Origin: Phycisphaeraceae bacterium
GTDB taxonomy: Bacteria > Planctomycetota > Phycisphaerae > Phycisphaerales > UBA1924
Direction: 5' to 3'
Assembly (NCBI GenBank): GCA_026126305.1
Contig: JAHCJI010000005.1
Coordinates: 1-64,000, forward strand
Length of the DNA stretch: 64,000 nt
Positions 1-64,000 of the stretch are shown here, in pieces. Every line of letters begins with the position of its first letter. Position 1 is the stretch's first letter. The position numbers and the translations under genes are program-made. The notes beneath the pieces are model-generated. The model saw only the letters and a list, made by a program, of their open reading frames with translations, was not told where the DNA came from and made no database searches.

Positions 1-365
1 ACGACGGAAATGCATCGGCATGTGTGCTCTCCTCTGTATTTGGGTTCTCTCGGATCTCTCGGTACCGTTCCGTGTATGCAGTGTACCCACAAACTCCCAC
101 AATGGGAGTAAAAAATTGGGTTTTCAGCGTTCAGTGTAGTTTTAGGACCTAAACGACATGGCCCTGGACGACACTCATGGGCATATAGAAGAGGACTCGT
201 CATCGTTACTGAATTCGGGTTGTCCCGCATGCCCCTTGAGAATCTAGGAGACTAGTAGAATAAACCTGTACGGGACACTGGTTACTCATTCGCACACGCT
301 GTGTCCATTCGACTTTCACACCATCGAATACTTCTTGTCCGTAGTGGATTCCGAGCATCTCAAGT
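1..365. other. Intergenic region upstream of the sensor kinase
   Basis: No convincing gene is seen here. The stretch is less GC-rich than most of the window. It holds a 7-bp hairpin at 93-109 (ACTCCCA, loop CAA, TGGGAGT) and a perfect 6+1+6 palindrome at 141-153 (TTTAGGACCTAAA) that could be an operator for the two-component pair downstream. No FNR/FixK-type TTGAT-N4-ATCAA site was found by eye. Confidence 0.5.
141..153. promoter_or_regulatory. Palindrome upstream of the fixLJ-like pair, possible operator
   Basis: TTTAGGACCTAAA is a perfect inverted repeat with a single central base, about 215 bp before the sensor kinase start. Its size suits a dimeric regulator. No second copy was noticed, so an operator role is a guess from symmetry and position. 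Confidence 0.25.
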
Positions 366-1979
366 ATGCGGATGAATTCTGAACACAACACAAAGGCTAC
401 CGATCACGGCATGTTATCGGCCATTCAGGCCCTAACTGCTGATACCCGTTGTGCCATTTACTGCTTCCGCACAGAGTTCGAACACAGGCGACTTGTCCTC
501 GTTTGGAAGAACGACTGTGCGATTAGTGGCAGCAACAGCGATGTTATAGGACTATGTCTTGAGGATGTCTGCTCGTACTTGGGTCTCCCCGGCGTGGACA
601 TTGCCGCTATTGCGACAGCATTTGATCAAACCCAGCCCACTCGACTGAAATGTGAGATGGTCCAAACAGACTGGGTTGACGTGATCCCCTTCGGAACGAC
701 TGGATATGTGTGCCTTCGAGTGCCTGTCCGTCAAGAACCGGATCTCGAGGGCATGCCGCTGGGCGGAGGGCCGGGACTGGACGCGACGATGGCTCTGCTT
801 GTCCGAGCTTTGGATGCATTGTCCGCTGAAGTAGCCATTCTGGATCAGGATGGCCGCATCGTGGCAGTGAACCGCGCCTGGCGAGAATTCGCTCGCTCGA
901 ACGGCTACGCGGATGAGAGTGCAGGCGTGGGCTCAAACTATTTGAGTATCTGCGACTCTTCCGAGGGCATATCGGAAGCAGGATTGGTTGGGTCTGGGCT
1001 CCGCGCGGTCCTTGCTGGGCAACAGTCCGCGACATACGTGGAGTATCCGTGCGACAGCCCGGATGAAAGCCGTTGGTTCCAAGTTCGCGCTTCCGGCTTC
1101 GAGCACGGGGGTCGACGGTATGCGGTTGTGTCGCACGAGTCGCTGACCGAATCCAAGCGTGCCGAGCAGCGGCACCGCGAGCAACTGGATGAGATGGTGC
1201 ATCACTGGCGTTTGAGCTCATTGGGTGAACTGGCCAGCGGGATTGCGCACGAGTTGAATCAACCGCTCGGCGCGATCTCGAACTACATGCATGGTTGCCT
1301 CCGACGGCTCGAAGCCGGCACGATCGATCGTGAGCAATTGATCCGAACGGCTCGCGAGTGCGCCGAACTCGCTGAGTTTTCCGGTGGCATAATCAAACGG
1401 ATGCGTGGCTTCGCGTCGCGTACATCGTGCCAATATTGTCCGATTTCTCTGAACGACGCGGCCCACAAGGCGATGCAGTTCTTTCGCGCGAGCCCCGAGG
1501 CCAGCAAGGTCCGCGTGAAGGCCGAGTATGCCCAGGATCTTCCGCTGGTGCGAGCCGACGAGGTGCAGATCCAGCAGGTGTTACTGAATCTGCTGCGGAA
1601 CGCGGGCGACTCGGTGATCGCCAGTGGCTGGAGGCCCGGGCAGGTCATCTTGCGGACATATACCGACGGGGATGGGGACGTGTGCGTCTCGGTAATCGAC
1701 AACGGGAAAGGGATTCCCGAGGGTGCCGAGAGTCGTTTGTTCAACCCGTTTTTTTCAACCAAGAGTCATGGGATGGGCCTTGGCCTTTCCATCAGTAAAA
1801 CCATCGCGGAGGTGCATGGCGGGCGATTGACCGCCCGCAATGCGCCCGGGGGCGGGGCCGTTTTCGAGTTTCGATTGCCGGCGCTCAAGCGTCCAGCATT
1901 ACCCCTTCTGGAATCGAGCGCCTTGCCCCATTCCCCACCATGCCAACCCCAACCCCAGAGCCAAGGAGGCTCCTTATGA
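366..1979 (+). CDS. PAS-domain sensor histidine kinase, FixL-like
   Basis: Cytoplasmic two-component sensor kinase of 537 residues that should autophosphorylate on His and pass the phosphate to the next gene's product. Residues 1-140 match nothing I recognise. A PAS-like segment follows (about 147-260, around AILDQDGRIVAVNRAW). The H-box GIAHELNQPLGA carries His295. The ATPase has an N-box (LLRNAGDSV), G1 (VIDNGKGIPE), F-box (FNPFFSTK) and G2 (GMGLGLSIS). No transmembrane helix is visible, so the signal is probably intracellular (redox, gas or ligand). The PAS lacks an obvious haem-binding motif, so oxygen sensing is not shown. The start lacks a strong ribosome site; Met3 is an alternative. 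Its stop overlaps the regulator start as ATGA. GC is somewhat lower than in neighbours. Confidence 0.88.
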   Translation: MRMNSEHNTKATDHGMLSAIQALTADTRCAIYCFRTEFEHRRLVLVWKNDCAISGSNSDVIGLCLEDVCSYLGLPGVDIAAIATAFDQTQPTRLKCEMVQTDWVDVIPFGTTGYVCLRVPVRQEPDLEGMPLGGGPGLDATMALLVRALDALSAEVAILDQDGRIVAVNRAWREFARSNGYADESAGVGSNYLSICDSSEGISEAGLVGSGLRAVLAGQQSATYVEYPCDSPDESRWFQVRASGFEHGGRRYAVVSHESLTESKRAEQRHREQLDEMVHHWRLSSLGELASGIAHELNQPLGAISNYMHGCLRRLEAGTIDREQLIRTARECAELAEFSGGIIKRMRGFASRTSCQYCPISLNDAAHKAMQFFRASPEASKVRVKAEYAQDLPLVRADEVQIQQVLLNLLRNAGDSVIASGWRPGQVILRTYTDGDGDVCVSVIDNGKGIPEGAESRLFNPFFSTKSHGMGLGLSISKTIAEVHGGRLTARNAPGGGAVFEFRLPALKRPALPLLESSALPHSPPCQPQPQSQGGSL

Positions 1980-2656
1980 CGCAGGTCCAAGCCGACAACG
2001 GAACGATGCCCAAGACCGTGACTGTCCACGTGGTGGACGATGATCCTTCGATGCGCGATTCGCTCCGCTGGCTGATCGAATCCGTTGGCATGCACGTGGA
2101 TACCTACAACAACGCGGACGCATTCCTCGAACAGTTCGAGCCCGACATGCCGGGATGCCTGGTGCTCGACGTACGCATGCCGGGCACGAGCGGGATGGAA
2201 CTGCTCGACACCCTCAAGAACCGTGGCGTGCAGATGCCCATCATCATCATCAGCGGCCATGGTGATGTCCCCATGGCCGTGCAGGCGCTCAAACGCGGTG
2301 CGATGGACTTCCTTGAGAAGCCCTTCCGCGATCAGGAACTGCTCGAGCAGGTGTCGCGGGCCATCGAGATGGACTCAGCCCGTCGCAAGCGGACGGCCAG
2401 TGTCGCGGGGATCCGAGCGAAACTCGAGAAGCTGACCCCCCGCGAGCGAGAGGTGATGATCATGGTCGTCGGCGGGTATGCCAACAAGCAGGTCGCAAGC
2501 CGGCTGGGCCTGAGCGAGAAGACCATCGAGGTGCATCGCTCCCGGGTGATGAGCAAGATGCAGGCCAAGACCCTGCCTTGCCTGGTGAAGATGGCCATCG
2601 TGGCGGGCATCTGCGATCCGTCCGATTGCTGCAACGCGGACCTGGACCGGGACTGA
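1976..2656 (+). CDS. FixJ-family response regulator (REC + LuxR-type HTH)
   Basis: DNA-binding response regulator of 226 residues, partner of the kinase before it. The N-terminal receiver domain has the acidic pocket VVDDD, phospho-acceptor Asp65 (LVLDVRMPG) and the FLEKPF lysine. The C-terminal LuxR/FixJ helix-turn-helix includes LTPREREVMIMVVGG and the recognition region LSEKTIEVHRSRVMSKM. I chose the ATG at 1976 because AAGGAGG lies at 1963-1969 with 6-bp spacing and the start overlaps the kinase stop (ATGA), the usual sign of translational coupling. An upstream in-frame ATG at 1940 lacks this. Target genes cannot be read from the window. Confidence 0.93.
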   Translation: MTQVQADNGTMPKTVTVHVVDDDPSMRDSLRWLIESVGMHVDTYNNADAFLEQFEPDMPGCLVLDVRMPGTSGMELLDTLKNRGVQMPIIIISGHGDVPMAVQALKRGAMDFLEKPFRDQELLEQVSRAIEMDSARRKRTASVAGIRAKLEKLTPREREVMIMVVGGYANKQVASRLGLSEKTIEVHRSRVMSKMQAKTLPCLVKMAIVAGICDPSDCCNADLDRD

Positions 2657-2688
2657 ACCCAAGGCCAAGCCGGGTACCATTGCCGCCT

Positions 2689-4605
2689 ATGGGAGAAACG
2701 CCTTTCCACGCGGTGGTTGTGATCGGCGGCGGGCACGCCGGCGTGGAGGCCGCATGGGCCGCGGCCAACATGCTGGGTGGCGAGGGCACGGTCGGGCTCG
2801 TGACGCTCCGGGCCGACACGGTCGGCACGATGAGTTGCAACCCGGCCATCGGAGGACTTGCCAAGGGGCAGTTGGTCAACGAGATCGACGCTCTGGGCGG
2901 GCTCATGGCGTTGGCAGCGGATGCCACGGGCATCAACTTCGCCCTGCTCAACCGCAGCCGAGGGCCCGCCGTTCGTGGCCCCAGGACGCAGAGCGATAAG
3001 CACGCTTACGCGCGAGCGATTCGCGGCATGATCGCAGCTCGGCCTGAGATCGTGTCCTACGAAGCCGCCGTCGAGTCGTTCCTGCTCGAAGGCGATCGCG
3101 TGGTAGGCGTTCGCCTGGGACCGGGCACGGGCGAGGTTCAACTGTTTCCTGAAACGATCCGCGCTGGTGCGGTCGTGCTCACGACTGGCACCTTCATGCG
3201 CGGGCTCATGCACACCGGCGAGCAGAAGACCAGCGGCGGTCGATTTGGCGAGGGCCCTTCGGTAGGCATCTCCGCCGAATTGCAACGCCTGGGTTTCGAG
3301 CTCGGCCGGCTCCGTACCGGCACGCCTCCGAGGCTCAAGAAGTCCACCATCGCATGGGATCGGCTCGACGTGCAGCCTCCCGACGAAATGCCCGAGCCAT
3401 TCAGCACGCTGACGCCACTTCCCGGCTCGGTTGGAACGGGCTGGTCGGTGGGGCCGGTTCGTGCCAACCGCTTCCCGGTCTTGCCGCCAACGGCCTGCCG
3501 CAAGACGAGCACGGCCCCAGATGCGCATGAATTCGTGCGTGCAAACCTGCACCGGGCACCGATGTTCCGTGGCGACCTGGCACCGGGACCGCGCTATTGC
3601 CCGAGCATCGAAGACAAGGTACATCGCTTTGCCGAGCGGACCTCACACACGGTCTTCCTTGAGCCCGAGAGTCTGGAAAGCGATTGGGTGTATTGCAACG
3701 GCATCGCCACCAGCCTGCCAGCCGATGTCCAGGAAGTGGTGGTGCGTACGATGCCAGGCTGCGAGAACGCGCACGTGTATCGCTGGGGCTACGCGGTGGA
3801 ATACGACATGGTGCGTCCGCACCAGATCGAGGCCACTGGTCGCACGAAGCGATACGCGGGGCTGTACCTTGCGGGCCAGATCAATGGCACGAGCGGCTAT
3901 GAAGAGGCCGCCGCGCAGGGCTTGGTCGCGGGCGTGAACGCGGCCCTCGACGCCATGGGCCGCGAGCCCAACTTTGTGCTGGGGCGCGACGAGGCGTACA
4001 TCGGTGTGCTGATGGACGACCTGGTGACGCGAACCCCCGTGGAGCCATACCGCATGTTTACCAGCCGTGCGGAACACCGGCTGCAACTGCGCAGCGATAA
4101 TGCGCCGGACCGACTGACACCCCACGCGATGGCCCTTGGCTTGCTGAACACGACCGACCTGGGTCGACAACGGGCCGAGGCGTTCGCGAGCAGGCAGCAG
4201 GATATCGAGTCGTTGCGATCCATCATCGCACAGACCCGTGTCGACGGGCAACCCATGGCCCAGGCACTCCGGCGTCCTGATTATGACGATGCCCGCTTCG
4301 GACAAGACGTGGCGATGGCGGCGGGGAAGCCGTTCGACCCGCGTGTTCTTCGAGCGGTGTCGGCCGAGGTGCGGTACGAACCATACATCCAGCGACAGGC
4401 GGGAGAGGTGCGACGGCAACGGGAGATGGAGCGGCGGCGCATTCCAACACACGTGGACTATCGCGCCATGACGAGCCTGCGCACCGAGGCACGGCAGGCG
4501 CTCGACAGATTCCGACCGACCACCTTCGGACAGGCATCACGGCTCGAGGGCGTGACACCTGCCGACCTCACGTTGCTGTCGGTCCTGGTTGCGCGGCTGC
4601 GATGA
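2689..4605 (+). CDS. mnmG: tRNA uridine-5-carboxymethylaminomethyl modification enzyme MnmG (GidA)
   Basis: FAD-dependent enzyme of 638 residues that, with MnmE, modifies U34 in the wobble position of certain tRNAs. The N-terminal Rossmann motif is VVIGGGHAGVEAAWAA. Typical GidA blocks follow: TMSCNPAIGGLAKGQLVNEI, GPAVRGPRTQSDK, LTTGTFMRG, the GRFGEGPSVG segment and INGTSGYEEAAAQG. The C-terminal helical region binds MnmE in the family. Length is close to the usual 620-640. I chose the ATG at 2689 because the protein then starts just before the FAD motif; the longer reading would overlap the regulator gene. Its end lies 3 bp from the convergent gene at 4609. Confidence 0.97.
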   Translation: MGETPFHAVVVIGGGHAGVEAAWAAANMLGGEGTVGLVTLRADTVGTMSCNPAIGGLAKGQLVNEIDALGGLMALAADATGINFALLNRSRGPAVRGPRTQSDKHAYARAIRGMIAARPEIVSYEAAVESFLLEGDRVVGVRLGPGTGEVQLFPETIRAGAVVLTTGTFMRGLMHTGEQKTSGGRFGEGPSVGISAELQRLGFELGRLRTGTPPRLKKSTIAWDRLDVQPPDEMPEPFSTLTPLPGSVGTGWSVGPVRANRFPVLPPTACRKTSTAPDAHEFVRANLHRAPMFRGDLAPGPRYCPSIEDKVHRFAERTSHTVFLEPESLESDWVYCNGIATSLPADVQEVVVRTMPGCENAHVYRWGYAVEYDMVRPHQIEATGRTKRYAGLYLAGQINGTSGYEEAAAQGLVAGVNAALDAMGREPNFVLGRDEAYIGVLMDDLVTRTPVEPYRMFTSRAEHRLQLRSDNAPDRLTPHAMALGLLNTTDLGRQRAEAFASRQQDIESLRSIIAQTRVDGQPMAQALRRPDYDDARFGQDVAMAAGKPFDPRVLRAVSAEVRYEPYIQRQAGEVRRQREMERRRIPTHVDYRAMTSLRTEARQALDRFRPTTFGQASRLEGVTPADLTLLSVLVARLR

Positions 4606-4608
4606 GAA

Positions 4609-5190
4609 TCAACGCTGACGGCCTTCGATGGCGGCCGCGAGGACGCCCGTGGCGATGAGCATCAGATCATCAAGGACTTCATCGTCTTTCAGGACGGCGA
4701 TGCCGATGCGCAGCACGAAAGGGTTGAAGTGCTGGCGGAAGATGGCTACTTCTTGCCCTGCGGTATCGCGCAGGATGAACTTCTGGGGCATGAGCATCGC
4801 GGCATAGTCGATGCCACGCCGCAGGAGCGCTCGCCAGGTGCTGTCCTCCTGGAGGGTGGCCACCTGGTTGCTGGCGGCGTCGAAGACCAGGTACTCGTCG
4901 CGCATGAACGTGCTCTTGAGGCCCTTGCGTCGCAGCGAGCCTATGGCCGAGCCGTCGGGCAACTTCACGTCGTACGTGGCCGCGAAGTCGATGATGTTGC
5001 GAGCCTTGATCCGAAGCAGTTCCTTCTCTTTCGAGCGATCCGTGTAGACGATCAGCTCTTCCTTGAATTTGAAGAGCTTCTGTCGGCAATAGCCGATGGT
5101 CTGGCCCTGCTCGTCGAGAATAAAGAACTGCGGGACAATGTCAAAGACCTTGGCCCGTATGGTGTATTGCTCTGTTGGTTTGTTCGCCAT
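4609..5190 (-). CDS. LURP-one-related / scramblase-like protein
   Basis: Protein of 193 residues matching the tubby-like LOR/scramblase fold by pattern: an N-terminal strand-rich half (YTIRAKVFDIVPQFFILDEQ, then IGYCRQKLFKFKEELIVYTD) and a second set of strands with MRDEYLVFDAASNQVATL and MLMPQKFILRDTAGQEVAIF. The C-terminus is hydrophobic (DDLMLIATGVLAAAIEG), as in the membrane-facing helix of this fold. Function in bacteria is poorly known; a membrane-lipid or signalling role is only inferred from the fold. It lies 45 bp downstream of tsf on the same strand and may be co-transcribed. Confidence 0.75.
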   Translation of the reverse strand: MANKPTEQYTIRAKVFDIVPQFFILDEQGQTIGYCRQKLFKFKEELIVYTDRSKEKELLRIKARNIIDFAATYDVKLPDGSAIGSLRRKGLKSTFMRDEYLVFDAASNQVATLQEDSTWRALLRRGIDYAAMLMPQKFILRDTAGQEVAIFRQHFNPFVLRIGIAVLKDDEVLDDLMLIATGVLAAAIEGRQR

Positions 5191-5235
5191 GGTGGCGATG
5201 GTAGCTAAGCGGCCGCGAGCGATCTCTTGGATTGT

Positions 5236-6048
5236 TCAGGCGCTGGTCTCGCCCACGACCCATCGCTCGAAGTGGACGAGTTTGCCCTTGGAACCGACCA
5301 GATCGCTGATCTTCACGCCCGGGTCCTTGACGAAGGGTTGTTCGACCAGCGCGAGGGTTTCGTAAAACTTGCGCATGCCTCCCTCGACCATCTTCTCGGC
5401 GATCTCCTGAGGCTTGCCGCTCTCCAAGGCCTGTTCGAGGCGGAACTTGCGTTCCTTCTCGACCAGATCCGCGGGGATGTCTTCGATGTTGACACCTTGG
5501 GGCACGGGTACGGCGGCCACGATGTGCATGCAGATGTCCTTGAGAACGGCCGGGTCGATGGTGCCCTCGGCCTGAAGCAGGACGCCCGTTTTGCCATCAT
5601 GATGCACGTAGGAGGCGAAAATCCCGCCCTGGAGCGCTTTGCCGCGTGCGTAACTGATGTTCTCGCCGGTGGTGATGCGGATCTCGTCGATCGCTGCGCT
5701 CATCGATGCGGGCAAGGGCACGTCGCCGGCGGGCGCGTCTTTGGCGGCGCTGGCGACGTCGTTGGTCATGGAGACAAACTTCTCGTTCTTAGCGGTGAAG
5801 TCGGTCTCGGCCCGGATCTCGACGATGGCGGCCTTGTCGCCCGCGATGGCCACGCCGATGCGCCCCTCGCCCGCGGCTCGATCGGTGCGGGTTTCCATCT
5901 TGCCCTTGAGCTTCTTACGCAGCAGGTCCTCGGCGGCCTGCTGGTCGCCGCCGGCTTCGGCGAGGGCCTTCTTGCACTCCATCATGGACAGCCCAGTCTT
6001 CTGGCGCAGTTTCATGACGTCCTTGGCGCTGACTTCGACTTGTGACAT
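5236..6048 (-). CDS. tsf: Translation elongation factor Ts
   Basis: Guanine-nucleotide exchange factor for EF-Tu, 270 residues. The N-terminal UBA-like domain (residues 1-46, VMKLRQKTGLSMMECKKALA) is followed by the EF-Tu contact motif TDFTAKNEKF at about 82-91 and by the dimerisation domain. I chose the ATG at 6048, preceded by GGAGAAG at a fitting distance, over an upstream in-frame TTG at 6069. The gene is 75 bp downstream of rpsB on the same strand, the standard rpsB-tsf operon. Confidence 0.97.
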   Translation of the reverse strand: MSQVEVSAKDVMKLRQKTGLSMMECKKALAEAGGDQQAAEDLLRKKLKGKMETRTDRAAGEGRIGVAIAGDKAAIVEIRAETDFTAKNEKFVSMTNDVASAAKDAPAGDVPLPASMSAAIDEIRITTGENISYARGKALQGGIFASYVHHDGKTGVLLQAEGTIDPAVLKDICMHIVAAVPVPQGVNIEDIPADLVEKERKFRLEQALESGKPQEIAEKMVEGGMRKFYETLALVEQPFVKDPGVKISDLVGSKGKLVHFERWVVGETSA

Positions 6049-6123
6049 GCTCGGTCTTCTCCGGCTCAATCGGACCCAATCGGGCCCGTCAGGGTGTGTA
6101 CGTGCGACGCAGTGGGGCGGGGA

Positions 6124-6969
6124 TCAGTTCTCGGTGGCGGCGGCGGCGGGTTCGTCGGCCTGGCCATCCCGGACAGGGTTCGTCGCATCGGCCGAGTACT
6201 GGGCACGCCGGCTGCGGCGGCGAGGCTGGCCCGCCTCCTCACCATCGGACGATTGGCTGGCGGCCACGTTGAGCGAGCGTCCTTGCTTGCCATCTGCGAT
6301 GGCCTTGCACAACTCGCGGATTACCACGTCGATGGAACGCATCGAGTCGTCGTTGCCGGGGATGGGAATATCCACCACGTCCGGATCGCCATCGGTGTCG
6401 ATGAGGGCGATCGTGGGGATGCCCAGCTTGCGAGCCTCACGGATGGCGGTCATCTCACGCTTCACATCGATGACCACGAGCGCGCCGGGCAGTTTGTCCA
6501 TGGCGCGCACGCCATCGAGATTCCGGCGTATCTTGGTCATCTCACGGCGGAGTTGGCTCTCCATCTTCTTGGAGTAACTGGCAAAGTTGTCGTCCTGCTC
6601 GATGGCTTCGAGTTCCTCGAGCCTCTTGAGGCGGGTGCGAATCGTGCGGAAGTTGGTCAGCATGCCGCCCAGCCAGCGTTCGGTCACGCGGTGCATGCCC
6701 ACGTCCTTGGCACGCTCCTCAAGGATGTCCTTGGCCTGGCGCTTGGTGCCAACGAAGCACACGTCCTTCCCATCGGCCACCACCTTGGTGAGGAAACGCT
6801 TGGCCAGAAGCAGGCCCTTGACGGTCTCCTTGATGTCGATGATGTGGATGCCGTTGCGGCGGTCGTAGATGTAGCGATTCATCTTCGGGTTCCAAGCACT
6901 GGAACGCTGCCCGAAGTGGATGCCCGCTTCGATAAGATCCTTGACGAGCGTGTTGTCGGTGTCGGCCAT
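6124..6969 (-). CDS. rpsB: 30S ribosomal protein S2
   Basis: Small-subunit ribosomal protein S2, 281 residues. Family blocks are clear: LIEAGIHFGQRSSAWNPKM, YIYDRRNGIHIIDI, FVGTKRQAKDIL, RWLGGMLTNFRTI, and PGALVVIDVKREMTAIREA. The C-terminal 35-40 residues (basic RRRSRRAQYS then an acidic, Ala-rich tail) extend past the usual core. I chose the ATG at 6969, with AAGGAAGG upstream; the longer frame to 7128 has no family similarity. First gene of the rpsB-tsf operon. Confidence 0.97.
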   Translation of the reverse strand: MADTDNTLVKDLIEAGIHFGQRSSAWNPKMNRYIYDRRNGIHIIDIKETVKGLLLAKRFLTKVVADGKDVCFVGTKRQAKDILEERAKDVGMHRVTERWLGGMLTNFRTIRTRLKRLEELEAIEQDDNFASYSKKMESQLRREMTKIRRNLDGVRAMDKLPGALVVIDVKREMTAIREARKLGIPTIALIDTDGDPDVVDIPIPGNDDSMRSIDVVIRELCKAIADGKQGRSLNVAASQSSDGEEAGQPRRRSRRAQYSADATNPVRDGQADEPAAAATEN

Positions 6970-7304
6970 GATCTGATCCTTCCTTGCAGCGTCACCGGCG
7001 GTATATGGTCCGAGGCCCGCCCAGGGCGCTTCCTTGTGTGGTGGCCGTTGGAGCGGCTCCCACGGTCTTGTCTGTCGCTGTGAACCCGCAAACCAACACA
7101 ACCGGCGGGCCAACCGTATGCCCGACAAAGATTGGGGTTTTCCAGCGTCGGAACGCTCGGACCGGCGTTCCGAGCGAAACTATAGGCAGAGTTGGCACGA
7201 GTGTGTTGGCTTTGGACGACGCTGAGGTTCTATGCTGGTTCGTTTCGAGAGGCCTTCGGAAAGGTACTCAGAACCCAAACATTTCCTTATCCGGAGTCAA
7301 CTCC
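6970..7304. other. Divergent intergenic region between rpsB and the thioredoxin-like gene
   Basis: No gene is seen in these 335 bases. They should hold the rpsB promoter and leader (minus strand) and the promoter of the gene at 7305. A 9-bp inverted repeat lies at 7148-7173 (TCGGAACGC, 8-base loop, GCGTTCCGA). A minus-strand TATAGT next to it is a plausible -10 for rpsB, but no good -35 is seen. Confidence 0.5.
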
Positions 7305-7895
7305 ATGCCACCGGTCGAATCCACGATGTTGCCCTTGGGCACGAGTGCGCCAGACTTCTCGCTACCCGACTATTCGGGCCGGACCGAGCCCGGAACGCTG
7401 GTCAGCCTGGAGAGTTTCCGGGGTTGTAAGGTGCTTGTCGTGGCGTTCATCTGCAATCACTGCCCGTTCGTGAAGCACATTGTGGACGAGTTGTCCCGTC
7501 TGGGCCGCGATTGTACGCATAAGGGGTTCGGATTCGTCGCCATCATGCCCAACGACGTGAGCACGCATCCCGGAGATGCTCCGGAGAAGATGCTCGAGGT
7601 GGCCAAGGCCAATGGTTTTGAGTTCCCTTATCTGTATGATGAGGACCAGTCGGTGGCCAAGGCGTACATGGCCTCATGCACGCCCGACTTCTACGTCTTT
7701 GATGCGAATTTCCATCTGGTCTACCGAGGGCAGTTGGACAGCAGCCGACCCGGTAGCGATGAGCCCGTGACCGGTCGCGACCTGCGGCTTGCCATCGATG
7801 CGGTGATGAGTGGGCAGGAAATCGAATGGCCCCAGAAGCCCAGCATCGGGTGCTCGATCAAGTGGAAGCCCGGCAACGAACCGGAATACGCCTGA
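7305..7895 (+). CDS. Thioredoxin-like redoxin protein (AhpC/TSA-type fold)
   Basis: Protein of 196 residues with the redoxin fold. The active-site pair is Cys50-x-x-Cys53 in FICNHCPFVKHIVDEL. Other family segments are LPLGTSAPDFSLPDYSG at the N-terminus, AIMPNDVSTHPGDAP, the cis-Pro region MASCTPDFYVFDANF, and the C-terminal WPQKPSIGCSIKWKPG typical of this cytosolic thioredoxin subfamily. Probable thiol-disulfide or peroxide reductase. Start at 7305 is preceded by GGAG at 7293-7296; Met8 is an alternative. It reads in the same direction as the yceI-like gene 60 bp downstream. Confidence 0.88.
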   Translation: MPPVESTMLPLGTSAPDFSLPDYSGRTEPGTLVSLESFRGCKVLVVAFICNHCPFVKHIVDELSRLGRDCTHKGFGFVAIMPNDVSTHPGDAPEKMLEVAKANGFEFPYLYDEDQSVAKAYMASCTPDFYVFDANFHLVYRGQLDSSRPGSDEPVTGRDLRLAIDAVMSGQEIEWPQKPSIGCSIKWKPGNEPEYA

Positions 7896-7955
7896 AGGAA
7901 CGGATGTTCCTGTATGCTCCGTGTTGTTCGGTAGATAACCAAAAGGATTGCGAAC

Positions 7956-8603
7956 ATGAAGATCGTGAAGGTTCTGTCCATGGTCGGGCTGGTGGGAATC
8001 GGTGGAGTTGGGGCTGTCGGGGTCATGTCCTTGTCTTCGCACCAGGGCAGCGGCCCGGGCATCGAGGCGTTGCCTGTGGCGTATGCCTCGGCCGCCAAGA
8101 ACTACGACGTCGACGCGGTGCATTCGGGAGCGGTCTTCAAGATCACCCACGCCGGCGCTTCACCCTTCTATGGCCTGTTCACGGGCATCGGTGGGACAAT
8201 GACCATCGATACACAGAACCCCGGGGCATCGTCGCTTGAGGTCACCATCGACACGACCAAGATTGTCACGGGCAACAACAACCGAGACGACCACCTGCGC
8301 AGCGGCGATTTCTTCAACGTACGGCAGTTTCCCACGAGCACGTTCAAGTCCACCAGCGTCAAGGCTGGCCAGGGCGGTGCCATGCAAGTCACAGGCGACC
8401 TGACGCTGCTGGGCAAGACGCTCCCCGTGACAGCCACGCTGACGCCCACGGGGCAGGGAGCGTTTCGCAACACGCAGCGGGCGGGCTTTGAGGCCTCCTT
8501 CAGTTTCAATCGCAGCGACTTCGGCATGACGATGTATGTGCAGGAGGGCGTGCTGAGCGATCGGGTGGACATGACGGTGTTCATCCAGGCAATCGAGAAG
8601 TAA
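7956..8603 (+). CDS. YceI-family protein with N-terminal membrane/signal segment
   Basis: Protein of 215 residues. Residues 1-28 form a signal peptide or anchor (VLSMVGLVGIGGVGAVGVMS). The rest is a YceI-type lipocalin-like beta-barrel: YDVDAVHSGAVFKITHAGAS, MTIDTQNPGASSLEVTIDTT, RDDHLRSGDFFNVRQFPTST, and VTGDLTLLGKTLPVTATLTP. YceI proteins bind isoprenoid-type lipids in the periplasm; the natural ligand is unknown. Followed 3 bp later by a membrane-protein gene, so the two may be co-transcribed. Confidence 0.92.
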   Translation: MKIVKVLSMVGLVGIGGVGAVGVMSLSSHQGSGPGIEALPVAYASAAKNYDVDAVHSGAVFKITHAGASPFYGLFTGIGGTMTIDTQNPGASSLEVTIDTTKIVTGNNNRDDHLRSGDFFNVRQFPTSTFKSTSVKAGQGGAMQVTGDLTLLGKTLPVTATLTPTGQGAFRNTQRAGFEASFSFNRSDFGMTMYVQEGVLSDRVDMTVFIQAIEK

Positions 8604-8606
8604 CCC

Positions 8607-9572
8607 GTGGATCCAGTCCGCGATGCCCTGATCGCCGGCGTGCTTCCAGGGGCGATCGCCGCGTTCGCGCTCGTTGTCGCGGGCGTGGCGCTCGCCCTTG
8701 TGCACGGGCCACTGCTGCCGACGGATCGCAATCCAAGCCCGAATACAGCCTTCGAGCGTGTACTGATCGCCATCGCCACGCTGGCCGTCGGCGGAGGCGT
8801 GCTGCTCTCGATGCGCTGGCTCGAACCCTATCCGGGCTGGTGGCCCTTGAACATCCCAGGGCGTGTGCCGGCACTGGTTGGTATCGGCGTGATTGTCTCG
8901 TCAGTTGTCGCGGCTGGTCCGGGACGCTGGTGGTTCGCAATGCCCGTGTGCGTGCTGGGCGCTGGTGTGATCAGCCACGGCGTTCGCGGTCCTCTCGCGG
9001 GAGATGCATCGCCCTGGCTGGCGGTTGCTCTCGACGCGCTGATAATCGGCGTGCCGGCGTTCTTGGTGCAGTACTTGGTGAATCGGGTGGCCGCTGGCGA
9101 TCGCTCGTTGCTGGTTCGCCCGTTGCCGTTGCTTGCCTTGGCTTTGGCGATCCTGCCGATCCCCGCACTCATCTTTGTTTCAGGCCAGAGCGTGAGCGCG
9201 AGGCAATTCGGCACTTTGGTAGCGGTGCTGACGGCCTCGGCCATCGCGCTGGCGTTGCTTGGCGGCAGTCGCGGGCGGCTTGCACTCCGGGGCATCGGCG
9301 TGCTGGTGGTGATGACCATCGGCGTGTGGATGCTGATCGTCTCAACACTGGCCATCCACCTGTTATCGCCAGTGGCGGCCGTGTTGCTCATCGCCTCATG
9401 CGTTGGGGCTGGTTTTGTTGGATGGATCCTGCCTCGATTGAAGCGGTGGTGGACACCCGTGCTGCTGACATTGCTGCTCGTTGGCGGACCGATCGTTGCG
9501 GCGACTGTCGTGCAGTATCAGGGGATCGAACGCGACGAAGCGGGCGGCAGCCCGGCGGACTACGGTTACTGA
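8607..9572 (+). CDS. Polytopic membrane protein of unknown function
   Basis: Predicted integral membrane protein of 321 residues, starting at a GTG codon 3 bp after the yceI-like stop. About ten hydrophobic segments are visible, for example LPGAIAAFALVVAGVALALV, LALALAILPIPALIFVSG and IGVLVVMTIGVWMLIVSTLA. I recognise no transporter signature or catalytic motif. The position between yceI and an alcohol dehydrogenase gives no strong hint. Confidence 0.7.
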   Translation: MDPVRDALIAGVLPGAIAAFALVVAGVALALVHGPLLPTDRNPSPNTAFERVLIAIATLAVGGGVLLSMRWLEPYPGWWPLNIPGRVPALVGIGVIVSSVVAAGPGRWWFAMPVCVLGAGVISHGVRGPLAGDASPWLAVALDALIIGVPAFLVQYLVNRVAAGDRSLLVRPLPLLALALAILPIPALIFVSGQSVSARQFGTLVAVLTASAIALALLGGSRGRLALRGIGVLVVMTIGVWMLIVSTLAIHLLSPVAAVLLIASCVGAGFVGWILPRLKRWWTPVLLTLLLVGGPIVAATVVQYQGIERDEAGGSPADYGY

Positions 9573-9594
9573 AGTTCAGCAAGGAGATTCGATC

Positions 9595-10644
9595 ATGCCC
9601 ACCGCCACCAAGGCATTTGCAGCGCACGCGGCCACCACACCATTGGGGCCGTTGGACATCCAACGTCGCGACCCCAAGCCCGGCGATGTGGAGATCGAGA
9701 TCCTGTTCTGTGGCGTGTGCCACAGCGACCTGCACATTGCCCGCAACGAATGGGGCGGTACCACCTACCCCGTCGTCCCCGGGCACGAGATCCTTGGACG
9801 AGTGACGCGCGTCGGCGATGCGGTGTCTCGCTTCAAGCCGGGGGACCTTGCCGCCGTTGGATGTATGGTCGATTCCTGCCGGACATGCGACAGCTGCAAA
9901 CGCGACATGGAGCAATTCTGTCTCAATGGCGCGACGTACACGTACAACTCTCCCGACGCCCACAGCGGCGGCATGACCTATGGCGGCTACTCGCAGCGAG
10001 TGGTGTGCGACGAAGCCTTCACACTGCGTGTGCCGACGAACCTTGATCCGGCGGCCGCCGCCCCCTTGCTGTGCGCTGGCATCACGACATACTCCCCACT
10101 CAAACGCTGGGGAGCTGGCCCGGGCAAGAGGGTGGGCATCGTGGGCCTGGGCGGGCTTGGACACATGGGCGTCAAGTTCTCGCGGGCGCTTGGGGCCCAC
10201 ACCGTGCTGTTCACGACCAGCGCGGGCAAGGTCGAGGACGGCAAGCGGCTTGGTGCCCATGAGGTGGTCATCTCCAAGGATGCCAAGGCCATGGCCGAGC
10301 ACGCCAAGTCCTTTGATCTCATCATCGACACCGTGAGCGCCGACCACGACCTGAACGCCTACCTCAACATGCTGAAACTCGACGGCTCGCTGGTCCTTGT
10401 CGGCGTGCCGCCCAGTCCCCAGCCTGTTCACGCCTTCGGCCTGATCGCCCCACGCCGAACACTGACAGGCTCGCTCATCGGCGGCATCGCCGAAACGCAG
10501 GAGATGCTGGATTTTTGCGGCGAGCACGGCATCCAATGCGAGATCGAACGCATCCGCATGGACCAGATCAACGAGGCCTACGAACGGATGCTTCGCAGCG
10601 ATGTGAAGTACCGGTTTGTCATCGACATGGCCTCGCTGCGATAG
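9595..10644 (+). CDS. Zinc-dependent NAD(P) alcohol dehydrogenase, YahK/cinnamyl-alcohol type
   Basis: Medium-chain dehydrogenase/reductase of 349 residues, likely reducing aldehydes with NADPH. Catalytic zinc ligands are Cys42 (FCGVCHSD) and the His-Glu of VPGHEILG. The structural zinc site has four Cys in CRTCDSCKRDMEQFC. The Rossmann motif is GIVGLGGLGHMGVKFS. The N-terminal LGPLDIQRRDPKPGDVEIEI and GGMTYGGYSQRVV segments fit YahK/YjgB-type enzymes. ATG at 9595 has AAGGAG at 9581-9586. Convergent with the gene ending at 10662. Confidence 0.93.
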   Translation: MPTATKAFAAHAATTPLGPLDIQRRDPKPGDVEIEILFCGVCHSDLHIARNEWGGTTYPVVPGHEILGRVTRVGDAVSRFKPGDLAAVGCMVDSCRTCDSCKRDMEQFCLNGATYTYNSPDAHSGGMTYGGYSQRVVCDEAFTLRVPTNLDPAAAAPLLCAGITTYSPLKRWGAGPGKRVGIVGLGGLGHMGVKFSRALGAHTVLFTTSAGKVEDGKRLGAHEVVISKDAKAMAEHAKSFDLIIDTVSADHDLNAYLNMLKLDGSLVLVGVPPSPQPVHAFGLIAPRRTLTGSLIGGIAETQEMLDFCGEHGIQCEIERIRMDQINEAYERMLRSDVKYRFVIDMASLR

Positions 10645-10661
10645 CGAGAGCGTTCCATCGA

Positions 10662-11609
10662 TCAGCGGTCATCGAGCCAGCGAACCTTCACGGACGATTC
10701 GTCGAGCGTGGCGCTGGAAGCCGGCCACGACACCAGCGCGCCGCGTTCGCCACGAATCGCGAGATGGACGCGACCATCGGCCACACCAAACCGGCCGGGC
10801 AACCATGCGATGAACTCTTCGCCTTGGGCCAAAGCGCGGTCGATGGCGTCCACGCCGATATCGCGCCAGGGGCCGCTGATGGCGGGCGCGCTCAGCACCA
10901 CCGTCTGGGCATCGGGGCCATAACCAGCCAGCACCCAACGAGCCCCGGTGTAGGCCAACGCCTCGACCCGTGCGACACCTTGCGGCAGGGGCGACCTCGA
11001 AACAACCCTGTAACTGCGATCGGGGTAGTAGAGTTCCAGCAGTTCGCGGTCTGTAGCCATCCCCACGATCTCGGGCCCCACGTCCAGTGCCCTGGGTTCA
11101 TCGTGTCCGCCCTGATCGTTGCGGATGAAATCGAGGTACCGTGTGTGGTCGACAAAGGCGTAGTCGGCAACATCGTGGACCTCGCGTGTCTGATCGGAAT
11201 GCGCACGGATTCCGAAGATCTCGGCACTCCCCGCAGAGAGCAGCATCGCACGCCCGGCCTCTTCGGAGACAATGATGGCGCGGACGTCCCGGCCCAGGCC
11301 ATCGACCCTCTGGACAAGCCTCGGGGGTGATTCGCTGTCCATGGCAGGCGGCAGATAGACAAGAACGACCCCATCGGCCAACGCCACCAAGAGACGGCCT
11401 TCGAGTACGGCCGCATCAACCACGCCTGCGGCGTCCTCCAACGTGTGCCCGTTCAGGGTTGCCGTACGCCGTACGGCGTCGATGATGATCTCGCCCGCAT
11501 CCGTGAAGATCACCCGCCCGGGCTTGCCTGCATGAGTCTGGGTTTCCGCAAATCCGATGAAGGCAAATACCAGGATTACGATGGGCATCAATTGAACCAA
11601 TGGCCGCAT
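10662..11609 (-). CDS. Secreted protein of unknown function
   Basis: Predicted exported protein of 315 residues. The signal peptide (MRPLVQLMPIVILVFAFIGF then AETQTHA) is followed by a strand-rich body with repeated short blocks such as IIDAVRRTATLNGHTLEDAA, GRLLVALADGVVLVYLPP and GARWVLAGYGPDAQTVVL, suggestive of a beta-propeller or sandwich. I do not recognise the family. I chose the ATG at 11609 because AGGAGG lies 7 bp before it and the signal peptide then begins correctly. Diverges from the methyltransferase gene at 11671, leaving 61 bp for both promoters. Confidence 0.72.
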   Translation of the reverse strand: MRPLVQLMPIVILVFAFIGFAETQTHAGKPGRVIFTDAGEIIIDAVRRTATLNGHTLEDAAGVVDAAVLEGRLLVALADGVVLVYLPPAMDSESPPRLVQRVDGLGRDVRAIIVSEEAGRAMLLSAGSAEIFGIRAHSDQTREVHDVADYAFVDHTRYLDFIRNDQGGHDEPRALDVGPEIVGMATDRELLELYYPDRSYRVVSRSPLPQGVARVEALAYTGARWVLAGYGPDAQTVVLSAPAISGPWRDIGVDAIDRALAQGEEFIAWLPGRFGVADGRVHLAIRGERGALVSWPASSATLDESSVKVRWLDDR

Positions 11610-11670
11610 GGGAACGCCTCCTATGTTCATTGCCGCATGTCCGGGCACGGCTCTGCGGCTAGGCTCGCCG

Positions 11671-12453
11671 ATGGACGCACAAGGATTCTACGACGAGCCA
11701 AGACTGTACGACGTGCTGCACAGCCGCGGCACGGCGTCCGAGGTGCGCGGGTTCCAACGGTTATCGGCGCGTCTGGGGCTCGACACACGGGGCCCATGGC
11801 TCGAACCGGCGTGTGGCAGTGGGCGTTACCTGCGTGCCGCCATCGCGCGAGGTGTGCGCGTGGCAGGGTTCGATATGCAACCACATATGCTCGCGTACGC
11901 ACGACGCCGGTTGGCTCGATACGACGCTTCGCACTGGGTCTTGGCAAAAGCGGACATGCGAACATTCGACATCCAGGCATTCGCCCCAGGCTGGGTCTTC
12001 GAATTGGCGTTCAATCCGATCAACACCATCCGCCACCTCCACAGCGATGAAGCCATCTTGGCGCACTTCGAGTGCATTCACAGGGCCTTGCGTCCGGGAG
12101 GCGTCTACGTCGTGGGCCTGAGCCTGAGCATGTACGGCTTCGAGCAGCCCAGTGAGGACATCTGGCACGGCGCGAGGGGCACGCTTCGGGTGCAGCAGGT
12201 CGTGCAGTACACGCCCGCGGCGGGCGGGCCAGATCGGGCCGAACGAGTCCACAATGTGCTGGCTGTCGACACGCCCGGGGGAACACGAATCGTGCCTTCT
12301 TCGTACACGCTCCGCAGTTACGATCGTGAGCAGTGGGAAGCGATCATCGACCAGTCGCCCTTTGAGATGATCGGTTGCGTGGACGAGGCAGGGCGATCGA
12401 TGACGCCAAGCGCCATCGGCTATGCGCTGTGGGTCTTGCGTCGAGGTCGCTGA
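11671..12453 (+). CDS. Class I SAM-dependent methyltransferase
   Basis: Protein of 260 residues with a Rossmann-type methyltransferase core. Motif I is WLEPACGSGRYLRAAIARG; the acidic residue after strand 2 is in VAGFDMQPHML; later motifs are LAKADMRTFDI, ELAFNPINTIRHL and RALRPGGVYVVGLSLS. The substrate is not apparent. I chose the ATG at 11671 (MDAQGFYDEPRLYDVL); the longer frame would run into the divergent gene's start. It ends 6 bp before the convergent secreted-protein gene. Confidence 0.85.
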   Translation: MDAQGFYDEPRLYDVLHSRGTASEVRGFQRLSARLGLDTRGPWLEPACGSGRYLRAAIARGVRVAGFDMQPHMLAYARRRLARYDASHWVLAKADMRTFDIQAFAPGWVFELAFNPINTIRHLHSDEAILAHFECIHRALRPGGVYVVGLSLSMYGFEQPSEDIWHGARGTLRVQQVVQYTPAAGGPDRAERVHNVLAVDTPGGTRIVPSSYTLRSYDREQWEAIIDQSPFEMIGCVDEAGRSMTPSAIGYALWVLRRGR

Positions 12454-12459
12454 AGTTGC

Positions 12460-15351
12460 TCAGGGCAGATCGACCTGATAATTCAGCCGAGCGCCGATGC
12501 TGACGTCTTCAACGGCCAGGATGACGCGCTGGGCGTCGGCCATGCTGGCACCCGAAAGGACCAGTTCCCGGCGCGCGGTCGAGCCCGGGGCGAGTTGGGC
12601 GATGACGGCGCGTTGCCTGGCCACGCCAGGGGCGATGGCCGTCGCTTCGAGCGTCACCGGGCGATCGCCCAGGTTGCGCACCTCGGCCATGATCACCAAA
12701 CCGCCCCCCGAGCGCCGTGCGGTGGCCGTCACGTCCAGGTAATCGAGCCCGATGCGAAACGGCACATCAACTCGAACACGCCGTGCCGAATTCTCACCTC
12801 GGATGTCCAGTTCGAGCCCCAGGTGCTTGTGGCCGGCTGGCTCTGATCTGCGGAATCGGATGCCCAGCGGCGTGCTGCGTTCCTGACCGCCCTCCAGCAA
12901 CAGATCGGTGAGCCTTGGGGTGATCTCCCAGGCACGTTCGCTCACGGGCGTGCCAGCAACACCACCGGGCCAGACCACGCGGGCGCGCACCGATGTCACG
13001 CCGGGCCATGGATTGCGCATCGTCAGCGCCGTGTTATGTTCGACATCGATGGCCGCCAGCAAATCGGGCTCCAGTCGGATGGAGGCCAGGAACATCAGTA
13101 AATCGGTATCGACGCCATGGACAAACACCGGCATGTCGCTGACGCGGACGCGGTGGACGACCCTGGGTGTCGGGCTTGCCAACTCGGGAATTTCGGTCGG
13201 CATGATCGGCATGGCATTGCCGAATGGGTCGAACGCACGGACCGCACCCTCGCCCAGATACAACTCGAAGTCCCGATCGATGCCATCCGGCGACGGATGG
13301 AGTACAAGTAGCCCCCCACCGCCGTCCAGCCGGGCAACGATTGGCACGTAGACGCTGGCACGAACACCCGCGATGTTCTGGAAGTCATAGACGTGCCGCA
13401 ACCCGGCCAGTCGATCGCTTATGCCTCGCAAGGCCGCATAGGCCGCCGTTGGCTCGGGCGTGCCATCTTGTGCCCAATGCCAGGGCTCGATCAGCCCGAT
13501 GCGAATATCAGGTTCTAAGGTCGGCGTACTCAGTCCGCCTTCGGGCTGCTCAAGGGTCTCCCAGAAAGCCAGAAGCATTTCGGCCAGCCGCCGGACTCCG
13601 GCTCGCCTGCCGAAAACACGCTCGTCGAGCGTGTTCAAGAGGATGACTCCCTCCGCGACACCGCCTTCAACAGCAAGCGATCGGATCATTTGCACGATAT
13701 CACGCATGTATGCCGCGTCGGCGTGCTCCGGCGCCAGAACGGTCATCGACCATGGGAACCCCCCGGGCTGGCGTTCCCATCCCACAGGGTCGAAGGCACC
13801 GTCCCAGGCCACGCCAACGATCGGCCCGGGTGCCAGCCGATTCAACCGCTGCGCGATCTCGAGCAGGTGTCGTGCGTTCGTGGGCGTCGCGGCGATGGCA
13901 TCGTTTCCCAAGGGGCCGATGTGCCAGTGTTTCACGGCCTCTGCCAGGCGATCGATGAGCCCGATGAGGACTTCGTCCCAAATGTCGGGCATTGCCAGGT
14001 CGGCCAGGATCCGTTCACCCTCATTGCCCGGGCCTGTCGGTGCGTCATCCTGAGCCATCTTCAGCACGATCGTGGCTTGTGCCCCAAGCCGCGACTGGGT
14101 CGTGGCGATGGACTGAGCCAGAGTCGACCATGCCTCTGCACCGGCTCGATTCTTCGGCAGGACCACGGGTGCCAGGAAGGACCTGGCTCCACCACGTTCG
14201 ATCAACTCCAGAGTCGCATCGAACTGCTCAGAACCATCGAAGGGCGACGTCGCTACCTGTGTCAACATCTGCCGATCGGACAAGGCGTGATGCGATACGC
14301 GATCTCCTGTCTGGCCACTTCGTGAGACGGATGCCGAGAGAGAGGCATCCAGGGACGGGACCCAGACAAAACGTTCCGAGAGCCTGAGCAGTGGAGTTTG
14401 CCCGACACGAACGACCATCTCGGCTTCGTACCAGCCTAGACGTGGAAGATTGGGAACCCATTGGTACTCGCGCATCCCCATGCCAAAGCTCTCGATCCGA
14501 TGGTCGACAACCTGATTGTCCATGTCCCGGACGATCAGATCGATCTCGATGGGGTCGCCCGAGAGATCTCGAATGATGGCCCGCAACTCGGGCCGCTCGT
14601 GTTGCAGGAAGACATTGCTCTTGCGCACACAGCGGAGCGATGCGTTGGGCAACTGCACCACCACCACGTCGTCGAACCACGCCGTCCCGCTGTAGTCCTG
14701 GGCCCAGATGGCATACGCATCGCCTCCCTTGGCTGCGCGTTCTTGAGGCTGCACAAGCTCCAAGTCGATCTGGACCGAAACCGACGAGTCTGGCGCGCCG
14801 GGCAGCATCACGAGCATGGCTTGATAACCGGTGCCCCAGCCATCTCCCCCAGGCTCTGCCAGCACGCTTGCCTGGTAACCCTCGATGGCCACTCCCGATT
14901 CGTCCATGAGTCGGGCAGTCAGGCGAGGCCTGGCATGGACAAGGCCCTGCACACGGACCATCGCCCCCACGGCGTATCGGACCGATGGGAACACCGGCAC
15001 CACGCCGGGGTCCAGCCGAAGGCTGGCGCTCCCACCACTGGTATCCAGCCGGACCGAGCCAAAGCCGCTGGAGGCGGGCGAGGCATAGTCGAGCTTGGCC
15101 AAGTTCGTGATGGGAAATCCCGGACGCTGGCGCACCTGGGGGTCATGCTGGGCACGCACCCAGTGGATCGGCACGTCAAAGGCGTTGACGCCCCGCTCTT
15201 CGAAATCGAAATGCCGAACGATGCGTCCCACCGAGGTCGGCCTGTTGATCTCGATAGCGTCGTAGCCGTGCTCTTCTGGGATCTGCGCCTGAACGCTACT
15301 GGCGATGCCAACGGCGAACAAGCCGACCCAAACATGGAACCACCGGTACAT
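12460..15351 (-). CDS. Large secreted protein of unknown function
   Basis: Exported protein of about 963 residues. The signal peptide (YRWFHVWVGLFAVGIASSVQ then AQIPEE) is clear. An N-terminal beta-sandwich-like part, perhaps carbohydrate-binding, includes VRHFDFEERGVNAFDVPIHW. The middle (about 330-700) has alternating helix/strand blocks such as AEAVKHWHIGPLGNDA and WPGVTSVRARVVWPGG, suggestive of a glycosidase-like barrel, but I could not identify catalytic residues. The C-terminus is Ig-like. No dockerin tag is present. Met1 at 15360 and Met4 at 15351 are both possible starts; neither has a strong ribosome site. Confidence 0.75.
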   Translation of the reverse strand: MYRWFHVWVGLFAVGIASSVQAQIPEEHGYDAIEINRPTSVGRIVRHFDFEERGVNAFDVPIHWVRAQHDPQVRQRPGFPITNLAKLDYASPASSGFGSVRLDTSGGSASLRLDPGVVPVFPSVRYAVGAMVRVQGLVHARPRLTARLMDESGVAIEGYQASVLAEPGGDGWGTGYQAMLVMLPGAPDSSVSVQIDLELVQPQERAAKGGDAYAIWAQDYSGTAWFDDVVVVQLPNASLRCVRKSNVFLQHERPELRAIIRDLSGDPIEIDLIVRDMDNQVVDHRIESFGMGMREYQWVPNLPRLGWYEAEMVVRVGQTPLLRLSERFVWVPSLDASLSASVSRSGQTGDRVSHHALSDRQMLTQVATSPFDGSEQFDATLELIERGGARSFLAPVVLPKNRAGAEAWSTLAQSIATTQSRLGAQATIVLKMAQDDAPTGPGNEGERILADLAMPDIWDEVLIGLIDRLAEAVKHWHIGPLGNDAIAATPTNARHLLEIAQRLNRLAPGPIVGVAWDGAFDPVGWERQPGGFPWSMTVLAPEHADAAYMRDIVQMIRSLAVEGGVAEGVILLNTLDERVFGRRAGVRRLAEMLLAFWETLEQPEGGLSTPTLEPDIRIGLIEPWHWAQDGTPEPTAAYAALRGISDRLAGLRHVYDFQNIAGVRASVYVPIVARLDGGGGLLVLHPSPDGIDRDFELYLGEGAVRAFDPFGNAMPIMPTEIPELASPTPRVVHRVRVSDMPVFVHGVDTDLLMFLASIRLEPDLLAAIDVEHNTALTMRNPWPGVTSVRARVVWPGGVAGTPVSERAWEITPRLTDLLLEGGQERSTPLGIRFRRSEPAGHKHLGLELDIRGENSARRVRVDVPFRIGLDYLDVTATARRSGGGLVIMAEVRNLGDRPVTLEATAIAPGVARQRAVIAQLAPGSTARRELVLSGASMADAQRVILAVEDVSIGARLNYQVDLP

Positions 15352-15393
15352 GATGCACATGCCTGTACTATCGGTCCTGGAACCAACTCGGCT

Positions 15394-15413
15394 TCAGCCC
15401 GGAATCGGGCTGA
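15394..15413 (-). terminator. Hairpin between two minus-strand genes
   Basis: A perfect 8-bp stem (TCAGCCCG, loop GAAT, CGGGCTGA) sits after the stop of the gene at 15446-16510 and 43 bp before the next start. No clear T-run follows, so termination is only likely. Confidence 0.4.
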
Positions 15414-15445
15414 CAACTTGACTGACTGAAGATTGCTTCCGGGGC

Positions 15446-16510
15446 TCATCCGGGCGGATTGAGGCGTTGCCGGAGGGCTTGGACGGCCTGGAGCGTCATG
15501 GCTTCATTCCGGCGATACTGATCAAACCCCGACAGGACGAGAGCAGCACTCTGACCAAACTCTCCAGATCGAACCCGAAGGATCGTGTCCTCGATCTGGC
15601 GATGGCTCGCTTCGGTACGCCATTGCTTGGCGAGCGTCTCATAAGCGGTCAGAGCCCGTGATATGTCCGCGCCCAACGCCATGGCATCCATGGCCCGAAG
15701 TGGCTCGGCCCTGATGGGTTCCACGCGCACGCCCATGGCCTGGAGTGCTTCGACAAACGCGTGCCCCGCATCATCGCCCCCGAAGCGGCTTGAAAGTAAA
15801 ACCAACGCGTTTGCTTCGAGCGCGATTGCCGCCACGAATCCAAATGGATCTGGTTGCTGGTACCTCGTCAGTATGCTCATGATTTCGGATGGGCTTGCGA
15901 GTTTCTCACGGTCCAACAGCAGGTGCGTTTGCTCGATCGCGTGCCGCAGCGTGCTCATGGCTAACTGCGCGCTGATGGCGGCCCCATCATGGGTAAGGTG
16001 GCCAGCCATCCGGAAAGCCCCAGCCATCCGGGAGAAACCTTCTTCCACTCGACCTGCTTCGACCAATCGCCTGGCATCGACCATGAGCACCCGAGCGTAA
16101 TCGCGCATGGGTTGCACATGGGCCAGCGTCATCTCATAGCCGTGCTCATGGCGATTCTCGAAGTCGCAATACGGCCACGCACTGATCTCCTGCAATTCGT
16201 CGAGCAGTGGCTTGGCCGTTTCCAAGGCGACATCCAAGGGCCCCCCGGGTCGCAGCGGATCGGCCCCAGGGGGATGCATCGCCTCGTGGCCTTCCATGCG
16301 CAGCGATTCGAAGGCATCGAGTGCGAGGTCAAGCAAACCGTCGGTCTTGTCGCCGACCCGGAAAATCCGCCAATATGCCAACGCCGCATTGCGCTCGAAC
16401 TGGACCTGTGCCACGTTGTCCATATCGATGCCATTGGCATTGTCCCCGGGTGTCTCTGTAATGGAATTGCCTGTCGCCATCAACAGAAGAGTGACTGCGT
16501 ATGCCAACAT
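15446..16510 (-). CDS. Probable exported protein of unknown function, alpha-helical
   Basis: Protein of 354 residues. It begins with a short hydrophobic segment (MLAYAVTLLLMATGNS) that may be a signal peptide. The rest is mostly helical, with blocks such as AALAYWRIFRVGDKTDGLLD, MRDYARVLMVDARRLVEAG and TAYETLAKQWRTEASHRQIE. I recognise no domain. The ATG at 16510 follows AAAGGAAA; the longer frame to 16693 overlaps the divergent phosphohexomutase gene. Confidence 0.7.
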   Translation of the reverse strand: MLAYAVTLLLMATGNSITETPGDNANGIDMDNVAQVQFERNAALAYWRIFRVGDKTDGLLDLALDAFESLRMEGHEAMHPPGADPLRPGGPLDVALETAKPLLDELQEISAWPYCDFENRHEHGYEMTLAHVQPMRDYARVLMVDARRLVEAGRVEEGFSRMAGAFRMAGHLTHDGAAISAQLAMSTLRHAIEQTHLLLDREKLASPSEIMSILTRYQQPDPFGFVAAIALEANALVLLSSRFGGDDAGHAFVEALQAMGVRVEPIRAEPLRAMDAMALGADISRALTAYETLAKQWRTEASHRQIEDTILRVRSGEFGQSAALVLSGFDQYRRNEAMTLQAVQALRQRLNPPG

Positions 16511-16607
16511 CGGTTTGGTTTCCTTTAGGTTTCCGTCAAGAAGCCCTGTAAATGAACCACAATCTTGCCCTGAAGTTGCACCAGTCAGACGCCTAGGCTC
16601 GCGGCTG

Positions 16608-18110
16608 ATGGCAAAGAAAAAAACCACCAAGGCCCTGCGCGATGCCGGTGATGCCCCCCTCATGCTCGGCATCAGCGGCATGCGCGGCATCATGGGACAG
16701 AGCCTGACGCCCGAGATCGCGTTGCGTTACGCTGCGGCTTTTGGCACCTATCTCAATGCTCGCCAGGATGGTGTTCGCGTACTGATCGGGCGCGATGGGC
16801 GCCGTGGGGGCGAGGCGTATTACGAGGCCGCCGTCGCCGGTCTGCTTGGCTCTGGTTGCAGCGTCCGCCGGCTGGGTATCGCCAGCACACCCACCATTGG
16901 CCATGCCGCGATGGAGGGTTACGACGGCGCGGTCATCATCACCGCCAGCCACAACCCCCAGGAATGGAACGGGCTGAAATTCCTTGTTGCGGGCACCGCG
17001 GGTCATGGGAAGAACGAGTTCGGTTTTGCCAGCGCCCCGCCGATCGACAAAGCCCAGCAGATCATCGAGCAATACCAACGCGGGCCCGAGTGGCTTCCGC
17101 CAAGTACGCTGCGGCCCGCCCAGGAGGACCATGACGCTTCGTACCATCACTGGTTGGACGTTTCGGGATTGATGATCGAACTGCTTGGCGATCGCGGCAT
17201 CGCTCAACTTATGGAGCACGGGCACACGGGCTTGCGATGCGTGCTCGACGCGGTCAACAGCGCTGGGGCCACGGTCGGCGTTCCCTTCCTGAACAACCTT
17301 GCGCAGGTTGTCCAGCTCCATTGCTCGCCCGGTGGCATCTTCCCGCACACGCCCGAGCCCACGAAGGAAAACCTGTCGGGCAAGGGCGAGCTTTGCTCCG
17401 TGGTACCGGGGGTGGGTGCCGACGTGGGCTTTGCGCAGGATCCCGATGCCGATCGGCTGGCCATCGTCGACGAGAAGGGACGCTACATCGGCGAGGAGTA
17501 CACCCTGGTGCTCAGCGCCCTGTGTCTCCTCGAAATGCTCGAGGACCCGAGCCAGGCCGTGCTGGTGGCCAACCTGTCCACCAGCCGCATGATCGATGAC
17601 CTCGCCCAGCGATATGGCGCTCGCGTCGAGCGAACGCCGGTGGGCGAAGCGCATGTTGCCTCGCGCATGATCCAACTCTTGGCCAAGGGACAGCACGTCG
17701 TCCTGGGCGGCGAGGGCAATGGCGGGGTCATTTGGCCGGCGGTTTCCTATGTCCGAGATTCCATCGTGGGCATGGGGCTGACGCTGGCCCTGATGGCCCG
17801 GCATGGCAAGCCATTGAGCGCCATCGTCGACAATCTGCCCAGCTATGCCATTATCAAGAGCAAGCAGGACATCCCCAGCAAGGAAGCGGCCCAACCCGCC
17901 ATCGAACTGGTGTCGAAAGCCTTCGAGGGCCGTGGTCGCATCGACCTCCAGGACGGCGTACGGATCGACCTGGATGAACAAAAGGCATGGCTGAGCGTTC
18001 GCGCCAGCAACACCGAGCCCATTGTCCGGATCATCGCCGAGGCCCCCAACGACAAGGCGGCCAAAGCGCTCATCGACGAAGCGCGTGCGTTGCTCGCGAA
18101 AGTATGCTGA
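16608..18110 (+). CDS. Phosphoglucosamine mutase / phosphomannomutase family enzyme
   Basis: Alpha-D-phosphohexomutase of 500 residues that interconverts sugar 1- and 6-phosphates. All four family signatures are present: phosphoserine loop IITASHNPQEWNG (Ser114), metal-binding DPDADR, sugar-binding GEGNGG and phosphate-binding RASNTEPIVRI. Early residues LGISGMRGIMGQSLTPE are typical. It is longer than bacterial GlmM (about 445), so GlmM versus ManB/Pgm cannot be settled by eye. Its last 41 bp overlap the convergent aminotransferase gene. Confidence 0.92.
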   Translation: MAKKKTTKALRDAGDAPLMLGISGMRGIMGQSLTPEIALRYAAAFGTYLNARQDGVRVLIGRDGRRGGEAYYEAAVAGLLGSGCSVRRLGIASTPTIGHAAMEGYDGAVIITASHNPQEWNGLKFLVAGTAGHGKNEFGFASAPPIDKAQQIIEQYQRGPEWLPPSTLRPAQEDHDASYHHWLDVSGLMIELLGDRGIAQLMEHGHTGLRCVLDAVNSAGATVGVPFLNNLAQVVQLHCSPGGIFPHTPEPTKENLSGKGELCSVVPGVGADVGFAQDPDADRLAIVDEKGRYIGEEYTLVLSALCLLEMLEDPSQAVLVANLSTSRMIDDLAQRYGARVERTPVGEAHVASRMIQLLAKGQHVVLGGEGNGGVIWPAVSYVRDSIVGMGLTLALMARHGKPLSAIVDNLPSYAIIKSKQDIPSKEAAQPAIELVSKAFEGRGRIDLQDGVRIDLDEQKAWLSVRASNTEPIVRIIAEAPNDKAAKALIDEARALLAKVC

Positions 18111-19275
18111 GCCGCTCGATGGCCGCCTCGATGGTCCCTCGCTTCTTACAGAAGGCAAAACGGACAAAACGAGCGCCCCGGGATCGATCGACGTAGAAAC
18201 TCCCCGGCGGGATCGCCGCCACGCCCACGGCTTCGACAAGGTGCTTGCTGAAGGTCACGTCGCCATCCAGCCCCAGCCCGGTCGAGACCGCCGAGTGATC
18301 ACACATCACGAAGTATCCCGCCTCCGGTCGGTAGACCTCCAGCCCCGCGCGCTCGAGGGCGTCGCAAAGCAGGTCGCGGTTGGTTCGCAGGTTCTCCCGC
18401 AGGAATTCGGTCGAGTCCATGTGTTCGAGCAACGCATGGGCCGCCGCGGCCTGGGCCGGTGTGTTGGCACAGAAAGTCAGGAACTGGTGCGCGCTCCGTA
18501 CGCACATGGTAAGCGTGGGCGGAGCCACCGCCCAGCCCACCTTCCAGCCCGTAGCGCTGAAGAGCTTTCCGATGCTGCCCAGGGTGATCGTGCGTTCGGC
18601 CATGCCCGGATAGCCCGCCAGCCGGCGATGCTCGCCCCGGTAGACCAAGTGGTCGTAGACCTCGTCGGTTATGGCGATCACGTTGTGCTCGACGCAGAGC
18701 CGGGCGATTTCGGTCAACTCCTCGTGCGAGAACACCTTCCCAGTCGGGTTGTGCGGCGTGTTGAGCAGGATGGCCTTTGGCGAAGCGGCAAACGCCGCTT
18801 GCAGGTCAGCAGGCTCGTACGTCCAGCGTCCGTCTTCGCCCGGCGAGAGGGTGACAGGCAAGAGCCGAGCACCAGCCATGGACGCAGTGGCCTGGTAGCT
18901 GTCGTAGCAAGGCTCAAAGACCACCAGCCCGTCGCCGGGGTTCAACAGCCCGAGCATGGTGGCGGCGATGGCTTCGGTGCAGCCGCACGTCACGGTGACC
19001 CAGGCGTCGGGGTCGACCTCGAACCCACCCATGCGGGCAAACCAAAGCGCGACGCCTCGCCGCAGATCAGGCAGGCCGGTCATAGGAGCGTACTGGTTGG
19101 CACCCATCGCAGCGGCCCGGCCCATCGCTTCGAGCATGGCCGCGGGGCCGTCAAAATCCGGGAAACCCTGGGAGAGGTTTACCGCGCCGTGCTTGTTGGC
19201 CAGCGCCGTCATCTCTGCGAAGATGGTCGAGCCAAAGGGACGCAAGCGATCCGACACGAGGCTGGTTATAGGCAT
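18070..19275 (-). CDS. PLP-dependent aminotransferase, class I/II (methionine/kynurenine-type)
   Basis: Fold-type I aminotransferase of 401 residues. The PLP lysine is Lys237 in TLGSIGKLFSATGWKVGW. Other anchors are NLSQGFPDFDGP, CGCTEAIAATML, ILLNTPHNPTGKVFS and AITDEVYDHLVY. The N-terminal NLSQGFPDF and C-terminal RFAFCKKRGTIEAAIERL resemble YbdL/kynurenine aminotransferases, so methionine, kynurenine or aromatic substrates are likely. Its 3' end overlaps the phosphohexomutase gene by 41 bp on the opposite strand. Confidence 0.92.
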   Translation of the reverse strand: MPITSLVSDRLRPFGSTIFAEMTALANKHGAVNLSQGFPDFDGPAAMLEAMGRAAAMGANQYAPMTGLPDLRRGVALWFARMGGFEVDPDAWVTVTCGCTEAIAATMLGLLNPGDGLVVFEPCYDSYQATASMAGARLLPVTLSPGEDGRWTYEPADLQAAFAASPKAILLNTPHNPTGKVFSHEELTEIARLCVEHNVIAITDEVYDHLVYRGEHRRLAGYPGMAERTITLGSIGKLFSATGWKVGWAVAPPTLTMCVRSAHQFLTFCANTPAQAAAAHALLEHMDSTEFLRENLRTNRDLLCDALERAGLEVYRPEAGYFVMCDHSAVSTGLGLDGDVTFSKHLVEAVGVAAIPPGSFYVDRSRGARFVRFAFCKKRGTIEAAIERLSILSRATHALRR

Positions 19276-19304
19276 GCCCCGAGGATACCGCGCTACCCTG
19301 CACC

Positions 19305-19796
19305 ATGCACGCCGTTGGCTCGACCCTGCCGGCTATCACCATCCCCCCCACGCCGGGCCTGTGCGATACACCAACGCCACTGGCCAACCTGCTCGCCATG
19401 GGGCCGATGGTCCTGTATTCCTATCCGGCTGACAATACCCCGCTCTGTACCCGGCAGGCGTGCATCGTGCGCGACACCATGCGCGAACTGGCCAGCGAGT
19501 TGCACCAATCGGGCCTACGGGTCGTGGCTATCAGCCCTCAGGGGCGTACCAGCCACGATCGCTTCGCACAGCGTCACGAGCTGGGATTCCCCATCATCGC
19601 TGACGAGAATAAGCACATCCTTCGAGCACTCGATGCCTTGGGCCCATTGGGTATTCCGCGACGCGTGACCTACTTGATCGATCGCGATGGCCGTGTGCTC
19701 GACGCGATCGCGGCCGACGTGCGCCTGTCGCGGCACCGACATTTTCTGGAGCGGGCCTCGAGCTACGTGCGCGATCATGGTTCGCCATCGAACTGA
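19305..19796 (+). CDS. Peroxiredoxin, BCP/PrxQ-like
   Basis: Thiol peroxidase-like protein of 163 residues. The peroxidatic motif PADNTPLCTRQAC has Cys48 and a second Cys53 five residues on, the spacing of PrxQ/BCP enzymes. Other family segments are VVAISPQGRTSHDRFAQRHE, LGFPIIADENKHILRALDAL and RRVTYLIDRDGRVLD. It likely reduces peroxides with thioredoxin. It starts 29 bp from the divergent aminotransferase start, so the two share an upstream region. Confidence 0.88.
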   Translation: MHAVGSTLPAITIPPTPGLCDTPTPLANLLAMGPMVLYSYPADNTPLCTRQACIVRDTMRELASELHQSGLRVVAISPQGRTSHDRFAQRHELGFPIIADENKHILRALDALGPLGIPRRVTYLIDRDGRVLDAIAADVRLSRHRHFLERASSYVRDHGSPSN

Positions 19797-19874
19797 TCCG
19801 AGTCCACAGAAGAATGCTGTTCGTACATCGTTGGCATTTGGAATGGGGATTCCCCTACATTGCTCGTAAAAGGC

Positions 19875-19902
19875 TTGCATCGGACTTGTTTTTTGGTAAT
19901 CT
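19875..19902 (+). promoter_or_regulatory. Candidate sigma-70-type promoter
   Basis: TTGCAT at 19875-19880 and TAATCT at 19897-19902 are separated by 16 bp, 45 bp before the HAF-repeat gene start. The match is moderate and found by eye only. Confidence 0.4.
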
Positions 19903-19946
19903 GAACCAGGATCGCCGATGGAAGTCTCGCAAGCAGGGGGACCATC

Positions 19947-21251
19947 ATGATCAAAGACCTCGCATCGCATCGGGCATGGCTGAGCGCCATGGGTATGACG
20001 GTCTTGGGCTGTGGCATGTCGGCCCAAGCCCAGAGCGAGTTCCACCCATTGGGCTTTCTGCCCGGCGGCGGCACAAACACCACGGCTTCGAGCATCAGCA
20101 ACCTTGCCCTGGCCGGTGGAAGAGTCGATCAAGTCGTCATCGCTGGCAACGGCGATGGCCCACGCGGTCGTGAAGCCTTCCGATGGACTCTGGCCGATGG
20201 CATGATCGGACTGGGCAATCTGGGTGGTGGCTTCGCATTCAGCAACGCAACCGGCGTCAGCAGCGACGGCACGTACATCATCGGCGGCGCTGCGGCCTTG
20301 CTGGGCATCGAGGCGTTCCGTTGGAGCATCGATTCCGGCATGATCGGCCTGGGCGACCTGCCAGGCGGACCCTTCCGCAGCGAAGCGAACGGGATCAATG
20401 GCGATGGAACCATCGTCGTGGGCGCGAGCAGATCCGTCTTTGGTCCCTTTGGCGATGAAGCGTTTCTCTGGACCGAAGCGGGCGGCATGATCGGCTTGGG
20501 CACTCTGGTGGGCTTCGATGGTTTCTCCAGTGCGGAAGCCATCAGCGATGATGGACTGGTCGTCGTCGGATCATCGGGCTTCGACGTGGAATCGGCACTC
20601 CCCTTCCGCTGGACACCAACCACGGGCATGGTCGAAATGCCCACGCTGCCATCGCAGGGCCCCAACGGCAACGCCCTGGGCCTGAGCGCCGACGGCCAGG
20701 TCGCCGTCGGCTGGTCCACCGATTCCCGCGGCCAGATGGCCGTGCGTTGGACTGCCGCCGGCATCGAAGAACTGGGCCGCCTTGCCTCCTTCGAAGGCTA
20801 CAAACTTTCGGCCAGCGCCATCACCGACGACCACGCCATGATCGTGGGCTGGGCCGAACGGGGGACCGACCTGATCGCGTGGACGTGGACCGAATCCACC
20901 GGCATGCAGACACTGCACGACACGCTGACCCAGGCGGGCCTGGACCTCGCCGGCTGGCGGCTGGGCCTGGCGCTCGACGTTTCCTTCGACCCACAAAGCG
21001 GCAAGACGGCCATCGTCGGCTCGGGCACCAACCCGATGGGACAGAGCGAGGCCTTCCTGGCCATCATCGACCCCAGCCCGCCCTGCCGCGTCGACCTGGA
21101 CGGCGATGGTGAGGCGACCATCTTCGACTTCCTGCTGTTCCAGACGCTCTTTGACGCGATGGATCCGCGAGCTGACTTCGACGGCGACGGCCTGTTCACC
21201 GTGTTCGACTTCCTGTTCTTCACCACCGCCTTCGCCGACGGCTGTCCTTAA
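19947..21251 (+). CDS. Secreted HAF-repeat protein with C-terminal dockerin-like (GC-type) tag
   Basis: Exported protein of 434 residues. After a signal peptide (WLSAMGMTVLGCGMSAQAQ) come about seven repeats of about 45-60 residues with the HAF signature, for example RWTLADGMIGLGNLGGG and LWTEAGGMIGLGTLVGF. These form a predicted beta-propeller on the cell surface. Residues from about 372 form two Ca-binding-like loops, DLDGDGEATIFDFLLFQ and DFDGDGLFTVFDFLFF, ending ADGCP. This is the C-terminal tag shared with three other proteins in the window. The function of HAF proteins is unknown. Confidence 0.88.
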   Translation: MIKDLASHRAWLSAMGMTVLGCGMSAQAQSEFHPLGFLPGGGTNTTASSISNLALAGGRVDQVVIAGNGDGPRGREAFRWTLADGMIGLGNLGGGFAFSNATGVSSDGTYIIGGAAALLGIEAFRWSIDSGMIGLGDLPGGPFRSEANGINGDGTIVVGASRSVFGPFGDEAFLWTEAGGMIGLGTLVGFDGFSSAEAISDDGLVVVGSSGFDVESALPFRWTPTTGMVEMPTLPSQGPNGNALGLSADGQVAVGWSTDSRGQMAVRWTAAGIEELGRLASFEGYKLSASAITDDHAMIVGWAERGTDLIAWTWTESTGMQTLHDTLTQAGLDLAGWRLGLALDVSFDPQSGKTAIVGSGTNPMGQSEAFLAIIDPSPPCRVDLDGDGEATIFDFLLFQTLFDAMDPRADFDGDGLFTVFDFLFFTTAFADGCP

Positions 21252-21259
21252 AAGTAACC

Positions 21260-21343
21260 GTGCAAGCCGCACAGGGCTTGCACGCGTCATCAAGCCGTGT
21301 TTCCAGGAAACCGCCGGCGTCGCCTGTTGAGCGACACCGGCGG
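21260..21343. terminator. Two hairpins between convergent genes, bidirectional termination region
   Basis: A 9-bp perfect stem at 21260-21283 (GTGCAAGCC, loop GCACAG, GGCTTGCAC) is followed by a 13-bp stem with one mismatch at 21311-21343. Neither has a clear U-tract. Their position between two converging stop codons supports transcription termination or mRNA end protection. Confidence 0.55.
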
Positions 21344-21432
21344 GTCCGAGGGCAAGCGGGGCGCTTGACCCTCCTCCTGTGGAGGGAATGAGAGAGGGCA
21401 TTGGACATTCGCGGACCGGGCCACGAATCGGC

Positions 21433-22557
21433 TTAGCAACCCGCAGCAAACTCGTTCTGGAAGGCCAGGAAGTCGAAGATCGTGAGTTGGCCATCGCCGT
21501 CAAAGTCGGCCCGGCGATCGCCCGCGGCAAAGGCGTTCTGGAACGCCAGGAAGTCGAAGATCGTCAAGCGGCCATCGCCGTCGAAGTCGGCCCGGCAAGG
21601 CACGCCACCATCGATCGGCCCGCCACGCACGGTGTCCACTTCGGTGATGTTCTCGAGCCCGTTGGTACCAAACTCGCTGCGACCGTCGGGCCCGGGGTTG
21701 GGCGAGCCGGCCTCTTCTTTGCTGTACTTGTCGTTCCAGCGGTAGTTCTGCGGGTCCTTGGGGCCTCCCTTGTTCGCCTCGATGTCGAACGAGCCGAGCG
21801 TACGCAGGTCCTGCTGGGTAAATCCCAAAGCGCCGTAGTCGACGGCGAACTCCACGACGGTGTTGTCGGTGGGGCTCAGACGCACGAAGAGCACACGTTG
21901 GCCGGTGGCGTGCAGCACGCCGTCGCCGATGATGTCCGAATCGTACCCGTTCAACCCGCTTTCCTCGTCGGGGTTATCGCTCTTGGTCACGGCGCGACCG
22001 GTCCGGCCCCTTCGATCGGCACCGCCCACGTCGCCGTTGGTGTCGCGGTAGCCGAACGTACCCAGCGTTCCGAAACGTGTCACGGGGTCGATCTTCAGTT
22101 CGGGCTGGTCGGCAACCAGCAGCACACCGAATCTCCCATCGGGATCGGTGCTGATCGAGAAGCCGTAGCGTTCGATCAGGCCCATCTCGTTGCGGTCACC
22201 GCCGGAAGTGAGGTGGTCGCGACCGGCGAGTTTGATGGCCACGTACAAGTACCTCTCGTCGAAGCCGGCACGCACCTGGGCGATGTCGATGTACTCGAGG
22301 TACTCCTTGGCCCCAAAGCGGCCGTGGAAGAAATCGAAGGCCGAGGTCATCGGCCTCTCGTACACGTCCTGCTGGTAGATGTCGCAACCCGCGTCGACGT
22401 CCCAGCGCAGTTCGCCATCGGGACCGACGTACCGATTATCACTGGTGACGCAGTCGATGAACGTCGTGGTGTACACGGGCTCGCCCGGCGTGGCCAACGC
22501 TTGCCCGACCAACGCGGCCAGGGCTCCGGCAACCGGGATGATGCTCTTGCTCTGCAT
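21433..22557 (-). CDS. Secreted protein with C-terminal dockerin-like (GC-type) tag
   Basis: Exported protein of 374 residues. The signal peptide is MQSKSIIPVAGALAALVGQA then LATPGEP. The body contains DIAQVRAGFDERYLYVAIKL and VEFAVDYGALGFTQQDLRTL, resembling the sugar-binding DOMON/CBM9-like sandwich in surface proteins, a tentative reading. The C-terminus has two tag repeats (DFDGDGRLTIFDFLAFQNAF and DFDGDGQLTIFDFLAFQNEF) and ends AAGC. ATG at 22557 has AGGAGA upstream. It lies 116 bp after the subtilase stop on the same strand. Confidence 0.85.
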   Translation of the reverse strand: MQSKSIIPVAGALAALVGQALATPGEPVYTTTFIDCVTSDNRYVGPDGELRWDVDAGCDIYQQDVYERPMTSAFDFFHGRFGAKEYLEYIDIAQVRAGFDERYLYVAIKLAGRDHLTSGGDRNEMGLIERYGFSISTDPDGRFGVLLVADQPELKIDPVTRFGTLGTFGYRDTNGDVGGADRRGRTGRAVTKSDNPDEESGLNGYDSDIIGDGVLHATGQRVLFVRLSPTDNTVVEFAVDYGALGFTQQDLRTLGSFDIEANKGGPKDPQNYRWNDKYSKEEAGSPNPGPDGRSEFGTNGLENITEVDTVRGGPIDGGVPCRADFDGDGRLTIFDFLAFQNAFAAGDRRADFDGDGQLTIFDFLAFQNEFAAGC

Positions 22558-22673
22558 GTTTCGTCTCCTGATAGAGTGCCTTTGAGCCGCCGTCGTCGCA
22601 CGCGCGAATGGTTTGGCGGTCATCTATCCGGAGGGAGCTTCCAGGCCCGTGATACGTGAAGTTGAACATTTCT

Positions 22674-23912
22674 TCAAGGCTGGCTGCGTTGGAACGTCAC
22701 GCCGCGAACGACCAGCAACGCATCGAGCCTGCCGGTGCCCAGTTCGCGTTCATAGCCCGGGTTCAGCGCATCGATGTTGATGCTCTGTTGCAGCAGCCGA
22801 TTGCGGACGGTGCTGGCTGGCTGCGCTGGATCGGCCGACCAGTACAGCGCGGCGACCCCGGTCACCAGCGGCGCAGCAAAGGACGTCCCGTCGGCGCGGC
22901 CGTACCCGCCGTCGGGCGTGGTGCTCGTGATGGCAACGCCCGGGGCCGACAAGGCAACATGCTCTCCGTAGTTGCTGAACCAGGCCCGGCGGTCCGTGTC
23001 ATCGGTCGCGGCCACGCCCACCACACCCAGCTCGGGCCTGGCGCTGGGGAAGCGCACCGGGCTTGAAGTGTCCTCGTTGCCCGCGCTCGAGACGATCAGC
23101 ACGCCCTCGGCCCGGGCGTCCATCAGGGCGAAGTCCACGAGCATGGTTTCCTGGGTCGTTCCCATCGAGATGTTCATGAGACGTACCCCACGATCCATCG
23201 CGTAGTACATCGCCTGCACCATGCGGAACGTACTGGTCATGCCATCGGCGTCGAGCGCTTTGAGCGGCAGGATGCGAACCTCGGGCGCGACGCGCACGAT
23301 CAAGCCGGCCACAAGCGTGCCGTGGCCCACGGCTTCGTCGATCAAGCCATTGCCATTCGTATCCAGACCATCCCCGATGTCCCGAAAGTCGTCGGTGCCG
23401 ATCAGAAAGTTCCAGCCTCCAGGCTCGATCCTTCCTAGAAACACCGGATGGGTCGCGTCGAGCCCCGAATCGATGACGGCCACGACCACGCCATGCCCGG
23501 TCGCCGAGCTCCGGGCCGGATCGGCGTGGATGATCGACAAGGCAATCTGCCGCTGGTACGCACCCGAAGTGCTCGCCACGAAGATGCTCTGCGTGCCGGG
23601 GTCGGGGTTGGTGTCGCGTCCGGTATAGTTCGGCTCGGCCCACTCGACGGCCGGATCGAACTCGATGTCATCGACGAACTCTTCCTCGTCGCCCTCGAAG
23701 ACCCGGATGAGGTAGATCGGCCTGGATGGGATGCGATCGAGGATCTCGGTGCCGTACTCGACGCGCCAACGCGCGATGAAGGCCGCCACGTCGGCATCGG
23801 CCACGAAACGCACCACAACCTCGCCCGGCACGACCTTGTCGTCGTCGTCGGCCCGTGCTGCAAGCACGGCCCAGAACAGGAACACACAGAGAACGCAGAT
23901 CTTCCGGGTCAC
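22674..23912 (-). CDS. Exported S8 family serine protease (subtilase)
   Basis: Subtilisin-like protease of 412 residues. The catalytic triad is complete: Asp148 (VVAVIDSGLDATHP), His197 (VGHGTLVAGL) and Ser344 (GTSFAAPLVTG); the oxyanion Asn lies in SSAGNEDTSS. A signal peptide (VTRKICVLCVFLFWAVLAAR then ADDDD) precedes an N-terminal propeptide-like domain (about 25-100). I chose the GTG at 23912: it overlaps the CHAT-gene stop (GTGA), has GGGAGG 7 bp upstream and gives a clean signal peptide. A longer frame starts at 23945. The overlap implies coupled translation with the TPR-CHAT protein, though this protease is exported and CHAT is cytosolic. Confidence 0.9.
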   Translation of the reverse strand: MTRKICVLCVFLFWAVLAARADDDDKVVPGEVVVRFVADADVAAFIARWRVEYGTEILDRIPSRPIYLIRVFEGDEEEFVDDIEFDPAVEWAEPNYTGRDTNPDPGTQSIFVASTSGAYQRQIALSIIHADPARSSATGHGVVVAVIDSGLDATHPVFLGRIEPGGWNFLIGTDDFRDIGDGLDTNGNGLIDEAVGHGTLVAGLIVRVAPEVRILPLKALDADGMTSTFRMVQAMYYAMDRGVRLMNISMGTTQETMLVDFALMDARAEGVLIVSSAGNEDTSSPVRFPSARPELGVVGVAATDDTDRRAWFSNYGEHVALSAPGVAITSTTPDGGYGRADGTSFAAPLVTGVAALYWSADPAQPASTVRNRLLQQSINIDALNPGYERELGTGRLDALLVVRGVTFQRSQP

Positions 23913-26617
23913 TGGATCCCTCCCGTCATTTGCAAAGATGCCCATTGCCACGCCGGGACGCCTTCTTGGATCGCGTCGCGCTGGGCGCGGGCGAGTCCCG
24001 AGGCGATCGACGAAGATGAAACCACGCCAGAGCCGTACAGGCTCTCGAACAGCCGAGATGAGGCCCGATCGTGCAAGGGCCATCGCGACGATACCACGGC
24101 GCTGGCGCCGTGCGTCAGCAACGACCAGACCAGGCCCGTGCGGTCCTCGGTCGATGGTCCACCCGATCGCCCCGACTCGCAGCCGGCAAGCACCAACAGC
24201 GCCCCGGGCCGGACCGACTGTGCCAGCTCAGTGCCCGAGATCCACCGATCGTGCAGTCGCAGCCGAGACGCCAGCGGGTGGCGAGGCGAGTAGACGCAAT
24301 GGGTTGCAAGGTGCGCCACGTCGGCCCGCTCCATCGCTTTGAGCACAACATCGGCCGTCGCGTGCTCGCCCGCAAAGACCTCGCCCAGGCCCCAGGCTCG
24401 GACGGCCTGCGTGGCCTCGACTTCCATCCACGGTGCCAGTCCATCGCGCACGCCGACGGCCATCGCGCTTCCGGTCTTTACCTCGCCCATGCCGCCCAGC
24501 AGCAATCCCGCGCTGACGCCGGGCACCATGATCGGATCCATGCGCTCGATCAGCGGCCGCCCGCCGATGGGCATCGCTGGCCAGGGTGCTTCGCCCAGCA
24601 CGCCCGGAATGCTCAGGCCCACGGTTCGCGCGCCGTCGAGATCGTCCGCCAATGGTTCGAGCAGGCTGGCAGCCAGATCCGCCACGGTCGCTCGCCAGGG
24701 GGCATCGATGTCCACCGGGTCGGCGAGCAGCAGCCCGAGCCTCCCGATCGCACGCGAGACTCCGCTCACCGATGCGAGCGCGCGATGCACGCGTACCCGC
24801 CCGTGACGCAGCACCAGCACGCCCACCGATGGCCCCTCGAGAAAATACAGCAGCATGGCGCTGCCATCGGCAAGGCGCGACTGGCACGCCTCCAGGCACA
24901 ACGGTTGACCAACCAGACGGCGATGTGGCAGCAGCGCATCGGCGCGATCGCTCCAGCGGGCCAGTTCATCCTCGAGTCGAGCGATGCGAGAACGGATCGT
25001 GCCATCGGTATCCGGATTCCCTTCGAGCATCGCGTAGTACACGTTCAGCGCATCGCGAGCGGCCCGCCATTGGTCCCCCGGCCCGTCGGGACGGTCACGT
25101 GGAGACCCCATGGCGTCCAGCAGCGATCGCCCACGCAGCCGCTCGATAGCCTCGAAGGCAAGGGTCAGGTCTCCCGTGTCCAGCGCCCCGGACATCGTGT
25201 CCACGTAAACGTCGCGCCAGCTCTGCCCGCAGGCGATCCGCCAACGATCGGCCCGCAGCGTGCCGCGGATGGTCTCGGCCTCGCGCATCGCCCGTAGCAA
25301 CGATTCGACCGACGCCACCACGTCGCCATCGTCACGGCACAGACGCCCACGCAGGTGGGCCGTGAGCGCGCGCGTGGCGGTCAGACTCCGGGCGGTCGGA
25401 TCGGCTTCGAGCACGTCCAGGTGCATCCGCGCGTGCTCCGGGTGGCCGGCGTCCAACCAGGCGCTGGCGAGCCACCCGTGGGCCCAAGCCAGCCGTGCCG
25501 GGCGGTCGGACAGAGCCGCGCGTGCCCATGCCCAACGCGTCTGGGCCATCGCGTGCTCGCCCGCCTCGATGTCCAGCGCGGCCAGGGCAACCCGGCACTG
25601 GGCCGCCAGCACCGGGTCATCTTCCCCCAGTGCATCGAGCAGACCTTCGAGCACCACCGCCGCCACCTTGGCGTGCTCTCGGCCCGCCATCAGGCACGAG
25701 GCCAGCCCCAGCCGGGCGCGGAGCCCCTCGCGCCGCAGGCCGGCGGACTCAAGCTTCGGCAGGCACTGGCCCAGCGCCAGGATCGCCTCGCGGCGCGCAC
25801 CCAACAACGCGAGCGCTTCGGCGCACTCGGCCTCCAGCCGGGCCGCATCCGCCCCGGCCCCGTGCGATTCGAACCGCTGGCGTGCCCACTCGAAGCGCTC
25901 CAGGGCCGCGTCCAGACGGCCCTCGCGGCTGTATAGGTCGGCCAGGTTGCCCCCAACGATCGCCGCCCCGTGCCCGTTTCCAGCCCGCTCGAAGGCATCC
26001 AACGCGTGCAGGAAGGCCGACTCGGCCTGGGCGAAACGGTCCAGGTCCAGCAACGCCTCGGCCCGGTTGCTCGAGAGCGCTCCCAGGAGCATCGGCTGGT
26101 CGGCCAGCAGGCCCAACGCCCGGTCGAAGGTCGAGATGGCCGCCTCCGGGCGGGCACGCATCCGCTGTACGATACCCAGGTTCAGCAGCGCCTTGCCATG
26201 GCCCAGCGTGTCGCCCTGTCGAGCGAACGCGTCGCGGGCCGACTCGGCGCTCGCCTGCGCCTCGCCCAGCCGACCGGAGCGTGCCAGCGGTTGTACCGCC
26301 GTCAGCCGTACCTGTCCCAACGCCGTGTCGTCCCCGGCCTCGATGGCCGCCCGGCCCGCCTCCTCCAGCAGCGCCCCGGCCTCCTCGAATCGGTTGGCAT
26401 AGCACAGCACGTGGGCCCTAGCCGACAGCAACTCCACGCGCAGCCGCGGATCCTCGCAACGCGCCATCGCGAGACGATCGGCGACATCGACGGCGCGACG
26501 CAGGTCGCCCAACACCAGGGCTTTCAACTCGCCCGCCAGCGCGCGCACGTCCGCGCGGTCGTCCAGCGAGCGCGCATCGGCGAGGAATCCGTCGAGCTGT
26601 TCGAGCAGGGCCGTCAT
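23909..26617 (-). CDS. TPR-CHAT (caspase-like) protein
   Basis: Protein of 902 residues without a signal peptide. Residues 1 to about 480 are helical tetratricopeptide-like repeats, for example ALLNLGIVQRMRARPEAAIS and GNLADLYSREGRLDAALERF. The C-terminal CHAT domain (about 600-902) has the caspase-type dyad His773 (VAHLATHCVYS) and Cys813 (LVLAGCESGRSG). The architecture equals that of the TPR-CHAT protease in type III-E CRISPR systems, but no Cas gene is near. Such proteins cleave a partner after activation through the TPR part. Its stop overlaps the subtilase start; its start is 3 bp after the stop of the unknown gene upstream, which marks it as an operon member. Confidence 0.9.
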   Translation of the reverse strand: MTALLEQLDGFLADARSLDDRADVRALAGELKALVLGDLRRAVDVADRLAMARCEDPRLRVELLSARAHVLCYANRFEEAGALLEEAGRAAIEAGDDTALGQVRLTAVQPLARSGRLGEAQASAESARDAFARQGDTLGHGKALLNLGIVQRMRARPEAAISTFDRALGLLADQPMLLGALSSNRAEALLDLDRFAQAESAFLHALDAFERAGNGHGAAIVGGNLADLYSREGRLDAALERFEWARQRFESHGAGADAARLEAECAEALALLGARREAILALGQCLPKLESAGLRREGLRARLGLASCLMAGREHAKVAAVVLEGLLDALGEDDPVLAAQCRVALAALDIEAGEHAMAQTRWAWARAALSDRPARLAWAHGWLASAWLDAGHPEHARMHLDVLEADPTARSLTATRALTAHLRGRLCRDDGDVVASVESLLRAMREAETIRGTLRADRWRIACGQSWRDVYVDTMSGALDTGDLTLAFEAIERLRGRSLLDAMGSPRDRPDGPGDQWRAARDALNVYYAMLEGNPDTDGTIRSRIARLEDELARWSDRADALLPHRRLVGQPLCLEACQSRLADGSAMLLYFLEGPSVGVLVLRHGRVRVHRALASVSGVSRAIGRLGLLLADPVDIDAPWRATVADLAASLLEPLADDLDGARTVGLSIPGVLGEAPWPAMPIGGRPLIERMDPIMVPGVSAGLLLGGMGEVKTGSAMAVGVRDGLAPWMEVEATQAVRAWGLGEVFAGEHATADVVLKAMERADVAHLATHCVYSPRHPLASRLRLHDRWISGTELAQSVRPGALLVLAGCESGRSGGPSTEDRTGLVWSLLTHGASAVVSSRWPLHDRASSRLFESLYGSGVVSSSSIASGLARAQRDAIQEGVPAWQWASLQMTGGIQ

Positions 26618-26620
26618 GGC

Positions 26621-27217
26621 TCAAGGGCCCGAGCCGGGCCCGACCTCCAACGCGGGCACCACCATCAGCAGGGCGCCCACCCGAACCTCCAAACGAACGT
26701 GATCCACCCCGGGGCCCAACGGCACGCGGACCTCGAAGAAGCCCAGGTTGTCCACGGGCGCTTCGGCCACGACGCCCACGGCCTCGCACCGCACCCTTGC
26801 GCCGGGGTCGATGTCCACGCCAGACACGCGGCCGGTGATGCCATACTCGGCCGCAAGCGCCGCAGGGCCCACGTCGAGACCGGCCGGCAGTTCGGTGGAC
26901 ACCGGCTCGCTGGCGATCGAAAGCCGCACCGTGTGGGCACCGTCCACCATCTCGTCCACCACCTCGTACACCACATGGCGGGTGCCGGGTATCGCCGGCG
27001 AGCCGGATCGGAAGGCCGGACGCATGCCCGCCGAGAGGTCCGCAACCAGCGTGGCAATGGCCTCGATCAGGCCCGGGCGGCGCTCACCCATGGGGCCCCG
27101 GGCTGTGGCCCGGGCAATCCTCGTGAGCACCGCAGCGTCGACGTGGAACAACGCCTCGAGCCTGCCGGCCCGGCCCAACGCGGCATCCAGGTTATCACTG
27201 CCCGAGGGTTCCATCAT
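26621..27217 (-). CDS. Unknown protein between ECF sigma factor and TPR-CHAT protease
   Basis: Protein of about 198 residues of no family I recognise. The N-terminal third is helical (LDAALGRAGRLEALFHVDAA, PGLIEAIATLVADLSAG). A hinge (RPAFRSGSPAIPGTRHVV) leads to a strand-rich C-terminal domain (about 95-190) with VRLSIASEPVSTELPAGLDV and NLGFFEVRVPLGPGVDHVRL, like a small beta-sandwich. No membrane segment or zinc motif is seen, so it is not a classic anti-sigma factor. Start could be ATG 27217, ATG 27214 or an upstream TTG. It is 3 bp from the CHAT gene and 80 bp from the sigma gene. Position makes it a candidate CHAT substrate or sigma regulator; this is inference. Confidence 0.68.
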   Translation of the reverse strand: MMEPSGSDNLDAALGRAGRLEALFHVDAAVLTRIARATARGPMGERRPGLIEAIATLVADLSAGMRPAFRSGSPAIPGTRHVVYEVVDEMVDGAHTVRLSIASEPVSTELPAGLDVGPAALAAEYGITGRVSGVDIDPGARVRCEAVGVVAEAPVDNLGFFEVRVPLGPGVDHVRLEVRVGALLMVVPALEVGPGSGP

Positions 27218-27296
27218 CTCATCCAGAGCACGTCCTACCCGTCCTGATACCAAGGATGCCCCAACAGGTGGAAAATGCCAGCCAAGAGGGAAGCAG

Positions 27297-27845
27297 TCAG
27301 GGTTTCTCCCGATCCATGCCCCCGTACAGCTCCGCCAGCTTTGCAAGGCAACGCTGCCGCGTGGGCCCAATACTGCCCATGGGCATCCCCAGCCGGTCGG
27401 CGATCCCTCGATAATCGGGTGTCGACGCCTCAAAATACAGTGCCCGCAGTAGTTTACGGCACCTGTCACCGAGCCGTTCCAAGGCCGATCGAAGCCTCTG
27501 ATGGTCTTCCAGATCTTCGATGGAGGGTGGGCGATCGTCCGAGGCCGGCTCGATCGTGATGAGCGACCCTTGTCGGGGGCCGTCGGCCTTGCTCCGCCGG
27601 ATGGCCTCGCGCCGGGCCGTGGTCGCCAGCCAGCCGGGCAGAGCCGCCGGCTCGCGCAGGCTCCCCAGGTTGCTCGCCAGGGAGGCGAAGGTGGTCTGGG
27701 CCACGTCCTCGCACGCGTCCTCGGCCAGCCCGCACCGCCGGGCGACGGCGAAGACCAGCCCGCCGTACTCGCGCACGAGGACGCCCCAAGCGGCCTGATC
27801 GCCACCCCGGCAACGCTCCAGCAATAACCCCGGCCCCTCGTCCAT
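27297..27845 (-). CDS. ECF-type RNA polymerase sigma factor
   Basis: Sigma-70 family ECF factor of 182 residues. Region 2 is visible in CRGGDQAAWGVLVREYGGLV and DACEDVAQTTFASLASNL, region 2.4 in LPGWLATTARREAIRRSK, and region 4 in the helix-turn-helix YRGIADRLGMPMGSIGPTRQ RC. No fused C-terminal domain is present. I chose the ATG at 27845 because it fits family length; the frame extends to 27953. It heads the minus-strand set with the unknown protein, TPR-CHAT and subtilase, and no anti-sigma factor of known type is nearby, so control may come through the protease. Confidence 0.9.
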   Translation of the reverse strand: MDEGPGLLLERCRGGDQAAWGVLVREYGGLVFAVARRCGLAEDACEDVAQTTFASLASNLGSLREPAALPGWLATTARREAIRRSKADGPRQGSLITIEPASDDRPPSIEDLEDHQRLRSALERLGDRCRKLLRALYFEASTPDYRGIADRLGMPMGSIGPTRQRCLAKLAELYGGMDREKP

Positions 27846-28030
27846 CCGCAAGGGTACGACACCCACAACATGACTGCCCCACACCCGCTGCGTGGATGCG
27901 GATACGGCGGGTGTCGGGGCCGCAAACTTGCGGGCCGCCCATGCCACGAACACGCCCCGGACCTTCGGCCGCGCGGGCGCGATTTTCTAATGAAGTTCGT
28001 ACGCTGTCCGGAGCCCGAGAACAATTTTCC

Positions 28031-28059
28031 TTGACACAGCCCACTTTTTCGCGCATACT
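28031..28059 (+). promoter_or_regulatory. Sigma-70-type promoter for the downstream secreted protein
   Basis: TTGACA (28031-28036) and CATACT (28054-28059) lie 17 bp apart, a near-consensus housekeeping promoter reading toward the gene at 28299. The start site would be near 28066, giving a leader of about 230 nt that includes the small frame at 28153. The -10 region resembles the array unit at 31.5 kb. Confidence 0.55.
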
Positions 28060-28152
28060 GGTCTTGCTGGCTGGAATCGGCGGCGGGTGTGTTCCCGGTG
28101 TCTTGGCCCATGGCCGTCCAACGCGATGGGGACATTGACCGGAGGGGTTGGT

Positions 28153-28269
28153 ATGCGGGTTTGGCAACGCCCAGTGAAGAAATCTGGAGCTGTGCCCTCG
28201 CCGACAAGTTGCCGCATCGACCTGTTCGATCGGCTGGCCGCCCTGGAGCTTGGCGCGCGTTGCTGGTGA
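28153..28269 (+). CDS. Possible 38-residue leader peptide
   Basis: A short frame with a good ribosome site (GGAGGGG at 28141-28147, 5-6 bp spacing) begins at ATG 28153 and ends TGA at 28269, 29 bp before the secreted-protein start. The peptide (MRVWQRPVKKSGAVPSPTSC onward) has no known similarity. It may be a leader peptide, or the ribosome site may be coincidental in this GC-rich leader. Confidence 0.3.
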   Translation: MRVWQRPVKKSGAVPSPTSCRIDLFDRLAALELGARCW

Positions 28270-28298
28270 TCCGGCGTCCGCTGCAAAGGAGGTACGCG

Positions 28299-29054
28299 AT
28301 GCGTGCGATCTGCGTTTTCTGCTGTGCGATGGTCTGCTTCGCCCTGACGCCCGTGGCGTTCTCGCAGGAGTTTGCCGGCGGCTGGGAGCTTCGTGTGAAG
28401 CAGCACCCAAGCGATGCCGACCCACATGGCATCCTTGAATTGTGGGCTTGGTCGGACAGGACATGTGATGTGGGCGAGATGGTCATCGCGACGGGCGCTC
28501 TCGGACTGGACCTGAGCGCGCCGGTCGTGAGCGAGGCATACGGCGCAGTCTGGACCCGGTGCAAGATCTTTCACTTTACGCAACCTTACTGTCAGTTTGG
28601 AATTGCTGCTAATCCACCGATGGCATATGGAACCCGCGTGACCGATTTTAACTTCATGCAGACCTTCGGTGGAGATGTGCGCGAGCAGACTCTCTATTAT
28701 GACAATCCAATTTATGTGATGGATATTGTCATGAGATTTTCCGATTTGACTCCACAGGATGTCGTGATCACTACAAGAACTTATGCGATGTCAACGACTT
28801 GCGTCCACGAGGGCATGGCTCCGTTTCCGATCCTTGCGAATCCGTACGTTGAGCATGAAGTCATCGTTCATGTCAACGGCACCCCCTGCCGCGCCGACAT
28901 TGATGGCGATGGCGAGCTGACCATCTTCGACTTCCTGGCCTTCCAGAACCTCTTTGCCCAGGGCGACCCGGCCGCCGATTTCGACGGCGACGGCGAGCTG
29001 ACGATCTTCGACTTCCTGGCCTTCCAGAACGAGTTCGCGCTGGGCTGCGACTGA
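28299..29054 (+). CDS. Secreted protein with C-terminal dockerin-like (GC-type) tag
   Basis: Exported protein of 251 residues. The signal peptide is MRAICVFCCAMVCFALTPVA then FSQE. The middle (about 24-190) is strand-rich and Cys-containing (RVKQHPSDADPHGILELWAW, FHFTQPYCQFGIAANPPM), perhaps a cohesin-like or PKD-like sandwich, unknown. Codons in 28600-28800 are more AT-rich than the tag region. The tag repeats DIDGDGELTIFDFLAFQNLF and DFDGDGELTIFDFLAFQNEF end at GCD. The ATG at 28299 has AAAGGAGG 6 bp upstream. A promoter and terminator frame the gene, so it is probably monocistronic. Confidence 0.85.
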   Translation: MRAICVFCCAMVCFALTPVAFSQEFAGGWELRVKQHPSDADPHGILELWAWSDRTCDVGEMVIATGALGLDLSAPVVSEAYGAVWTRCKIFHFTQPYCQFGIAANPPMAYGTRVTDFNFMQTFGGDVREQTLYYDNPIYVMDIVMRFSDLTPQDVVITTRTYAMSTTCVHEGMAPFPILANPYVEHEVIVHVNGTPCRADIDGDGELTIFDFLAFQNLFAQGDPAADFDGDGELTIFDFLAFQNEFALGCD

Positions 29055-29138
29055 TTCGGGCCACTCAGCGGGCCAATCAGCGGGCCATTGGCCCGGCGAT
29101 CGGGGCCGGCAACTACTCTCTGCGTGCGCCAGGCACAC

Positions 29139-29165
29139 GACCCGCGATCCGGCGGGTCTCTTTTT
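29139..29165 (+). terminator. Rho-independent terminator
   Basis: A 7-bp perfect GC-rich stem (GACCCGC, loop GATCCG, GCGGGTC) is followed by TCTTTTT. It lies 85 bp after the stop of the dockerin-tagged gene at 28299-29054 and reads in its direction. Confidence 0.8.
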
Positions 29166-29239
29166 CATGCCGCCACCACGCTACCGCTACGACAATCCAC
29201 GACTCCCCCGCGGCACCCCCACGACTCCCAAGCCCCGCC

Positions 29240-30298
29240 CTACCAGCCCAGCGATTCCAGGTCCACATTCCCCCCGCTGAGCACGACGCCCACGCGCCGC
29301 CCCGCCACCAATCCCGGCTCCTCGTGCGCCAGGCGGAACAGGCCGGCCAGGCCCAAGACGCCCGAGGGCTCGACCACCAGCTTCAGCCGGTCCATCGCCA
29401 GCCGCATGGCCGAGACGATCTCGTCCTCCTCGACCGTCACGAAGCGGTCCACGTGCTCGAGCACCAGAGGGAAGGTGTGCTGTCCAAGGCTGGGCGTGCG
29501 CGTGCCGTCGGCGATGGTTTGCGGGTTGCGCACCGTGTGCAAGACGCCGCTGCGGAAGCTGCGGGCCGCGTCGTCGGCCGCCGCGGGCTCGACCCCCACC
29601 ACCACGCAGCCCGGGCACAGGGCCTTGGCGGCGATGGCCGAGCCGCTGAGCAGCCCGCCGCCGCCGCAGGGGACAAACAAGAGGTCGAGTTCGCCCGGGC
29701 CATCGGGGCCATCGGGCAGGTCCTCGAACAGCTCCATCACGGCGGTGCCCTGGCCGGCGATGACGTGCGGGTGGTCGTAGGGCGGGACGATCGTGAGCCC
29801 CTCGTCGCGGGCGATGGCCCCGCCCACGTCCTCGCGCACCTGCGTGGCCGGGTCGTAGAGCACGATGCGCGAGCGTTCGTGCCCACGGGCGATCTCGCGC
29901 CTTGTTGCCTCGAGCTTCACCCGCGGCGCGTCGGCGGGCATGACGATCACCGTGGGCAGGCCAAGATCGGCCCCGGCGCGAGCGATGGCCTGGGCGTGGT
30001 TGCCGCTGCTGTAGGTCAGCACGCCCCCCACATCACCCCCCACATCGCCCCCCCCGCCCCCTTCCAGTTGCAAGAGCGCGTTGAAAGCCCCGCGCAGCTT
30101 GAACGCGCCCGTGTGCTGGAGGTTCTCGCACTTGAAGTAGACCCGCGGCCCCAGGCCGGCCAACTGGCCCGCGAGCATCGCGTCGATGGGCGTCTGCGAA
30201 AGCACCGGCGTGCGGCGCACGCGGCCGGCGATGCGGGCGGCGGCGGCACGCACGCTGGCGTGCGTCACGCTGGCGGCCAGCGAACTGTCGGGGACCAT
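29240..30298 (-). CDS. Threonine dehydratase-like PLP enzyme (serine/threonine ammonia-lyase)
   Basis: Fold-type II PLP enzyme of 352 residues, probably deaminating threonine or serine to the 2-oxo acid. The PLP lysine is Lys67 in NLQHTGAFKLRGAFNALL. Other anchors are LTYSSGNHAQAIARAG, the phosphate-binding loop VPCGGGGLLSGSA and VVLSGGNVDLESLGW at the end. There is no C-terminal ACT domain, so it is the short catabolic or racemase-like form (serine racemase is an alternative). A Gly/Asp-rich insertion (GGGGGDVGGDVGG) after about residue 77 comes from a CCCCCCACA-type microsatellite. Start ATG at 30298; a terminator for the upstream gene lies just before it. Confidence 0.88.
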   Translation of the reverse strand: MVPDSSLAASVTHASVRAAAARIAGRVRRTPVLSQTPIDAMLAGQLAGLGPRVYFKCENLQHTGAFKLRGAFNALLQLEGGGGGDVGGDVGGVLTYSSGNHAQAIARAGADLGLPTVIVMPADAPRVKLEATRREIARGHERSRIVLYDPATQVREDVGGAIARDEGLTIVPPYDHPHVIAGQGTAVMELFEDLPDGPDGPGELDLLFVPCGGGGLLSGSAIAAKALCPGCVVVGVEPAAADDAARSFRSGVLHTVRNPQTIADGTRTPSLGQHTFPLVLEHVDRFVTVEEDEIVSAMRLAMDRLKLVVEPSGVLGLAGLFRLAHEEPGLVAGRRVGVVLSGGNVDLESLGW

Positions 30299-30344
30299 GG
30301 GCACCAGCACGATCCGAGTGTACGCCACACCCCCCGCGCCGTGG

Positions 30345-30385
30345 AAAATAGAAAGAGGCCGGCGCTTCCCCTCGGAAGGCCGGCC
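30345..30385 (-). terminator. Rho-independent terminator of paralogue A
   Basis: On the minus strand a long stem built on GGCCGGC / GCCGGCC with inner TTCC / GGAA (30357-30385) is followed by TCTTTCTATTTT (30345-30356). It sits after the stop of the gene at 30434-31129 and before the threonine dehydratase start. Confidence 0.8.
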
Positions 30386-30433
30386 GCGAACCGAGCGTCC
30401 CGCATCCATGCGGGGCGCTTTGCCGTGCGAAGG

Positions 30434-31129
30434 TCAGGCCACCTGCTTGGCCGGCGTGCCAGACTCCTCGGGCGTCAACATTACAAGCGTCGACTGGTTG
30501 CCCGAGCCGAACTGGATGGCGAACTGGGCCACGCCCCCGTCCTTGGTGCTGGTCTGGGGCGTGACGCGATAGGCCACCTCGGCGGTGCCAAGGGGGATGG
30601 TCGCGTCGGTAAACTTCCGTTCCTTGAGGGTCATGAAGGGCACAAAGGGCTGGCCCGTGCCGCCCACGCGCCGCTCGAGCCGGTAGGTCACCGGCCCGGT
30701 GCGCCCGGGGTTGGGGCAGCGGAAGGCCACCGACAACTCGCCGTTGATGGCAAGCTGGTGCTTGAAGGTCGTGGGCGTGCCCGGGGCCGGCGCGGGCGAG
30801 GGGGCCGAAGGCGCGGGAATAATCGCCGCGGTGTAGATGGCCTGGGGATTCGCGGCGTTCTTGGCCGTCGAGCGGATGATGCTCAACTGGCCGCCGGCCA
30901 GCGTGCGCATCGCCTTCACGGCGTTGTTGTAGGCCGTCACCGAATCCTCATAAATGCCCTGGGCGGTCACCTTGGCCTGCTGGGCGTCGGCCGCCGCGCT
31001 GGCCAGGGCGCCAAGCTGGGCCACGGTCTGGGCGTCGAGCTTGAGCAGCTGGGCGTGGGTCACCCACGGCGCGATGCGGGTCTGGACCCAGGTGATGGCC
31101 TCGTCGGGCCGGGTTGGGATGGTGCTCAT
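30434..31129 (-). CDS. Helical plus beta-sandwich protein, paralogue A
   Basis: Protein of 231 residues with no signal peptide, paralogous to the gene at 58218-58910. Both start MSTIP, then have a helical half (here VTHAQLLKLDAQTVAQLGAL) and a Pro/Ala linker (PAPSAPSPAPAPGTPTTFKH). A C-terminal fibronectin-III-like half follows, with CPNPGRTGPVTYRLERRVGG, LKERKFTDATIPLGTAEVAY and QFGSGNQSTLVML. I know no function; similar genes would be worth checking for a link to adhesion or phage-like structures. ATG at 31129 has AGGAGC upstream. A terminator follows and a conserved element plus a 21-bp array precede it. Confidence 0.75.
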   Translation of the reverse strand: MSTIPTRPDEAITWVQTRIAPWVTHAQLLKLDAQTVAQLGALASAAADAQQAKVTAQGIYEDSVTAYNNAVKAMRTLAGGQLSIIRSTAKNAANPQAIYTAAIIPAPSAPSPAPAPGTPTTFKHQLAINGELSVAFRCPNPGRTGPVTYRLERRVGGTGQPFVPFMTLKERKFTDATIPLGTAEVAYRVTPQTSTKDGGVAQFAIQFGSGNQSTLVMLTPEESGTPAKQVA

Positions 31130-31502
31130 GAGTGGGCTCCTGTGTTCGATGGTGCGTGGTTGGCGGGCAGTACGTGCCGAGCCGCCGACGGCCGAGTGTT
31201 CGCGCTGTCCATGACAAACGCTCCACGGGGGGCCACGCGCCCAAAAAACGTCCACGAGCGGGCGACCCGGATGAAAGATCCCGCCCGACCACAACGGCCG
31301 GGCCTGCCCTGTCATCGTGCGTTCCCGGACGCGACTTTCGTTGGGTCCAGGAATTTTTTCAACATTTTTGTACCGAACAGAATATCAACCGCCCGGATGG
31401 ACGCAAAACCCGCCATTTGATCGCCCGATGTTCGGAAAAACCCCTCTGGCGCCCGCGCCAGAGGGGTCGATGGTCCGAAAAGTAGCGCGAAAAATCCCAG
31501 AA
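31130..31502. other. Upstream region of paralogue A with conserved element
   Basis: No gene is seen. At 31343-31362 lies GGGTCCAGGAATTTTTTCAA, preceded by GCGACTT at 31331. A close copy of this arrangement lies upstream of paralogue B at 59208-59227. A short inverted repeat (CCCCTCTGGCGC / GCGCCAGAGGGG, 31441-31468) sits just before the 21-bp array. Confidence 0.55.
31441..31468. terminator. Strong hairpin next to array 1
   Basis: CCCCTCTGGCGC and GCGCCAGAGGGG form a perfect 12-bp stem with a 4-base loop (CCGC). It is flanked by AAAAA on the left and no T-run on the right, so on the minus strand it would be followed by TTTTT and act as a terminator for transcription coming from the array side. 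Confidence 0.6.
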
Positions 31503-31710
31503 TGCGCGCGCATACTGGCGTTTTGCGCGCGCAAACTGAGAGTTTTCGCGCGCATCCTGGCGTTTTGCGCGCGCATTCTGAGAGTTTTCGCGCGCATACT
31601 GGCGTTTTGCGCGCGCATTCTGAGAGTTTTCGCGCGCATCCTGGCGTTTTGCGCAGGTATTCCAGCGTTTTGCGCAGGGGTTCTGGCGTTTTGCGCAGGG
31701 GTCCTGACGG
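31503..31710. repeat. Array 1: tandem repeat with 21-bp period
   Basis: About ten units of exactly 21 bp. Units alternate between GCGCGCATACTGGCGTTTTGC and a variant ending CTGAGAGTTTTC, then change to a GCGCAGGGGTTCTGGCGTTT form. The period equals two turns of B-DNA and seven codons, so all frames stay open across it. No signal peptide, start site or known protein repeat supports translation. It belongs to the same sequence family as array 2, in the opposite orientation. Confidence 0.9.
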
Positions 31711-31774
31711 CGGGCGCGGGCACGCCCGGGGCCATGGGCGATCGTTCCCGAACCCCGATGCCCAATGCCCCCGC

Positions 31775-31969
31775 CTACTCCAGCGCCTCGAACGCCCCCT
31801 TGGCCGCCTCCTCGTCGAGATACTTCTGGAAGTCGGCGGTCTTGTAACTGACGAAGCAGAAGACGTGGTGCAGCGTGACCCACTCGATATCGGCCGGGTC
31901 CTTGTCCAGGTCCTGACGCAGGCGGTTGAGTTCGGCCAGCAGCTTCTCGGCTCGGATGGTGTTTGGCAA
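31775..31969 (-). CDS. Small protein of unknown function
   Basis: A 64-residue frame, probably starting at TTG (31969) with GGGAG a few bases upstream. The sequence (IRAEKLLAELNRLRQDLDKD, then ADIEWVTLHHVFCFVSYKTA) looks like a real soluble protein: an amphipathic helix, then a mixed segment, and an acidic end. It is divergent from the aminotransferase gene at 32024, 54 bp away. Other frames here are longer but look like shadows. Confidence 0.5.
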   Translation of the reverse strand: MPNTIRAEKLLAELNRLRQDLDKDPADIEWVTLHHVFCFVSYKTADFQKYLDEEAAKGAFEALE

Positions 31970-32023
31970 GGCGTGGCTCCCGTGTTCTGGAGGATTCGAC
32001 GTGGACGCTACGATGCTGGCACC

Positions 32024-33283
32024 ATGACCGCCACCGAGCCTTCCGCTTCCCCTGCCAGTTCCCCCACCGCTTCCCGGACCCTCGACGTTCAGAGCGCCCG
32101 GCTGCGAACGCTGCCCACGTACCTGTTCCACCGGCTGGACCAGGCCAAGGCCCAGTACCGCGGCCGCGGGCCCAAGGCGCCCCTGATCGACCTGGGCGTG
32201 GGCGACCCGGACCGGCCCACGCCCGACTACATCGTCAGCGCCCTCCAGCAGGCCGTGCGAGACCCGGCCACCCACCGCTACCCGGCCAGCAAGGGCTCGG
32301 CCAAGTTTCGCCGGGCGGCGGCGCGGTTCATGGAGCGCCGCTTCGGCGTGTCGTGCGACCCCGACCGGCACGTGCTGGCGTGCATCGGCAGCAAGGAGGG
32401 CATCGCGCACCTGCCGCTGGCGGTGGTCGACCCCGGTCGAGTCGTCTTGTGCCCCAGCCTGGGCTACCCGGTGTACCACGCCGGGGCGGTCCTGGCCGAC
32501 GCCCGGCCCGTGGGCATGCCCATGCGCGAGGCCAGCGGCTGGACGCCCCTGTGGGAAGAGGTCGATCCCGCCGACGTGCGCGACGCGGCCCTGATGTGGG
32601 TGAACTACCCCAATAACCCCACGGGCGCGTCGGTGCCGCTGGACTTTTACGCGCAGGCGGCGCGCTTCGCCCGCACGAACGGCATCATCCTGGCCAGCGA
32701 CCAGGCGTACAGCGAGCTGTACTACACGAGCGACAAGCCAGAGAGCCTGTGGAAGGCGCCCGGCGTGGGCCTGGAGGAGGCGCCCTTCATCGAGTTCCAC
32801 AGTTTGAGCAAGGGCTTCTGCATGACCGGCTGGCGCATCGGCTTTGCCGTGGGGCACCAGTCGGTCATCGACGCCCTGGCCAAGGCCAAGGGGCCCATCG
32901 ACAGCGGCGCGTTCTCGGCCGTGCAGGAAGCGGGCGTGGTGGCGCTGGAAAACTACGACCACGACGACATCGCCGCCCTGCGCTCGATGTACGCCGATCG
33001 ACTCGACGCGACGATGGAGGGGGTCAAGAAGATCGGCTCCAGGGCGCAGCGGCCCATCGCCGGGCTCTTTGTCTGGGCCCAGTGCCCAAATGGCCCCGAC
33101 GGCAAGCCGATGGACTCGTGGGCCTTCGCCCTGCGGTGCATCGACGAGGCGGGCGTGAGCCTGGTGCCCGGGGCGGGCTTTGGCGAGGACGGCAGGCACT
33201 GGTTCCGCGTGGCCATGACCGTGGAAGCGCCAGCGATCGCCGAGGCCTTCGAGCGCGTGGCCCGCATCGATTGGAGCAAGTAG
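32024..33283 (+). CDS. PLP-dependent aminotransferase, class I/II (LL-diaminopimelate aminotransferase-like)
   Basis: Fold-type I aminotransferase of 419 residues. The PLP lysine is Lys263 in EFHSLSKGFCMTGWRIGF. Other anchors are LIDLGVGDPDRPTPDYIVSA, IGSKEGIAHLPLAVVDPG, WVNYPNNPTGASVPLDFY and LASDQAYSELYY. The GDPDRPTP and GSKEGIAH blocks resemble the LL-diaminopimelate/alanine group, which makes lysine or peptidoglycan precursor synthesis a possible role. The first 20 residues are Ser/Ala/Pro-rich and may not be conserved; Met at 32024 is the only good start. The exchanger gene follows after 9 bp. Confidence 0.9.
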   Translation: MTATEPSASPASSPTASRTLDVQSARLRTLPTYLFHRLDQAKAQYRGRGPKAPLIDLGVGDPDRPTPDYIVSALQQAVRDPATHRYPASKGSAKFRRAAARFMERRFGVSCDPDRHVLACIGSKEGIAHLPLAVVDPGRVVLCPSLGYPVYHAGAVLADARPVGMPMREASGWTPLWEEVDPADVRDAALMWVNYPNNPTGASVPLDFYAQAARFARTNGIILASDQAYSELYYTSDKPESLWKAPGVGLEEAPFIEFHSLSKGFCMTGWRIGFAVGHQSVIDALAKAKGPIDSGAFSAVQEAGVVALENYDHDDIAALRSMYADRLDATMEGVKKIGSRAQRPIAGLFVWAQCPNGPDGKPMDSWAFALRCIDEAGVSLVPGAGFGEDGRHWFRVAMTVEAPAIAEAFERVARIDWSK

Positions 33284-33292
33284 GGCCGGCCC

Positions 33293-34246
33293 ATGCTGAC
33301 CATCATCCTGATCGCCGTATCGCTGGGGCTCTTGACCCTGGGCGCCGAGGTGCTGGTGCGGTCGTCGGCGGGATTGGCGCGGCGGCTGGGCGTCTCGCCC
33401 TTTGTCATCGGCGCCATCATCGTGGGCTTTGGCACGTCCACGCCCGAGCTGAGCGCCTCGACGCTCGCCTCGTGGCGCGGGGCCGTGGACATCGCCGTGG
33501 GCAACGTCGTGGGCTCGAACATCTTCAACATCGCCGTGGTGCTGGGCGTGGCGGCGCTCGTCCGGCCCGTCTTGACCGACCCCAGGGCGCTGCGCTTCGA
33601 CCTTACCGTTGCCTCGGTGGTGTCGCTGATCCCCTGGCTGGCGCTGGCAACCGGCGGCGTGCTGCCCCGCTGGTCGGGCGGGCTGATGCTGCTGGGCCTG
33701 GCCGCCTTCGTCGTGCGCTCGTGGCGGCACGGCGCCGTCGACGATCCCGAGACACACCTGGGCGAGGCGATGGCCGAGATCGTCAAGCCCGGCAAGGGCC
33801 TTGCGATGGGCGTCCTGGGCTCGATCGTCGGCCTGGCGATGCTGGTGCTTGGCGCGAAGCTGCTGGTGGATTCGGCCGTCGAGATCGCGCGGGCGGCGGG
33901 CTTGAGCGAGTTGGTCATCGGGCTGACCATCGTGGCGGTGGGCACGAGCCTGCCCGAACTGGTCACCAGCGTGGTGGCGGCGCTCAAGGGCCACGCCGAG
34001 CTGGCCCTGGGCAACGTGCTGGGCTCGAACATCTTCAACCTGCTGGGCATCCTGGGCGTGAGCGCCGTCATCACGCCCCAGCGCATCGCGCCGCAGACGT
34101 TGTGGCTCGACGCGCCGCTCATGCTGGGGCTGGTGCTGGCGCTGGCGGTCATCGCGACCACGGGCAAGCGCATCAGCCGCGCCGAGGGCGCGCTGCTGGT
34201 GGCCACGTGGGTCGGCTACGTCGTCGTGCTCCTGGCCATCGCGTAA
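33293..34246 (+). CDS. CaCA-family Na+/Ca2+ exchanger, YrbG-like
   Basis: Membrane antiporter of 317 residues. Both inverted alpha-repeats are clear: GFGTSTPELSASTLAS with GNVVGSNIFNIAVVLG, and AVGTSLPELVTSVVAALKG with GNVLGSNIFNLLGILG. The conserved acidic residues in TPE and PE of these repeats bind the cations in this family. About ten transmembrane segments are visible. It follows the aminotransferase by 9 bp and converges with the FG-GAP gene at 34256. Confidence 0.93.
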   Translation: MLTIILIAVSLGLLTLGAEVLVRSSAGLARRLGVSPFVIGAIIVGFGTSTPELSASTLASWRGAVDIAVGNVVGSNIFNIAVVLGVAALVRPVLTDPRALRFDLTVASVVSLIPWLALATGGVLPRWSGGLMLLGLAAFVVRSWRHGAVDDPETHLGEAMAEIVKPGKGLAMGVLGSIVGLAMLVLGAKLLVDSAVEIARAAGLSELVIGLTIVAVGTSLPELVTSVVAALKGHAELALGNVLGSNIFNLLGILGVSAVITPQRIAPQTLWLDAPLMLGLVLALAVIATTGKRISRAEGALLVATWVGYVVVLLAIA

Positions 34247-34255
34247 CGGCGCGGG

Positions 34256-36601
34256 TCAGCACCCCGCGGCGAAGGCGTTCTGGAAGCACAGGAAGTCGAA
34301 GATGTCCAGCGTGCCCGAGCCGTCGCAGTCGGCGCGGAGGTCTCCGGCGGCGAAGGCGTTCTGGAACGCCAGGAAGTCGAAGATCGTCAGCTCGCCGTCG
34401 CCATCGAAGTCGGCAAAACAGCCCGTCGTCACCTCCAGGACTGGAGATGGCATGAGTGTCACCGGGCGCAGGCCAGGCTCTGCGATCGTGATACGCACCT
34501 GGGCAAACCCCGCCGGGCTCCCAGCGTTCGCCGTCAACTCGATGGCCCACACCCCCGAGCCCAATCGTGTGAATTCGCCGACGTCGATGCGTGGACCACC
34601 CACACTCTCGATCGTTGGGGGGGCCAGCACGAGCGAGGCGGGATCGCCGGTCCAGTCCAGAAAGTCCACCCTCAACGTGGTCGTTTCTCCCGGGGCGATG
34701 GAAGCCCGGTCGAGTATGGCCCGGCTGCGAACAGCATCGGGGCGAAGGACGAGGCTGTTCCGCCATGCTTCAAACAGATCGCGGAGCTGGAAGACCGGAT
34801 CGGGATCGCTGCGCGACTGGAAGGCGACGTTGAAGTTCATGAAGTAATCGCCCGCGCCACAGCCCGGGCCGGCCATGAACGCGCCGCCCGCGTTGCCGAC
34901 GACCACCAGGTTACCCCCGCTGATGCCCACCAGTTCGTCGAGCCCATCGCCGGTCATGTCGACCAGTTGGTACTCGCGCGGCAGCAGGCCCGTGCCGGCG
35001 ACCGCGACCTGCTCGAGCGCGCCGCCGACCATGCGATAGGTCAGCACGTCGGCCGCGGTGTCGCTCACGCCGACGACGATCTCGCGCGCGTCGGGGCTCG
35101 TGACGCTGCCCACGGCGGCCCAGTTGGGCGTGCGCGGCAGCGTGGTGAAGACCTGCTCGAACACGCCCGCCTCCAGGCCCACCACCACCAGTTCGCGGCG
35201 TGTGCGATGCACGCCCACCAGTTCTTCGCGGCCGTCGCCGTCCACGTCGGCGGCTTGCAGCACGGTGGCGTCCAGGTTGCTCAGGCCGATGGGCCCCAGC
35301 GCCAGGCCGCCCGCGCCGTCGTTGAGCAAGACGCCCACGATGCCCGTGGGCGTTGTGAAGCCCACGTCGTCGAGCCCGTCGCCGTTCAGGTCTCCCACGA
35401 CCCACTGCCGCAGGTCGCCGCCGGGCGAGAGCGTCTCGACGGCAAAGCCGCCCGCGCCGTCGTTGCGCAGGAGCGCCGCCTGCCCGCCCGAGGCCGAGCC
35501 GATGAACAGGTCGCTCGCGCCGCCCGTGCCGTCAAGGTCGATCGCCAGCATCGCCCCGGGCGCGATGGGCACGCTGGTGCGCACCGGGTCGCCGAAGCCG
35601 CCCACCCCATCGCCCGCGCCAACGGCGACCGCGCCCGCCAGCGAGTCGTAGGCCACCAGGTCATCCACGCCGTCGCCGGTCACGTCGGCCAGCAGCACAC
35701 GCTCGACGCGGCCGAAACGCGTGTCGAAGGCGGCGTCGCCGAGCACGGCCATCGAGCCCAGGACCGCATCGCCGGCGTTCAGTCGCGTGGCCACGCGGTT
35801 GCCGCTGGTGTCGGCCGCGACCACGTCGGGCGCACCATCGCCGTTGATGTCGGCGATGGCGACGGAGCGAACCGGCGCGGCGATGGGGTAGAGCCCGTTG
35901 CAGGCGTCGGTGTCGCCCGCCCTTGCGATCATCATGTACCCGATGTCGGCGCTCTTGAGGAAGCCAACAGGCGGCGTGCCGCAGGGGATGGGCAGGGGTG
36001 TACACGAGCACCGCGCGTCGCCGCCGCGGGCCTGGGCCGCCTCCATGCTCGCCATGAGCTTCTCGGCCAGGTCGCCCGGCGTGGCGATGATGGCCGCCAC
36101 GGCGTCGTCGACCACCGCCGGCCCGGTCAGCAGGTTGCCCTGGACGGCGTAGAAGATGCCCGCATCCGCGCCGCCCAACTCGCCCGTCACGCCCCCCGCC
36201 CACGCGCCCGCGCCCGTGCCGCTGAAGGTGCCCGCCCGGCCGGTGGCGTCGATGATCCCGTACTGCCGCGTCTGGTGCCCGCCGTCGAAGGTGGCCAGGT
36301 CGGCCAGAATCTCCGCGGGCGACAGCCCCCGCGCCAGGCCGTCGCGCACGCGAACGCGGTTGCGGCCCGACGAATCCACGAAGCTCTGGGCCGTGGCCGC
36401 CCCCACGCCGGTGATGATGACCGGGGTGTTGGCCCGCAGGTCGAAACCGGTCAGGCACGTGGCCGATCCCAGGGCGATCTCGCCCGTGCGGGTATCCACT
36501 AAGAGGATCGACCAGGTGGCGTTGGCGGTGCCCGCGGCGGCCAGCAGGGCGAGGGCGGACGCGATGGCCTTGGGGCGACTGGTGGGGCGACTGGTGGGCA
36601 T
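34256..36601 (-). CDS. Secreted DUF1028 + FG-GAP protein with C-terminal dockerin-like (GC-type) tag
   Basis: Exported protein of 781 residues. After a signal peptide (IASALALLAAAGTANA) comes a DUF1028-type domain (about 30-220, ATWSILLVDTRTGEIALGSA, GLSPAEILADLATFDGGHQT), a family with an Ntn-hydrolase-like fold. Next come about six FG-GAP/VCBS repeats (for example VAIADINGDGAPDVVAADTS, DLNGDGLDDVGFTTPTG), a calcium-binding beta-propeller. A sandwich-like region (about 590-715) follows, then the tag (DFDGDGELTIFDFLAFQNAF, DCDGSGTLDIFDFLCFQNAF) ending AAGC. ATG at 36601 has GGGAGG 7 bp upstream. Confidence 0.87.
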   Translation of the reverse strand: MPTSRPTSRPKAIASALALLAAAGTANATWSILLVDTRTGEIALGSATCLTGFDLRANTPVIITGVGAATAQSFVDSSGRNRVRVRDGLARGLSPAEILADLATFDGGHQTRQYGIIDATGRAGTFSGTGAGAWAGGVTGELGGADAGIFYAVQGNLLTGPAVVDDAVAAIIATPGDLAEKLMASMEAAQARGGDARCSCTPLPIPCGTPPVGFLKSADIGYMMIARAGDTDACNGLYPIAAPVRSVAIADINGDGAPDVVAADTSGNRVATRLNAGDAVLGSMAVLGDAAFDTRFGRVERVLLADVTGDGVDDLVAYDSLAGAVAVGAGDGVGGFGDPVRTSVPIAPGAMLAIDLDGTGGASDLFIGSASGGQAALLRNDGAGGFAVETLSPGGDLRQWVVGDLNGDGLDDVGFTTPTGIVGVLLNDGAGGLALGPIGLSNLDATVLQAADVDGDGREELVGVHRTRRELVVVGLEAGVFEQVFTTLPRTPNWAAVGSVTSPDAREIVVGVSDTAADVLTYRMVGGALEQVAVAGTGLLPREYQLVDMTGDGLDELVGISGGNLVVVGNAGGAFMAGPGCGAGDYFMNFNVAFQSRSDPDPVFQLRDLFEAWRNSLVLRPDAVRSRAILDRASIAPGETTTLRVDFLDWTGDPASLVLAPPTIESVGGPRIDVGEFTRLGSGVWAIELTANAGSPAGFAQVRITIAEPGLRPVTLMPSPVLEVTTGCFADFDGDGELTIFDFLAFQNAFAAGDLRADCDGSGTLDIFDFLCFQNAFAAGC

Positions 36602-36754
36602 GGGCAAACCTCCCGGAACGGCGCGTGGCACGTGGTTGCCCCGCTCTTGGACAGATTACCACACTTCCGCGGGCAAACCAAGGCCGTTTTCCCCCGCCGC
36701 CGTCGCGGCCCATAGAATCGAGTTTGGGCCCGCCACACCGCCTCGGGAGCCGAC

Positions 36755-37378
36755 ATGGACCTGGAAACCCGCATCGCCCAGTTCGAGAACATGTGCCGGG
36801 AAGATCCGGACAACGACATGGCCCACTTCTCGCTGGGTGGGGCCTACGCCCAAGCCGGCCGGCACGCCGACGCGGCGGCCAGCTACATCCGCTGCATCGA
36901 GCTGAACCCGGCCATGAGCAAGGCCTACCAGCTCGCCGGCCGGGCCCTCATCGACGCGGGCCGGGGCGAGGACGCCGCCGAGCTGCTCACCACCGGCTAC
37001 CGGAGCGCGGCCGAGCGGGGTGACCGCATGCCCATGCTGGCCATGGGCGAGATGCTCGAGACCCTGGGCGCCCCCGTGCCCGAGGTGGCCGCCAAGCAGC
37101 CCACCGCCGCCGAGGAGGCCCAGGGCGACTTCGTCTGCCAGCGCACGGGCAAGCGCGGCCACCAGCTGCCCCGCCCGCCCTTCAAGGGCGCAATAGGCCA
37201 GTGGATCTACGAGAACATCAGCCAAGAGACCTGGAACGCCTGGATCGGCCAGGGCACCAAGGTCATCAACGAACTGCGGCTGGACCTGAGCCAGGACAAG
37301 GACGCCGAGCTCTACGACCAGCACATGCACGAGTATCTGGGGCTGGACACGGCGATGCTCGAGTCCATGCGGCGGTAG
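36755..37378 (+). CDS. TPR protein fused to a YggX-like Fe(2+)-trafficking domain
   Basis: Protein of 207 residues. Residues 1-110 hold about two to three TPR units (AHFSLGGAYAQAGRHADAAA, AYQLAGRALIDAGRGEDAAE). Residues 128-200 match the YggX family: FVCQRTGKRGHQLPRPPFKG, IGQWIYENISQETWNAWIGQ, KVINELRLDLSQDKDAEL. The single Cys near the domain start corresponds to the YggX cysteine. YggX proteins protect iron-sulfur clusters and handle Fe(II); the TPR fusion suggests protein docking. No strong ribosome site is visible. It lies 153 bp from the divergent FG-GAP gene start. Confidence 0.88.
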   Translation: MDLETRIAQFENMCREDPDNDMAHFSLGGAYAQAGRHADAAASYIRCIELNPAMSKAYQLAGRALIDAGRGEDAAELLTTGYRSAAERGDRMPMLAMGEMLETLGAPVPEVAAKQPTAAEEAQGDFVCQRTGKRGHQLPRPPFKGAIGQWIYENISQETWNAWIGQGTKVINELRLDLSQDKDAELYDQHMHEYLGLDTAMLESMRR

Positions 37379-37477
37379 GCGGCCGGGGTTCGTGGGTGTC
37401 GGGGCTTGTGCAGATTGCCAACCGGAGCTTCCGTACATAGACCAAAAGTCTAATGCTCTGGGTGTGCCCGCGGACAC

Positions 37478-37712
37478 CGCCAGAACCCCTGCGCATCCGG
37501 ACAAGACCCATGCGCAAAACGCCAGTACCCCTGCGCAAAACGCCAGAATACCTGCGCATAACGCCAGAACCCCTGCGCAAAACGCCAGAATACCTGCGCA
37601 TAACGCCAGAACCCCTGCGCAAAACGCCAGAACCCCTGCGCATAACGCCAGAATACCTGCGCAAAACGCCAGCATGCGCGCGCATTCTGAGAGTTTGTGC
37701 GCATATTGGGAG
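37478..37712. repeat. Array 2: tandem repeat with 21-bp period
   Basis: Units start at 37478, 37499, 37520 and every 21 bp to 37667. The consensus is CGCCAGAACCCCTGCGCAAAA, alternating with CGCCAGAATACCTGCGCATAA. It is the reverse complement of the GCGCAGG-type units of array 1. At 37672-37695 the array flips to a forward-type unit (GCGCGCATTCTGAGAGTTT). All frames stay open because the period is seven codons; I see no evidence of translation. Confidence 0.9.
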
Positions 37713-37724
37713 TTGGGTCATGAC

Positions 37725-37998
37725 TCGCCGAGGCCGTTTTCCGCCGCTTCCTGCGGCATGTGGCGGCCGACCTCACCGCCGTCCAGATCGCCCAGCCCAC
37801 CGGCCTCAACCGCAGCACCGTCAACCGGCTGCTGGCCTGCCTGCGCGAGCGCATGTCCAGGGCGTGCGAGCTCAAACGGCCTGGTCGACATGGGATGGAA
37901 GGAGCACCTGCGGGTCGATCACGGGGCCAACGAGTTCAACAGCCGACGGGTCTCCGGCAACCAAATCAACGGCATCGTGGGCTTTTGGGGCGTCGATG
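37725..37998 (+). pseudogene. Remnant of an IS1595 (ISXO2-like) transposase
   Basis: Two pieces in different frames match an ISXO2-type transposase. The first reads FRRFLRHVAADLTAVQIAQP then LNRSTVNRLLACLRERM, an N-terminal helix-turn-helix. The second, after a frameshift near 37870-37880, reads LVDMGWKEHLRVDHGANEFN then INGIVGFWG, the C-terminal catalytic-core ending (usually NGIESFWGYAK). The middle is deleted, there is no start codon, and the end runs into the methyltransferase stop. No terminal inverted repeats were found. Confidence 0.75.
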
Positions 37999-38856
37999 CT
38001 ACGACCTCGCGTTGCGTTGCAGGATCATGTGTCGCTGTTCTTTGAAATGACGCCGAATCTCGAGCACTCCAAAGAACGGAGACCACAACGCACGTTCGGC
38101 TTCATCCGTGGCGTAGCGATAGTTTTCGGCAACGATCTCCCGACCCCATTCGTACACGCCATCATGCATACGCAATGACCGATCGAGGACGCTTTCGGGC
38201 ACGTGCGTCAGGTGTACGTTCTCATCCAGTGCGCTGATGATCGCCATGCCGCCGGGACGCAGCACGCGGGCCAACTCTTCGACCCAGCCATGGGCATTCG
38301 ACGCGCGTATGTGCGTGAATACCGAGTTGGCAAAGATCAAGCCAAACTGACCTCTTTCATAAGGAAGTTGGGGTTCACTCCCATTCTGGTGGATGTCCAC
38401 GCGATGGCCCAGGTGCTCCCGGCAGAACGCAACAGCTTCCTCGGTCACATCGGTGCCGAACAATGCCGGCCCGATAGGCAACCAGTGCCGGATTAACCTG
38501 CCAAATCCAATTCCAAAATCGAGAACCGATCCCAAGTTACGTGGATCGACCCCGTGGTCGGATAATTCCCTGAGGTATATGAGCATGGCACGGGCCCCGG
38601 TGGCAAAGAAGGCATCCGGGTTGGCCTTGGCACCATGCTGGATGATCCGGACACTCGCGCCCGGCGTGGCATGATCGTCCGACTGCAAGGGGTCGAGCGA
38701 CATGCCGAATGCTTCTTCATAATGTTCGGCCAGCCTGCCCAACCAGTACGCACGCTCGGTTCGCCAATGCTCTATAGCATCCGCTGGCAGATGTCCCGGA
38801 GCATGATGCGTCGACTGTTCGGACTCAATATTGGCCGATGGCGTCGAAATCGTCAT
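37999..38856 (-). CDS. Class I SAM-dependent methyltransferase
   Basis: Protein of 285 residues with a methyltransferase fold: motif I is GSVLDFGIGFGRLIRHWL, strand 2 ends FGTDVTEEAVAFC, and later blocks are GQFGLIFANSVFTHI and LARVLRPGGMAIISALDE. The N-terminal 80 residues are helical and may bind the substrate, which is unknown. I chose the ATG at 38856; the frame extends to 39036 but that part runs through the tRNA-Pro gene. The GC of 38-38.9 kb is lower than around it, so transfer is possible, as the adjacent transposase remnant also hints. Confidence 0.82.
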   Translation of the reverse strand: MTISTPSANIESEQSTHHAPGHLPADAIEHWRTERAYWLGRLAEHYEEAFGMSLDPLQSDDHATPGASVRIIQHGAKANPDAFFATGARAMLIYLRELSDHGVDPRNLGSVLDFGIGFGRLIRHWLPIGPALFGTDVTEEAVAFCREHLGHRVDIHQNGSEPQLPYERGQFGLIFANSVFTHIRASNAHGWVEELARVLRPGGMAIISALDENVHLTHVPESVLDRSLRMHDGVYEWGREIVAENYRYATDEAERALWSPFFGVLEIRRHFKEQRHMILQRNARS

Positions 38857-38978
38857 GCCATAATGTCGTCTCGGAGGGTCATCCGAGTTGACTTTCCACA
38901 GGCAAGCCTTCCGTACGGCATCACCGCCGCGCGGCCAAAGTCCGGTCGCAAGCCATCGAAATGCTGGAAAGAATCCAA

Positions 38979-39052
38979 TCAGGGCGACAGGATTTGAACC
39001 TGCGACATCCTGCTCCCAAAGCAGGTGCTCTACCAAGCTGAGCTACGCCCTG
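38979..39052 (-). tRNA. tRNA-Pro (anticodon UGG)
   Basis: A complete cloverleaf on the minus strand, 74 nt. The acceptor stem is CAGGGCG / CGCCCTG, the D-stem GCTC / GAGC, the anticodon stem CCTGC / GCAGG with loop TTTGGGA (anticodon UGG, G37), and the T-arm GCAGG-TTCAAAT-CCTGT. The discriminator base is A and CCA is not encoded. It lies between the methyltransferase gene and the pilus cluster. Confidence 0.95.
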
Positions 39053-39142
39053 TACGCCACTTAGCCAGACTGTGAAGTGTAGCCATTGTGTCGCACGAGG
39101 AGCGGCGCCTCCACCCCGCTACAACTCGGGTGGAAAGCAAAC

Positions 39143-39180
39143 CGCGATCGGGTGGGCTCCCTCTGCTCCACCCGATCGCG
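39143..39180 (-). terminator. Strong hairpin at the end of the pilus/T2SS cluster
   Basis: A perfect 13-bp stem (CGCGATCGGGTGG / CCACCCGATCGCG) with a 12-base loop lies 33 bp after the stop of the last pseudopilin gene. On the minus strand it is followed by GGTTTGCTTT, a weak T-rich tract. It probably ends the operon. Confidence 0.65.
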
Positions 39181-39212
39181 TCCCCCCTCCCCGTCTCATG
39201 GCGGGCTGGCGC

Positions 39213-42200
39213 TTACAAGGGCAATTCCTCGAACAACAGGACCTTGGGCCGATCGCCCGCCTGGCGAACGTTGGATCGGTCGAGCACGATCAGGTACCGG
39301 CGGGCAACCGAGGGCGACATCGGATCACCCGGCCGAAGCCCCTCGACATCCTCGCGTGCGTAGCCGTGCAACACGAACCAGATCGCGTACACATCGCTGC
39401 GGACGCTGACAGAGTTTGCCACGCCGTTGAAGAGGGCAAGTTGCTCGTCGTAGTCGTCGATGATGCCATCATCCAGCGTGCCATCCGCAAGGTCAACACG
39501 ACCAGAGGCGTCGTACAGTATGGCGTCAAGGCCGGGCACATTGAGCGAGCGTCCATCGCGACCCAGGCGGCGGATCATGTGCGGCTGGGCATACGTCGCG
39601 CCACCCAAGCCCGTGCCACCTGGCGGTGGCGGGGGAATATCCGCCGCGAGTAACTCGCCCACGGACAACAGGCCAGGATGCTCACGCAAGGCATCGATCC
39701 CTGTGACTTGCCTGCGCCCGTTCGCGTCGCGTGGGTCCAAGTCGCCGCTTGAGCTTGGCCCTCGGAATGAAACCGAAGTCCCCAAACGAACCCGATGGGC
39801 GGCCTTGTCTCGGTAGGAGCGAACACCCGCGGCCACGTCCGAACGGCTGTCGTGCAGCACGGTGGCACCGTCACGGATCCAGTGCTCGTCGGGCGAATTG
39901 AAGACCGGTGTCAGCCCGGGCAGCACGCTGGCCACGGCCTCGCTGGCGGTGTTGATGTTGATCCGTCCGGTCACTGGCGTGCGTGCATCGATGGGGGCGG
40001 CAAGCGTAGTCACGCTCGAAACCAAGGCCATCGCGTGTGGGATGCCAAGGCCCCGCCGATCATCGCCAGCACTGAAATCGCCGGAGTTATCACGATCCAC
40101 AAACGGAGCGGGAAGGTCCAGCGACAGATGCGCACGGTCGAGCAGGCCGTTGCGATAGATATCGCGCGGCAGCCCTGGGTAATAGAAGGAACTGCCAGCG
40201 GCCGGCGCATTGTCGTAGCCCAAGGAAAGGGTCAGCAGTTCGCCCGTCGTGAACCAATCGAGCACCGCCGGGTCCAGTGTGCCGCCATCACGCGCGGGCA
40301 TCTGCACCGGGCCCATCGCCATCACGCCTAAAAAGTCTCCGGGGCGCAACATCCGAACGAAATTTGTTGGGGAGACTTCCAAGAATCCCCGACGGTCGTT
40401 GCGGAACGATTCGACGTGCAGGCGCTGATCAAAAGCGATGCCGTCGGGATGGTCCGAAGCGGCGATGATCTTGCGGACCCGGTGCGTCGCGTCGGTCACA
40501 TCCAGCGCAATGTCGGTGGGGAATTGGGCGCTCGCACCGCCTGTCCCGCCCGTGCTTGCAAACAGATCCCGAAGAGAACGCTCGGCGGATCGGTACTTCG
40601 CGGCACTCGAAGCGATGAAGTTCGTACGAAGCAGCGAGAATCCACCGGAGAAATCGATGCCGTCGGTGTCTACTTCGTTCAGGGACTGTCCGTTGTCGAA
40701 GAAACGCTTCTCGAGGATGTACGCCGGCAAGGCCCCGCGAGGTGCAACCGCCGCCCCGGTCGGGCGTGCGATGGTCGCCCATGTCGCCAGCGAAAAGCCC
40801 CAATTGTCCTGCGCCTGCAAGGGGGTCGTCTCTTCCGGTCCGGCGGCGGTGCCCGAGATCGATACCTGGATGGCGGGCGGACGACGGTCGAGGGTCGGGC
40901 GCTCGCTGTCTGGGGCTGGGTCGTAGAGCCTGTCCAGCATCACATCGGTCGTGGCCCCACCGTTGCGATGCAACCGCCGCCACAGCGTGACCTCACGATT
41001 CGCGTCGGCCAAGGCACCCGCCTCGCCGGGGCTTGCGACAAGCATGTCGTCGGAGTTCGCGGGCACTCCGAGCAACTCCACCACGTCGCCGTTGGGAACT
41101 CCTGTGAAATGCAGGCTGATCCAACTCTCCACGAGACCCGTTGGGAAGGAGAAAAAGTTAACCGCCGCGTTCGAGGCGCGCTGCGCAAAGTTCACCGTCG
41201 TGGCGTGAACCACGATGCTCTCGCCAGCGGGAATCACCGTTCCCGATGGGATCTGGAGGCCATCGACCAACCTGCCGAAGCGGATGTAATACTGGTTCGG
41301 ACCAACCTCGATGTCCTCGGTGTATGGGTTGCTCAGCTGCACGGCCAGCACCTGGCCGATGTAGTCCGAGTTGGCCGTGTTCGTGTCGAAGTCGATGGTG
41401 ATCTCCGCCGCCGTGCCCGTCCCAAGGCCCGGAATGCCACTGCCCGCACCGGGCGGAATGTACTCGTCATCGCCGCCAGCGCGGGGTGGTGCGTCGGTAA
41501 AGATGTTGTACAGAGAGACCTGCGTGATGAACGGGTGGACCTCGTGCCCGTACACGTTCATCGCTACCACGCCGTCCACGTCCGAGGCCTCGGGCAATCG
41601 ATCGTCGCCAAGGTCCAAACGGCCGCTCACGCCCGCCGTCCCGCCCCTGGGCTCGCTCCACCATGGGAAGAGGTCTTGCGCAATGGGATCGTTCTCGAGC
41701 GTGGCTCGTGTGGCGCTGTTGCCATCCACCAGCAAGGTGAAGGCGCTGGGCACACCGTCTCCATCGAACGCGTCGATCATGTTCGCGGTCATGTGCGCGG
41801 CGGTACGCAGCGCAAACAACCGATCGAAGCCGTAGAAGGTGCTCTCCCACTGCGTGTTCGACCAGGCTCCGGGCTCGATGGCGGCTGGCAGCAAAGCGTT
41901 TGCATAGGCACGCAAGAGCGGGTGGGCATTGCGACGCAAACGCTGCGCAACCTCGCCGGCCGGATCTTCGGGCAAGTCCGTCGGCGCTGCCAGCGTCAAC
42001 AGGCGGTACCCGTCGTGCAGTATGTCCGGATCGAGATTGGTCGGATCGGGTGCCACGCTGGCCTCACGCAGGCTCGAAACGCTCGCAAACAATTGGGATG
42101 CGTTGGGCGTGGCCGTGGTAAACAGCACGCGCGTTGGAACGCGTGGCAAGGCACCGCTCAGCGTTGTAAGATGCTGGCGAACACTCGTGTGTCGCAACCC

Positions 42201-43805
42201 CAACGCCTCGGGCATCGACAGTTCTCGCTCCCACCGCAGCGAGCGGTTCTCACGCAACGGGCTCAGGTTGGGCTCGCTCGCATCCCTGCCCCCCACCGCC
42301 CGCTCCAGGCTGCTCAACGTGTTCGGATTGTTCAGGCCGTTGAACGCCAAGAGGTCCAGCAGGTCTTCATTGCCAAACGATGTGGGCTGCAAGATGCCCT
42401 GATCCCGGGTGCGAAGCGGACGATCGCCGCCGAGACGAATTCCCTCATACTCTGTGCGGCGATCGGCGGCCGACTGCGGGTCGAGCGCGGCAATGGCGCC
42501 CGGAGCGGGCTGCTCGCCGTCGAGCACCAGTCGCAAACCCCAGTAGCCACGCTGCCCCACCGAGGCAGCAACGGCGGCGCTGCTGTACCGGCTGTAGTCC
42601 ATCGCGCCACTCGAAGGCTGGGCTGCCGAGTCGTAAAAATCGTTGAAGGTCGCGGCGGGGTGTTCGAGTTTCAGCAGCCGAAGCACATCGATATCCGCCG
42701 GGGACGACCCGAGGCGATGCGCATTGGTGGGCTGTCCGCCAAAGCCGGTGCCCGAGGCCTGCAACTGCGTGATCGCGCGAGCCACATTCACATCGACGCG
42801 GCCGCTCAGGTCGATGATCCGCGTGGCGACGAACCACCGCAGGTTCCCCTCATTGGGCACCACCAGGCGAGGGCCATTGAGCGCGGTCACGTCCACCAGT
42901 TCCGTCCAACGCGAATCAAAGAACCCATCGCCATCCGCGTCGGCCCACTGATACCACGGGTAATTCGGATTGTCGACCGCGATCGTATAGAAACCCGGAC
43001 CCGCCGGGCGAAACGCTCCGATCTGGAGGCTGTCGAACGACGCGGGCGTCTCCACGCGGCGCGGGCCGTACGGGTCGGGCCTCGTGCCGGGCAGCGAAAG
43101 GTTGGCGCTCATCTGCCCCGCGGCGATGCCCGGCTCGGCAGAGAAGTTCCCCCGCAGGTTGTGCAGGTTCACGTACAGGCCGTTGGGGCTCACGTTCGAG
43201 ATCTTGGGCCAGTCCACACGCTCGAGGTACGCGGGGTTCGCAAAGCCGCCCACCTGGTTCGACAGGAACACAGGCTCGGGCGAGGCAAGGAAGGGGTCCG
43301 AAGGGCCAAAGGGCCGCAACCCGCCGAGCAAACTCGATGCGGCCTGGGTCGCGCTGTCGCCCGCCCGAAGAGTCGGAAGTGATCCCGTGGGCGTGAACGC
43401 CAGCCCGTAGTAGTTGGTCTGCGGCTCGGGCGTGCCGCCGATGGGCTGCCCATTGTACGTGCGGTTCGGATCGGTACGGGGCAAGTCGACCGCCTCGGTC
43501 ATGAACACCGGTTGACCAGCAGGATCGAAACCATCGAAGTACACCGACAGCGCATCATCGCCCACGATGCCGATCAGGTAGTCGGCCACGTGCCCGGCTT
43601 GCCGATCGACCTCGGCAGCGCGGATCGTGGTGCGGGCCGAACGCCGATCGCCGCCGCCGATGCTCACGTATGCCACCGTCAGCACGGCCAGCAGTGCCAG
43701 CGTGGCGACGACCAGGATCAGCGTCGACCCACGCCGCGCCGCCAGGGTGCCACAGGCCGAACGCAAGGCCCGGGTGTTTCCAAGTTGCAGTTCCATGCGT
43801 CGCAT
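39213..43805 (-). CDS. Giant GspK-like minor pseudopilin
   Basis: Protein of about 1530 residues in a position and with ends like the minor pseudopilin GspK. The N-terminus carries a short basic leader and a pilin-type hydrophobic helix (STLILVVATLALLAVLTVAY) with Gly before Ser as the likely prepilin-peptidase site (ARRG^STLI). The C-terminal part holds the GspK-type block RININTASEAVASVLPGL. The long middle is rich in strands and of unknown role. Family members are usually 300-350 residues, so this is four to five times larger. I chose the ATG at 43805 because GGGAGA lies 7 bp upstream. No frameshift is seen. Confidence 0.82.
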   Translation of the reverse strand: MRRMELQLGNTRALRSACGTLAARRGSTLILVVATLALLAVLTVAYVSIGGGDRRSARTTIRAAEVDRQAGHVADYLIGIVGDDALSVYFDGFDPAGQPVFMTEAVDLPRTDPNRTYNGQPIGGTPEPQTNYYGLAFTPTGSLPTLRAGDSATQAASSLLGGLRPFGPSDPFLASPEPVFLSNQVGGFANPAYLERVDWPKISNVSPNGLYVNLHNLRGNFSAEPGIAAGQMSANLSLPGTRPDPYGPRRVETPASFDSLQIGAFRPAGPGFYTIAVDNPNYPWYQWADADGDGFFDSRWTELVDVTALNGPRLVVPNEGNLRWFVATRIIDLSGRVDVNVARAITQLQASGTGFGGQPTNAHRLGSSPADIDVLRLLKLEHPAATFNDFYDSAAQPSSGAMDYSRYSSAAVAASVGQRGYWGLRLVLDGEQPAPGAIAALDPQSAADRRTEYEGIRLGGDRPLRTRDQGILQPTSFGNEDLLDLLAFNGLNNPNTLSSLERAVGGRDASEPNLSPLRENRSLRWERELSMPEALGLRHTSVRQHLTTLSGALPRVPTRVLFTTATPNASQLFASVSSLREASVAPDPTNLDPDILHDGYRLLTLAAPTDLPEDPAGEVAQRLRRNAHPLLRAYANALLPAAIEPGAWSNTQWESTFYGFDRLFALRTAAHMTANMIDAFDGDGVPSAFTLLVDGNSATRATLENDPIAQDLFPWWSEPRGGTAGVSGRLDLGDDRLPEASDVDGVVAMNVYGHEVHPFITQVSLYNIFTDAPPRAGGDDEYIPPGAGSGIPGLGTGTAAEITIDFDTNTANSDYIGQVLAVQLSNPYTEDIEVGPNQYYIRFGRLVDGLQIPSGTVIPAGESIVVHATTVNFAQRASNAAVNFFSFPTGLVESWISLHFTGVPNGDVVELLGVPANSDDMLVASPGEAGALADANREVTLWRRLHRNGGATTDVMLDRLYDPAPDSERPTLDRRPPAIQVSISGTAAGPEETTPLQAQDNWGFSLATWATIARPTGAAVAPRGALPAYILEKRFFDNGQSLNEVDTDGIDFSGGFSLLRTNFIASSAAKYRSAERSLRDLFASTGGTGGASAQFPTDIALDVTDATHRVRKIIAASDHPDGIAFDQRLHVESFRNDRRGFLEVSPTNFVRMLRPGDFLGVMAMGPVQMPARDGGTLDPAVLDWFTTGELLTLSLGYDNAPAAGSSFYYPGLPRDIYRNGLLDRAHLSLDLPAPFVDRDNSGDFSAGDDRRGLGIPHAMALVSSVTTLAAPIDARTPVTGRININTASEAVASVLPGLTPVFNSPDEHWIRDGATVLHDSRSDVAAGVRSYRDKAAHRVRLGTSVSFRGPSSSGDLDPRDANGRRQVTGIDALREHPGLLSVGELLAADIPPPPPGGTGLGGATYAQPHMIRRLGRDGRSLNVPGLDAILYDASGRVDLADGTLDDGIIDDYDEQLALFNGVANSVSVRSDVYAIWFVLHGYAREDVEGLRPGDPMSPSVARRYLIVLDRSNVRQAGDRPKVLLFEELPL

Positions 43806-43865
43806 TCGTTTCTCTCCCAGCCGGCTCATCGGCCAGCCGATCCATCCAGTCATCGCGCCGGCCCG

Positions 43866-45764
43866 TCAGCGAACGGGGTTGCCCGGCGTGGGGAAGACGT
43901 ACTGGAACGTCCGCTCGATCGTCTCGTCGCCCGGATCGGTCAGCGTCACCGTGACGCGGATCAACTCGGGCCAAGGCCAATCCATGGTCGGTGTGGCCGC
44001 CGCATCGGCCGTGTTGCCGTCGTTATCCGGATCTTCAGGATCAAAGAACGGCAGCGTGTACCCGAAGTACGACACCGTGGGCACACCAGCGGTCGTGCCC
44101 AGACCGGTTGTGCGAACCCCATGCACCACCTCGGGCAACACCGGGAAACTCGCGTGTGTGTCGAACGGGCTGGCAAAGTTGCCAGAAAGCGAGTCCGTAA
44201 TCGGGTCGCCCAGGCGTGGAATCGACGTGAAGCGGCGCGGTGTCGTCCCCACGCCGGGAGTGCCCGTCGTCGGAGTGCTCCGCAACCGATACGGCACGAA
44301 GAACGAGCCGGCCAGGTCCGCGGGAGTGCCACGCACCGGGCGGTCGTATCGCGGGTACGGGTAAACCGTCTGATCGACCGTTCCGTCGCGGTCGTAGTCG
44401 ATCTCGCGCTCGGCCCCATGCCAGATCACCTGTCCATCCTCGTCGAGCTTCCCGAAACTCCATTCGACAATAAATTGCGAAACGCGCGGCACGAACGCCG
44501 AGGATGCCAAGGCCTGCTGGTCAGCCATCCGGATCGCACCGAGAACAGGATTGGTCGCCACATCGGCAAACCGCGAATAGATATCTGGCGGCGTATCCTC
44601 GAAGCGCATCCGAGCACGCTGGTTCAATGGAATGTTGACGCTGGAATAGTTTGGCTCGATGCCGGGCGCAATCGGATTCCGATTGAAGTTCAAGGCCACC
44701 GGGTGACTCGGGGCCGGCCATGCGTCCATCATCCACGCCTGCTGCACGCCCACCGGACCCACGAGCGATGCGGGCCCAAAATAGTCCGAGCAATCCGTCA
44801 AATCGACAGGCGAAATGTACGTATACCGCACCGGCGTGCCAGGAAACTCCAGCAGGCCAGGCGAAGCCGTCACGATCCCGCGGATCTCCTGGAGATTCGT
44901 CGTCGCCACGTCGACGATCCCGCTCTCGAAGATCGGGCTCTGGTTCGGGTTCGCGCTCGTGGCACCAGCCTCCCGACGCACCGTTCGCACATCCGGGAAA
45001 ACCGAGGGACACGATGTCGTCGTCAGCGCATTGACCGATCGGAAGATGCTCTGGGCCGCGGGCTGCAAAGCCACTTGCAGGCGGTTGTCGGGTGAGGCTG
45101 TCAACGCTCCCCCCGTCAACGGCGGCGCATCGCCCACACCGCCGCCCACACTCACAAGCGTGGTCTCGTGCCGCAAAAGTGTCCACTGCCCGGCCAGTCG
45201 GTTGGGGTTGCCCGGCGTGTTGCGGCCCAGCAGGTCACCCGTGCGGTTGTCATCCACGATGTCTGGAAGGGCGTACGCACTTGTGATATCGGGGTCGGGC
45301 CGACGACGCTGCCCATGCCCATAGTAGATCCGGGCACTGGGGCCCTCGGGCACAAAGCCGGGCGCGACCGGCTCGCGAGCCGAACGCGAAGGACGGTTCA
45401 CGAAAAACATGATCTCGTCCACACGCCGAGGCCGCCATTGACCGATGGGTTGATCGGCGTACAACGGAACGGGGTTGCCCTCGTTGGCAGTCTCGTGTCG
45501 GATGACCAGGAACCCATCGCGGGTCATCGCGGCGAAGTCCTCGCGCATCTGCCGTTCGAGCACCGAAGCGTACTGCGTCAGCGAACTGACGCTCCGGCCA
45601 CGCGACACCGTGTCGCCCACGGAACGGAAGATCGTCGCGATACCCACCGCCACGAAAGCGACCGCGCCGACGGCGATGAGCATCTCCACAAGCGTGAAGC
45701 CCGCCGCGTGCCCACCGCTCCGCGTGATGGTCCCGACGCTCCGTCGTGCCCTCTTGCATTCCAT
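43866..45764 (-). CDS. GspJ/PilW-like minor pseudopilin, enlarged
   Basis: Protein of 632 residues with a type IV pilin N-terminus. Basic leader, cleavage motif AAG^FTLVEMLIAVGAVAF and a hydrophobic helix, then a long strand-rich domain with many Pro/Arg loops (VDEIMFFVNRPSRSAREPVA). GspJ is normally about 200 residues. The start is ATG 45764, overlapping the upstream stop as TGATG; a GTG 3 bp earlier is an alternative with better spacing to GGGAGG. The stop is 60 bp from the giant gene's start. Confidence 0.83.
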   Translation of the reverse strand: MECKRARRSVGTITRSGGHAAGFTLVEMLIAVGAVAFVAVGIATIFRSVGDTVSRGRSVSSLTQYASVLERQMREDFAAMTRDGFLVIRHETANEGNPVPLYADQPIGQWRPRRVDEIMFFVNRPSRSAREPVAPGFVPEGPSARIYYGHGQRRRPDPDITSAYALPDIVDDNRTGDLLGRNTPGNPNRLAGQWTLLRHETTLVSVGGGVGDAPPLTGGALTASPDNRLQVALQPAAQSIFRSVNALTTTSCPSVFPDVRTVRREAGATSANPNQSPIFESGIVDVATTNLQEIRGIVTASPGLLEFPGTPVRYTYISPVDLTDCSDYFGPASLVGPVGVQQAWMMDAWPAPSHPVALNFNRNPIAPGIEPNYSSVNIPLNQRARMRFEDTPPDIYSRFADVATNPVLGAIRMADQQALASSAFVPRVSQFIVEWSFGKLDEDGQVIWHGAEREIDYDRDGTVDQTVYPYPRYDRPVRGTPADLAGSFFVPYRLRSTPTTGTPGVGTTPRRFTSIPRLGDPITDSLSGNFASPFDTHASFPVLPEVVHGVRTTGLGTTAGVPTVSYFGYTLPFFDPEDPDNDGNTADAAATPTMDWPWPELIRVTVTLTDPGDETIERTFQYVFPTPGNPVR

Positions 45765-46966
45765 CACAGCGGCAACCTCCCCGCACCCGAGCCCGAAGGC
45801 GAGCGCACCGCGTTGGGCTCAACGCCAAGCCGGAAAACGATCGTCGTCGCTGGCGGCTGGGGCACGAACACCACCTGTCGGATCTCCGTCCAGGCGCGAT
45901 CGTCGTCCCAGCGGCTGACCGCGCCACCCGTAGCCGGTACCCAGGCAGGAATCGCAGGCAGGATGCGGACTTCTGCAAAGTTGCTCTCCAGCCGCAAGAG
46001 CTCCTGCACCGTGTACACATTGCCCAGATTGTCCACCAACTGCTGCCCCACCACGCTGGCCATCAACAAACGGTTTGCCAGGGGCACCGCGCCACCGGGC
46101 TCCGAGCCACGGACCGAGCCGTCACGCTCAAGCCGCAGCACCGTCGATCGCGTGCCGTCGAACTCGGCACGCAGGGTCATCGGCGGGGCGTATACCTCGT
46201 TGTTACGCGTATCGGCACCCGCACCCGTGGGCGTACCGGTCGCTGAGGAAAGCCCCACGGGCAGGATCGGGTTCGAGCCACGCAGCATCACGCCAAAAGG
46301 CGTCTGACTCGAAGGCACCCGGATGCCCGTGTCCACACGCCGCACGAACACCGCCACTTCGACACCCGAGCGCCATTGCTGCGGCAGGCCCGAGGGCAGG
46401 CCGCTGCGCACGTCGGCCAGCAGCGCGAAGCCCGATGCATCCGACGGTGGCAAACGCCGGGCGACAAAGTCCCAGACAAATTGTGGCCCATCCAGGCCCG
46501 AAGCCGGCGAGGGATACAGACGATCGCGCAGTGGGATCGCCGGGGGATCGACACCCAGCACACGGCGTCCGATCACGAAGTTGCCCGCATCCTGATACTC
46601 GCCCGCATCGATGGATTCGAGGTCCCACAGGTACGTGTCTGACCATTGGTCATTGAGCAGCCACTCCCCAAATCCATACCGATTGCCTGCGGCCGACCCG
46701 AAGCCCGTGCCGCCCGTGGTCGGGATCACAAGCCGCCGCAGATCGGCACGCGCGGACAGGTACGCCCGAGCGTCATTGGCCACCACGATGCCCAAGGTGC
46801 GATCCGATGCCACCCGCTGCTCTCGGATGATGCCCGGGATCAGGGCTCCGAGCCCAAGCAGGCCCAGAGCCAGCACAAAGATCGACATCAGCACCTCGAT
46901 CAGCGTGAATGCCGCCAAGGCCCGCGCCCGTCGCTGCCGATGATTTGTCGTCGCTCGACGGACCAT
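45764..46966 (-). CDS. GspI/PilV-like minor pseudopilin, enlarged
   Basis: Protein of 400 residues with a pilin N-terminus: ALAA^FTLIEVLMSIFVLALG. The residue before the cleavage site is Ala, not the usual Gly; prepilin peptidases tolerate this but it is uncommon. The helix is followed by a mixed domain (RREQRVASDRTLG-type region, FGSAAGNRYGFGEWLL). GspI proteins are about 120 residues; this is over three times that. ATG at 46966 lies 2 bp after the stop of the upstream gene, with GGAG close by. Confidence 0.8.
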   Translation of the reverse strand: MVRRATTNHRQRRARALAAFTLIEVLMSIFVLALGLLGLGALIPGIIREQRVASDRTLGIVVANDARAYLSARADLRRLVIPTTGGTGFGSAAGNRYGFGEWLLNDQWSDTYLWDLESIDAGEYQDAGNFVIGRRVLGVDPPAIPLRDRLYPSPASGLDGPQFVWDFVARRLPPSDASGFALLADVRSGLPSGLPQQWRSGVEVAVFVRRVDTGIRVPSSQTPFGVMLRGSNPILPVGLSSATGTPTGAGADTRNNEVYAPPMTLRAEFDGTRSTVLRLERDGSVRGSEPGGAVPLANRLLMASVVGQQLVDNLGNVYTVQELLRLESNFAEVRILPAIPAWVPATGGAVSRWDDDRAWTEIRQVVFVPQPPATTIVFRLGVEPNAVRSPSGSGAGRLPL

Positions 46967-46968
46967 CC

Positions 46969-48075
46969 TCAACTCCCCTCCACCAGCCGGGTCGCCTCGA
47001 CAGGCTGACCGAGATACCTCGAAACCAGGAAGATCCGGGCGTCGCTTGTCTCCGATGCCGGCCTCGCGCCCGCGGGGAGATTACTGGAGCGGATCCACAA
47101 ACCGATCCGTTGATTGATCTGTGCCGCCGTCAAACCCGCGAACAACGAGTCGTCGTACTCGGGACCCACGACAGAACCGCCGATCGGCTTATACAGCGTA
47201 TCGGTACGGCGATTCAACCCGTCGGCACCGATTGCTTCTGCCAGCCGCTTCTCGTTGTACACCGCTATCTGCCCTACCGGGCCGACCAGCACCGTATCGG
47301 TGGCGATGTCGCCGAGCAATTGGCGCCGCTGCGTGAGCGTCAACGCCGGGTCCGCCATCACTCGCCGTACAAAGCGTCCGAGATCCTCTTCCCGGTCCGC
47401 ACGGAAGGTGCTCCATGGTGGCGTGCCCGGATCTCGAAAGGCCAGCGTCGGAGCCGGATCGACATACAGCGCCTTGGCCGTCGCCGAAGTGAGGTGCCGG
47501 CCCGTGCCGCCCTCGAAACGTACCATGAACGATTGCCGCTTGTCGCCGTTGTTCCCCGAGCGATCGTCGAAGAACACCGTTTCGGGAAATGCCCACTGCC
47601 CCTGCAAACGATCGGTGCCGCGGTACGTGTCCTCGTACCAGCCAGCGTTGTCGGCAAATGCGGGCGAACCGGTCTGCAATGCCGTGGGCCGGATGTACCC
47701 GCGCACGACCCAGCCCCGGGGCAGCACGAAGACCTCAACACCCTGGGCGGGCACGAGGATGTCGCGCAAGACCTCGTTGCCCCCGCCCGCGTTGTCGAGC
47801 AGCGTTGCCTCGACCTGGGCTACCACGATACGAATCCGGCCGTCATCTCCTACAAGGAACACCGCCGCCGCGTCGCGTCCCGATCCCGCCCGGACCGCGG
47901 CATCCCGCGCGCTCTGGAGCGCCGCCTGCACCGCATTGGCCGAGCCGCTCTGATTGCTGCTGTAGGTCAACACCGCGAACGCGGGGATGGCGATGCCCGC
48001 CAGGATCAGGATGATCACGATCACCAGGATCAGTTCGATCAGCGTGAAGCCGTTCCGCGTGCCGCGAGCACTCAT
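46969..48075 (-). CDS. GspH-like pseudopilin, enlarged
   Basis: Protein of 368 residues beginning MSARGTRNG^FTLIELILVI, a classic prepilin motif with Glu5. Hydrophobic helix VIVIILILAGIAIPAFAV follows, then SGSANAVQAALQSARDAAVR, as in GspH. The remainder is a long globular domain. The ATG at 48075 overlaps the upstream stop (ATGA) and has GGAGG 7 bp before it. GspH is normally about 170 residues. Confidence 0.83.
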   Translation of the reverse strand: MSARGTRNGFTLIELILVIVIILILAGIAIPAFAVLTYSSNQSGSANAVQAALQSARDAAVRAGSGRDAAAVFLVGDDGRIRIVVAQVEATLLDNAGGGNEVLRDILVPAQGVEVFVLPRGWVVRGYIRPTALQTGSPAFADNAGWYEDTYRGTDRLQGQWAFPETVFFDDRSGNNGDKRQSFMVRFEGGTGRHLTSATAKALYVDPAPTLAFRDPGTPPWSTFRADREEDLGRFVRRVMADPALTLTQRRQLLGDIATDTVLVGPVGQIAVYNEKRLAEAIGADGLNRRTDTLYKPIGGSVVGPEYDDSLFAGLTAAQINQRIGLWIRSSNLPAGARPASETSDARIFLVSRYLGQPVEATRLVEGS

Positions 48076-48950
48076 CGCCCCACCTCCACGATGTTGTCGC
48101 TCCGGGCATCCTCGAACAACTTGTCCAGGCTCGGGCCCGTACCCAGCTGGAATCGGACATCGCTCTCGGTCTCGGTGGCTACGTCGCCGAATACACGGTT
48201 CGGGCCCGCCGCCACGATGGCCCACTCCGCGTCACGCAGCGTGATGATCTGGGCCGGATCTCCCAGCAGCGAGGGCACTCGCCGAAGGTCCGTCACATCG
48301 GTCGCCACAGATGCATCGATGGGCAGCCACCGGTAATACCGGTACGCCACGCCCGCGCGGTCACGCAATTCGAACCGCCCCTGGGCCTTGTCCACCTCCA
48401 CCAATCGGTCTCCGCGGCCGGCCACATCGAACAAGGGATCGATGATCCGACCACCCACGCGACGGAACGAACCGTCTCGCATGGGCTCGCGGAAACCCGG
48501 GCCGTCCTTGCCATCGATATCCGCGTCGAGCACGCCGACCAGGTAATAGGAAAGGCTGTACACACTGAAACGCAGGTCCGGGTTGGCACCTTCCCCTTGC
48601 AGGAATTGCACGTCGGCGGCAACATCGTTCCGGTACACGTTCGCAAACCCGGTGCCGATCGGCGCGGGCGTGCCGATCGTCCCGCCGGGGTACACCAGGC
48701 CATCCTTCACAAGTGGCGGGGCGAAACCAAAATCGGTCTTGAATTGTTCCACCGCTATCCGCATGGCCACCACGTTGGAACGTTCGGCCCCGCTCTGGGC
48801 GGAGCGTGAAAGTTGGTTGAGCCCCACCAGCAGCAGCCCGATGAGGATGGCAATCACCAGGATCGAGACGCCCAACTCGACGATGGTGAAGCCCGACCTT
48901 GTGTGTGCCCGCCTGTGTGCGCCCATCGTGGCGTGTCCCCTCGTCTTCAT
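48072..48950 (-). CDS. GspG-like major pseudopilin
   Basis: Protein of 292 residues. The prepilin motif is RSG^FTIVELGVSILVIAIL with a helix up to LLLVGLNQLSRSAQ. Later it has VAMRIAVEQFKTDFGFAPPL, like the alpha-helix region after the GspG transmembrane helix. It is longer than typical GspG (about 140). Start could be Met1 (48950) or Met9 (48926); Met9 has GAGGGG at 10 bp. It is the first pseudopilin gene after gspF, separated by 137 bp. Confidence 0.82.
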   Translation of the reverse strand: MKTRGHATMGAHRRAHTRSGFTIVELGVSILVIAILIGLLLVGLNQLSRSAQSGAERSNVVAMRIAVEQFKTDFGFAPPLVKDGLVYPGGTIGTPAPIGTGFANVYRNDVAADVQFLQGEGANPDLRFSVYSLSYYLVGVLDADIDGKDGPGFREPMRDGSFRRVGGRIIDPLFDVAGRGDRLVEVDKAQGRFELRDRAGVAYRYYRWLPIDASVATDVTDLRRVPSLLGDPAQIITLRDAEWAIVAAGPNRVFGDVATETESDVRFQLGTGPSLDKLFEDARSDNIVEVGR

Positions 48951-49087
48951 CCATCGCCGGGCGAAACCACCGGGCGAATCAACATTGCGATACGATCCAA
49001 AAATCCCAAAAGTCCGCCGGGGCGTGCCGACGCGAGGGCGTCCTCCCCAAGCCGCCCCGCGCCGGCACGGCGCCCCCGGCCAGACTT

Positions 49088-50368
49088 TCAGAAGCCCCCG
49101 CCGTTGAGCGATTCGATCATCGCGACCATCGGCAGGAACATGGCAATCACGATGGTGCCCACCATCCCGCCGATGGCCACCACCATGACCGGCTCGAGCA
49201 GCGACAGAGCGGACTTCACCGCCACGTCGACCTCTTCGTCGTAGTTGTCGGCGATCTTCATCAGCATCACGTCCAACTCACCGGTCTCTTCACCCACGTC
49301 CACCATGTTCACCACGATGGGCTCGCAGGTCTTGCTCTCCCGCAGCGGGACGGCGAAGCTCTCGCCCTCACGCACCGCGTCGTGCACACGCATCAACGCC
49401 TTCTCGAACACCGCGTTGCCCGACGTATCGGCCGTGATCCGGATGGCCTCGAGGATCGGCACGCCCGCGGACACCAGCGTGCCCAGCGTCCGCGTGAACT
49501 TGGCCACCGTCGACTTGCTCGACACGTTCCCGATCACCGGCGTCCAAAGCACCATCCGGTCGGTCAACGCCCGGCCCGGCTTGGCCAGACGCACCAGCTT
49601 CCACACAAAGGGAATCGCGACGACGATGCCCACGAAGATCACCGCGCCGGGCACGACCTGCCCGGGCTGCTGGCCGGCCATCCACGTGCTCGTGTTGGTC
49701 AGCCAGATCGTGAGCTTGGGCAACTCCACCCCGAAGTCCTCGAAGATCTTCTGGAACTGCGGGATGATCACCACCATGATCAGCACGAGGATACAGATGG
49801 CCACGAACACCACCACCAGCGGGTACACCAACGCGCCGCGGATCTGACGCTTCAGACGCTGGGCCTTCTCCATGAACTCGGCCAGACGCTGGAGGATGAT
49901 GTCCAGCACGCCGCCCACTTCGCCCGCCGCGATCATCTTCACATACAGCCGGTCGAAGGCCTTGGGGTGCTTGGCCATCGCCTCGCTCAGGCTCGAGCCG
50001 CCCTGCACCTGGTCGGTCAGGTCGATCAGAACATTCTTGAGCGGTCCGGGCTTGGCCTGGCCTTCTAAAATCTGGAGGCTGCGAAGCAGCGGAAGGCCGG
50101 CGTCCTGGAGCGTCGACAACTGACGAGTAAACTGCGTCAGGTGCTTGCGCTTCACCTTCCCGAACAGCACGATACCCCCGCCCCGCTTCTTCTTGACGGC
50201 CGGTCCCTCGGCCACGCCCGACTTCTTGACCTTCTGCTCGCGAACGGCCGTGGGATACAGGCTCTGGTTCTTGAGCCGGCCGATGGCTTCTTCATCGGTT
50301 GCCGCCTCGAGCGTGCCCTTGCGCATCTTGCCTTGCGCGTCGCGAGCCTCATACGTAAACGTCGGCAT
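49088..50368 (-). CDS. gspF: Inner-membrane platform protein GspF/PilC
   Basis: Polytopic protein of 426 residues that links the assembly ATPase to the pseudopilus. Two T2SSF domains are visible: FTRQLSTLQDAGLPLLRSLQ and TRTLGTLVSAGVPILEAIRI, each followed by hydrophobic segments (YPLVVVFVAICILVLIMVVI; PVMVVAIGGMVGTIVIAMFL). The conserved AAGEVGGVLDIILQRLAEFM and DVGEETGELDVMLMKIADNY blocks are present. Start ATG 50368 has AGAGGAG upstream. It lies 76 bp after the second ATPase gene. Confidence 0.95.
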   Translation of the reverse strand: MPTFTYEARDAQGKMRKGTLEAATDEEAIGRLKNQSLYPTAVREQKVKKSGVAEGPAVKKKRGGGIVLFGKVKRKHLTQFTRQLSTLQDAGLPLLRSLQILEGQAKPGPLKNVLIDLTDQVQGGSSLSEAMAKHPKAFDRLYVKMIAAGEVGGVLDIILQRLAEFMEKAQRLKRQIRGALVYPLVVVFVAICILVLIMVVIIPQFQKIFEDFGVELPKLTIWLTNTSTWMAGQQPGQVVPGAVIFVGIVVAIPFVWKLVRLAKPGRALTDRMVLWTPVIGNVSSKSTVAKFTRTLGTLVSAGVPILEAIRITADTSGNAVFEKALMRVHDAVREGESFAVPLRESKTCEPIVVNMVDVGEETGELDVMLMKIADNYDEEVDVAVKSALSLLEPVMVVAIGGMVGTIVIAMFLPMVAMIESLNGGGF

Positions 50369-50444
50369 GCCTGCGAACTCCTCTGCCGCGGCCCATCGGC
50401 CGCCACCATGTACCGTCCCGCCGGCCTCGTGCCGGCCCGGGCCC

Positions 50445-52175
50445 CTACTCCTCCACGATCGTTTCGCGTACCACCTCGTCGATGGACGTCTGGCCTTCAT
50501 AAATCGCCAGCAGTCCGCTCTCACGCAGCGTCCGCATCCCCCGCTTGCGCGCGTGATCGCGCACCAGGCTCAGGCTCTCTTCACGCATGACCATGTCGCG
50601 GATCGTGTCGTCCATCGTCATAATCTCAAAGAGCGCCATGCGGCCCTTATAGCCGCCATATTCGGCATCGCTTCGAGGGCGATAGAACGTCTTGCCCGCG
50701 ACGTCCGACAGGCGCAGGCCAAGTTCCATCAGTTCCTCCTCGTTTGGCGTGTACGCCTCGCGAGCGGAAGGGGCGATCTTGCGAACCAGACGCTGCGCCA
50801 CGATGCCCTCGATCGTCGCCGTCAAGAGGAAGGGTTCCAAGCCCAGGTCCACCAGACGAACGATCGAACTCGGCGCGTCGTTGGTGTGCAGCGTGCTGAG
50901 CACCAAGTGCCCCGTCAACGACGCCTGCACCGCGATCTGTGCCGTCTCCAGGTCGCGGATTTCACCCACCAGGATGATGTCCGGGTCCTGACGTAGGAAG
51001 CTCCGCAAGGCCCTTGCAAAAGTCAGGCCAACGTCTTCGTTCACCTGCACCTGGCACAAGCCGTCGATGTCGTATTCAACCGGATCCTCACTGGTCAGCA
51101 CCTTCGTCTCGATCCGGTTCAGTTCCGCCAATGCCGCGTACAGCGTCGTGGTCTTGCCAGAGCCCGTCGGACCGGTCACCACGACGATCCCGTTAGGCTT
51201 CTCGATCAGCGTGCGGAAGCGCGCCAGGTCATCCTCGCGGAAGCCGATGCGCTCGAGGTTCAACTCCACGTTCGAGCGGTCGAGCACACGCATCACCACG
51301 CTCTCGCCGTGCATCGTTGGGAGCACCGCGATGCGCATGTCCACCGGCTTGCCACCAACCTGCAACTCGATGCGACCGTCCTGCGGCAGGCGACGCTCGG
51401 CGATGTCCAGGTTGGCCATGACCTTGATGCGGCTGGTGATCGCCGGCCCCAAGTGCTTGGGCGGGGGCACCATCTCGTACAGCACGCCGTCGATGCGATA
51501 CCGCATCTTGAACTCGTGCTCGAAGGGTTCAAAGTGGATGTCGCTGGCCTTGTCCTTAATGGCCTGGAGCAACACAAGGTTGAGCAACTTGACCACCTGG
51601 TTGTCGCTGGCCGCCGCCGCGATGGCGTCCAGATCGATCGAGTCGGCACTGTGCCCGGCCAGCGCATCGAACTTCGTGTCCTTGGCCAGGTTACTGACCA
51701 CGTCCACAACCGATTCCTGCTTCGTGTAGTGCTTGCCCAGGAGGCCGTCGATCTGCCCGGGGTCGGCCACCACCGCCTCGACGGTCATGCCAAGCAAAAG
51801 ACGAAGATCATCCACCGCCCGGAAGTTGTTCGCGCTCTTCATCGCGATCTTCAGACGGCGTGCGGTCTGGTTATACTCAATAGGGACAACCCCATACGCC
51901 CGAGCACTCTCCGCAGGAACGGAATCCAGAGCAGCTTGGGGAATCTCCTTCCCTGTGAGATCCACGTACGCCATACCCGCCTGCCCTGCCAAGGCGGCCT
52001 GCACATCGGCCTCCGTGCAGTACTCGAGCTCGACCAAGACCTCGCCGATCTTCTTCTTGCGCGTCCGCTGGATCGCCAGAGCCTCATGGACCTGCTCGCG
52101 CGTGACCTTGCCCATCTTCGTGAGCACACGCCCGATCTTGCGACCCTTCAGTTCTTCGGGAATCATGCTGGCCAT
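50445..52175 (-). CDS. gspE: GspE/PilB-family assembly ATPase, copy 2
   Basis: Hexameric secretion/pilus ATPase of 576 residues. An N-terminal MshEN-type domain (IGRVLTKMGKVTREQVHEAL, then KIGEVLVELEYCTEADVQAA) is a known cyclic-di-GMP-binding type in relatives. The motor has Walker A GPTGSGKTTTLY, Asp box LTSEDPVEYDIDG, Walker B DIILVGEIRDLETAQIA and His box LVLSTLHTNDAPSS. No Cys4 zinc motif is seen. ATG at 52175 has GGAAGG upstream. It shares its domain order with copy 1 but has distinct sequence. Confidence 0.95.
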   Translation of the reverse strand: MASMIPEELKGRKIGRVLTKMGKVTREQVHEALAIQRTRKKKIGEVLVELEYCTEADVQAALAGQAGMAYVDLTGKEIPQAALDSVPAESARAYGVVPIEYNQTARRLKIAMKSANNFRAVDDLRLLLGMTVEAVVADPGQIDGLLGKHYTKQESVVDVVSNLAKDTKFDALAGHSADSIDLDAIAAAASDNQVVKLLNLVLLQAIKDKASDIHFEPFEHEFKMRYRIDGVLYEMVPPPKHLGPAITSRIKVMANLDIAERRLPQDGRIELQVGGKPVDMRIAVLPTMHGESVVMRVLDRSNVELNLERIGFREDDLARFRTLIEKPNGIVVVTGPTGSGKTTTLYAALAELNRIETKVLTSEDPVEYDIDGLCQVQVNEDVGLTFARALRSFLRQDPDIILVGEIRDLETAQIAVQASLTGHLVLSTLHTNDAPSSIVRLVDLGLEPFLLTATIEGIVAQRLVRKIAPSAREAYTPNEEELMELGLRLSDVAGKTFYRPRSDAEYGGYKGRMALFEIMTMDDTIRDMVMREESLSLVRDHARKRGMRTLRESGLLAIYEGQTSIDEVVRETIVEE

Positions 52176-52299
52176 CTTGGTGTCCTTCCAGCCCCGACAA
52201 CCCGCACACGCGGACGTATCAACATCTTCGCCCAAGGAGGGGCAAGGGAGCCAGGGATTTTGGAATTTCCGTGTACGAATTGATACGAGACACATGGAT

Positions 52300-52332
52300 A
52301 ATCGGTCATTTCATCGTGTGAAATGACCGATT
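52300..52332. promoter_or_regulatory. 14-bp perfect inverted repeat between pilT and gspE
   Basis: AATCGGTCATTTCA and TGAAATGACCGATT flank a 5-base spacer (TCGTG). This stem is perfect and relatively AT-rich in a GC-rich setting. It lies 125 bp before the gspE copy 2 start and 36 bp after the pilT stop. It could be an operator or a terminator without a U-tract. Confidence 0.5.
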
Positions 52333-52368
52333 ACCATACTTTTGCCATACAAAGCGCCGCGACTCGAC

Positions 52369-53523
52369 TCAAGCCACATCATCTTCGTCGAGTTCCGGAC
52401 GGCCGATAGTCTTGCCTGCCTGATGCACGCGATCACGAACGGCACCTGGATCCTTGGCCTTATCGACCATCTCTTCGGCACTGATAATGCCCTTGGTGTA
52501 CAGGCTCCAGAGGTGGTCGTCGAGCAACTGCATGCCGAACCTCGCCCCGGTCTGGATCGATGAATCGATGCGGAAGGTCTTACCCTCACGGATGAGGTTG
52601 GCGATGGCCGGGGTCACCATCAAGAACTCGTAGGCCGCGATCCGGCCCGGCTTATCGACCCGCTTGAGCAATGCCTGGCTAAGGACGGCGATCAGAGCGG
52701 TGGACAGCTGCACGCGGATCTGGTTCTGTTGGCTGACGGGGAAGGCGTCGACCACACGGTCGATGGTCTTGGCTGCCCCCGTGGTGTGCAGGGTACCAAA
52801 CACCAAGTGGCCGGTTTCGGCGGCCCGGATGGCGGCCTCGATGGTCTCCAGGTCACGCATCTCACCCACGAGGATCACGTCGGGGTCGCTTCGCAGCACG
52901 CGGCGGAGTGCCTCGGCGAAGCTGGGCACGTCGTTGCCCACCTCGCGCTGGTTCACAACGCTCTTCTTGTGATAGTGGAAGTACTCGATTGGGTCTTCCA
53001 TCGTCACGATGTGGCGGTCGTAGTAGGTGTTGATGTAGTCCAGCACCGTTGCCAGGCTGGTGGTCTTGCCCGAACCGGTGGGCCCGGTCACCAGGAAAAG
53101 GCCACGGGGACGACGGGACAGATCCCGAACAGCCTCGGGCAAGCCGATCTGTTCAAAAGTAAGCAACTCGTTTGGGATCAGTCGCAGGACGATGGCAATG
53201 TCGCCCCTCTGCTTGAAGATCGACACACGGAAACGGGCGGCATCGCCGTAGCCGAAACCGAAGTCGGTGCCCCCCATCTCGTTGATTTCCTGCTGGTTGC
53301 GTTCGGGGGTGATGGATTTCATGAGCGAGACCATGTCGTCCGAATCGAGGACCTTGGTCTCCAGGTTCTTGAGCCCGCCGTGCAGGCGAACGGTGGGCTT
53401 TCGCCCGACGGTCAGGTGCAGGTCGCTGGCTCCGGTGCGGACGACCGTGTCGAGCAATCGGTCAATCTGAACGGTGGCTGACCCGGTGCGGGCGGAACTA
53501 GATTCGGTTTCGAACGAGGCCAT
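52369..53523 (-). CDS. pilT: Pilus retraction ATPase PilT
   Basis: Twitching/retraction ATPase of 384 residues. PilT signatures: ASDLHLTVGRKPTVRLHG at the N-terminus, Walker A LVTGPTGSGKTTSLATVLDY, Asp box TMEDPIEYFHYHKKSVVNQR, Walker B DVILVGEMRDLETIEAAI and the diagnostic AAETGHLVFGTLHTTGA. ATG at 53523 has GAGGAG at about 9 bp. Its presence between two GspE-type ATPases suggests that this machinery can assemble and retract a pilus, not only secrete. Confidence 0.96.
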   Translation of the reverse strand: MASFETESSSARTGSATVQIDRLLDTVVRTGASDLHLTVGRKPTVRLHGGLKNLETKVLDSDDMVSLMKSITPERNQQEINEMGGTDFGFGYGDAARFRVSIFKQRGDIAIVLRLIPNELLTFEQIGLPEAVRDLSRRPRGLFLVTGPTGSGKTTSLATVLDYINTYYDRHIVTMEDPIEYFHYHKKSVVNQREVGNDVPSFAEALRRVLRSDPDVILVGEMRDLETIEAAIRAAETGHLVFGTLHTTGAAKTIDRVVDAFPVSQQNQIRVQLSTALIAVLSQALLKRVDKPGRIAAYEFLMVTPAIANLIREGKTFRIDSSIQTGARFGMQLLDDHLWSLYTKGIISAEEMVDKAKDPGAVRDRVHQAGKTIGRPELDEDDVA

Positions 53524-53575
53524 CGATGGGCTCCTCACAACGGGCGGACATTGCTGGTGCTTTGCCCGCGGATGT

Positions 53576-55297
53576 TCAGTGTTCAGCGGCCTGGGTCACA
53601 CGGGCGACCTCGGCCGGAGTGGTGTCTCCCTTGAGGATCTTGCGCTTGCCGTCCTCGGTCAGCGTCTTCATGCCGCTCTGGATGGCCTTCTGACGGATCT
53701 CGGCCACGGGGGCCTTACGGAAGGCAAGGTCGCGGATGTCGCTGTTCATAATCATCATCTCGAAGATGGCCTTGCGTCCCTTGTACCCATTGGGGGCTTC
53801 GGGTGCGGATCCGGGCTTGTAGATGCGGCCCTCCCACTCGCCCCGCTTGATGCCGCACAGGTGCAGGAACTTGGGGTCCGGGTTGTCGTCGGGCACCTTG
53901 CTGGGCTGGTGCAACATGCGGATCAATCGCTGGGCCATGACGGCCTGGATCGAACTGGCCACGAGGAAGGGCTTGATGCCCATATCGATCAGGCGAGTGA
54001 TGGCGCTGGGCGCGTCGTTGGTGTGCAGCGTGCTGAAGACCAGGTGTCCCGTCAGGGCCGCCTGGATGGCGATCTCGCCCACCTCGCGGTCGCGGATCTC
54101 ACCCACCAGGATGATGTTGGGCGCCTGACGCAACATGCTCCGCAAGATCGCCGGGAACGTCAGCCCGATCGAGTCACGCACCTGGCACTGGTTGATGCCC
54201 TCGAAGTTGTACTCTACCGGGTCCTCGGCGGTAATGATCTTGCGATCCGGGCGGTTGAGCACGTCCAGCGCCGAATAGAGCGTCGTGGTCTTGCCCGAAC
54301 CGGTGGGCCCGGTCACCAGGAAGATGCCGTTGGGCCGGCGGATGATCTTGTTGAAGACGTCCAGGTTGTCCTGCTCGAAGCCCAGGTTCACCAGGCCGAT
54401 GCGCACGGCGTCGGGCCGCAAGATACGCAAGACCACGCTCTCTCCGTGATAGGTGGGGCACGCCGACACGCGGTAGTCGATGTCGGTGCCATCCACGGGC
54501 AGCTTGATGCGCCCGTCCTGTGGCACGCGCTTCTCGGCGATGTTCATGCCCGCCGTCAGTTTCACGCGGCTGAGCAGCGCGTTCTGCATGCGCTTGGGCA
54601 GGTTGTCGCGCTCCACGCACACGCCGTCGATGCGGTACCGCAGACGCACCCGGTCGGACATCGGCTCGATGTGGACGTCGCTGGCACGCATGCGCACCGC
54701 TTCGCTCAGGATGCGGTTGACCAGCTTGACGATCGGAGCGTCCTCGGCGGCGATGTCGATGGACTTGTCCACCGAGCGGTCCACCGAGCGGTCGATCGAC
54801 GCGGTGACCAGGCCCTTGTCGCCGGGACGGATTTCTGTACCCGGCGCGGTCGTCGAGCCCTGGCCGTTGCCCGGGCCTTCGAGGAACTGGCGGATGGCCG
54901 TCTTGGAGGCCAGCAGCGGCTCGATCTCCAGGTTCAGCCGGAAGCGCAGCATGTCCTGGAGTTCCAGATCCATCGGGTCCGAGACGATCAACTTCAGACG
55001 GCCGCCGTCCTTGGAGACCGGCAGCACCATGTGCTTGCGGACGATCTCCTTGGGGATCAGGTCGATCTGCACCGTACCCTTGGTCGCCGCGTCGTTGGGG
55101 TTGACGTAGGGCACGCCGAACTGCTCGGCCAGAGCCTGGGCCACCTGCTCGTCGGTGGCAAACCCGGCCTCGACCAGCGCCTGGCCGATCCTTCGGCGGG
55201 ATCCCTTGGCAATGCCCAGCGCTTTGTCCATGTCGTCCTGGCTGACGACGCCCTTGGCCACGAGGATCTCACCAAGTTTCTTGCGATTGCGTGCCAT
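53576..55297 (-). CDS. gspE: GspE/PilB-family assembly ATPase, copy 1
   Basis: Hexameric ATPase of 573 residues. The N-terminal MshEN-like repeat (KLGEILVAKGVVSQDDMDKA, RIGQALVEAGFATDEQVAQA) is followed by a linker with a repeated RSVDRSVDKS segment. The motor has Walker A GPTGSGKTTTLY, Asp box ITAEDPVEYNFEG, Walker B NIILVGEIRDREVGEIAI and His box LVFSTLHTNDAPSA. Only a single Cys (HLCGIK) marks the place of the usual zinc site. It heads the cluster. Start ATG 55297, with no strong ribosome site. Confidence 0.95.
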   Translation of the reverse strand: MARNRKKLGEILVAKGVVSQDDMDKALGIAKGSRRRIGQALVEAGFATDEQVAQALAEQFGVPYVNPNDAATKGTVQIDLIPKEIVRKHMVLPVSKDGGRLKLIVSDPMDLELQDMLRFRLNLEIEPLLASKTAIRQFLEGPGNGQGSTTAPGTEIRPGDKGLVTASIDRSVDRSVDKSIDIAAEDAPIVKLVNRILSEAVRMRASDVHIEPMSDRVRLRYRIDGVCVERDNLPKRMQNALLSRVKLTAGMNIAEKRVPQDGRIKLPVDGTDIDYRVSACPTYHGESVVLRILRPDAVRIGLVNLGFEQDNLDVFNKIIRRPNGIFLVTGPTGSGKTTTLYSALDVLNRPDRKIITAEDPVEYNFEGINQCQVRDSIGLTFPAILRSMLRQAPNIILVGEIRDREVGEIAIQAALTGHLVFSTLHTNDAPSAITRLIDMGIKPFLVASSIQAVMAQRLIRMLHQPSKVPDDNPDPKFLHLCGIKRGEWEGRIYKPGSAPEAPNGYKGRKAIFEMMIMNSDIRDLAFRKAPVAEIRQKAIQSGMKTLTEDGKRKILKGDTTPAEVARVTQAAEH

Positions 55298-55493
55298 GTT
55301 GCCGGAGCGCCCCGTTCTCTCGTCTCTGGTCCACACCCTTGGAACACCCTGTCGCGGGCGTCCCGGGCCGAAAATCCATGCTCACGCCGGGCACGCCAGC
55401 CCGACCGTCCAAGGGGATAGCGTACGCCCGCCAACGCCCCGATGGGCGGCACGCGATGGGCTCATCCATTCCAAAAACAATCCAGACATATCC

Positions 55494-56249
55494 TTGATAC
55501 ACGATCCCTTGACACCGAACACGCCATCCAACCCGATCTGCCCGCGCGTGCTCGTCACGGCGGGCCCGACCCACGAGCCCATCGACCGGGTCCGGTACAT
55601 CGCCAACCGGTCTTCCGGCCGTCTGGGTATCGCCCTGGCCGGTGCCTGCCAAGGCCTGGGATGGCCCTGCGTGCTACTGCTGGGACCGGTGGGCGACGCA
55701 GCGGTCACGGCTCTGCCAAAACAAACCCCGCCGGCGAACGCCGGTGGGCAGCGAGCGGACGATTCGTCCGTGCGGGTCGAGCGGTTCCAGTCAGCGGCCG
55801 ACCTGCAAGCGCTCCTGGAGCGTCACGCCCGGACCTGCGACATCCTCATCATGGCCGCCGCCGTGGCCGACTATCGCCCGGCCAGCCCCCACCCCGGCAA
55901 GCTGCCGCGCACCGCCGAAGCCCTGACCATCGCCCTCGAGCCCGTGCCCGACCTCCTGGCGGCCACGACGCCCCAGATGTCGCCGGGCTCGGTGGCCATC
56001 GGCTTCGCGCTCGAGCAAAGTCTGAGCGACCTCGACCGCGCCCGGGCCAAACTCGCCCGCAAGGGCTGCGACGCCATCGTGCTCAATCCGCTGGACACGA
56101 TGGACTCGGGCCAGATCGACGCCACGATCCTCTTTGCCCAGGGCCGCCCGCCATTGGCCCTGGGCCCATTGGACAAGGCCGACTTCTCCACGCACCTGCT
56201 CACCATCGCCAACGCCCTGTGGGAAGCCAAGGCAAGGAACGCCCCATGA
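55494..56249 (+). CDS. Phosphopantothenate-cysteine ligase domain protein (CoaB-like)
   Basis: Protein of about 251 residues with the CoaB fold, which joins 4'-phosphopantothenate and cysteine in coenzyme A synthesis. Visible family blocks: RVLVTAGPTHEPIDRVRYIA, NRSSGRLGIALA, CDILIMAAAVADYRPA, and GFALEQ with KGCDAIVLNP. It lacks a CoaC (flavoprotein decarboxylase) half, so that must be encoded elsewhere. Start is uncertain: no ATG fits, and TTG at 55494 or 55509 is likeliest. Its stop overlaps the next gene's ATG as ATGA, so they are coupled. Confidence 0.83.
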   Translation: MIHDPLTPNTPSNPICPRVLVTAGPTHEPIDRVRYIANRSSGRLGIALAGACQGLGWPCVLLLGPVGDAAVTALPKQTPPANAGGQRADDSSVRVERFQSAADLQALLERHARTCDILIMAAAVADYRPASPHPGKLPRTAEALTIALEPVPDLLAATTPQMSPGSVAIGFALEQSLSDLDRARAKLARKGCDAIVLNPLDTMDSGQIDATILFAQGRPPLALGPLDKADFSTHLLTIANALWEAKARNAP

Positions 56250-58039
56250 CCCCCCCGCCACCTCGACTCCCACAACCCCCACAACCCCCACGCCCCCCAC
56301 GCCCCCCACGGCTCCCCCGCAACCAGGTCCGCGGCTCCAACCCCGCCCCCAAGGGCCCACCCACCCGGCCGGCGATCCTGGGCGAGTACGACGGCGTGGT
56401 GGTCGTCGACAAGCCCGCGGGCATCGTCACCGCCGACAAGGACCCCACCAAGGACAGCGTGCTGACCCACGTCAAGCGCTGGCTCAAGGCCACGCGCCCC
56501 GACGCCCGCGCCTGGGTCGTCCACCGGCTCGACAAGGACGCCAGCGGCCTGGTGCTCTTTGCCACCACGCCCGACGCCTACGCCTGGCTCAAGGAAGACC
56601 TCCGGGCCCACCGCGTCCGGCGCGAGTACACCGCCATCGTCCACGGCGTGCCCGACTGGCCCAAGGGTGCCGAGCGCACGCTGGCCGACCAACTCCTGGA
56701 CGGCCCCGAGCACCGCACCGTGCGCGTGGCCACCGGGCCCGGCACGCCGCACGCCCGCAACGCCGTCACCCACGCCCGCGTGCTGGCCATCGGCAAGGGC
56801 CGGGCCATGCTGTCCCTGCGCCTCGAGACCGGCCGCCGCCACCAGCTGCGCGTGCAACTGGCCCACGCGGGCCACCCCATCGTCGGAGACCGCCTCTACG
56901 GGCCCGCGGCCGAGCCCGATGGCCAGCCACAAACCGGGCCAAGGGGCAAGAAAAAGAAGCCAACCCACAAAGACCGCACCCTGCGTCTGTGCCTGCACGC
57001 CAGCCGCCTGACGCTGCACCACCCCGCCACCGGCCAGGAACTGGTCTTCCAGTCGCCCCCGCCGCCGCGATTCCTCACGCTGGTGGGCCAGAAGGCGGAA
57101 CAACCACAGGAAACGAACCCCACCCCCACTTCCACCCCCACCCCTACCACCACCGCCGACCGGGCCGACCGGGCCGACAAGCCCCGGGCCCAGCCCAACA
57201 CCGCCCAGGGCTGGGACCACGTCGCCGCCTGGTACGACCGCCTCGTGGGCGAGGGCCGCAGCGACCACCACTCGGCGGTCATCATCCCCGGGGCCCTGCG
57301 ACTGCTCGACCTGCGCCACGGCGAGCGCCTGCTCGACGTCGCCTGCGGCGAGGGCGTGCTGTCGCGGGCCGCCGCGGGCCTGGGCGTGCGCGTCACGGGC
57401 GTGGACGCCGCCGGCCGCCTCATCGACGCCGCCGCCAAACGCGCCGGGCCCAACGAGCGCTACCTCGTGGGCGACGCCCGCAACCTCGAGACCCTGGGCC
57501 TGGAGCCCGGCTTCGACGCCGTCGCGTGCGTCATGGCCCTCATGAACATCGACGCCATGGAGGCGGTCTTCCGAGGCGTGGCCGGCCTGCTGCGGCCGGG
57601 CGGACGCTTCGTGGCCGTGGTGCTGCACCCGGCCTTCCGAGCCCCGGGCCAGACGGCCTGGCAATGGGACGAGCCCGCGCCCCCCCCCACCAACCCCCCC
57701 GCCAACCCCCACGCCAACCCCCACGCCAACCCCCACACACGCCCCCCCACCAGCCCCCGCCAGTACCGCCGCGTCGATGGCTACCTCACCGAGTACGCCC
57801 ACGAGATCGTGATGAACCCCGGCGCCGCCGCCCGCGGCCGCCGCCCCATCACCACCACCACCTTCCACCGCCCCATCCAGGCCAGCGTCTCGGCCCTGGC
57901 CCGCACGGGCTTTGCCATCGACGCCCTGGAAGAATGGCCCAGCCAGCGATCCAGCGAGCCGGGCCCGCGCGCAGGCGAAGAAAACCGCGCAAGAAGAGAA
58001 ATCCCCCTCTTCCTGGCCTGGCGCGCCCTGCGGCGGTAA
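56246..58039 (+). CDS. Fusion of RluA-type pseudouridine synthase and SAM methyltransferase
   Basis: Protein of 597 residues. The first 25 residues are Pro-rich. Residues about 45-275 form an RluA pseudouridine synthase: DGVVVVDKPAGIVTADKD, catalytic Asp96 in WVVHRLDKDASGLVLFA, and SLRLETGRRHQLRVQLAHAG. A Thr/Pro linker (TPTSTPTPTTTADR) leads to a methyltransferase domain with RLLDVACGEGVLSRAAAGLG, VTGVDAAGRLIDAAAKRAG and LLRPGGRFVAVVLHPAF. A Pro/Asn/His-rich insertion (about 475-500) is an expanded CCCCCACGCCAA microsatellite. No stop or ribosome site separates the two domains. Start ATG overlaps the upstream stop. Confidence 0.88.
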   Translation: MTPPPPRLPQPPQPPRPPRPPRLPRNQVRGSNPAPKGPPTRPAILGEYDGVVVVDKPAGIVTADKDPTKDSVLTHVKRWLKATRPDARAWVVHRLDKDASGLVLFATTPDAYAWLKEDLRAHRVRREYTAIVHGVPDWPKGAERTLADQLLDGPEHRTVRVATGPGTPHARNAVTHARVLAIGKGRAMLSLRLETGRRHQLRVQLAHAGHPIVGDRLYGPAAEPDGQPQTGPRGKKKKPTHKDRTLRLCLHASRLTLHHPATGQELVFQSPPPPRFLTLVGQKAEQPQETNPTPTSTPTPTTTADRADRADKPRAQPNTAQGWDHVAAWYDRLVGEGRSDHHSAVIIPGALRLLDLRHGERLLDVACGEGVLSRAAAGLGVRVTGVDAAGRLIDAAAKRAGPNERYLVGDARNLETLGLEPGFDAVACVMALMNIDAMEAVFRGVAGLLRPGGRFVAVVLHPAFRAPGQTAWQWDEPAPPPTNPPANPHANPHANPHTRPPTSPRQYRRVDGYLTEYAHEIVMNPGAAARGRRPITTTTFHRPIQASVSALARTGFAIDALEEWPSQRSSEPGPRAGEENRARREIPLFLAWRALRR

Positions 58040-58167
58040 GGGGATTGAAGAAGGGGCATCGGGCATCGGGCATGCCATGCTCGGACGGGCCCACGCCGTG
58101 AGACGTGGGTCTTGTTCGCATCCCAAACCCAAAACCCGCAGGCCGGGCCCCGGCCGCGCACGAGAAA

Positions 58168-58187
58168 GCGGGCCCAAGGGGGCCCGC
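58168..58187 (-). terminator. Rho-independent terminator of paralogue B
   Basis: An 8-bp stem GCGGGCCC / GGGCCCGC with a 4-base loop lies 30 bp after the stop of the gene at 58218-58910. On the minus strand it is followed by TTTCT. A second hairpin at 58090-58109 (CCCACG / CGTGGG) may serve the convergent fusion gene. Confidence 0.7.
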
Positions 58188-58217
58188 GCGGCGAAGACCG
58201 GGCTTGTGGGTCGGCCG

Positions 58218-58910
58218 TCAGGCCGCCATGCCGCCCGGTTGTCCGCTCTCATCGGCGGCGATGATCGTCGCCTGGTTGCCCGAGCCGAAGCGGACCGCGA
58301 ACAGGGCCGGCGCCCCGTTCTTGGTGGCCGTCTCGGCGGTGATGCGGTACGTCGCGATAGCCGTGCCCTCGGGGATGCCCGAGTCGGTGAACTTGCGTTC
58401 CTTGGCGTTGACGACGAAGACGAAGGGCTGGCTCTGCCCATACCCCAGGCGCCGCTCCACGCGGTAGACCGTCGCGCCGGTGCGCGGCGGGTTGGGGCAC
58501 TTGAAGCTCAGCGTAATATCCCCGTCCTGGAGCAGTTCCACCTTGAAGCCGGTGGGCGTGCCCGGGGCGGGCCGCGGCGAGGGATCGGCCGGGGCGGGGA
58601 TGCCCGCGGCCTGGTAGATGAGCGCCGGATCGGCCGAGCCGCGCGCAAAGGCGCGAACCTTGGCCAGCAGCACCGAGGCGGTGTCGAGCATCGAGCCGAT
58701 GCCGCTCGAGTAGGCCTCCGAAGCCCCCAGCCAGGCCGTTCGTGCGGCCACGAAGTCGGCCTTGCGGTTCTGGACCATCTGCACGAGGGCGGCCAGGGCG
58801 GCCACCTCGTTCGATTCCAGGCCCACGGCGGCTGGGTTGGCCGCCCACAGGGCCACGTGCTCGTCGCACCAGGTCAGGGCGGCGTCGTTGGTACGTGGGA
58901 TGGTGCTCAT
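58218..58910 (-). CDS. Helical plus beta-sandwich protein, paralogue B
   Basis: Protein of 230 residues, paralogous to the gene at 30434-31129 over its full length. It starts MSTIPRTNDAALTWCDEHVA, has a helical half with EVAALAALVQMVQNRKADFV, a Pro-rich linker (PAPADPSPRPAPGTPTGFKV) and a fibronectin-III-like C-terminus with KCPNPPRTGATVYRVERRLG, AKERKFTDSGIPEGTAIATY and RFGSGNQATIIAADESG. Same linker and same GSGNQ ending as paralogue A. ATG at 58910 has GGAGG 9 bp upstream. Function unknown. Confidence 0.75.
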   Translation of the reverse strand: MSTIPRTNDAALTWCDEHVALWAANPAAVGLESNEVAALAALVQMVQNRKADFVAARTAWLGASEAYSSGIGSMLDTASVLLAKVRAFARGSADPALIYQAAGIPAPADPSPRPAPGTPTGFKVELLQDGDITLSFKCPNPPRTGATVYRVERRLGYGQSQPFVFVVNAKERKFTDSGIPEGTAIATYRITAETATKNGAPALFAVRFGSGNQATIIAADESGQPGGMAA

Positions 58911-59231
58911 GAGGCACCTCCATTCTTATATTGTGCGCGGTCCGCGGCCGCGCTGTTGTGCGGGTTGTCCAAGCCGGCGCGTGCGGTCGTCGCCGGCATT
59001 CCGAGAATAAAACACGTGTGCATTGGTGTGCACTCCGTTGGCCCGCACGCCCGATTCCCCACGGCCCGCGCACCGATTGTGTGGGTCCCCAATCCATCCT
59101 GTGCATCGGGGAACCGCATGTTGTTCGCGGGCGACACGCCCGCCCGGCCCGATATCCCCGGGCCGGTCCAGGAACAACTTCGGGAGGTTTCGGGGGCGAC
59201 TTGAGCCGGGTCCAAGATTTTTTTTCAGAAG
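58911..59231. other. Upstream region of paralogue B with conserved element
   Basis: No gene is seen. GGGTCCAAGATTTTTTTTCA at 59208-59227, with GCGACTT at 59196, repeats the arrangement found upstream of paralogue A (31343-31362). The rest is GC-rich without clear structure. Confidence 0.5.
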
Positions 59232-59418
59232 GGGCATCGGGCATCAGGCATCGGGCATTAGGCATCGGGCATTGGGCATCGGGAAGAATCGAACGAGCCC
59301 CTCGCGTGAGCGAGGGGGCATGGCCGCTCGGTGACCCACCGCACGTTTGTGCCCCCCACTTCACGGCGGGGGCTCGCTCCTTCTCTTCCCAGTGCCCGAT
59401 GCCTGATGCCCGATGCCC
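59232..59418. repeat. Inverted-repeat element with GGGCATC-type arms
   Basis: The left arm (59232-59257, GGGCATCGGGCATCAGGCAT plus 6 bases) and the right arm (59393-59418) are perfect reverse complements over 26 bp. Between them lies a second hairpin, CCCCTCGC-GTGA-GCGAGGGG at 59298-59317, and further partial pairing. Tandem GGGCATCGG copies extend the left arm to 59285 and also occur at 58046-58070. The whole resembles a REP/MITE-like element; no transposase gene or target duplication is visible. Confidence 0.65.
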
Positions 59419-59521
59419 ATCCGTTCGCATCATGTTCGATAAAACCCGCCCCACACGCTCCCAGGCCGGTTGCCGCCTGCGAAGCAACGTCCAATCACGC
59501 GAATGCAGAAGAGAAAAACAG

Positions 59522-59699
59522 TTCTGCTGGAGACTCGCGCAGCACTGCTGAAGACCCGCGCCGTTCTGTTGGAGACTCCCGCAGCACTGCTTTCGTCCCG
59601 CGCAGCACTGTTCCTGGCTCCCGCCGTTCCATTAGAGCCCCGCGCTGCACTGCTTTCGTCTCCCGCGGAACTGTTCCCGTCTCCAGCAGCACCGGTTTA
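59522..59699. repeat. Array 3: tandem repeat with 21-bp period
   Basis: Eight degenerate units of 21 bp, for example TTCTGCTGGAGACTCGCGCAG, CACTGCTGAAGACCCGCGCC and CACTGCTTTCGTCCCGCGCA. Two forms (beginning TTC and CAC) mix along the array. The sequence differs from arrays 1 and 2 but keeps the same period and GCGC-rich core. It ends about 34 bp before the caspase gene start and may overlap that gene's promoter (TACAAT at 59698-59703). Confidence 0.85.
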
Positions 59700-59732
59700 C
59701 AATCTCGCTAAGATCCTCCCTGGAGTACGAAC

Positions 59733-61484
59733 ATGGCGAGCCCTATGTATAAGCCCCGCTATGACAACAGTTGGGCATTGGTCATTGGCGTGAACGACTA
59801 CAAGCATACTGGGCGGCTGGAATACGCCACGAATGATGCTAAAGGCGTTGCTTCAGTGCTGACTGAGCGTTTCGGATTCCCTGCTGAGAATACGAAGCTG
59901 CTATTGGACGATGCGGCCACGCTCCAAGGCATCCGAAGTGCGATGCACAAACTGGCCAAGGATGCCACCGACGACGATCGGGTGTTCATCTTCTACGCTG
60001 GACATGGGCACACTGTCCCCGCCTATGGTCGGGATGCTGGATTCCTGGTGCCGGTGGATGGTCGAGAGGATGACACCGCAACCATGCTCCCCTGGGATGA
60101 CCTTGTGCATACGTCCCGGATCATACGCGCGAAGCACTTGCTATTCGTCATGGACGCGTGCTACGGCGGGTCGATTGCCATGCGATCACTCGCGCCGGGT
60201 AGCAAGCGATTTCTGCGAGACATGATGGGGAGATACTCGCGTCAGTTCCTGACTGCGGGCAAGGCTAACGAAGTGGTAGCTGATAGCGGTGGCCCGAGGG
60301 TTGGACATTCGGTGTTCACTGGGCATCTTCTCGATGCCCTGGAAGGTGGTATGCCCGCCGCCGAGGGCTTGATGTCGGCGAACGCTGTTATGGCTCATGT
60401 CTACGACCGTGTAGCCAAAGACCCGCATTCGTTCCAAGCTCCGCACTACGGCTTCCTTGCAGGCGATGGAGATTTCTTCTTTGCCGCGCCGGTGTTGGAA
60501 TCCGACCCTCAGAAACCACAGCCCGAAGGCGATGTTCTGGTAGAAGTTCCAGCGGATTTGATCCCCCAAGCAGTAGAGGATGAGGGAGAGGTGATGCCGC
60601 CAATGCTCGATCAGGTCAAAGAGTATCTGTCTGACCACAAACATCGGATCCAGTTGAACGATCTCGTGATGCGCGAACTCCGGGCCGGGCAGCAGCGCCT
60701 AGGCGAAGAGAACTTTTCCGTGCAGGCCGGTGGGGGCATTTCCGGCGAGGATTTCGCGGCCCGGCTGCTGAAGTACGAAGAGGCAATGAGCGAACTGCTC
60801 GATGTATCCGCCCTTCTAGGACGGTGGGCCGAGCCTTCGCAGCAGAACATCGTTCGGCAACTTGTCTACACACTGGCAGGGGGTATTGAATCCAAAAGTG
60901 GGAGTACCCTCTGGCTGGCGTTGCGGTCATATCCAATGCTGCTGACCATGTATGTGGGCGGGATTGCAGCGCTGGAGGGAGAGAACTACGAAAGCCTGAA
61001 GGCTCTGCTGGCTACGCAGGTGAAGCATGAGCTGGGGGGCGATACGGTGACGGTGGTTCAGGCGACTACTCATGCCATGCTGGACGTTGCAAGATCAGAC
61101 GCATTCAAGCTGCTTCCTGGACATGAACGCCAGTACTCGCCTCAGAGTGAGTACCTATTCAAGCGCGTGCAGCCGATCGTGGAGGACATTCTATTTCTAG
61201 GATCCCGCTACGAAAACCTCTTCGACCGATTCGAGCTCTTCTACGCGCTGACAAATGCTGATTATGACGAGAGCTCTTGGGGGCATCCCGGGAGGTTTGC
61301 CTGGAAGTATCACTCGCGGGGTGGAGCGCATAATCCATTCACTGCTCTGATCGAAGAGGCCAAGCGAGAGGCGGACAATTGGCCACCGCTGCGCGTCGGA
61401 CTCTTTCGTGGATCATCTGCCCGATTCCTGGAGGTGGCCGAACGATTTAGGTCCGAGCTGCTGAACAAGCTGAACTGGCACTGA
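59733..61484 (+). CDS. Caspase-like (peptidase C14) protein with unknown C-terminal domain
   Basis: Protein of 583 residues without a signal peptide. Residues 10-255 are a caspase/metacaspase domain: ALVIGVNDYKHTGRLEYATN, catalytic His91 in FIFYAGHGHTVP and Cys143 in LFVMDACYGGSIAMR. After a linker with acidic stretches (about 265-300), the C-terminal half (about 310-583) is helical, with SGSTLWLALRSYPMLLTMYV and GGIAALEGENYESLKALLAT. I think a similar C-terminal region occurs in anti-phage proteins with other effectors, but I cannot confirm it. GC is clearly lower than in neighbours, codon choice differs, and a stand-alone position suggests horizontal transfer. ATG at 59733 has GGAG 8 bp upstream; Met5 is possible. 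Confidence 0.88.
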   Translation: MASPMYKPRYDNSWALVIGVNDYKHTGRLEYATNDAKGVASVLTERFGFPAENTKLLLDDAATLQGIRSAMHKLAKDATDDDRVFIFYAGHGHTVPAYGRDAGFLVPVDGREDDTATMLPWDDLVHTSRIIRAKHLLFVMDACYGGSIAMRSLAPGSKRFLRDMMGRYSRQFLTAGKANEVVADSGGPRVGHSVFTGHLLDALEGGMPAAEGLMSANAVMAHVYDRVAKDPHSFQAPHYGFLAGDGDFFFAAPVLESDPQKPQPEGDVLVEVPADLIPQAVEDEGEVMPPMLDQVKEYLSDHKHRIQLNDLVMRELRAGQQRLGEENFSVQAGGGISGEDFAARLLKYEEAMSELLDVSALLGRWAEPSQQNIVRQLVYTLAGGIESKSGSTLWLALRSYPMLLTMYVGGIAALEGENYESLKALLATQVKHELGGDTVTVVQATTHAMLDVARSDAFKLLPGHERQYSPQSEYLFKRVQPIVEDILFLGSRYENLFDRFELFYALTNADYDESSWGHPGRFAWKYHSRGGAHNPFTALIEEAKREADNWPPLRVGLFRGSSARFLEVAERFRSELLNKLNWH

Positions 61485-61664
61485 CGAGTACCCAAAAAGT
61501 CGCTTTTAACACTGTGCCCAATCATATCCCCCCCTATCCATTCCCCAGCAGCACGAACTACCCTCACAGACCCCACCCCCCACGCGATCTGCGGGTTCGT
61601 GGCGCATCGGGCTCTATCGGACCTGGTGGAATCGGCGGCCGGCGCCCGGCGAAGGGACGTTTGC

Positions 61665-62612
61665 CTACTGCACCAGGCCCTTGGTCAGCCGCATGAAGGC
61701 CGTCTCCAGGTTCACGGCCTCTTCGGTGAAGCGCTTCACGCGGAAGCCCTGGTTGATGAGGATGCTGGGCACGTCGGCGATGGCCACGGCGCCCTGGGTG
61801 TCCAGCGTGAGGTGGATCTCTACGCCCTCGTCGGTGTCTACCAGGTCGGCCTTCTGCACGCCGGGCAGCCTGGCCAGCACCGCCGCGGCCTCGGGCGAGC
61901 GGTCGACCACCTGCACGTGCAGCACCTGTCCCACGCGGGCGCGGCTGAGGGCCTCGCGCACGGTGCCGGTGAAGAGGAGTTTGCCGCGCTCGATGATGCC
62001 CACGACGTTGCACAGCTCGGCCAGCTCGTGCAGGATGTGGCTGGAGATCAGGATGGTCTTGCCCATGCGCTTGAGCTCCTTGAGCAGCTCGCGCATCTCG
62101 ATGCGGGCGCGCGGGTCCAGGCCGCTGGCGGGCTCATCCATCAGCAGCACCTTGGGGTCGTGCAGCAGCACGCGGGCGACGCTCAGGCGCTGCTGCATGC
62201 CGCGGCTGAGGCCGCTGACCTCGGCCGCGGCCTTGTAGGTCAGGTCGGTCAGCTCCAGCACGTCCTTGACCACGGCCTGGCGCTGCTTGCCGTGGATGTC
62301 GTAGGCGGCGGCGAAGAACTCCAGGTACTCGGTGACCACCATGTCCTGGTAGGCGCCCATGAAGTCGGGCACGTAGCCGATGACCGGGCGGATGAGGCGG
62401 TTCTGGTAGCCGATGGTGTGGCCGGCCACCTGGGCCTGGCCGCTGGTGGGCTTGAGCAGCGTGGCCAGGATCTTGATCGTCGTGGTCTTTCCCGCGCCGT
62501 TGGGCCCGATGAAGCCGAAGCAGTCGCCCTGGTCGATGGCCAGGTTCAGGTTGTCCAGCGCCACGAGGTCGCCGTAGCGTTTGGTCAGGTTGATGGTCTC
62601 GATGATCGGCAC
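61665..62612 (-). CDS. ABC transporter ATP-binding protein
   Basis: ATPase of 315 residues. Walker A is GFIGPNGAGKTTTIKILATL, the signature is VSGLSRGMQQRLSVARVLLH, Walker B is VLLMDEPASGLDPRARIEM and the switch is ISSHILHELAEL. An extra C-terminal domain (about 220-315) is like those of ABC-2-type exporters (GldA/NosF group). GTG at 62612 has AAGGAG upstream at suitable spacing. It lies 17 bp from the stop of the gene at 62630, a membrane protein that probably forms or assists the permease. Confidence 0.94.
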   Translation of the reverse strand: MPIIETINLTKRYGDLVALDNLNLAIDQGDCFGFIGPNGAGKTTTIKILATLLKPTSGQAQVAGHTIGYQNRLIRPVIGYVPDFMGAYQDMVVTEYLEFFAAAYDIHGKQRQAVVKDVLELTDLTYKAAAEVSGLSRGMQQRLSVARVLLHDPKVLLMDEPASGLDPRARIEMRELLKELKRMGKTILISSHILHELAELCNVVGIIERGKLLFTGTVREALSRARVGQVLHVQVVDRSPEAAAVLARLPGVQKADLVDTDEGVEIHLTLDTQGAVAIADVPSILINQGFRVKRFTEEAVNLETAFMRLTKGLVQ

Positions 62613-62629
62613 GCGGCGCTCCTTGCTGG

Positions 62630-64000
62630 TTACTGACCGGGGCCCGACCCGCCCGGGGCCAACGCTTCGTCCGCCTGATCGGGCCCCGCCCTGCTGGTGA
62701 GCACCGGCGGCGGCGCGGCCCCCAGCGGGTAGACCCATCGCACGACGGTGCGGCCGCGCAGGTCGGGCGGGCGGCCGTCGATGGTCAGGGGCGTGGGGCT
62801 GGGCGCGCCCCCCTCGCCCGGGCCCACGCCCAGGTGCCCGATGACGATGATGCACGGGCGGGTCATCCACACGCCCAGGTCCATGCCGTGCATGGCCCGG
62901 CGCGTGGCGGCGCCAAAATCGTTGGCCATGAACCCGCGCTGGGTGGGCGGCGGGCCGGCCTGGCTCAGCAAGCCCGCGATGGACAGTTGCTCGCTGACGC
63001 TGCGGGCGTCGGTGGACAGCCCGCCGGTGAGCCCGCGCTGGAGCTGCGGCGTGGTCCGCTGGTCGAGCAAGGAGGCCAGCGAGACGTCGTCGCTGCCCAG
63101 GCGCGCCGTCTCGCGCGAGAGATCCAGCGGCACGCCCGGCTGCCAGGGGTCGCCGCGGCGGAAGGCCACCGCCCGCATGATGGGCCGGTTGGGCCCCACC
63201 CCCGGCTGCACCCGCTGCATCCCGTGGTTGACGATGACCATCACGTCGTGCAGCGCCCCGGGCAGGTCGTGGATGAGCAGGCCCGCGGCCTCGCTGGTGA
63301 CGGCCTGGGACCCCAGCCCCTCCGGACGCGGCGTGGCCCGCAGCACGCCTGGCTTGCCCCGGTCGTCCACGGGCAGGGGCATGGCCCACACCGGCGGGCC
63401 CGCCCACATCGCCTCGACCTCCTTCATGGTCGAACGCACGGGGAAACGCATGGTGTCGGGCCGGGCCGCCAGCAGGCGATAGCCGCGGTTGTCCGGGAAC
63501 GAGCCCAGGCTGACCGATGGGTCCGGGTTGATCCACGGGGCCAGCGTGGCGACGATCGACCGGCCATCGTCGGCACCCACGCGCAGGGTTGCCTCGCCGT
63601 AGCGCGGCACGATCAGGCCCGCCCAGGTGCGCGTGCGCTGCACGTCCTGGCCATAGACGTGATCGATGATGGTCAGGTGGGCCCCGCGCACCGAGCCCGG
63701 GCTCAGCAGCGCCGCACCGCCCCAGGCGATGGCGGTGAAGATGCCCGTGACGCCCACGAAGGCCACCCACGCGTGCCGTGCGTAGCCCGCCCGCTTGAGC
63801 AGCGCAAAGCCAACCGGCCCGGCCACGAGCCAGTACAGGATGAAGACCACAAAGCCCAGCAGCACGCCCGAGGCGGGGTTGCCCGTGGCGGCGATGGCCG
63901 AGTCGATGCTGTGGTCATAGTGGCGGACGATGCGCTCGGGCTCGCGCACCTGCTGGCCGCGGGCAGACCAGGGCGTCAGGTCGCCGCGTCGTCCCAGCAC
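62630..64000 (-). CDS. Membrane protein linked to the ABC ATPase, 5' truncated by the window edge
   Basis: At least 456 residues, continuing past the window end. Two hydrophobic segments are visible near residues 45-100 (VLLGFVVFILYWLVAGPVGF, HAWVAFVGVTGIFTAIAWGG). The rest is a large extracytoplasmic region with PRYGEATLRVGADDGRSIVA and ADARSVSEQLSIAGLL-type blocks. I recognise no family. Overlap in direction and 17-bp spacing suggest co-transcription with the ATPase. The GTG at the very edge may not be the true start. Confidence 0.75.
   Translation of the reverse strand: MLGRRGDLTPWSARGQQVREPERIVRHYDHSIDSAIAATGNPASGVLLGFVVFILYWLVAGPVGFALLKRAGYARHAWVAFVGVTGIFTAIAWGGAALLSPGSVRGAHLTIIDHVYGQDVQRTRTWAGLIVPRYGEATLRVGADDGRSIVATLAPWINPDPSVSLGSFPDNRGYRLLAARPDTMRFPVRSTMKEVEAMWAGPPVWAMPLPVDDRGKPGVLRATPRPEGLGSQAVTSEAAGLLIHDLPGALHDVMVIVNHGMQRVQPGVGPNRPIMRAVAFRRGDPWQPGVPLDLSRETARLGSDDVSLASLLDQRTTPQLQRGLTGGLSTDARSVSEQLSIAGLLSQAGPPPTQRGFMANDFGAATRRAMHGMDLGVWMTRPCIIVIGHLGVGPGEGGAPSPTPLTIDGRPPDLRGRTVVRWVYPLGAAPPPVLTSRAGPDQADEALAPGGSGPGQ

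Follow-up and report, generated by a model that had tools for sequence, protein, structure and literature searches.

A conserved operon linking an ECF sigma factor, an anti-sigma-family protein, a TPR-CHAT protease and a subtilase: a possible proteolytic sigma switch outside CRISPR

In type III-E CRISPR systems, the TPR-CHAT protease Csx29 cleaves Csx30, an inhibitor of CASP-sigma (PMC10028731). A TPR-CHAT gene beside an ECF sigma factor gene in a Phycisphaeraceae bacterium raises the question of whether a protease of this kind might release a sigma factor without any CRISPR component. The window, the whole 64,000-nucleotide stretch of DNA that was analysed, lies on contig C18 of a 3.04 Mb genome (22 contigs, 98% complete), the relatives of which are Phycisphaerales. 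A sequence-only reading had proposed that CHAT cuts a small unknown protein encoded between the two genes and thereby frees the sigma factor. Our follow-up partly supports that interpretation overall.

The window gene calls give four genes, all on the minus strand, in the order sigma factor, second protein, TPR-CHAT and subtilase, and the domain scans agree with this arrangement, as originally read. The ECF sigma factor (27297–27845, 182 aa) matches Sigma70_r2 and almost the whole of TIGR02937 (65.0 bits; cut-off 42.9), with both the sigma2 and sigma4 regions covered; its orthologues adjoin anti-sigma and CHAT genes in nearly all loci. The second gene (26621–27217) encodes an anti-sigma-family protein of 198 aa, composed of a shortened N-terminal helical part, a conserved Arg loop and a C-terminal Ig-like domain. 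The caspase/separase-like TPR-CHAT protease (23909–26617, 902 aa) matches PF12770 at 93.2 bits (cut-off 24) and TPR_12, and the two residues of the His773/Cys813 dyad, reported earlier as intact, were both found. The S8 subtilase (22674–23912, 412 aa, GTG start) matches Peptidase_S8 (PF00082) at 138.9 bits and carries a fervidolysin-like prodomain (PF22148), the catalytic motifs and a signal-peptide-like N-terminus, from which export is predicted. The 3 bp gap between the second gene and CHAT and the GTGA overlap between CHAT and the subtilase are as first described, whereas the gap between the sigma factor gene and the second gene is 79 bp instead of 80 bp.

A GC-type dockerin protein (21433–22623, minus strand; NF041540, 50.9 bits) is encoded 50 bp downstream of the subtilase on the same strand and is a weak candidate for a fifth, lineage-specific operon member. 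Another GC-type dockerin protein flanks the operon on the opposite side (28089–29054, plus strand), and a dockerin-like motif pair also occurs at 19947–21251 (plus strand). The window further contains three tandem repeat arrays with a period of 21 nt, which differ in sequence (31463–31714, 37446–37697 and 59504–59608). In the first array, CGCGCGCATNCTGGCGTTTTG alternates with CGCGCGCATTCTGAGAGTTTT in apparently intergenic DNA.

The gene arrangement is far from chance, as the same order recurs in tens of genomes. CHAT was searched for in 100 related genomes and in the window's own genome, and 30 of them had matches. About 20 of these matches are long CHAT homologues, nearly all accompanied by a sigma factor gene, a gene of 170–240 aa and an S8 gene in the same order. 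Scanning 84,980 species genomes recovered 44 loci, and the succession of sigma factor, second protein and CHAT is present in all 34 genome-contig loci with enough flanking sequence, with the subtilase behind them in 31. All six Planctomycetota loci sampled from other branches contain the complete set of four genes, the S8 gene being first in three and last in three. Two MAG loci labelled Chloroflexia prompted a follow-up sample of 301 genomes of the phylum Chloroflexota. The block is present there too; four loci have all four genes, and the rest are partial or situated at contig ends. The conserved four-gene neighbourhood, which the sequence-only reading had named as a check, is thus found in Planctomycetota and Chloroflexota. 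In the actinobacterium Nonomuraea gerenzanensis (L106, 2055–6735), the order is S8, sigma factor, small gene and CHAT; since the second-protein profile does not match the small gene, it is assigned by position only. In most loci, CHAT begins at the stop codon of the second gene or close to it; the S8 gene, in turn, mostly begins in an overlap with the end of CHAT. The second-protein profile on its own matches in 149 of 392 Planctomycetota genomes, which is not a module count because many of the matches span the anti-sigma or the Ig-like part alone. CHAT matches on Streptomyces plasmids and in Azospirillum were rejected as members, the module being absent in both.

Two dyad searches for a shared promoter or autoregulation motif, over 57 and 41 non-redundant upstream regions, returned nothing above shuffles, which counts against the switch proposed below. 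The only recurrent neighbours are one cluster of ORFs resembling secreted proteins, present in 11 loci, and some small clusters. Extra subtilase-like genes stand in tandem behind the module subtilase in L049, L055 and L060; the profile matches of those in L049 and L060 are weak and may reflect shared dockerin tags.

The switch, if it is one, would operate without CRISPR, in agreement with the sequence-only reading. The RAMP family (PF03787) has no match in the window's own genome, in a search whose control was positive in four known genomes, and no CRISPR-like spaced repeats occur in the 64-kb window. The earlier equation with type III-E loci was nevertheless too strong. The protease has the TPR-CHAT architecture with the His/Cys dyad, and its CHAT domain is homologous to that of the Craspase TPR-CHAT, Csx29 (E=3.6e-12), but the gRAMP/Cas7-11 gene and the CRISPR array of type III-E are missing from the genome and the window, respectively. 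A search of the PDB with the second-protein sequence profile at E ≤ 1 gave no chain named Csx30 among its matches, so that no resemblance was detected at the sequence level. The second protein is of the ASD/ZAS family and has an Ig-like domain. Moreover, the Csx30 of Scalindua is cut after Leu407 (PMC9729208), whereas the invariant residue of the present second proteins is Arg, and the present operon adds a subtilase with predicted export.

The catalytic His and Cys of CHAT are retained in all 64 sequences covering those columns. The other invariant acidic residues of the domain are E734, D790 and D850, none of which could be assigned to a substrate pocket, D850 having been considered for this, and two invariant Asn residues, N146 and N224, lie in the TPR repeats. 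CHAT resembles separase (PMC9729208), its closest relative among eukaryotic proteins, which the present domain matched weakly. Separase cuts only after Arg and does so in unstructured stretches (PMC10317155). The CHAT column corresponding to the P1-binding S1 residue Asp2151 of C. thermophilum separase was placed via the K670 equivalence (PMC9729208) and the Craspase TPR-CHAT alignment. It is occupied mostly by R, A, L, S or E and is not an acidic position. The S1 pocket was therefore dropped as a proof of Arg specificity. Any such specificity rests on the substrate side, and the link between the arginine described below and separase-type cleavage is accordingly a putative one.

The second-protein family consists of an N-terminal anti-sigma domain followed by a C-terminal Ig-like domain. 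A Pfam scan of the window protein gave no match, and most relatives have an additional N-terminal part of about 60 residues with weak similarity to zf-HC2. When a 58-sequence profile was compared with all PDB sequences, this N-terminal part matched RslA, ChrR, RskA, RsiW and DdvA, and the C-terminus matched an Ig-like NOMO domain. The anti-sigma matches individually have E values of 0.02–0.17, and five anti-sigma factors are among the twelve matches; one of the chains, 3hug_B, is titled 'probable conserved membrane protein', and we take it to be RslA. The AlphaFold model of the relative L017 (mean pLDDT 89) forms a helical bundle at residues 8–52, and the PDB structure that it matches best is ChrR in complex with SigE (Foldseek E 3e-3; VIA Z 8.0, residues 1–75). 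The VIA alignment has a large rmsd and a Z of 8 may by itself reflect a common arrangement, for which reason this fold match is counted jointly with the sequence matches. The zinc motif HxxxCxxC, known from ZAS anti-sigma factors, occurs in 14 of 80 homologues, all of them from the Chloroflexota set or from MAGs so labelled. The profile also retrieves ordinary membrane anti-sigma proteins adjoining other sigma factor genes. Taken together, the profile matches, the ChrR fold, the zinc motif and the membrane anti-sigma matches identify the second-protein family as anti-sigma, and a function of the family as sigma inhibitor is strongly supported. As an aside, six Chloroflexota proteins (L122–L124, L127, L129 and L130) each contain two HxxxCxxC-type stretches, a pattern that resembles a duplication of the anti-sigma domain.

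The copy in the window departs from this pattern. Family alignments indicate that the greater part of its N-terminal anti-sigma domain is gone, as in the copy of a congener (G004), and its match to the family model starts only at about position 50. Its structural model (pLDDT 81.7) contains two short, low-confidence helices before the Ig-like part. The N-terminus of the positional counterpart in Nonomuraea is short as well. A PDB fold search with the window model yielded generic beta-sandwich matches alone and was set aside. The earlier proposal that the unknown protein inhibits the sigma factor is thus strongly supported for the family by the profile, fold and zinc evidence, but not for the window copy, given the loss of most of the domain.

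In the 58-sequence alignment, which has a mean column identity of 20%, a single column is invariant, and its residue is Arg (Arg70 in the window, codon at 27008–27010 on the minus strand; Arg110 in L017). With the Chloroflexota homologues added, that column reads R in 79 of 80 rows; the automatic addition misregistered a few rows, each of which has an Arg nearby in the same motif. L, F, Y or V usually comes before this Arg, and G, S or A mostly follows it. The arginine sits in a coil stretch in both the window and the L017 models. An invariant Arg next to a small residue in a variable loop would look like a conserved protease site, and Arg70/Ser71 is the candidate bond, although we give Arg70 slightly less than an even chance of being where CHAT cuts. 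A docking or structural role for the residue is possible. L125 and L126 of Chloroflexota keep the Arg motif with no CHAT match within the 3.4 kb examined, and these two loci count against the cleavage reading. The cut had previously been placed, tentatively, at a hinge around residues 80–95. This position is not upheld, because the region enters the predicted first Ig strands (E80–88) and includes no invariant residue, the sole one in the family being Arg70.

The exported nature of the subtilase, as claimed before, agrees with predictions across the family. A hydrophobic signal-like N-terminus is present in 55 of the 57 assessed subtilase rows, in which some loci are counted twice, and an export signal is predicted in nearly all Planctomycetota copies; the Nonomuraea enzyme has no signal-like start. 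Dockerin-like repeats end many of the copies, and NF041540 scored above its cut-off in three of six tested. The signal-like N-termini and dockerin repeats indicate that the subtilase acts outside the cell in these lineages, which fits a predicted role as a linked extracellular output.

With Csx29, Csx30 and CASP-sigma as a precedent for a CHAT protease cutting an anti-sigma protein (PMC10028731), it is moderately probable that the operon is a proteolytic sigma switch in which CHAT cuts the anti-sigma protein and frees the sigma factor. In the proposed mechanism, the second protein would be soluble and would hold the ECF sigma factor through its sigma-binding helical N-terminus, with the loop of the invariant Arg exposed ahead of the Ig-like domain. 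TPR-CHAT would be made beside the second protein and in proportion to it, as the anti-sigma and CHAT genes are joined stop to start, or nearly so, in most loci. A signal received through the TPR part would activate CHAT, which would cut the loop after the Arg (Arg70 here), so that the inhibitor is separated or destabilised and the sigma factor freed; the exported subtilase would be the linked output of the switch. We infer sigma binding, cleavage, the cleavage site, TPR sensing and the role of the subtilase.

The second protein could instead be a securin-like inhibitor or chaperone of CHAT that docks through its Arg loop and Ig-like domain, the sigma factor only controlling expression of the operon. 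The stop/start coupling of its gene with CHAT would suit such a partner, the Ig-like part and the Arg vary less than the sigma-binding part, and securin is itself a pseudosubstrate of separase (PMC10317155). Securin, however, has a hydrophobic residue in place of the P1 Arg and becomes cleavable when Arg is restored (PMC10317155), whereas the residue here is always Arg; given also the anti-sigma domain of most relatives, we regard this explanation as improbable. A different doubt concerns the window alone, where the switch might be degenerate, with the sigma factor no longer held and the operon constitutive or otherwise controlled. The truncated N-terminal domain in the window and G004 copies is what such decay might leave, and only one of six other genomes of the genus that were searched has a long CHAT homologue. 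Nevertheless, none of the four reading frames is broken, the operon retains the Arg, the Ig-like domain and the catalytic residues, and two predicted helices remain in the window protein. The same shortened form stands beside intact partners in G004, which indicates that it has been maintained, and degeneration appears unlikely.

Two further explanations start from the proteases. The subtilase might be an upstream signal maker, its extracellular activity freeing a peptide that is then imported and sensed by the TPR part of CHAT. In some TPR proteins, Asn residues of the repeats bind peptides, so N146 and N224 would be consistent with this, as is the conservation of the subtilase linkage in several arrangements; no conserved uptake system was found among the flanking gene clusters, however, and this origin of the signal seems quite improbable. 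Alternatively, the operon might be an anti-phage or cell-death module with CHAT and the subtilase as executioner proteases, given that CHAT proteases act in type III-E CRISPR defence (PMC10028731, PMC9729208) and that ECF-sigma-coupled caspase systems are predicted conflict systems (PMC8195603). Against this, PADLOC gives general subtilase, TPR and CHAT resemblances alone, no defence gene recurs in the flanking clusters, and a subtilase that is predicted to be exported and often dockerin-tagged is unsuited to self-killing. A defence function is therefore very improbable.

The proposed sigma switch shares parts with several known systems. Like the ASD/ZAS anti-sigma factors ChrR, RskA, RsiW and RslA, the second proteins of most relatives have the N-terminal domain and an adjoining ECF sigma factor gene, and many in Chloroflexota have HxxxCxxC. 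Those factors carry a membrane anchor or a cupin, whereas the present family has a C-terminal Ig-like domain and an invariant-Arg loop and is paired with a CHAT protease, and little of the ASD is left in the window copy. The CalpL–CalpT–CalpS system of type III CRISPR comprises a Lon-SAVED protease activated by cyclic oligoadenylate, an anti-sigma factor and a sigma factor. A soluble protease that releases an ECF sigma factor by cutting its anti-sigma factor is common to both, the cutting being a proposal here, but CalpL is unrelated to CHAT, requires cyclic oligoadenylate and is bound to CRISPR. Separase with securin and Scc1 resembles the present system in its superhelical repeats, its caspase-like protease and an Arg in an exposed loop as a candidate cut site; in contrast, the present system is bacterial, its putative substrate is an anti-sigma factor, and the Asp2151 position is not acidic. 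EACC2 systems likewise couple a caspase-fold protease to an ECF sigma factor gene and a TPR protein, there of the DUF1822 type (PMC8195603). They differ in having an EACC2 core with variable C-terminal domains, and their description includes no anti-sigma/CHAT/subtilase quartet (PMC8195603). The literature searched, which lay outside the main ECF classification, gave no description of a non-CRISPR sigma/anti-sigma/CHAT/S8 operon; an earlier mention is possible, and the four-gene operon is apparently widespread and undescribed.

A broader reading, possible but on the doubtful side, is that the CHATs of this family resemble separase in being specific for Arg, that their dedicated substrate is a soluble anti-sigma factor with a single invariant Arg as the cut site, and that this CRISPR-free switch, found in two phyla or more, might represent an older type of circuit out of which the III-E CASP module was assembled. 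If the proposed switch is real, the release of a sigma factor by a relative of caspase and separase would be a widespread bacterial signalling device and not a CRISPR oddity. The system would be compact, with a predicted substrate and a single predicted cut site, and quick to test in E. coli. It would also bear on what CHAT proteases cut in nature, which is known for few of them, and on the origin of the protease-sigma arm in CRISPR type III-E.
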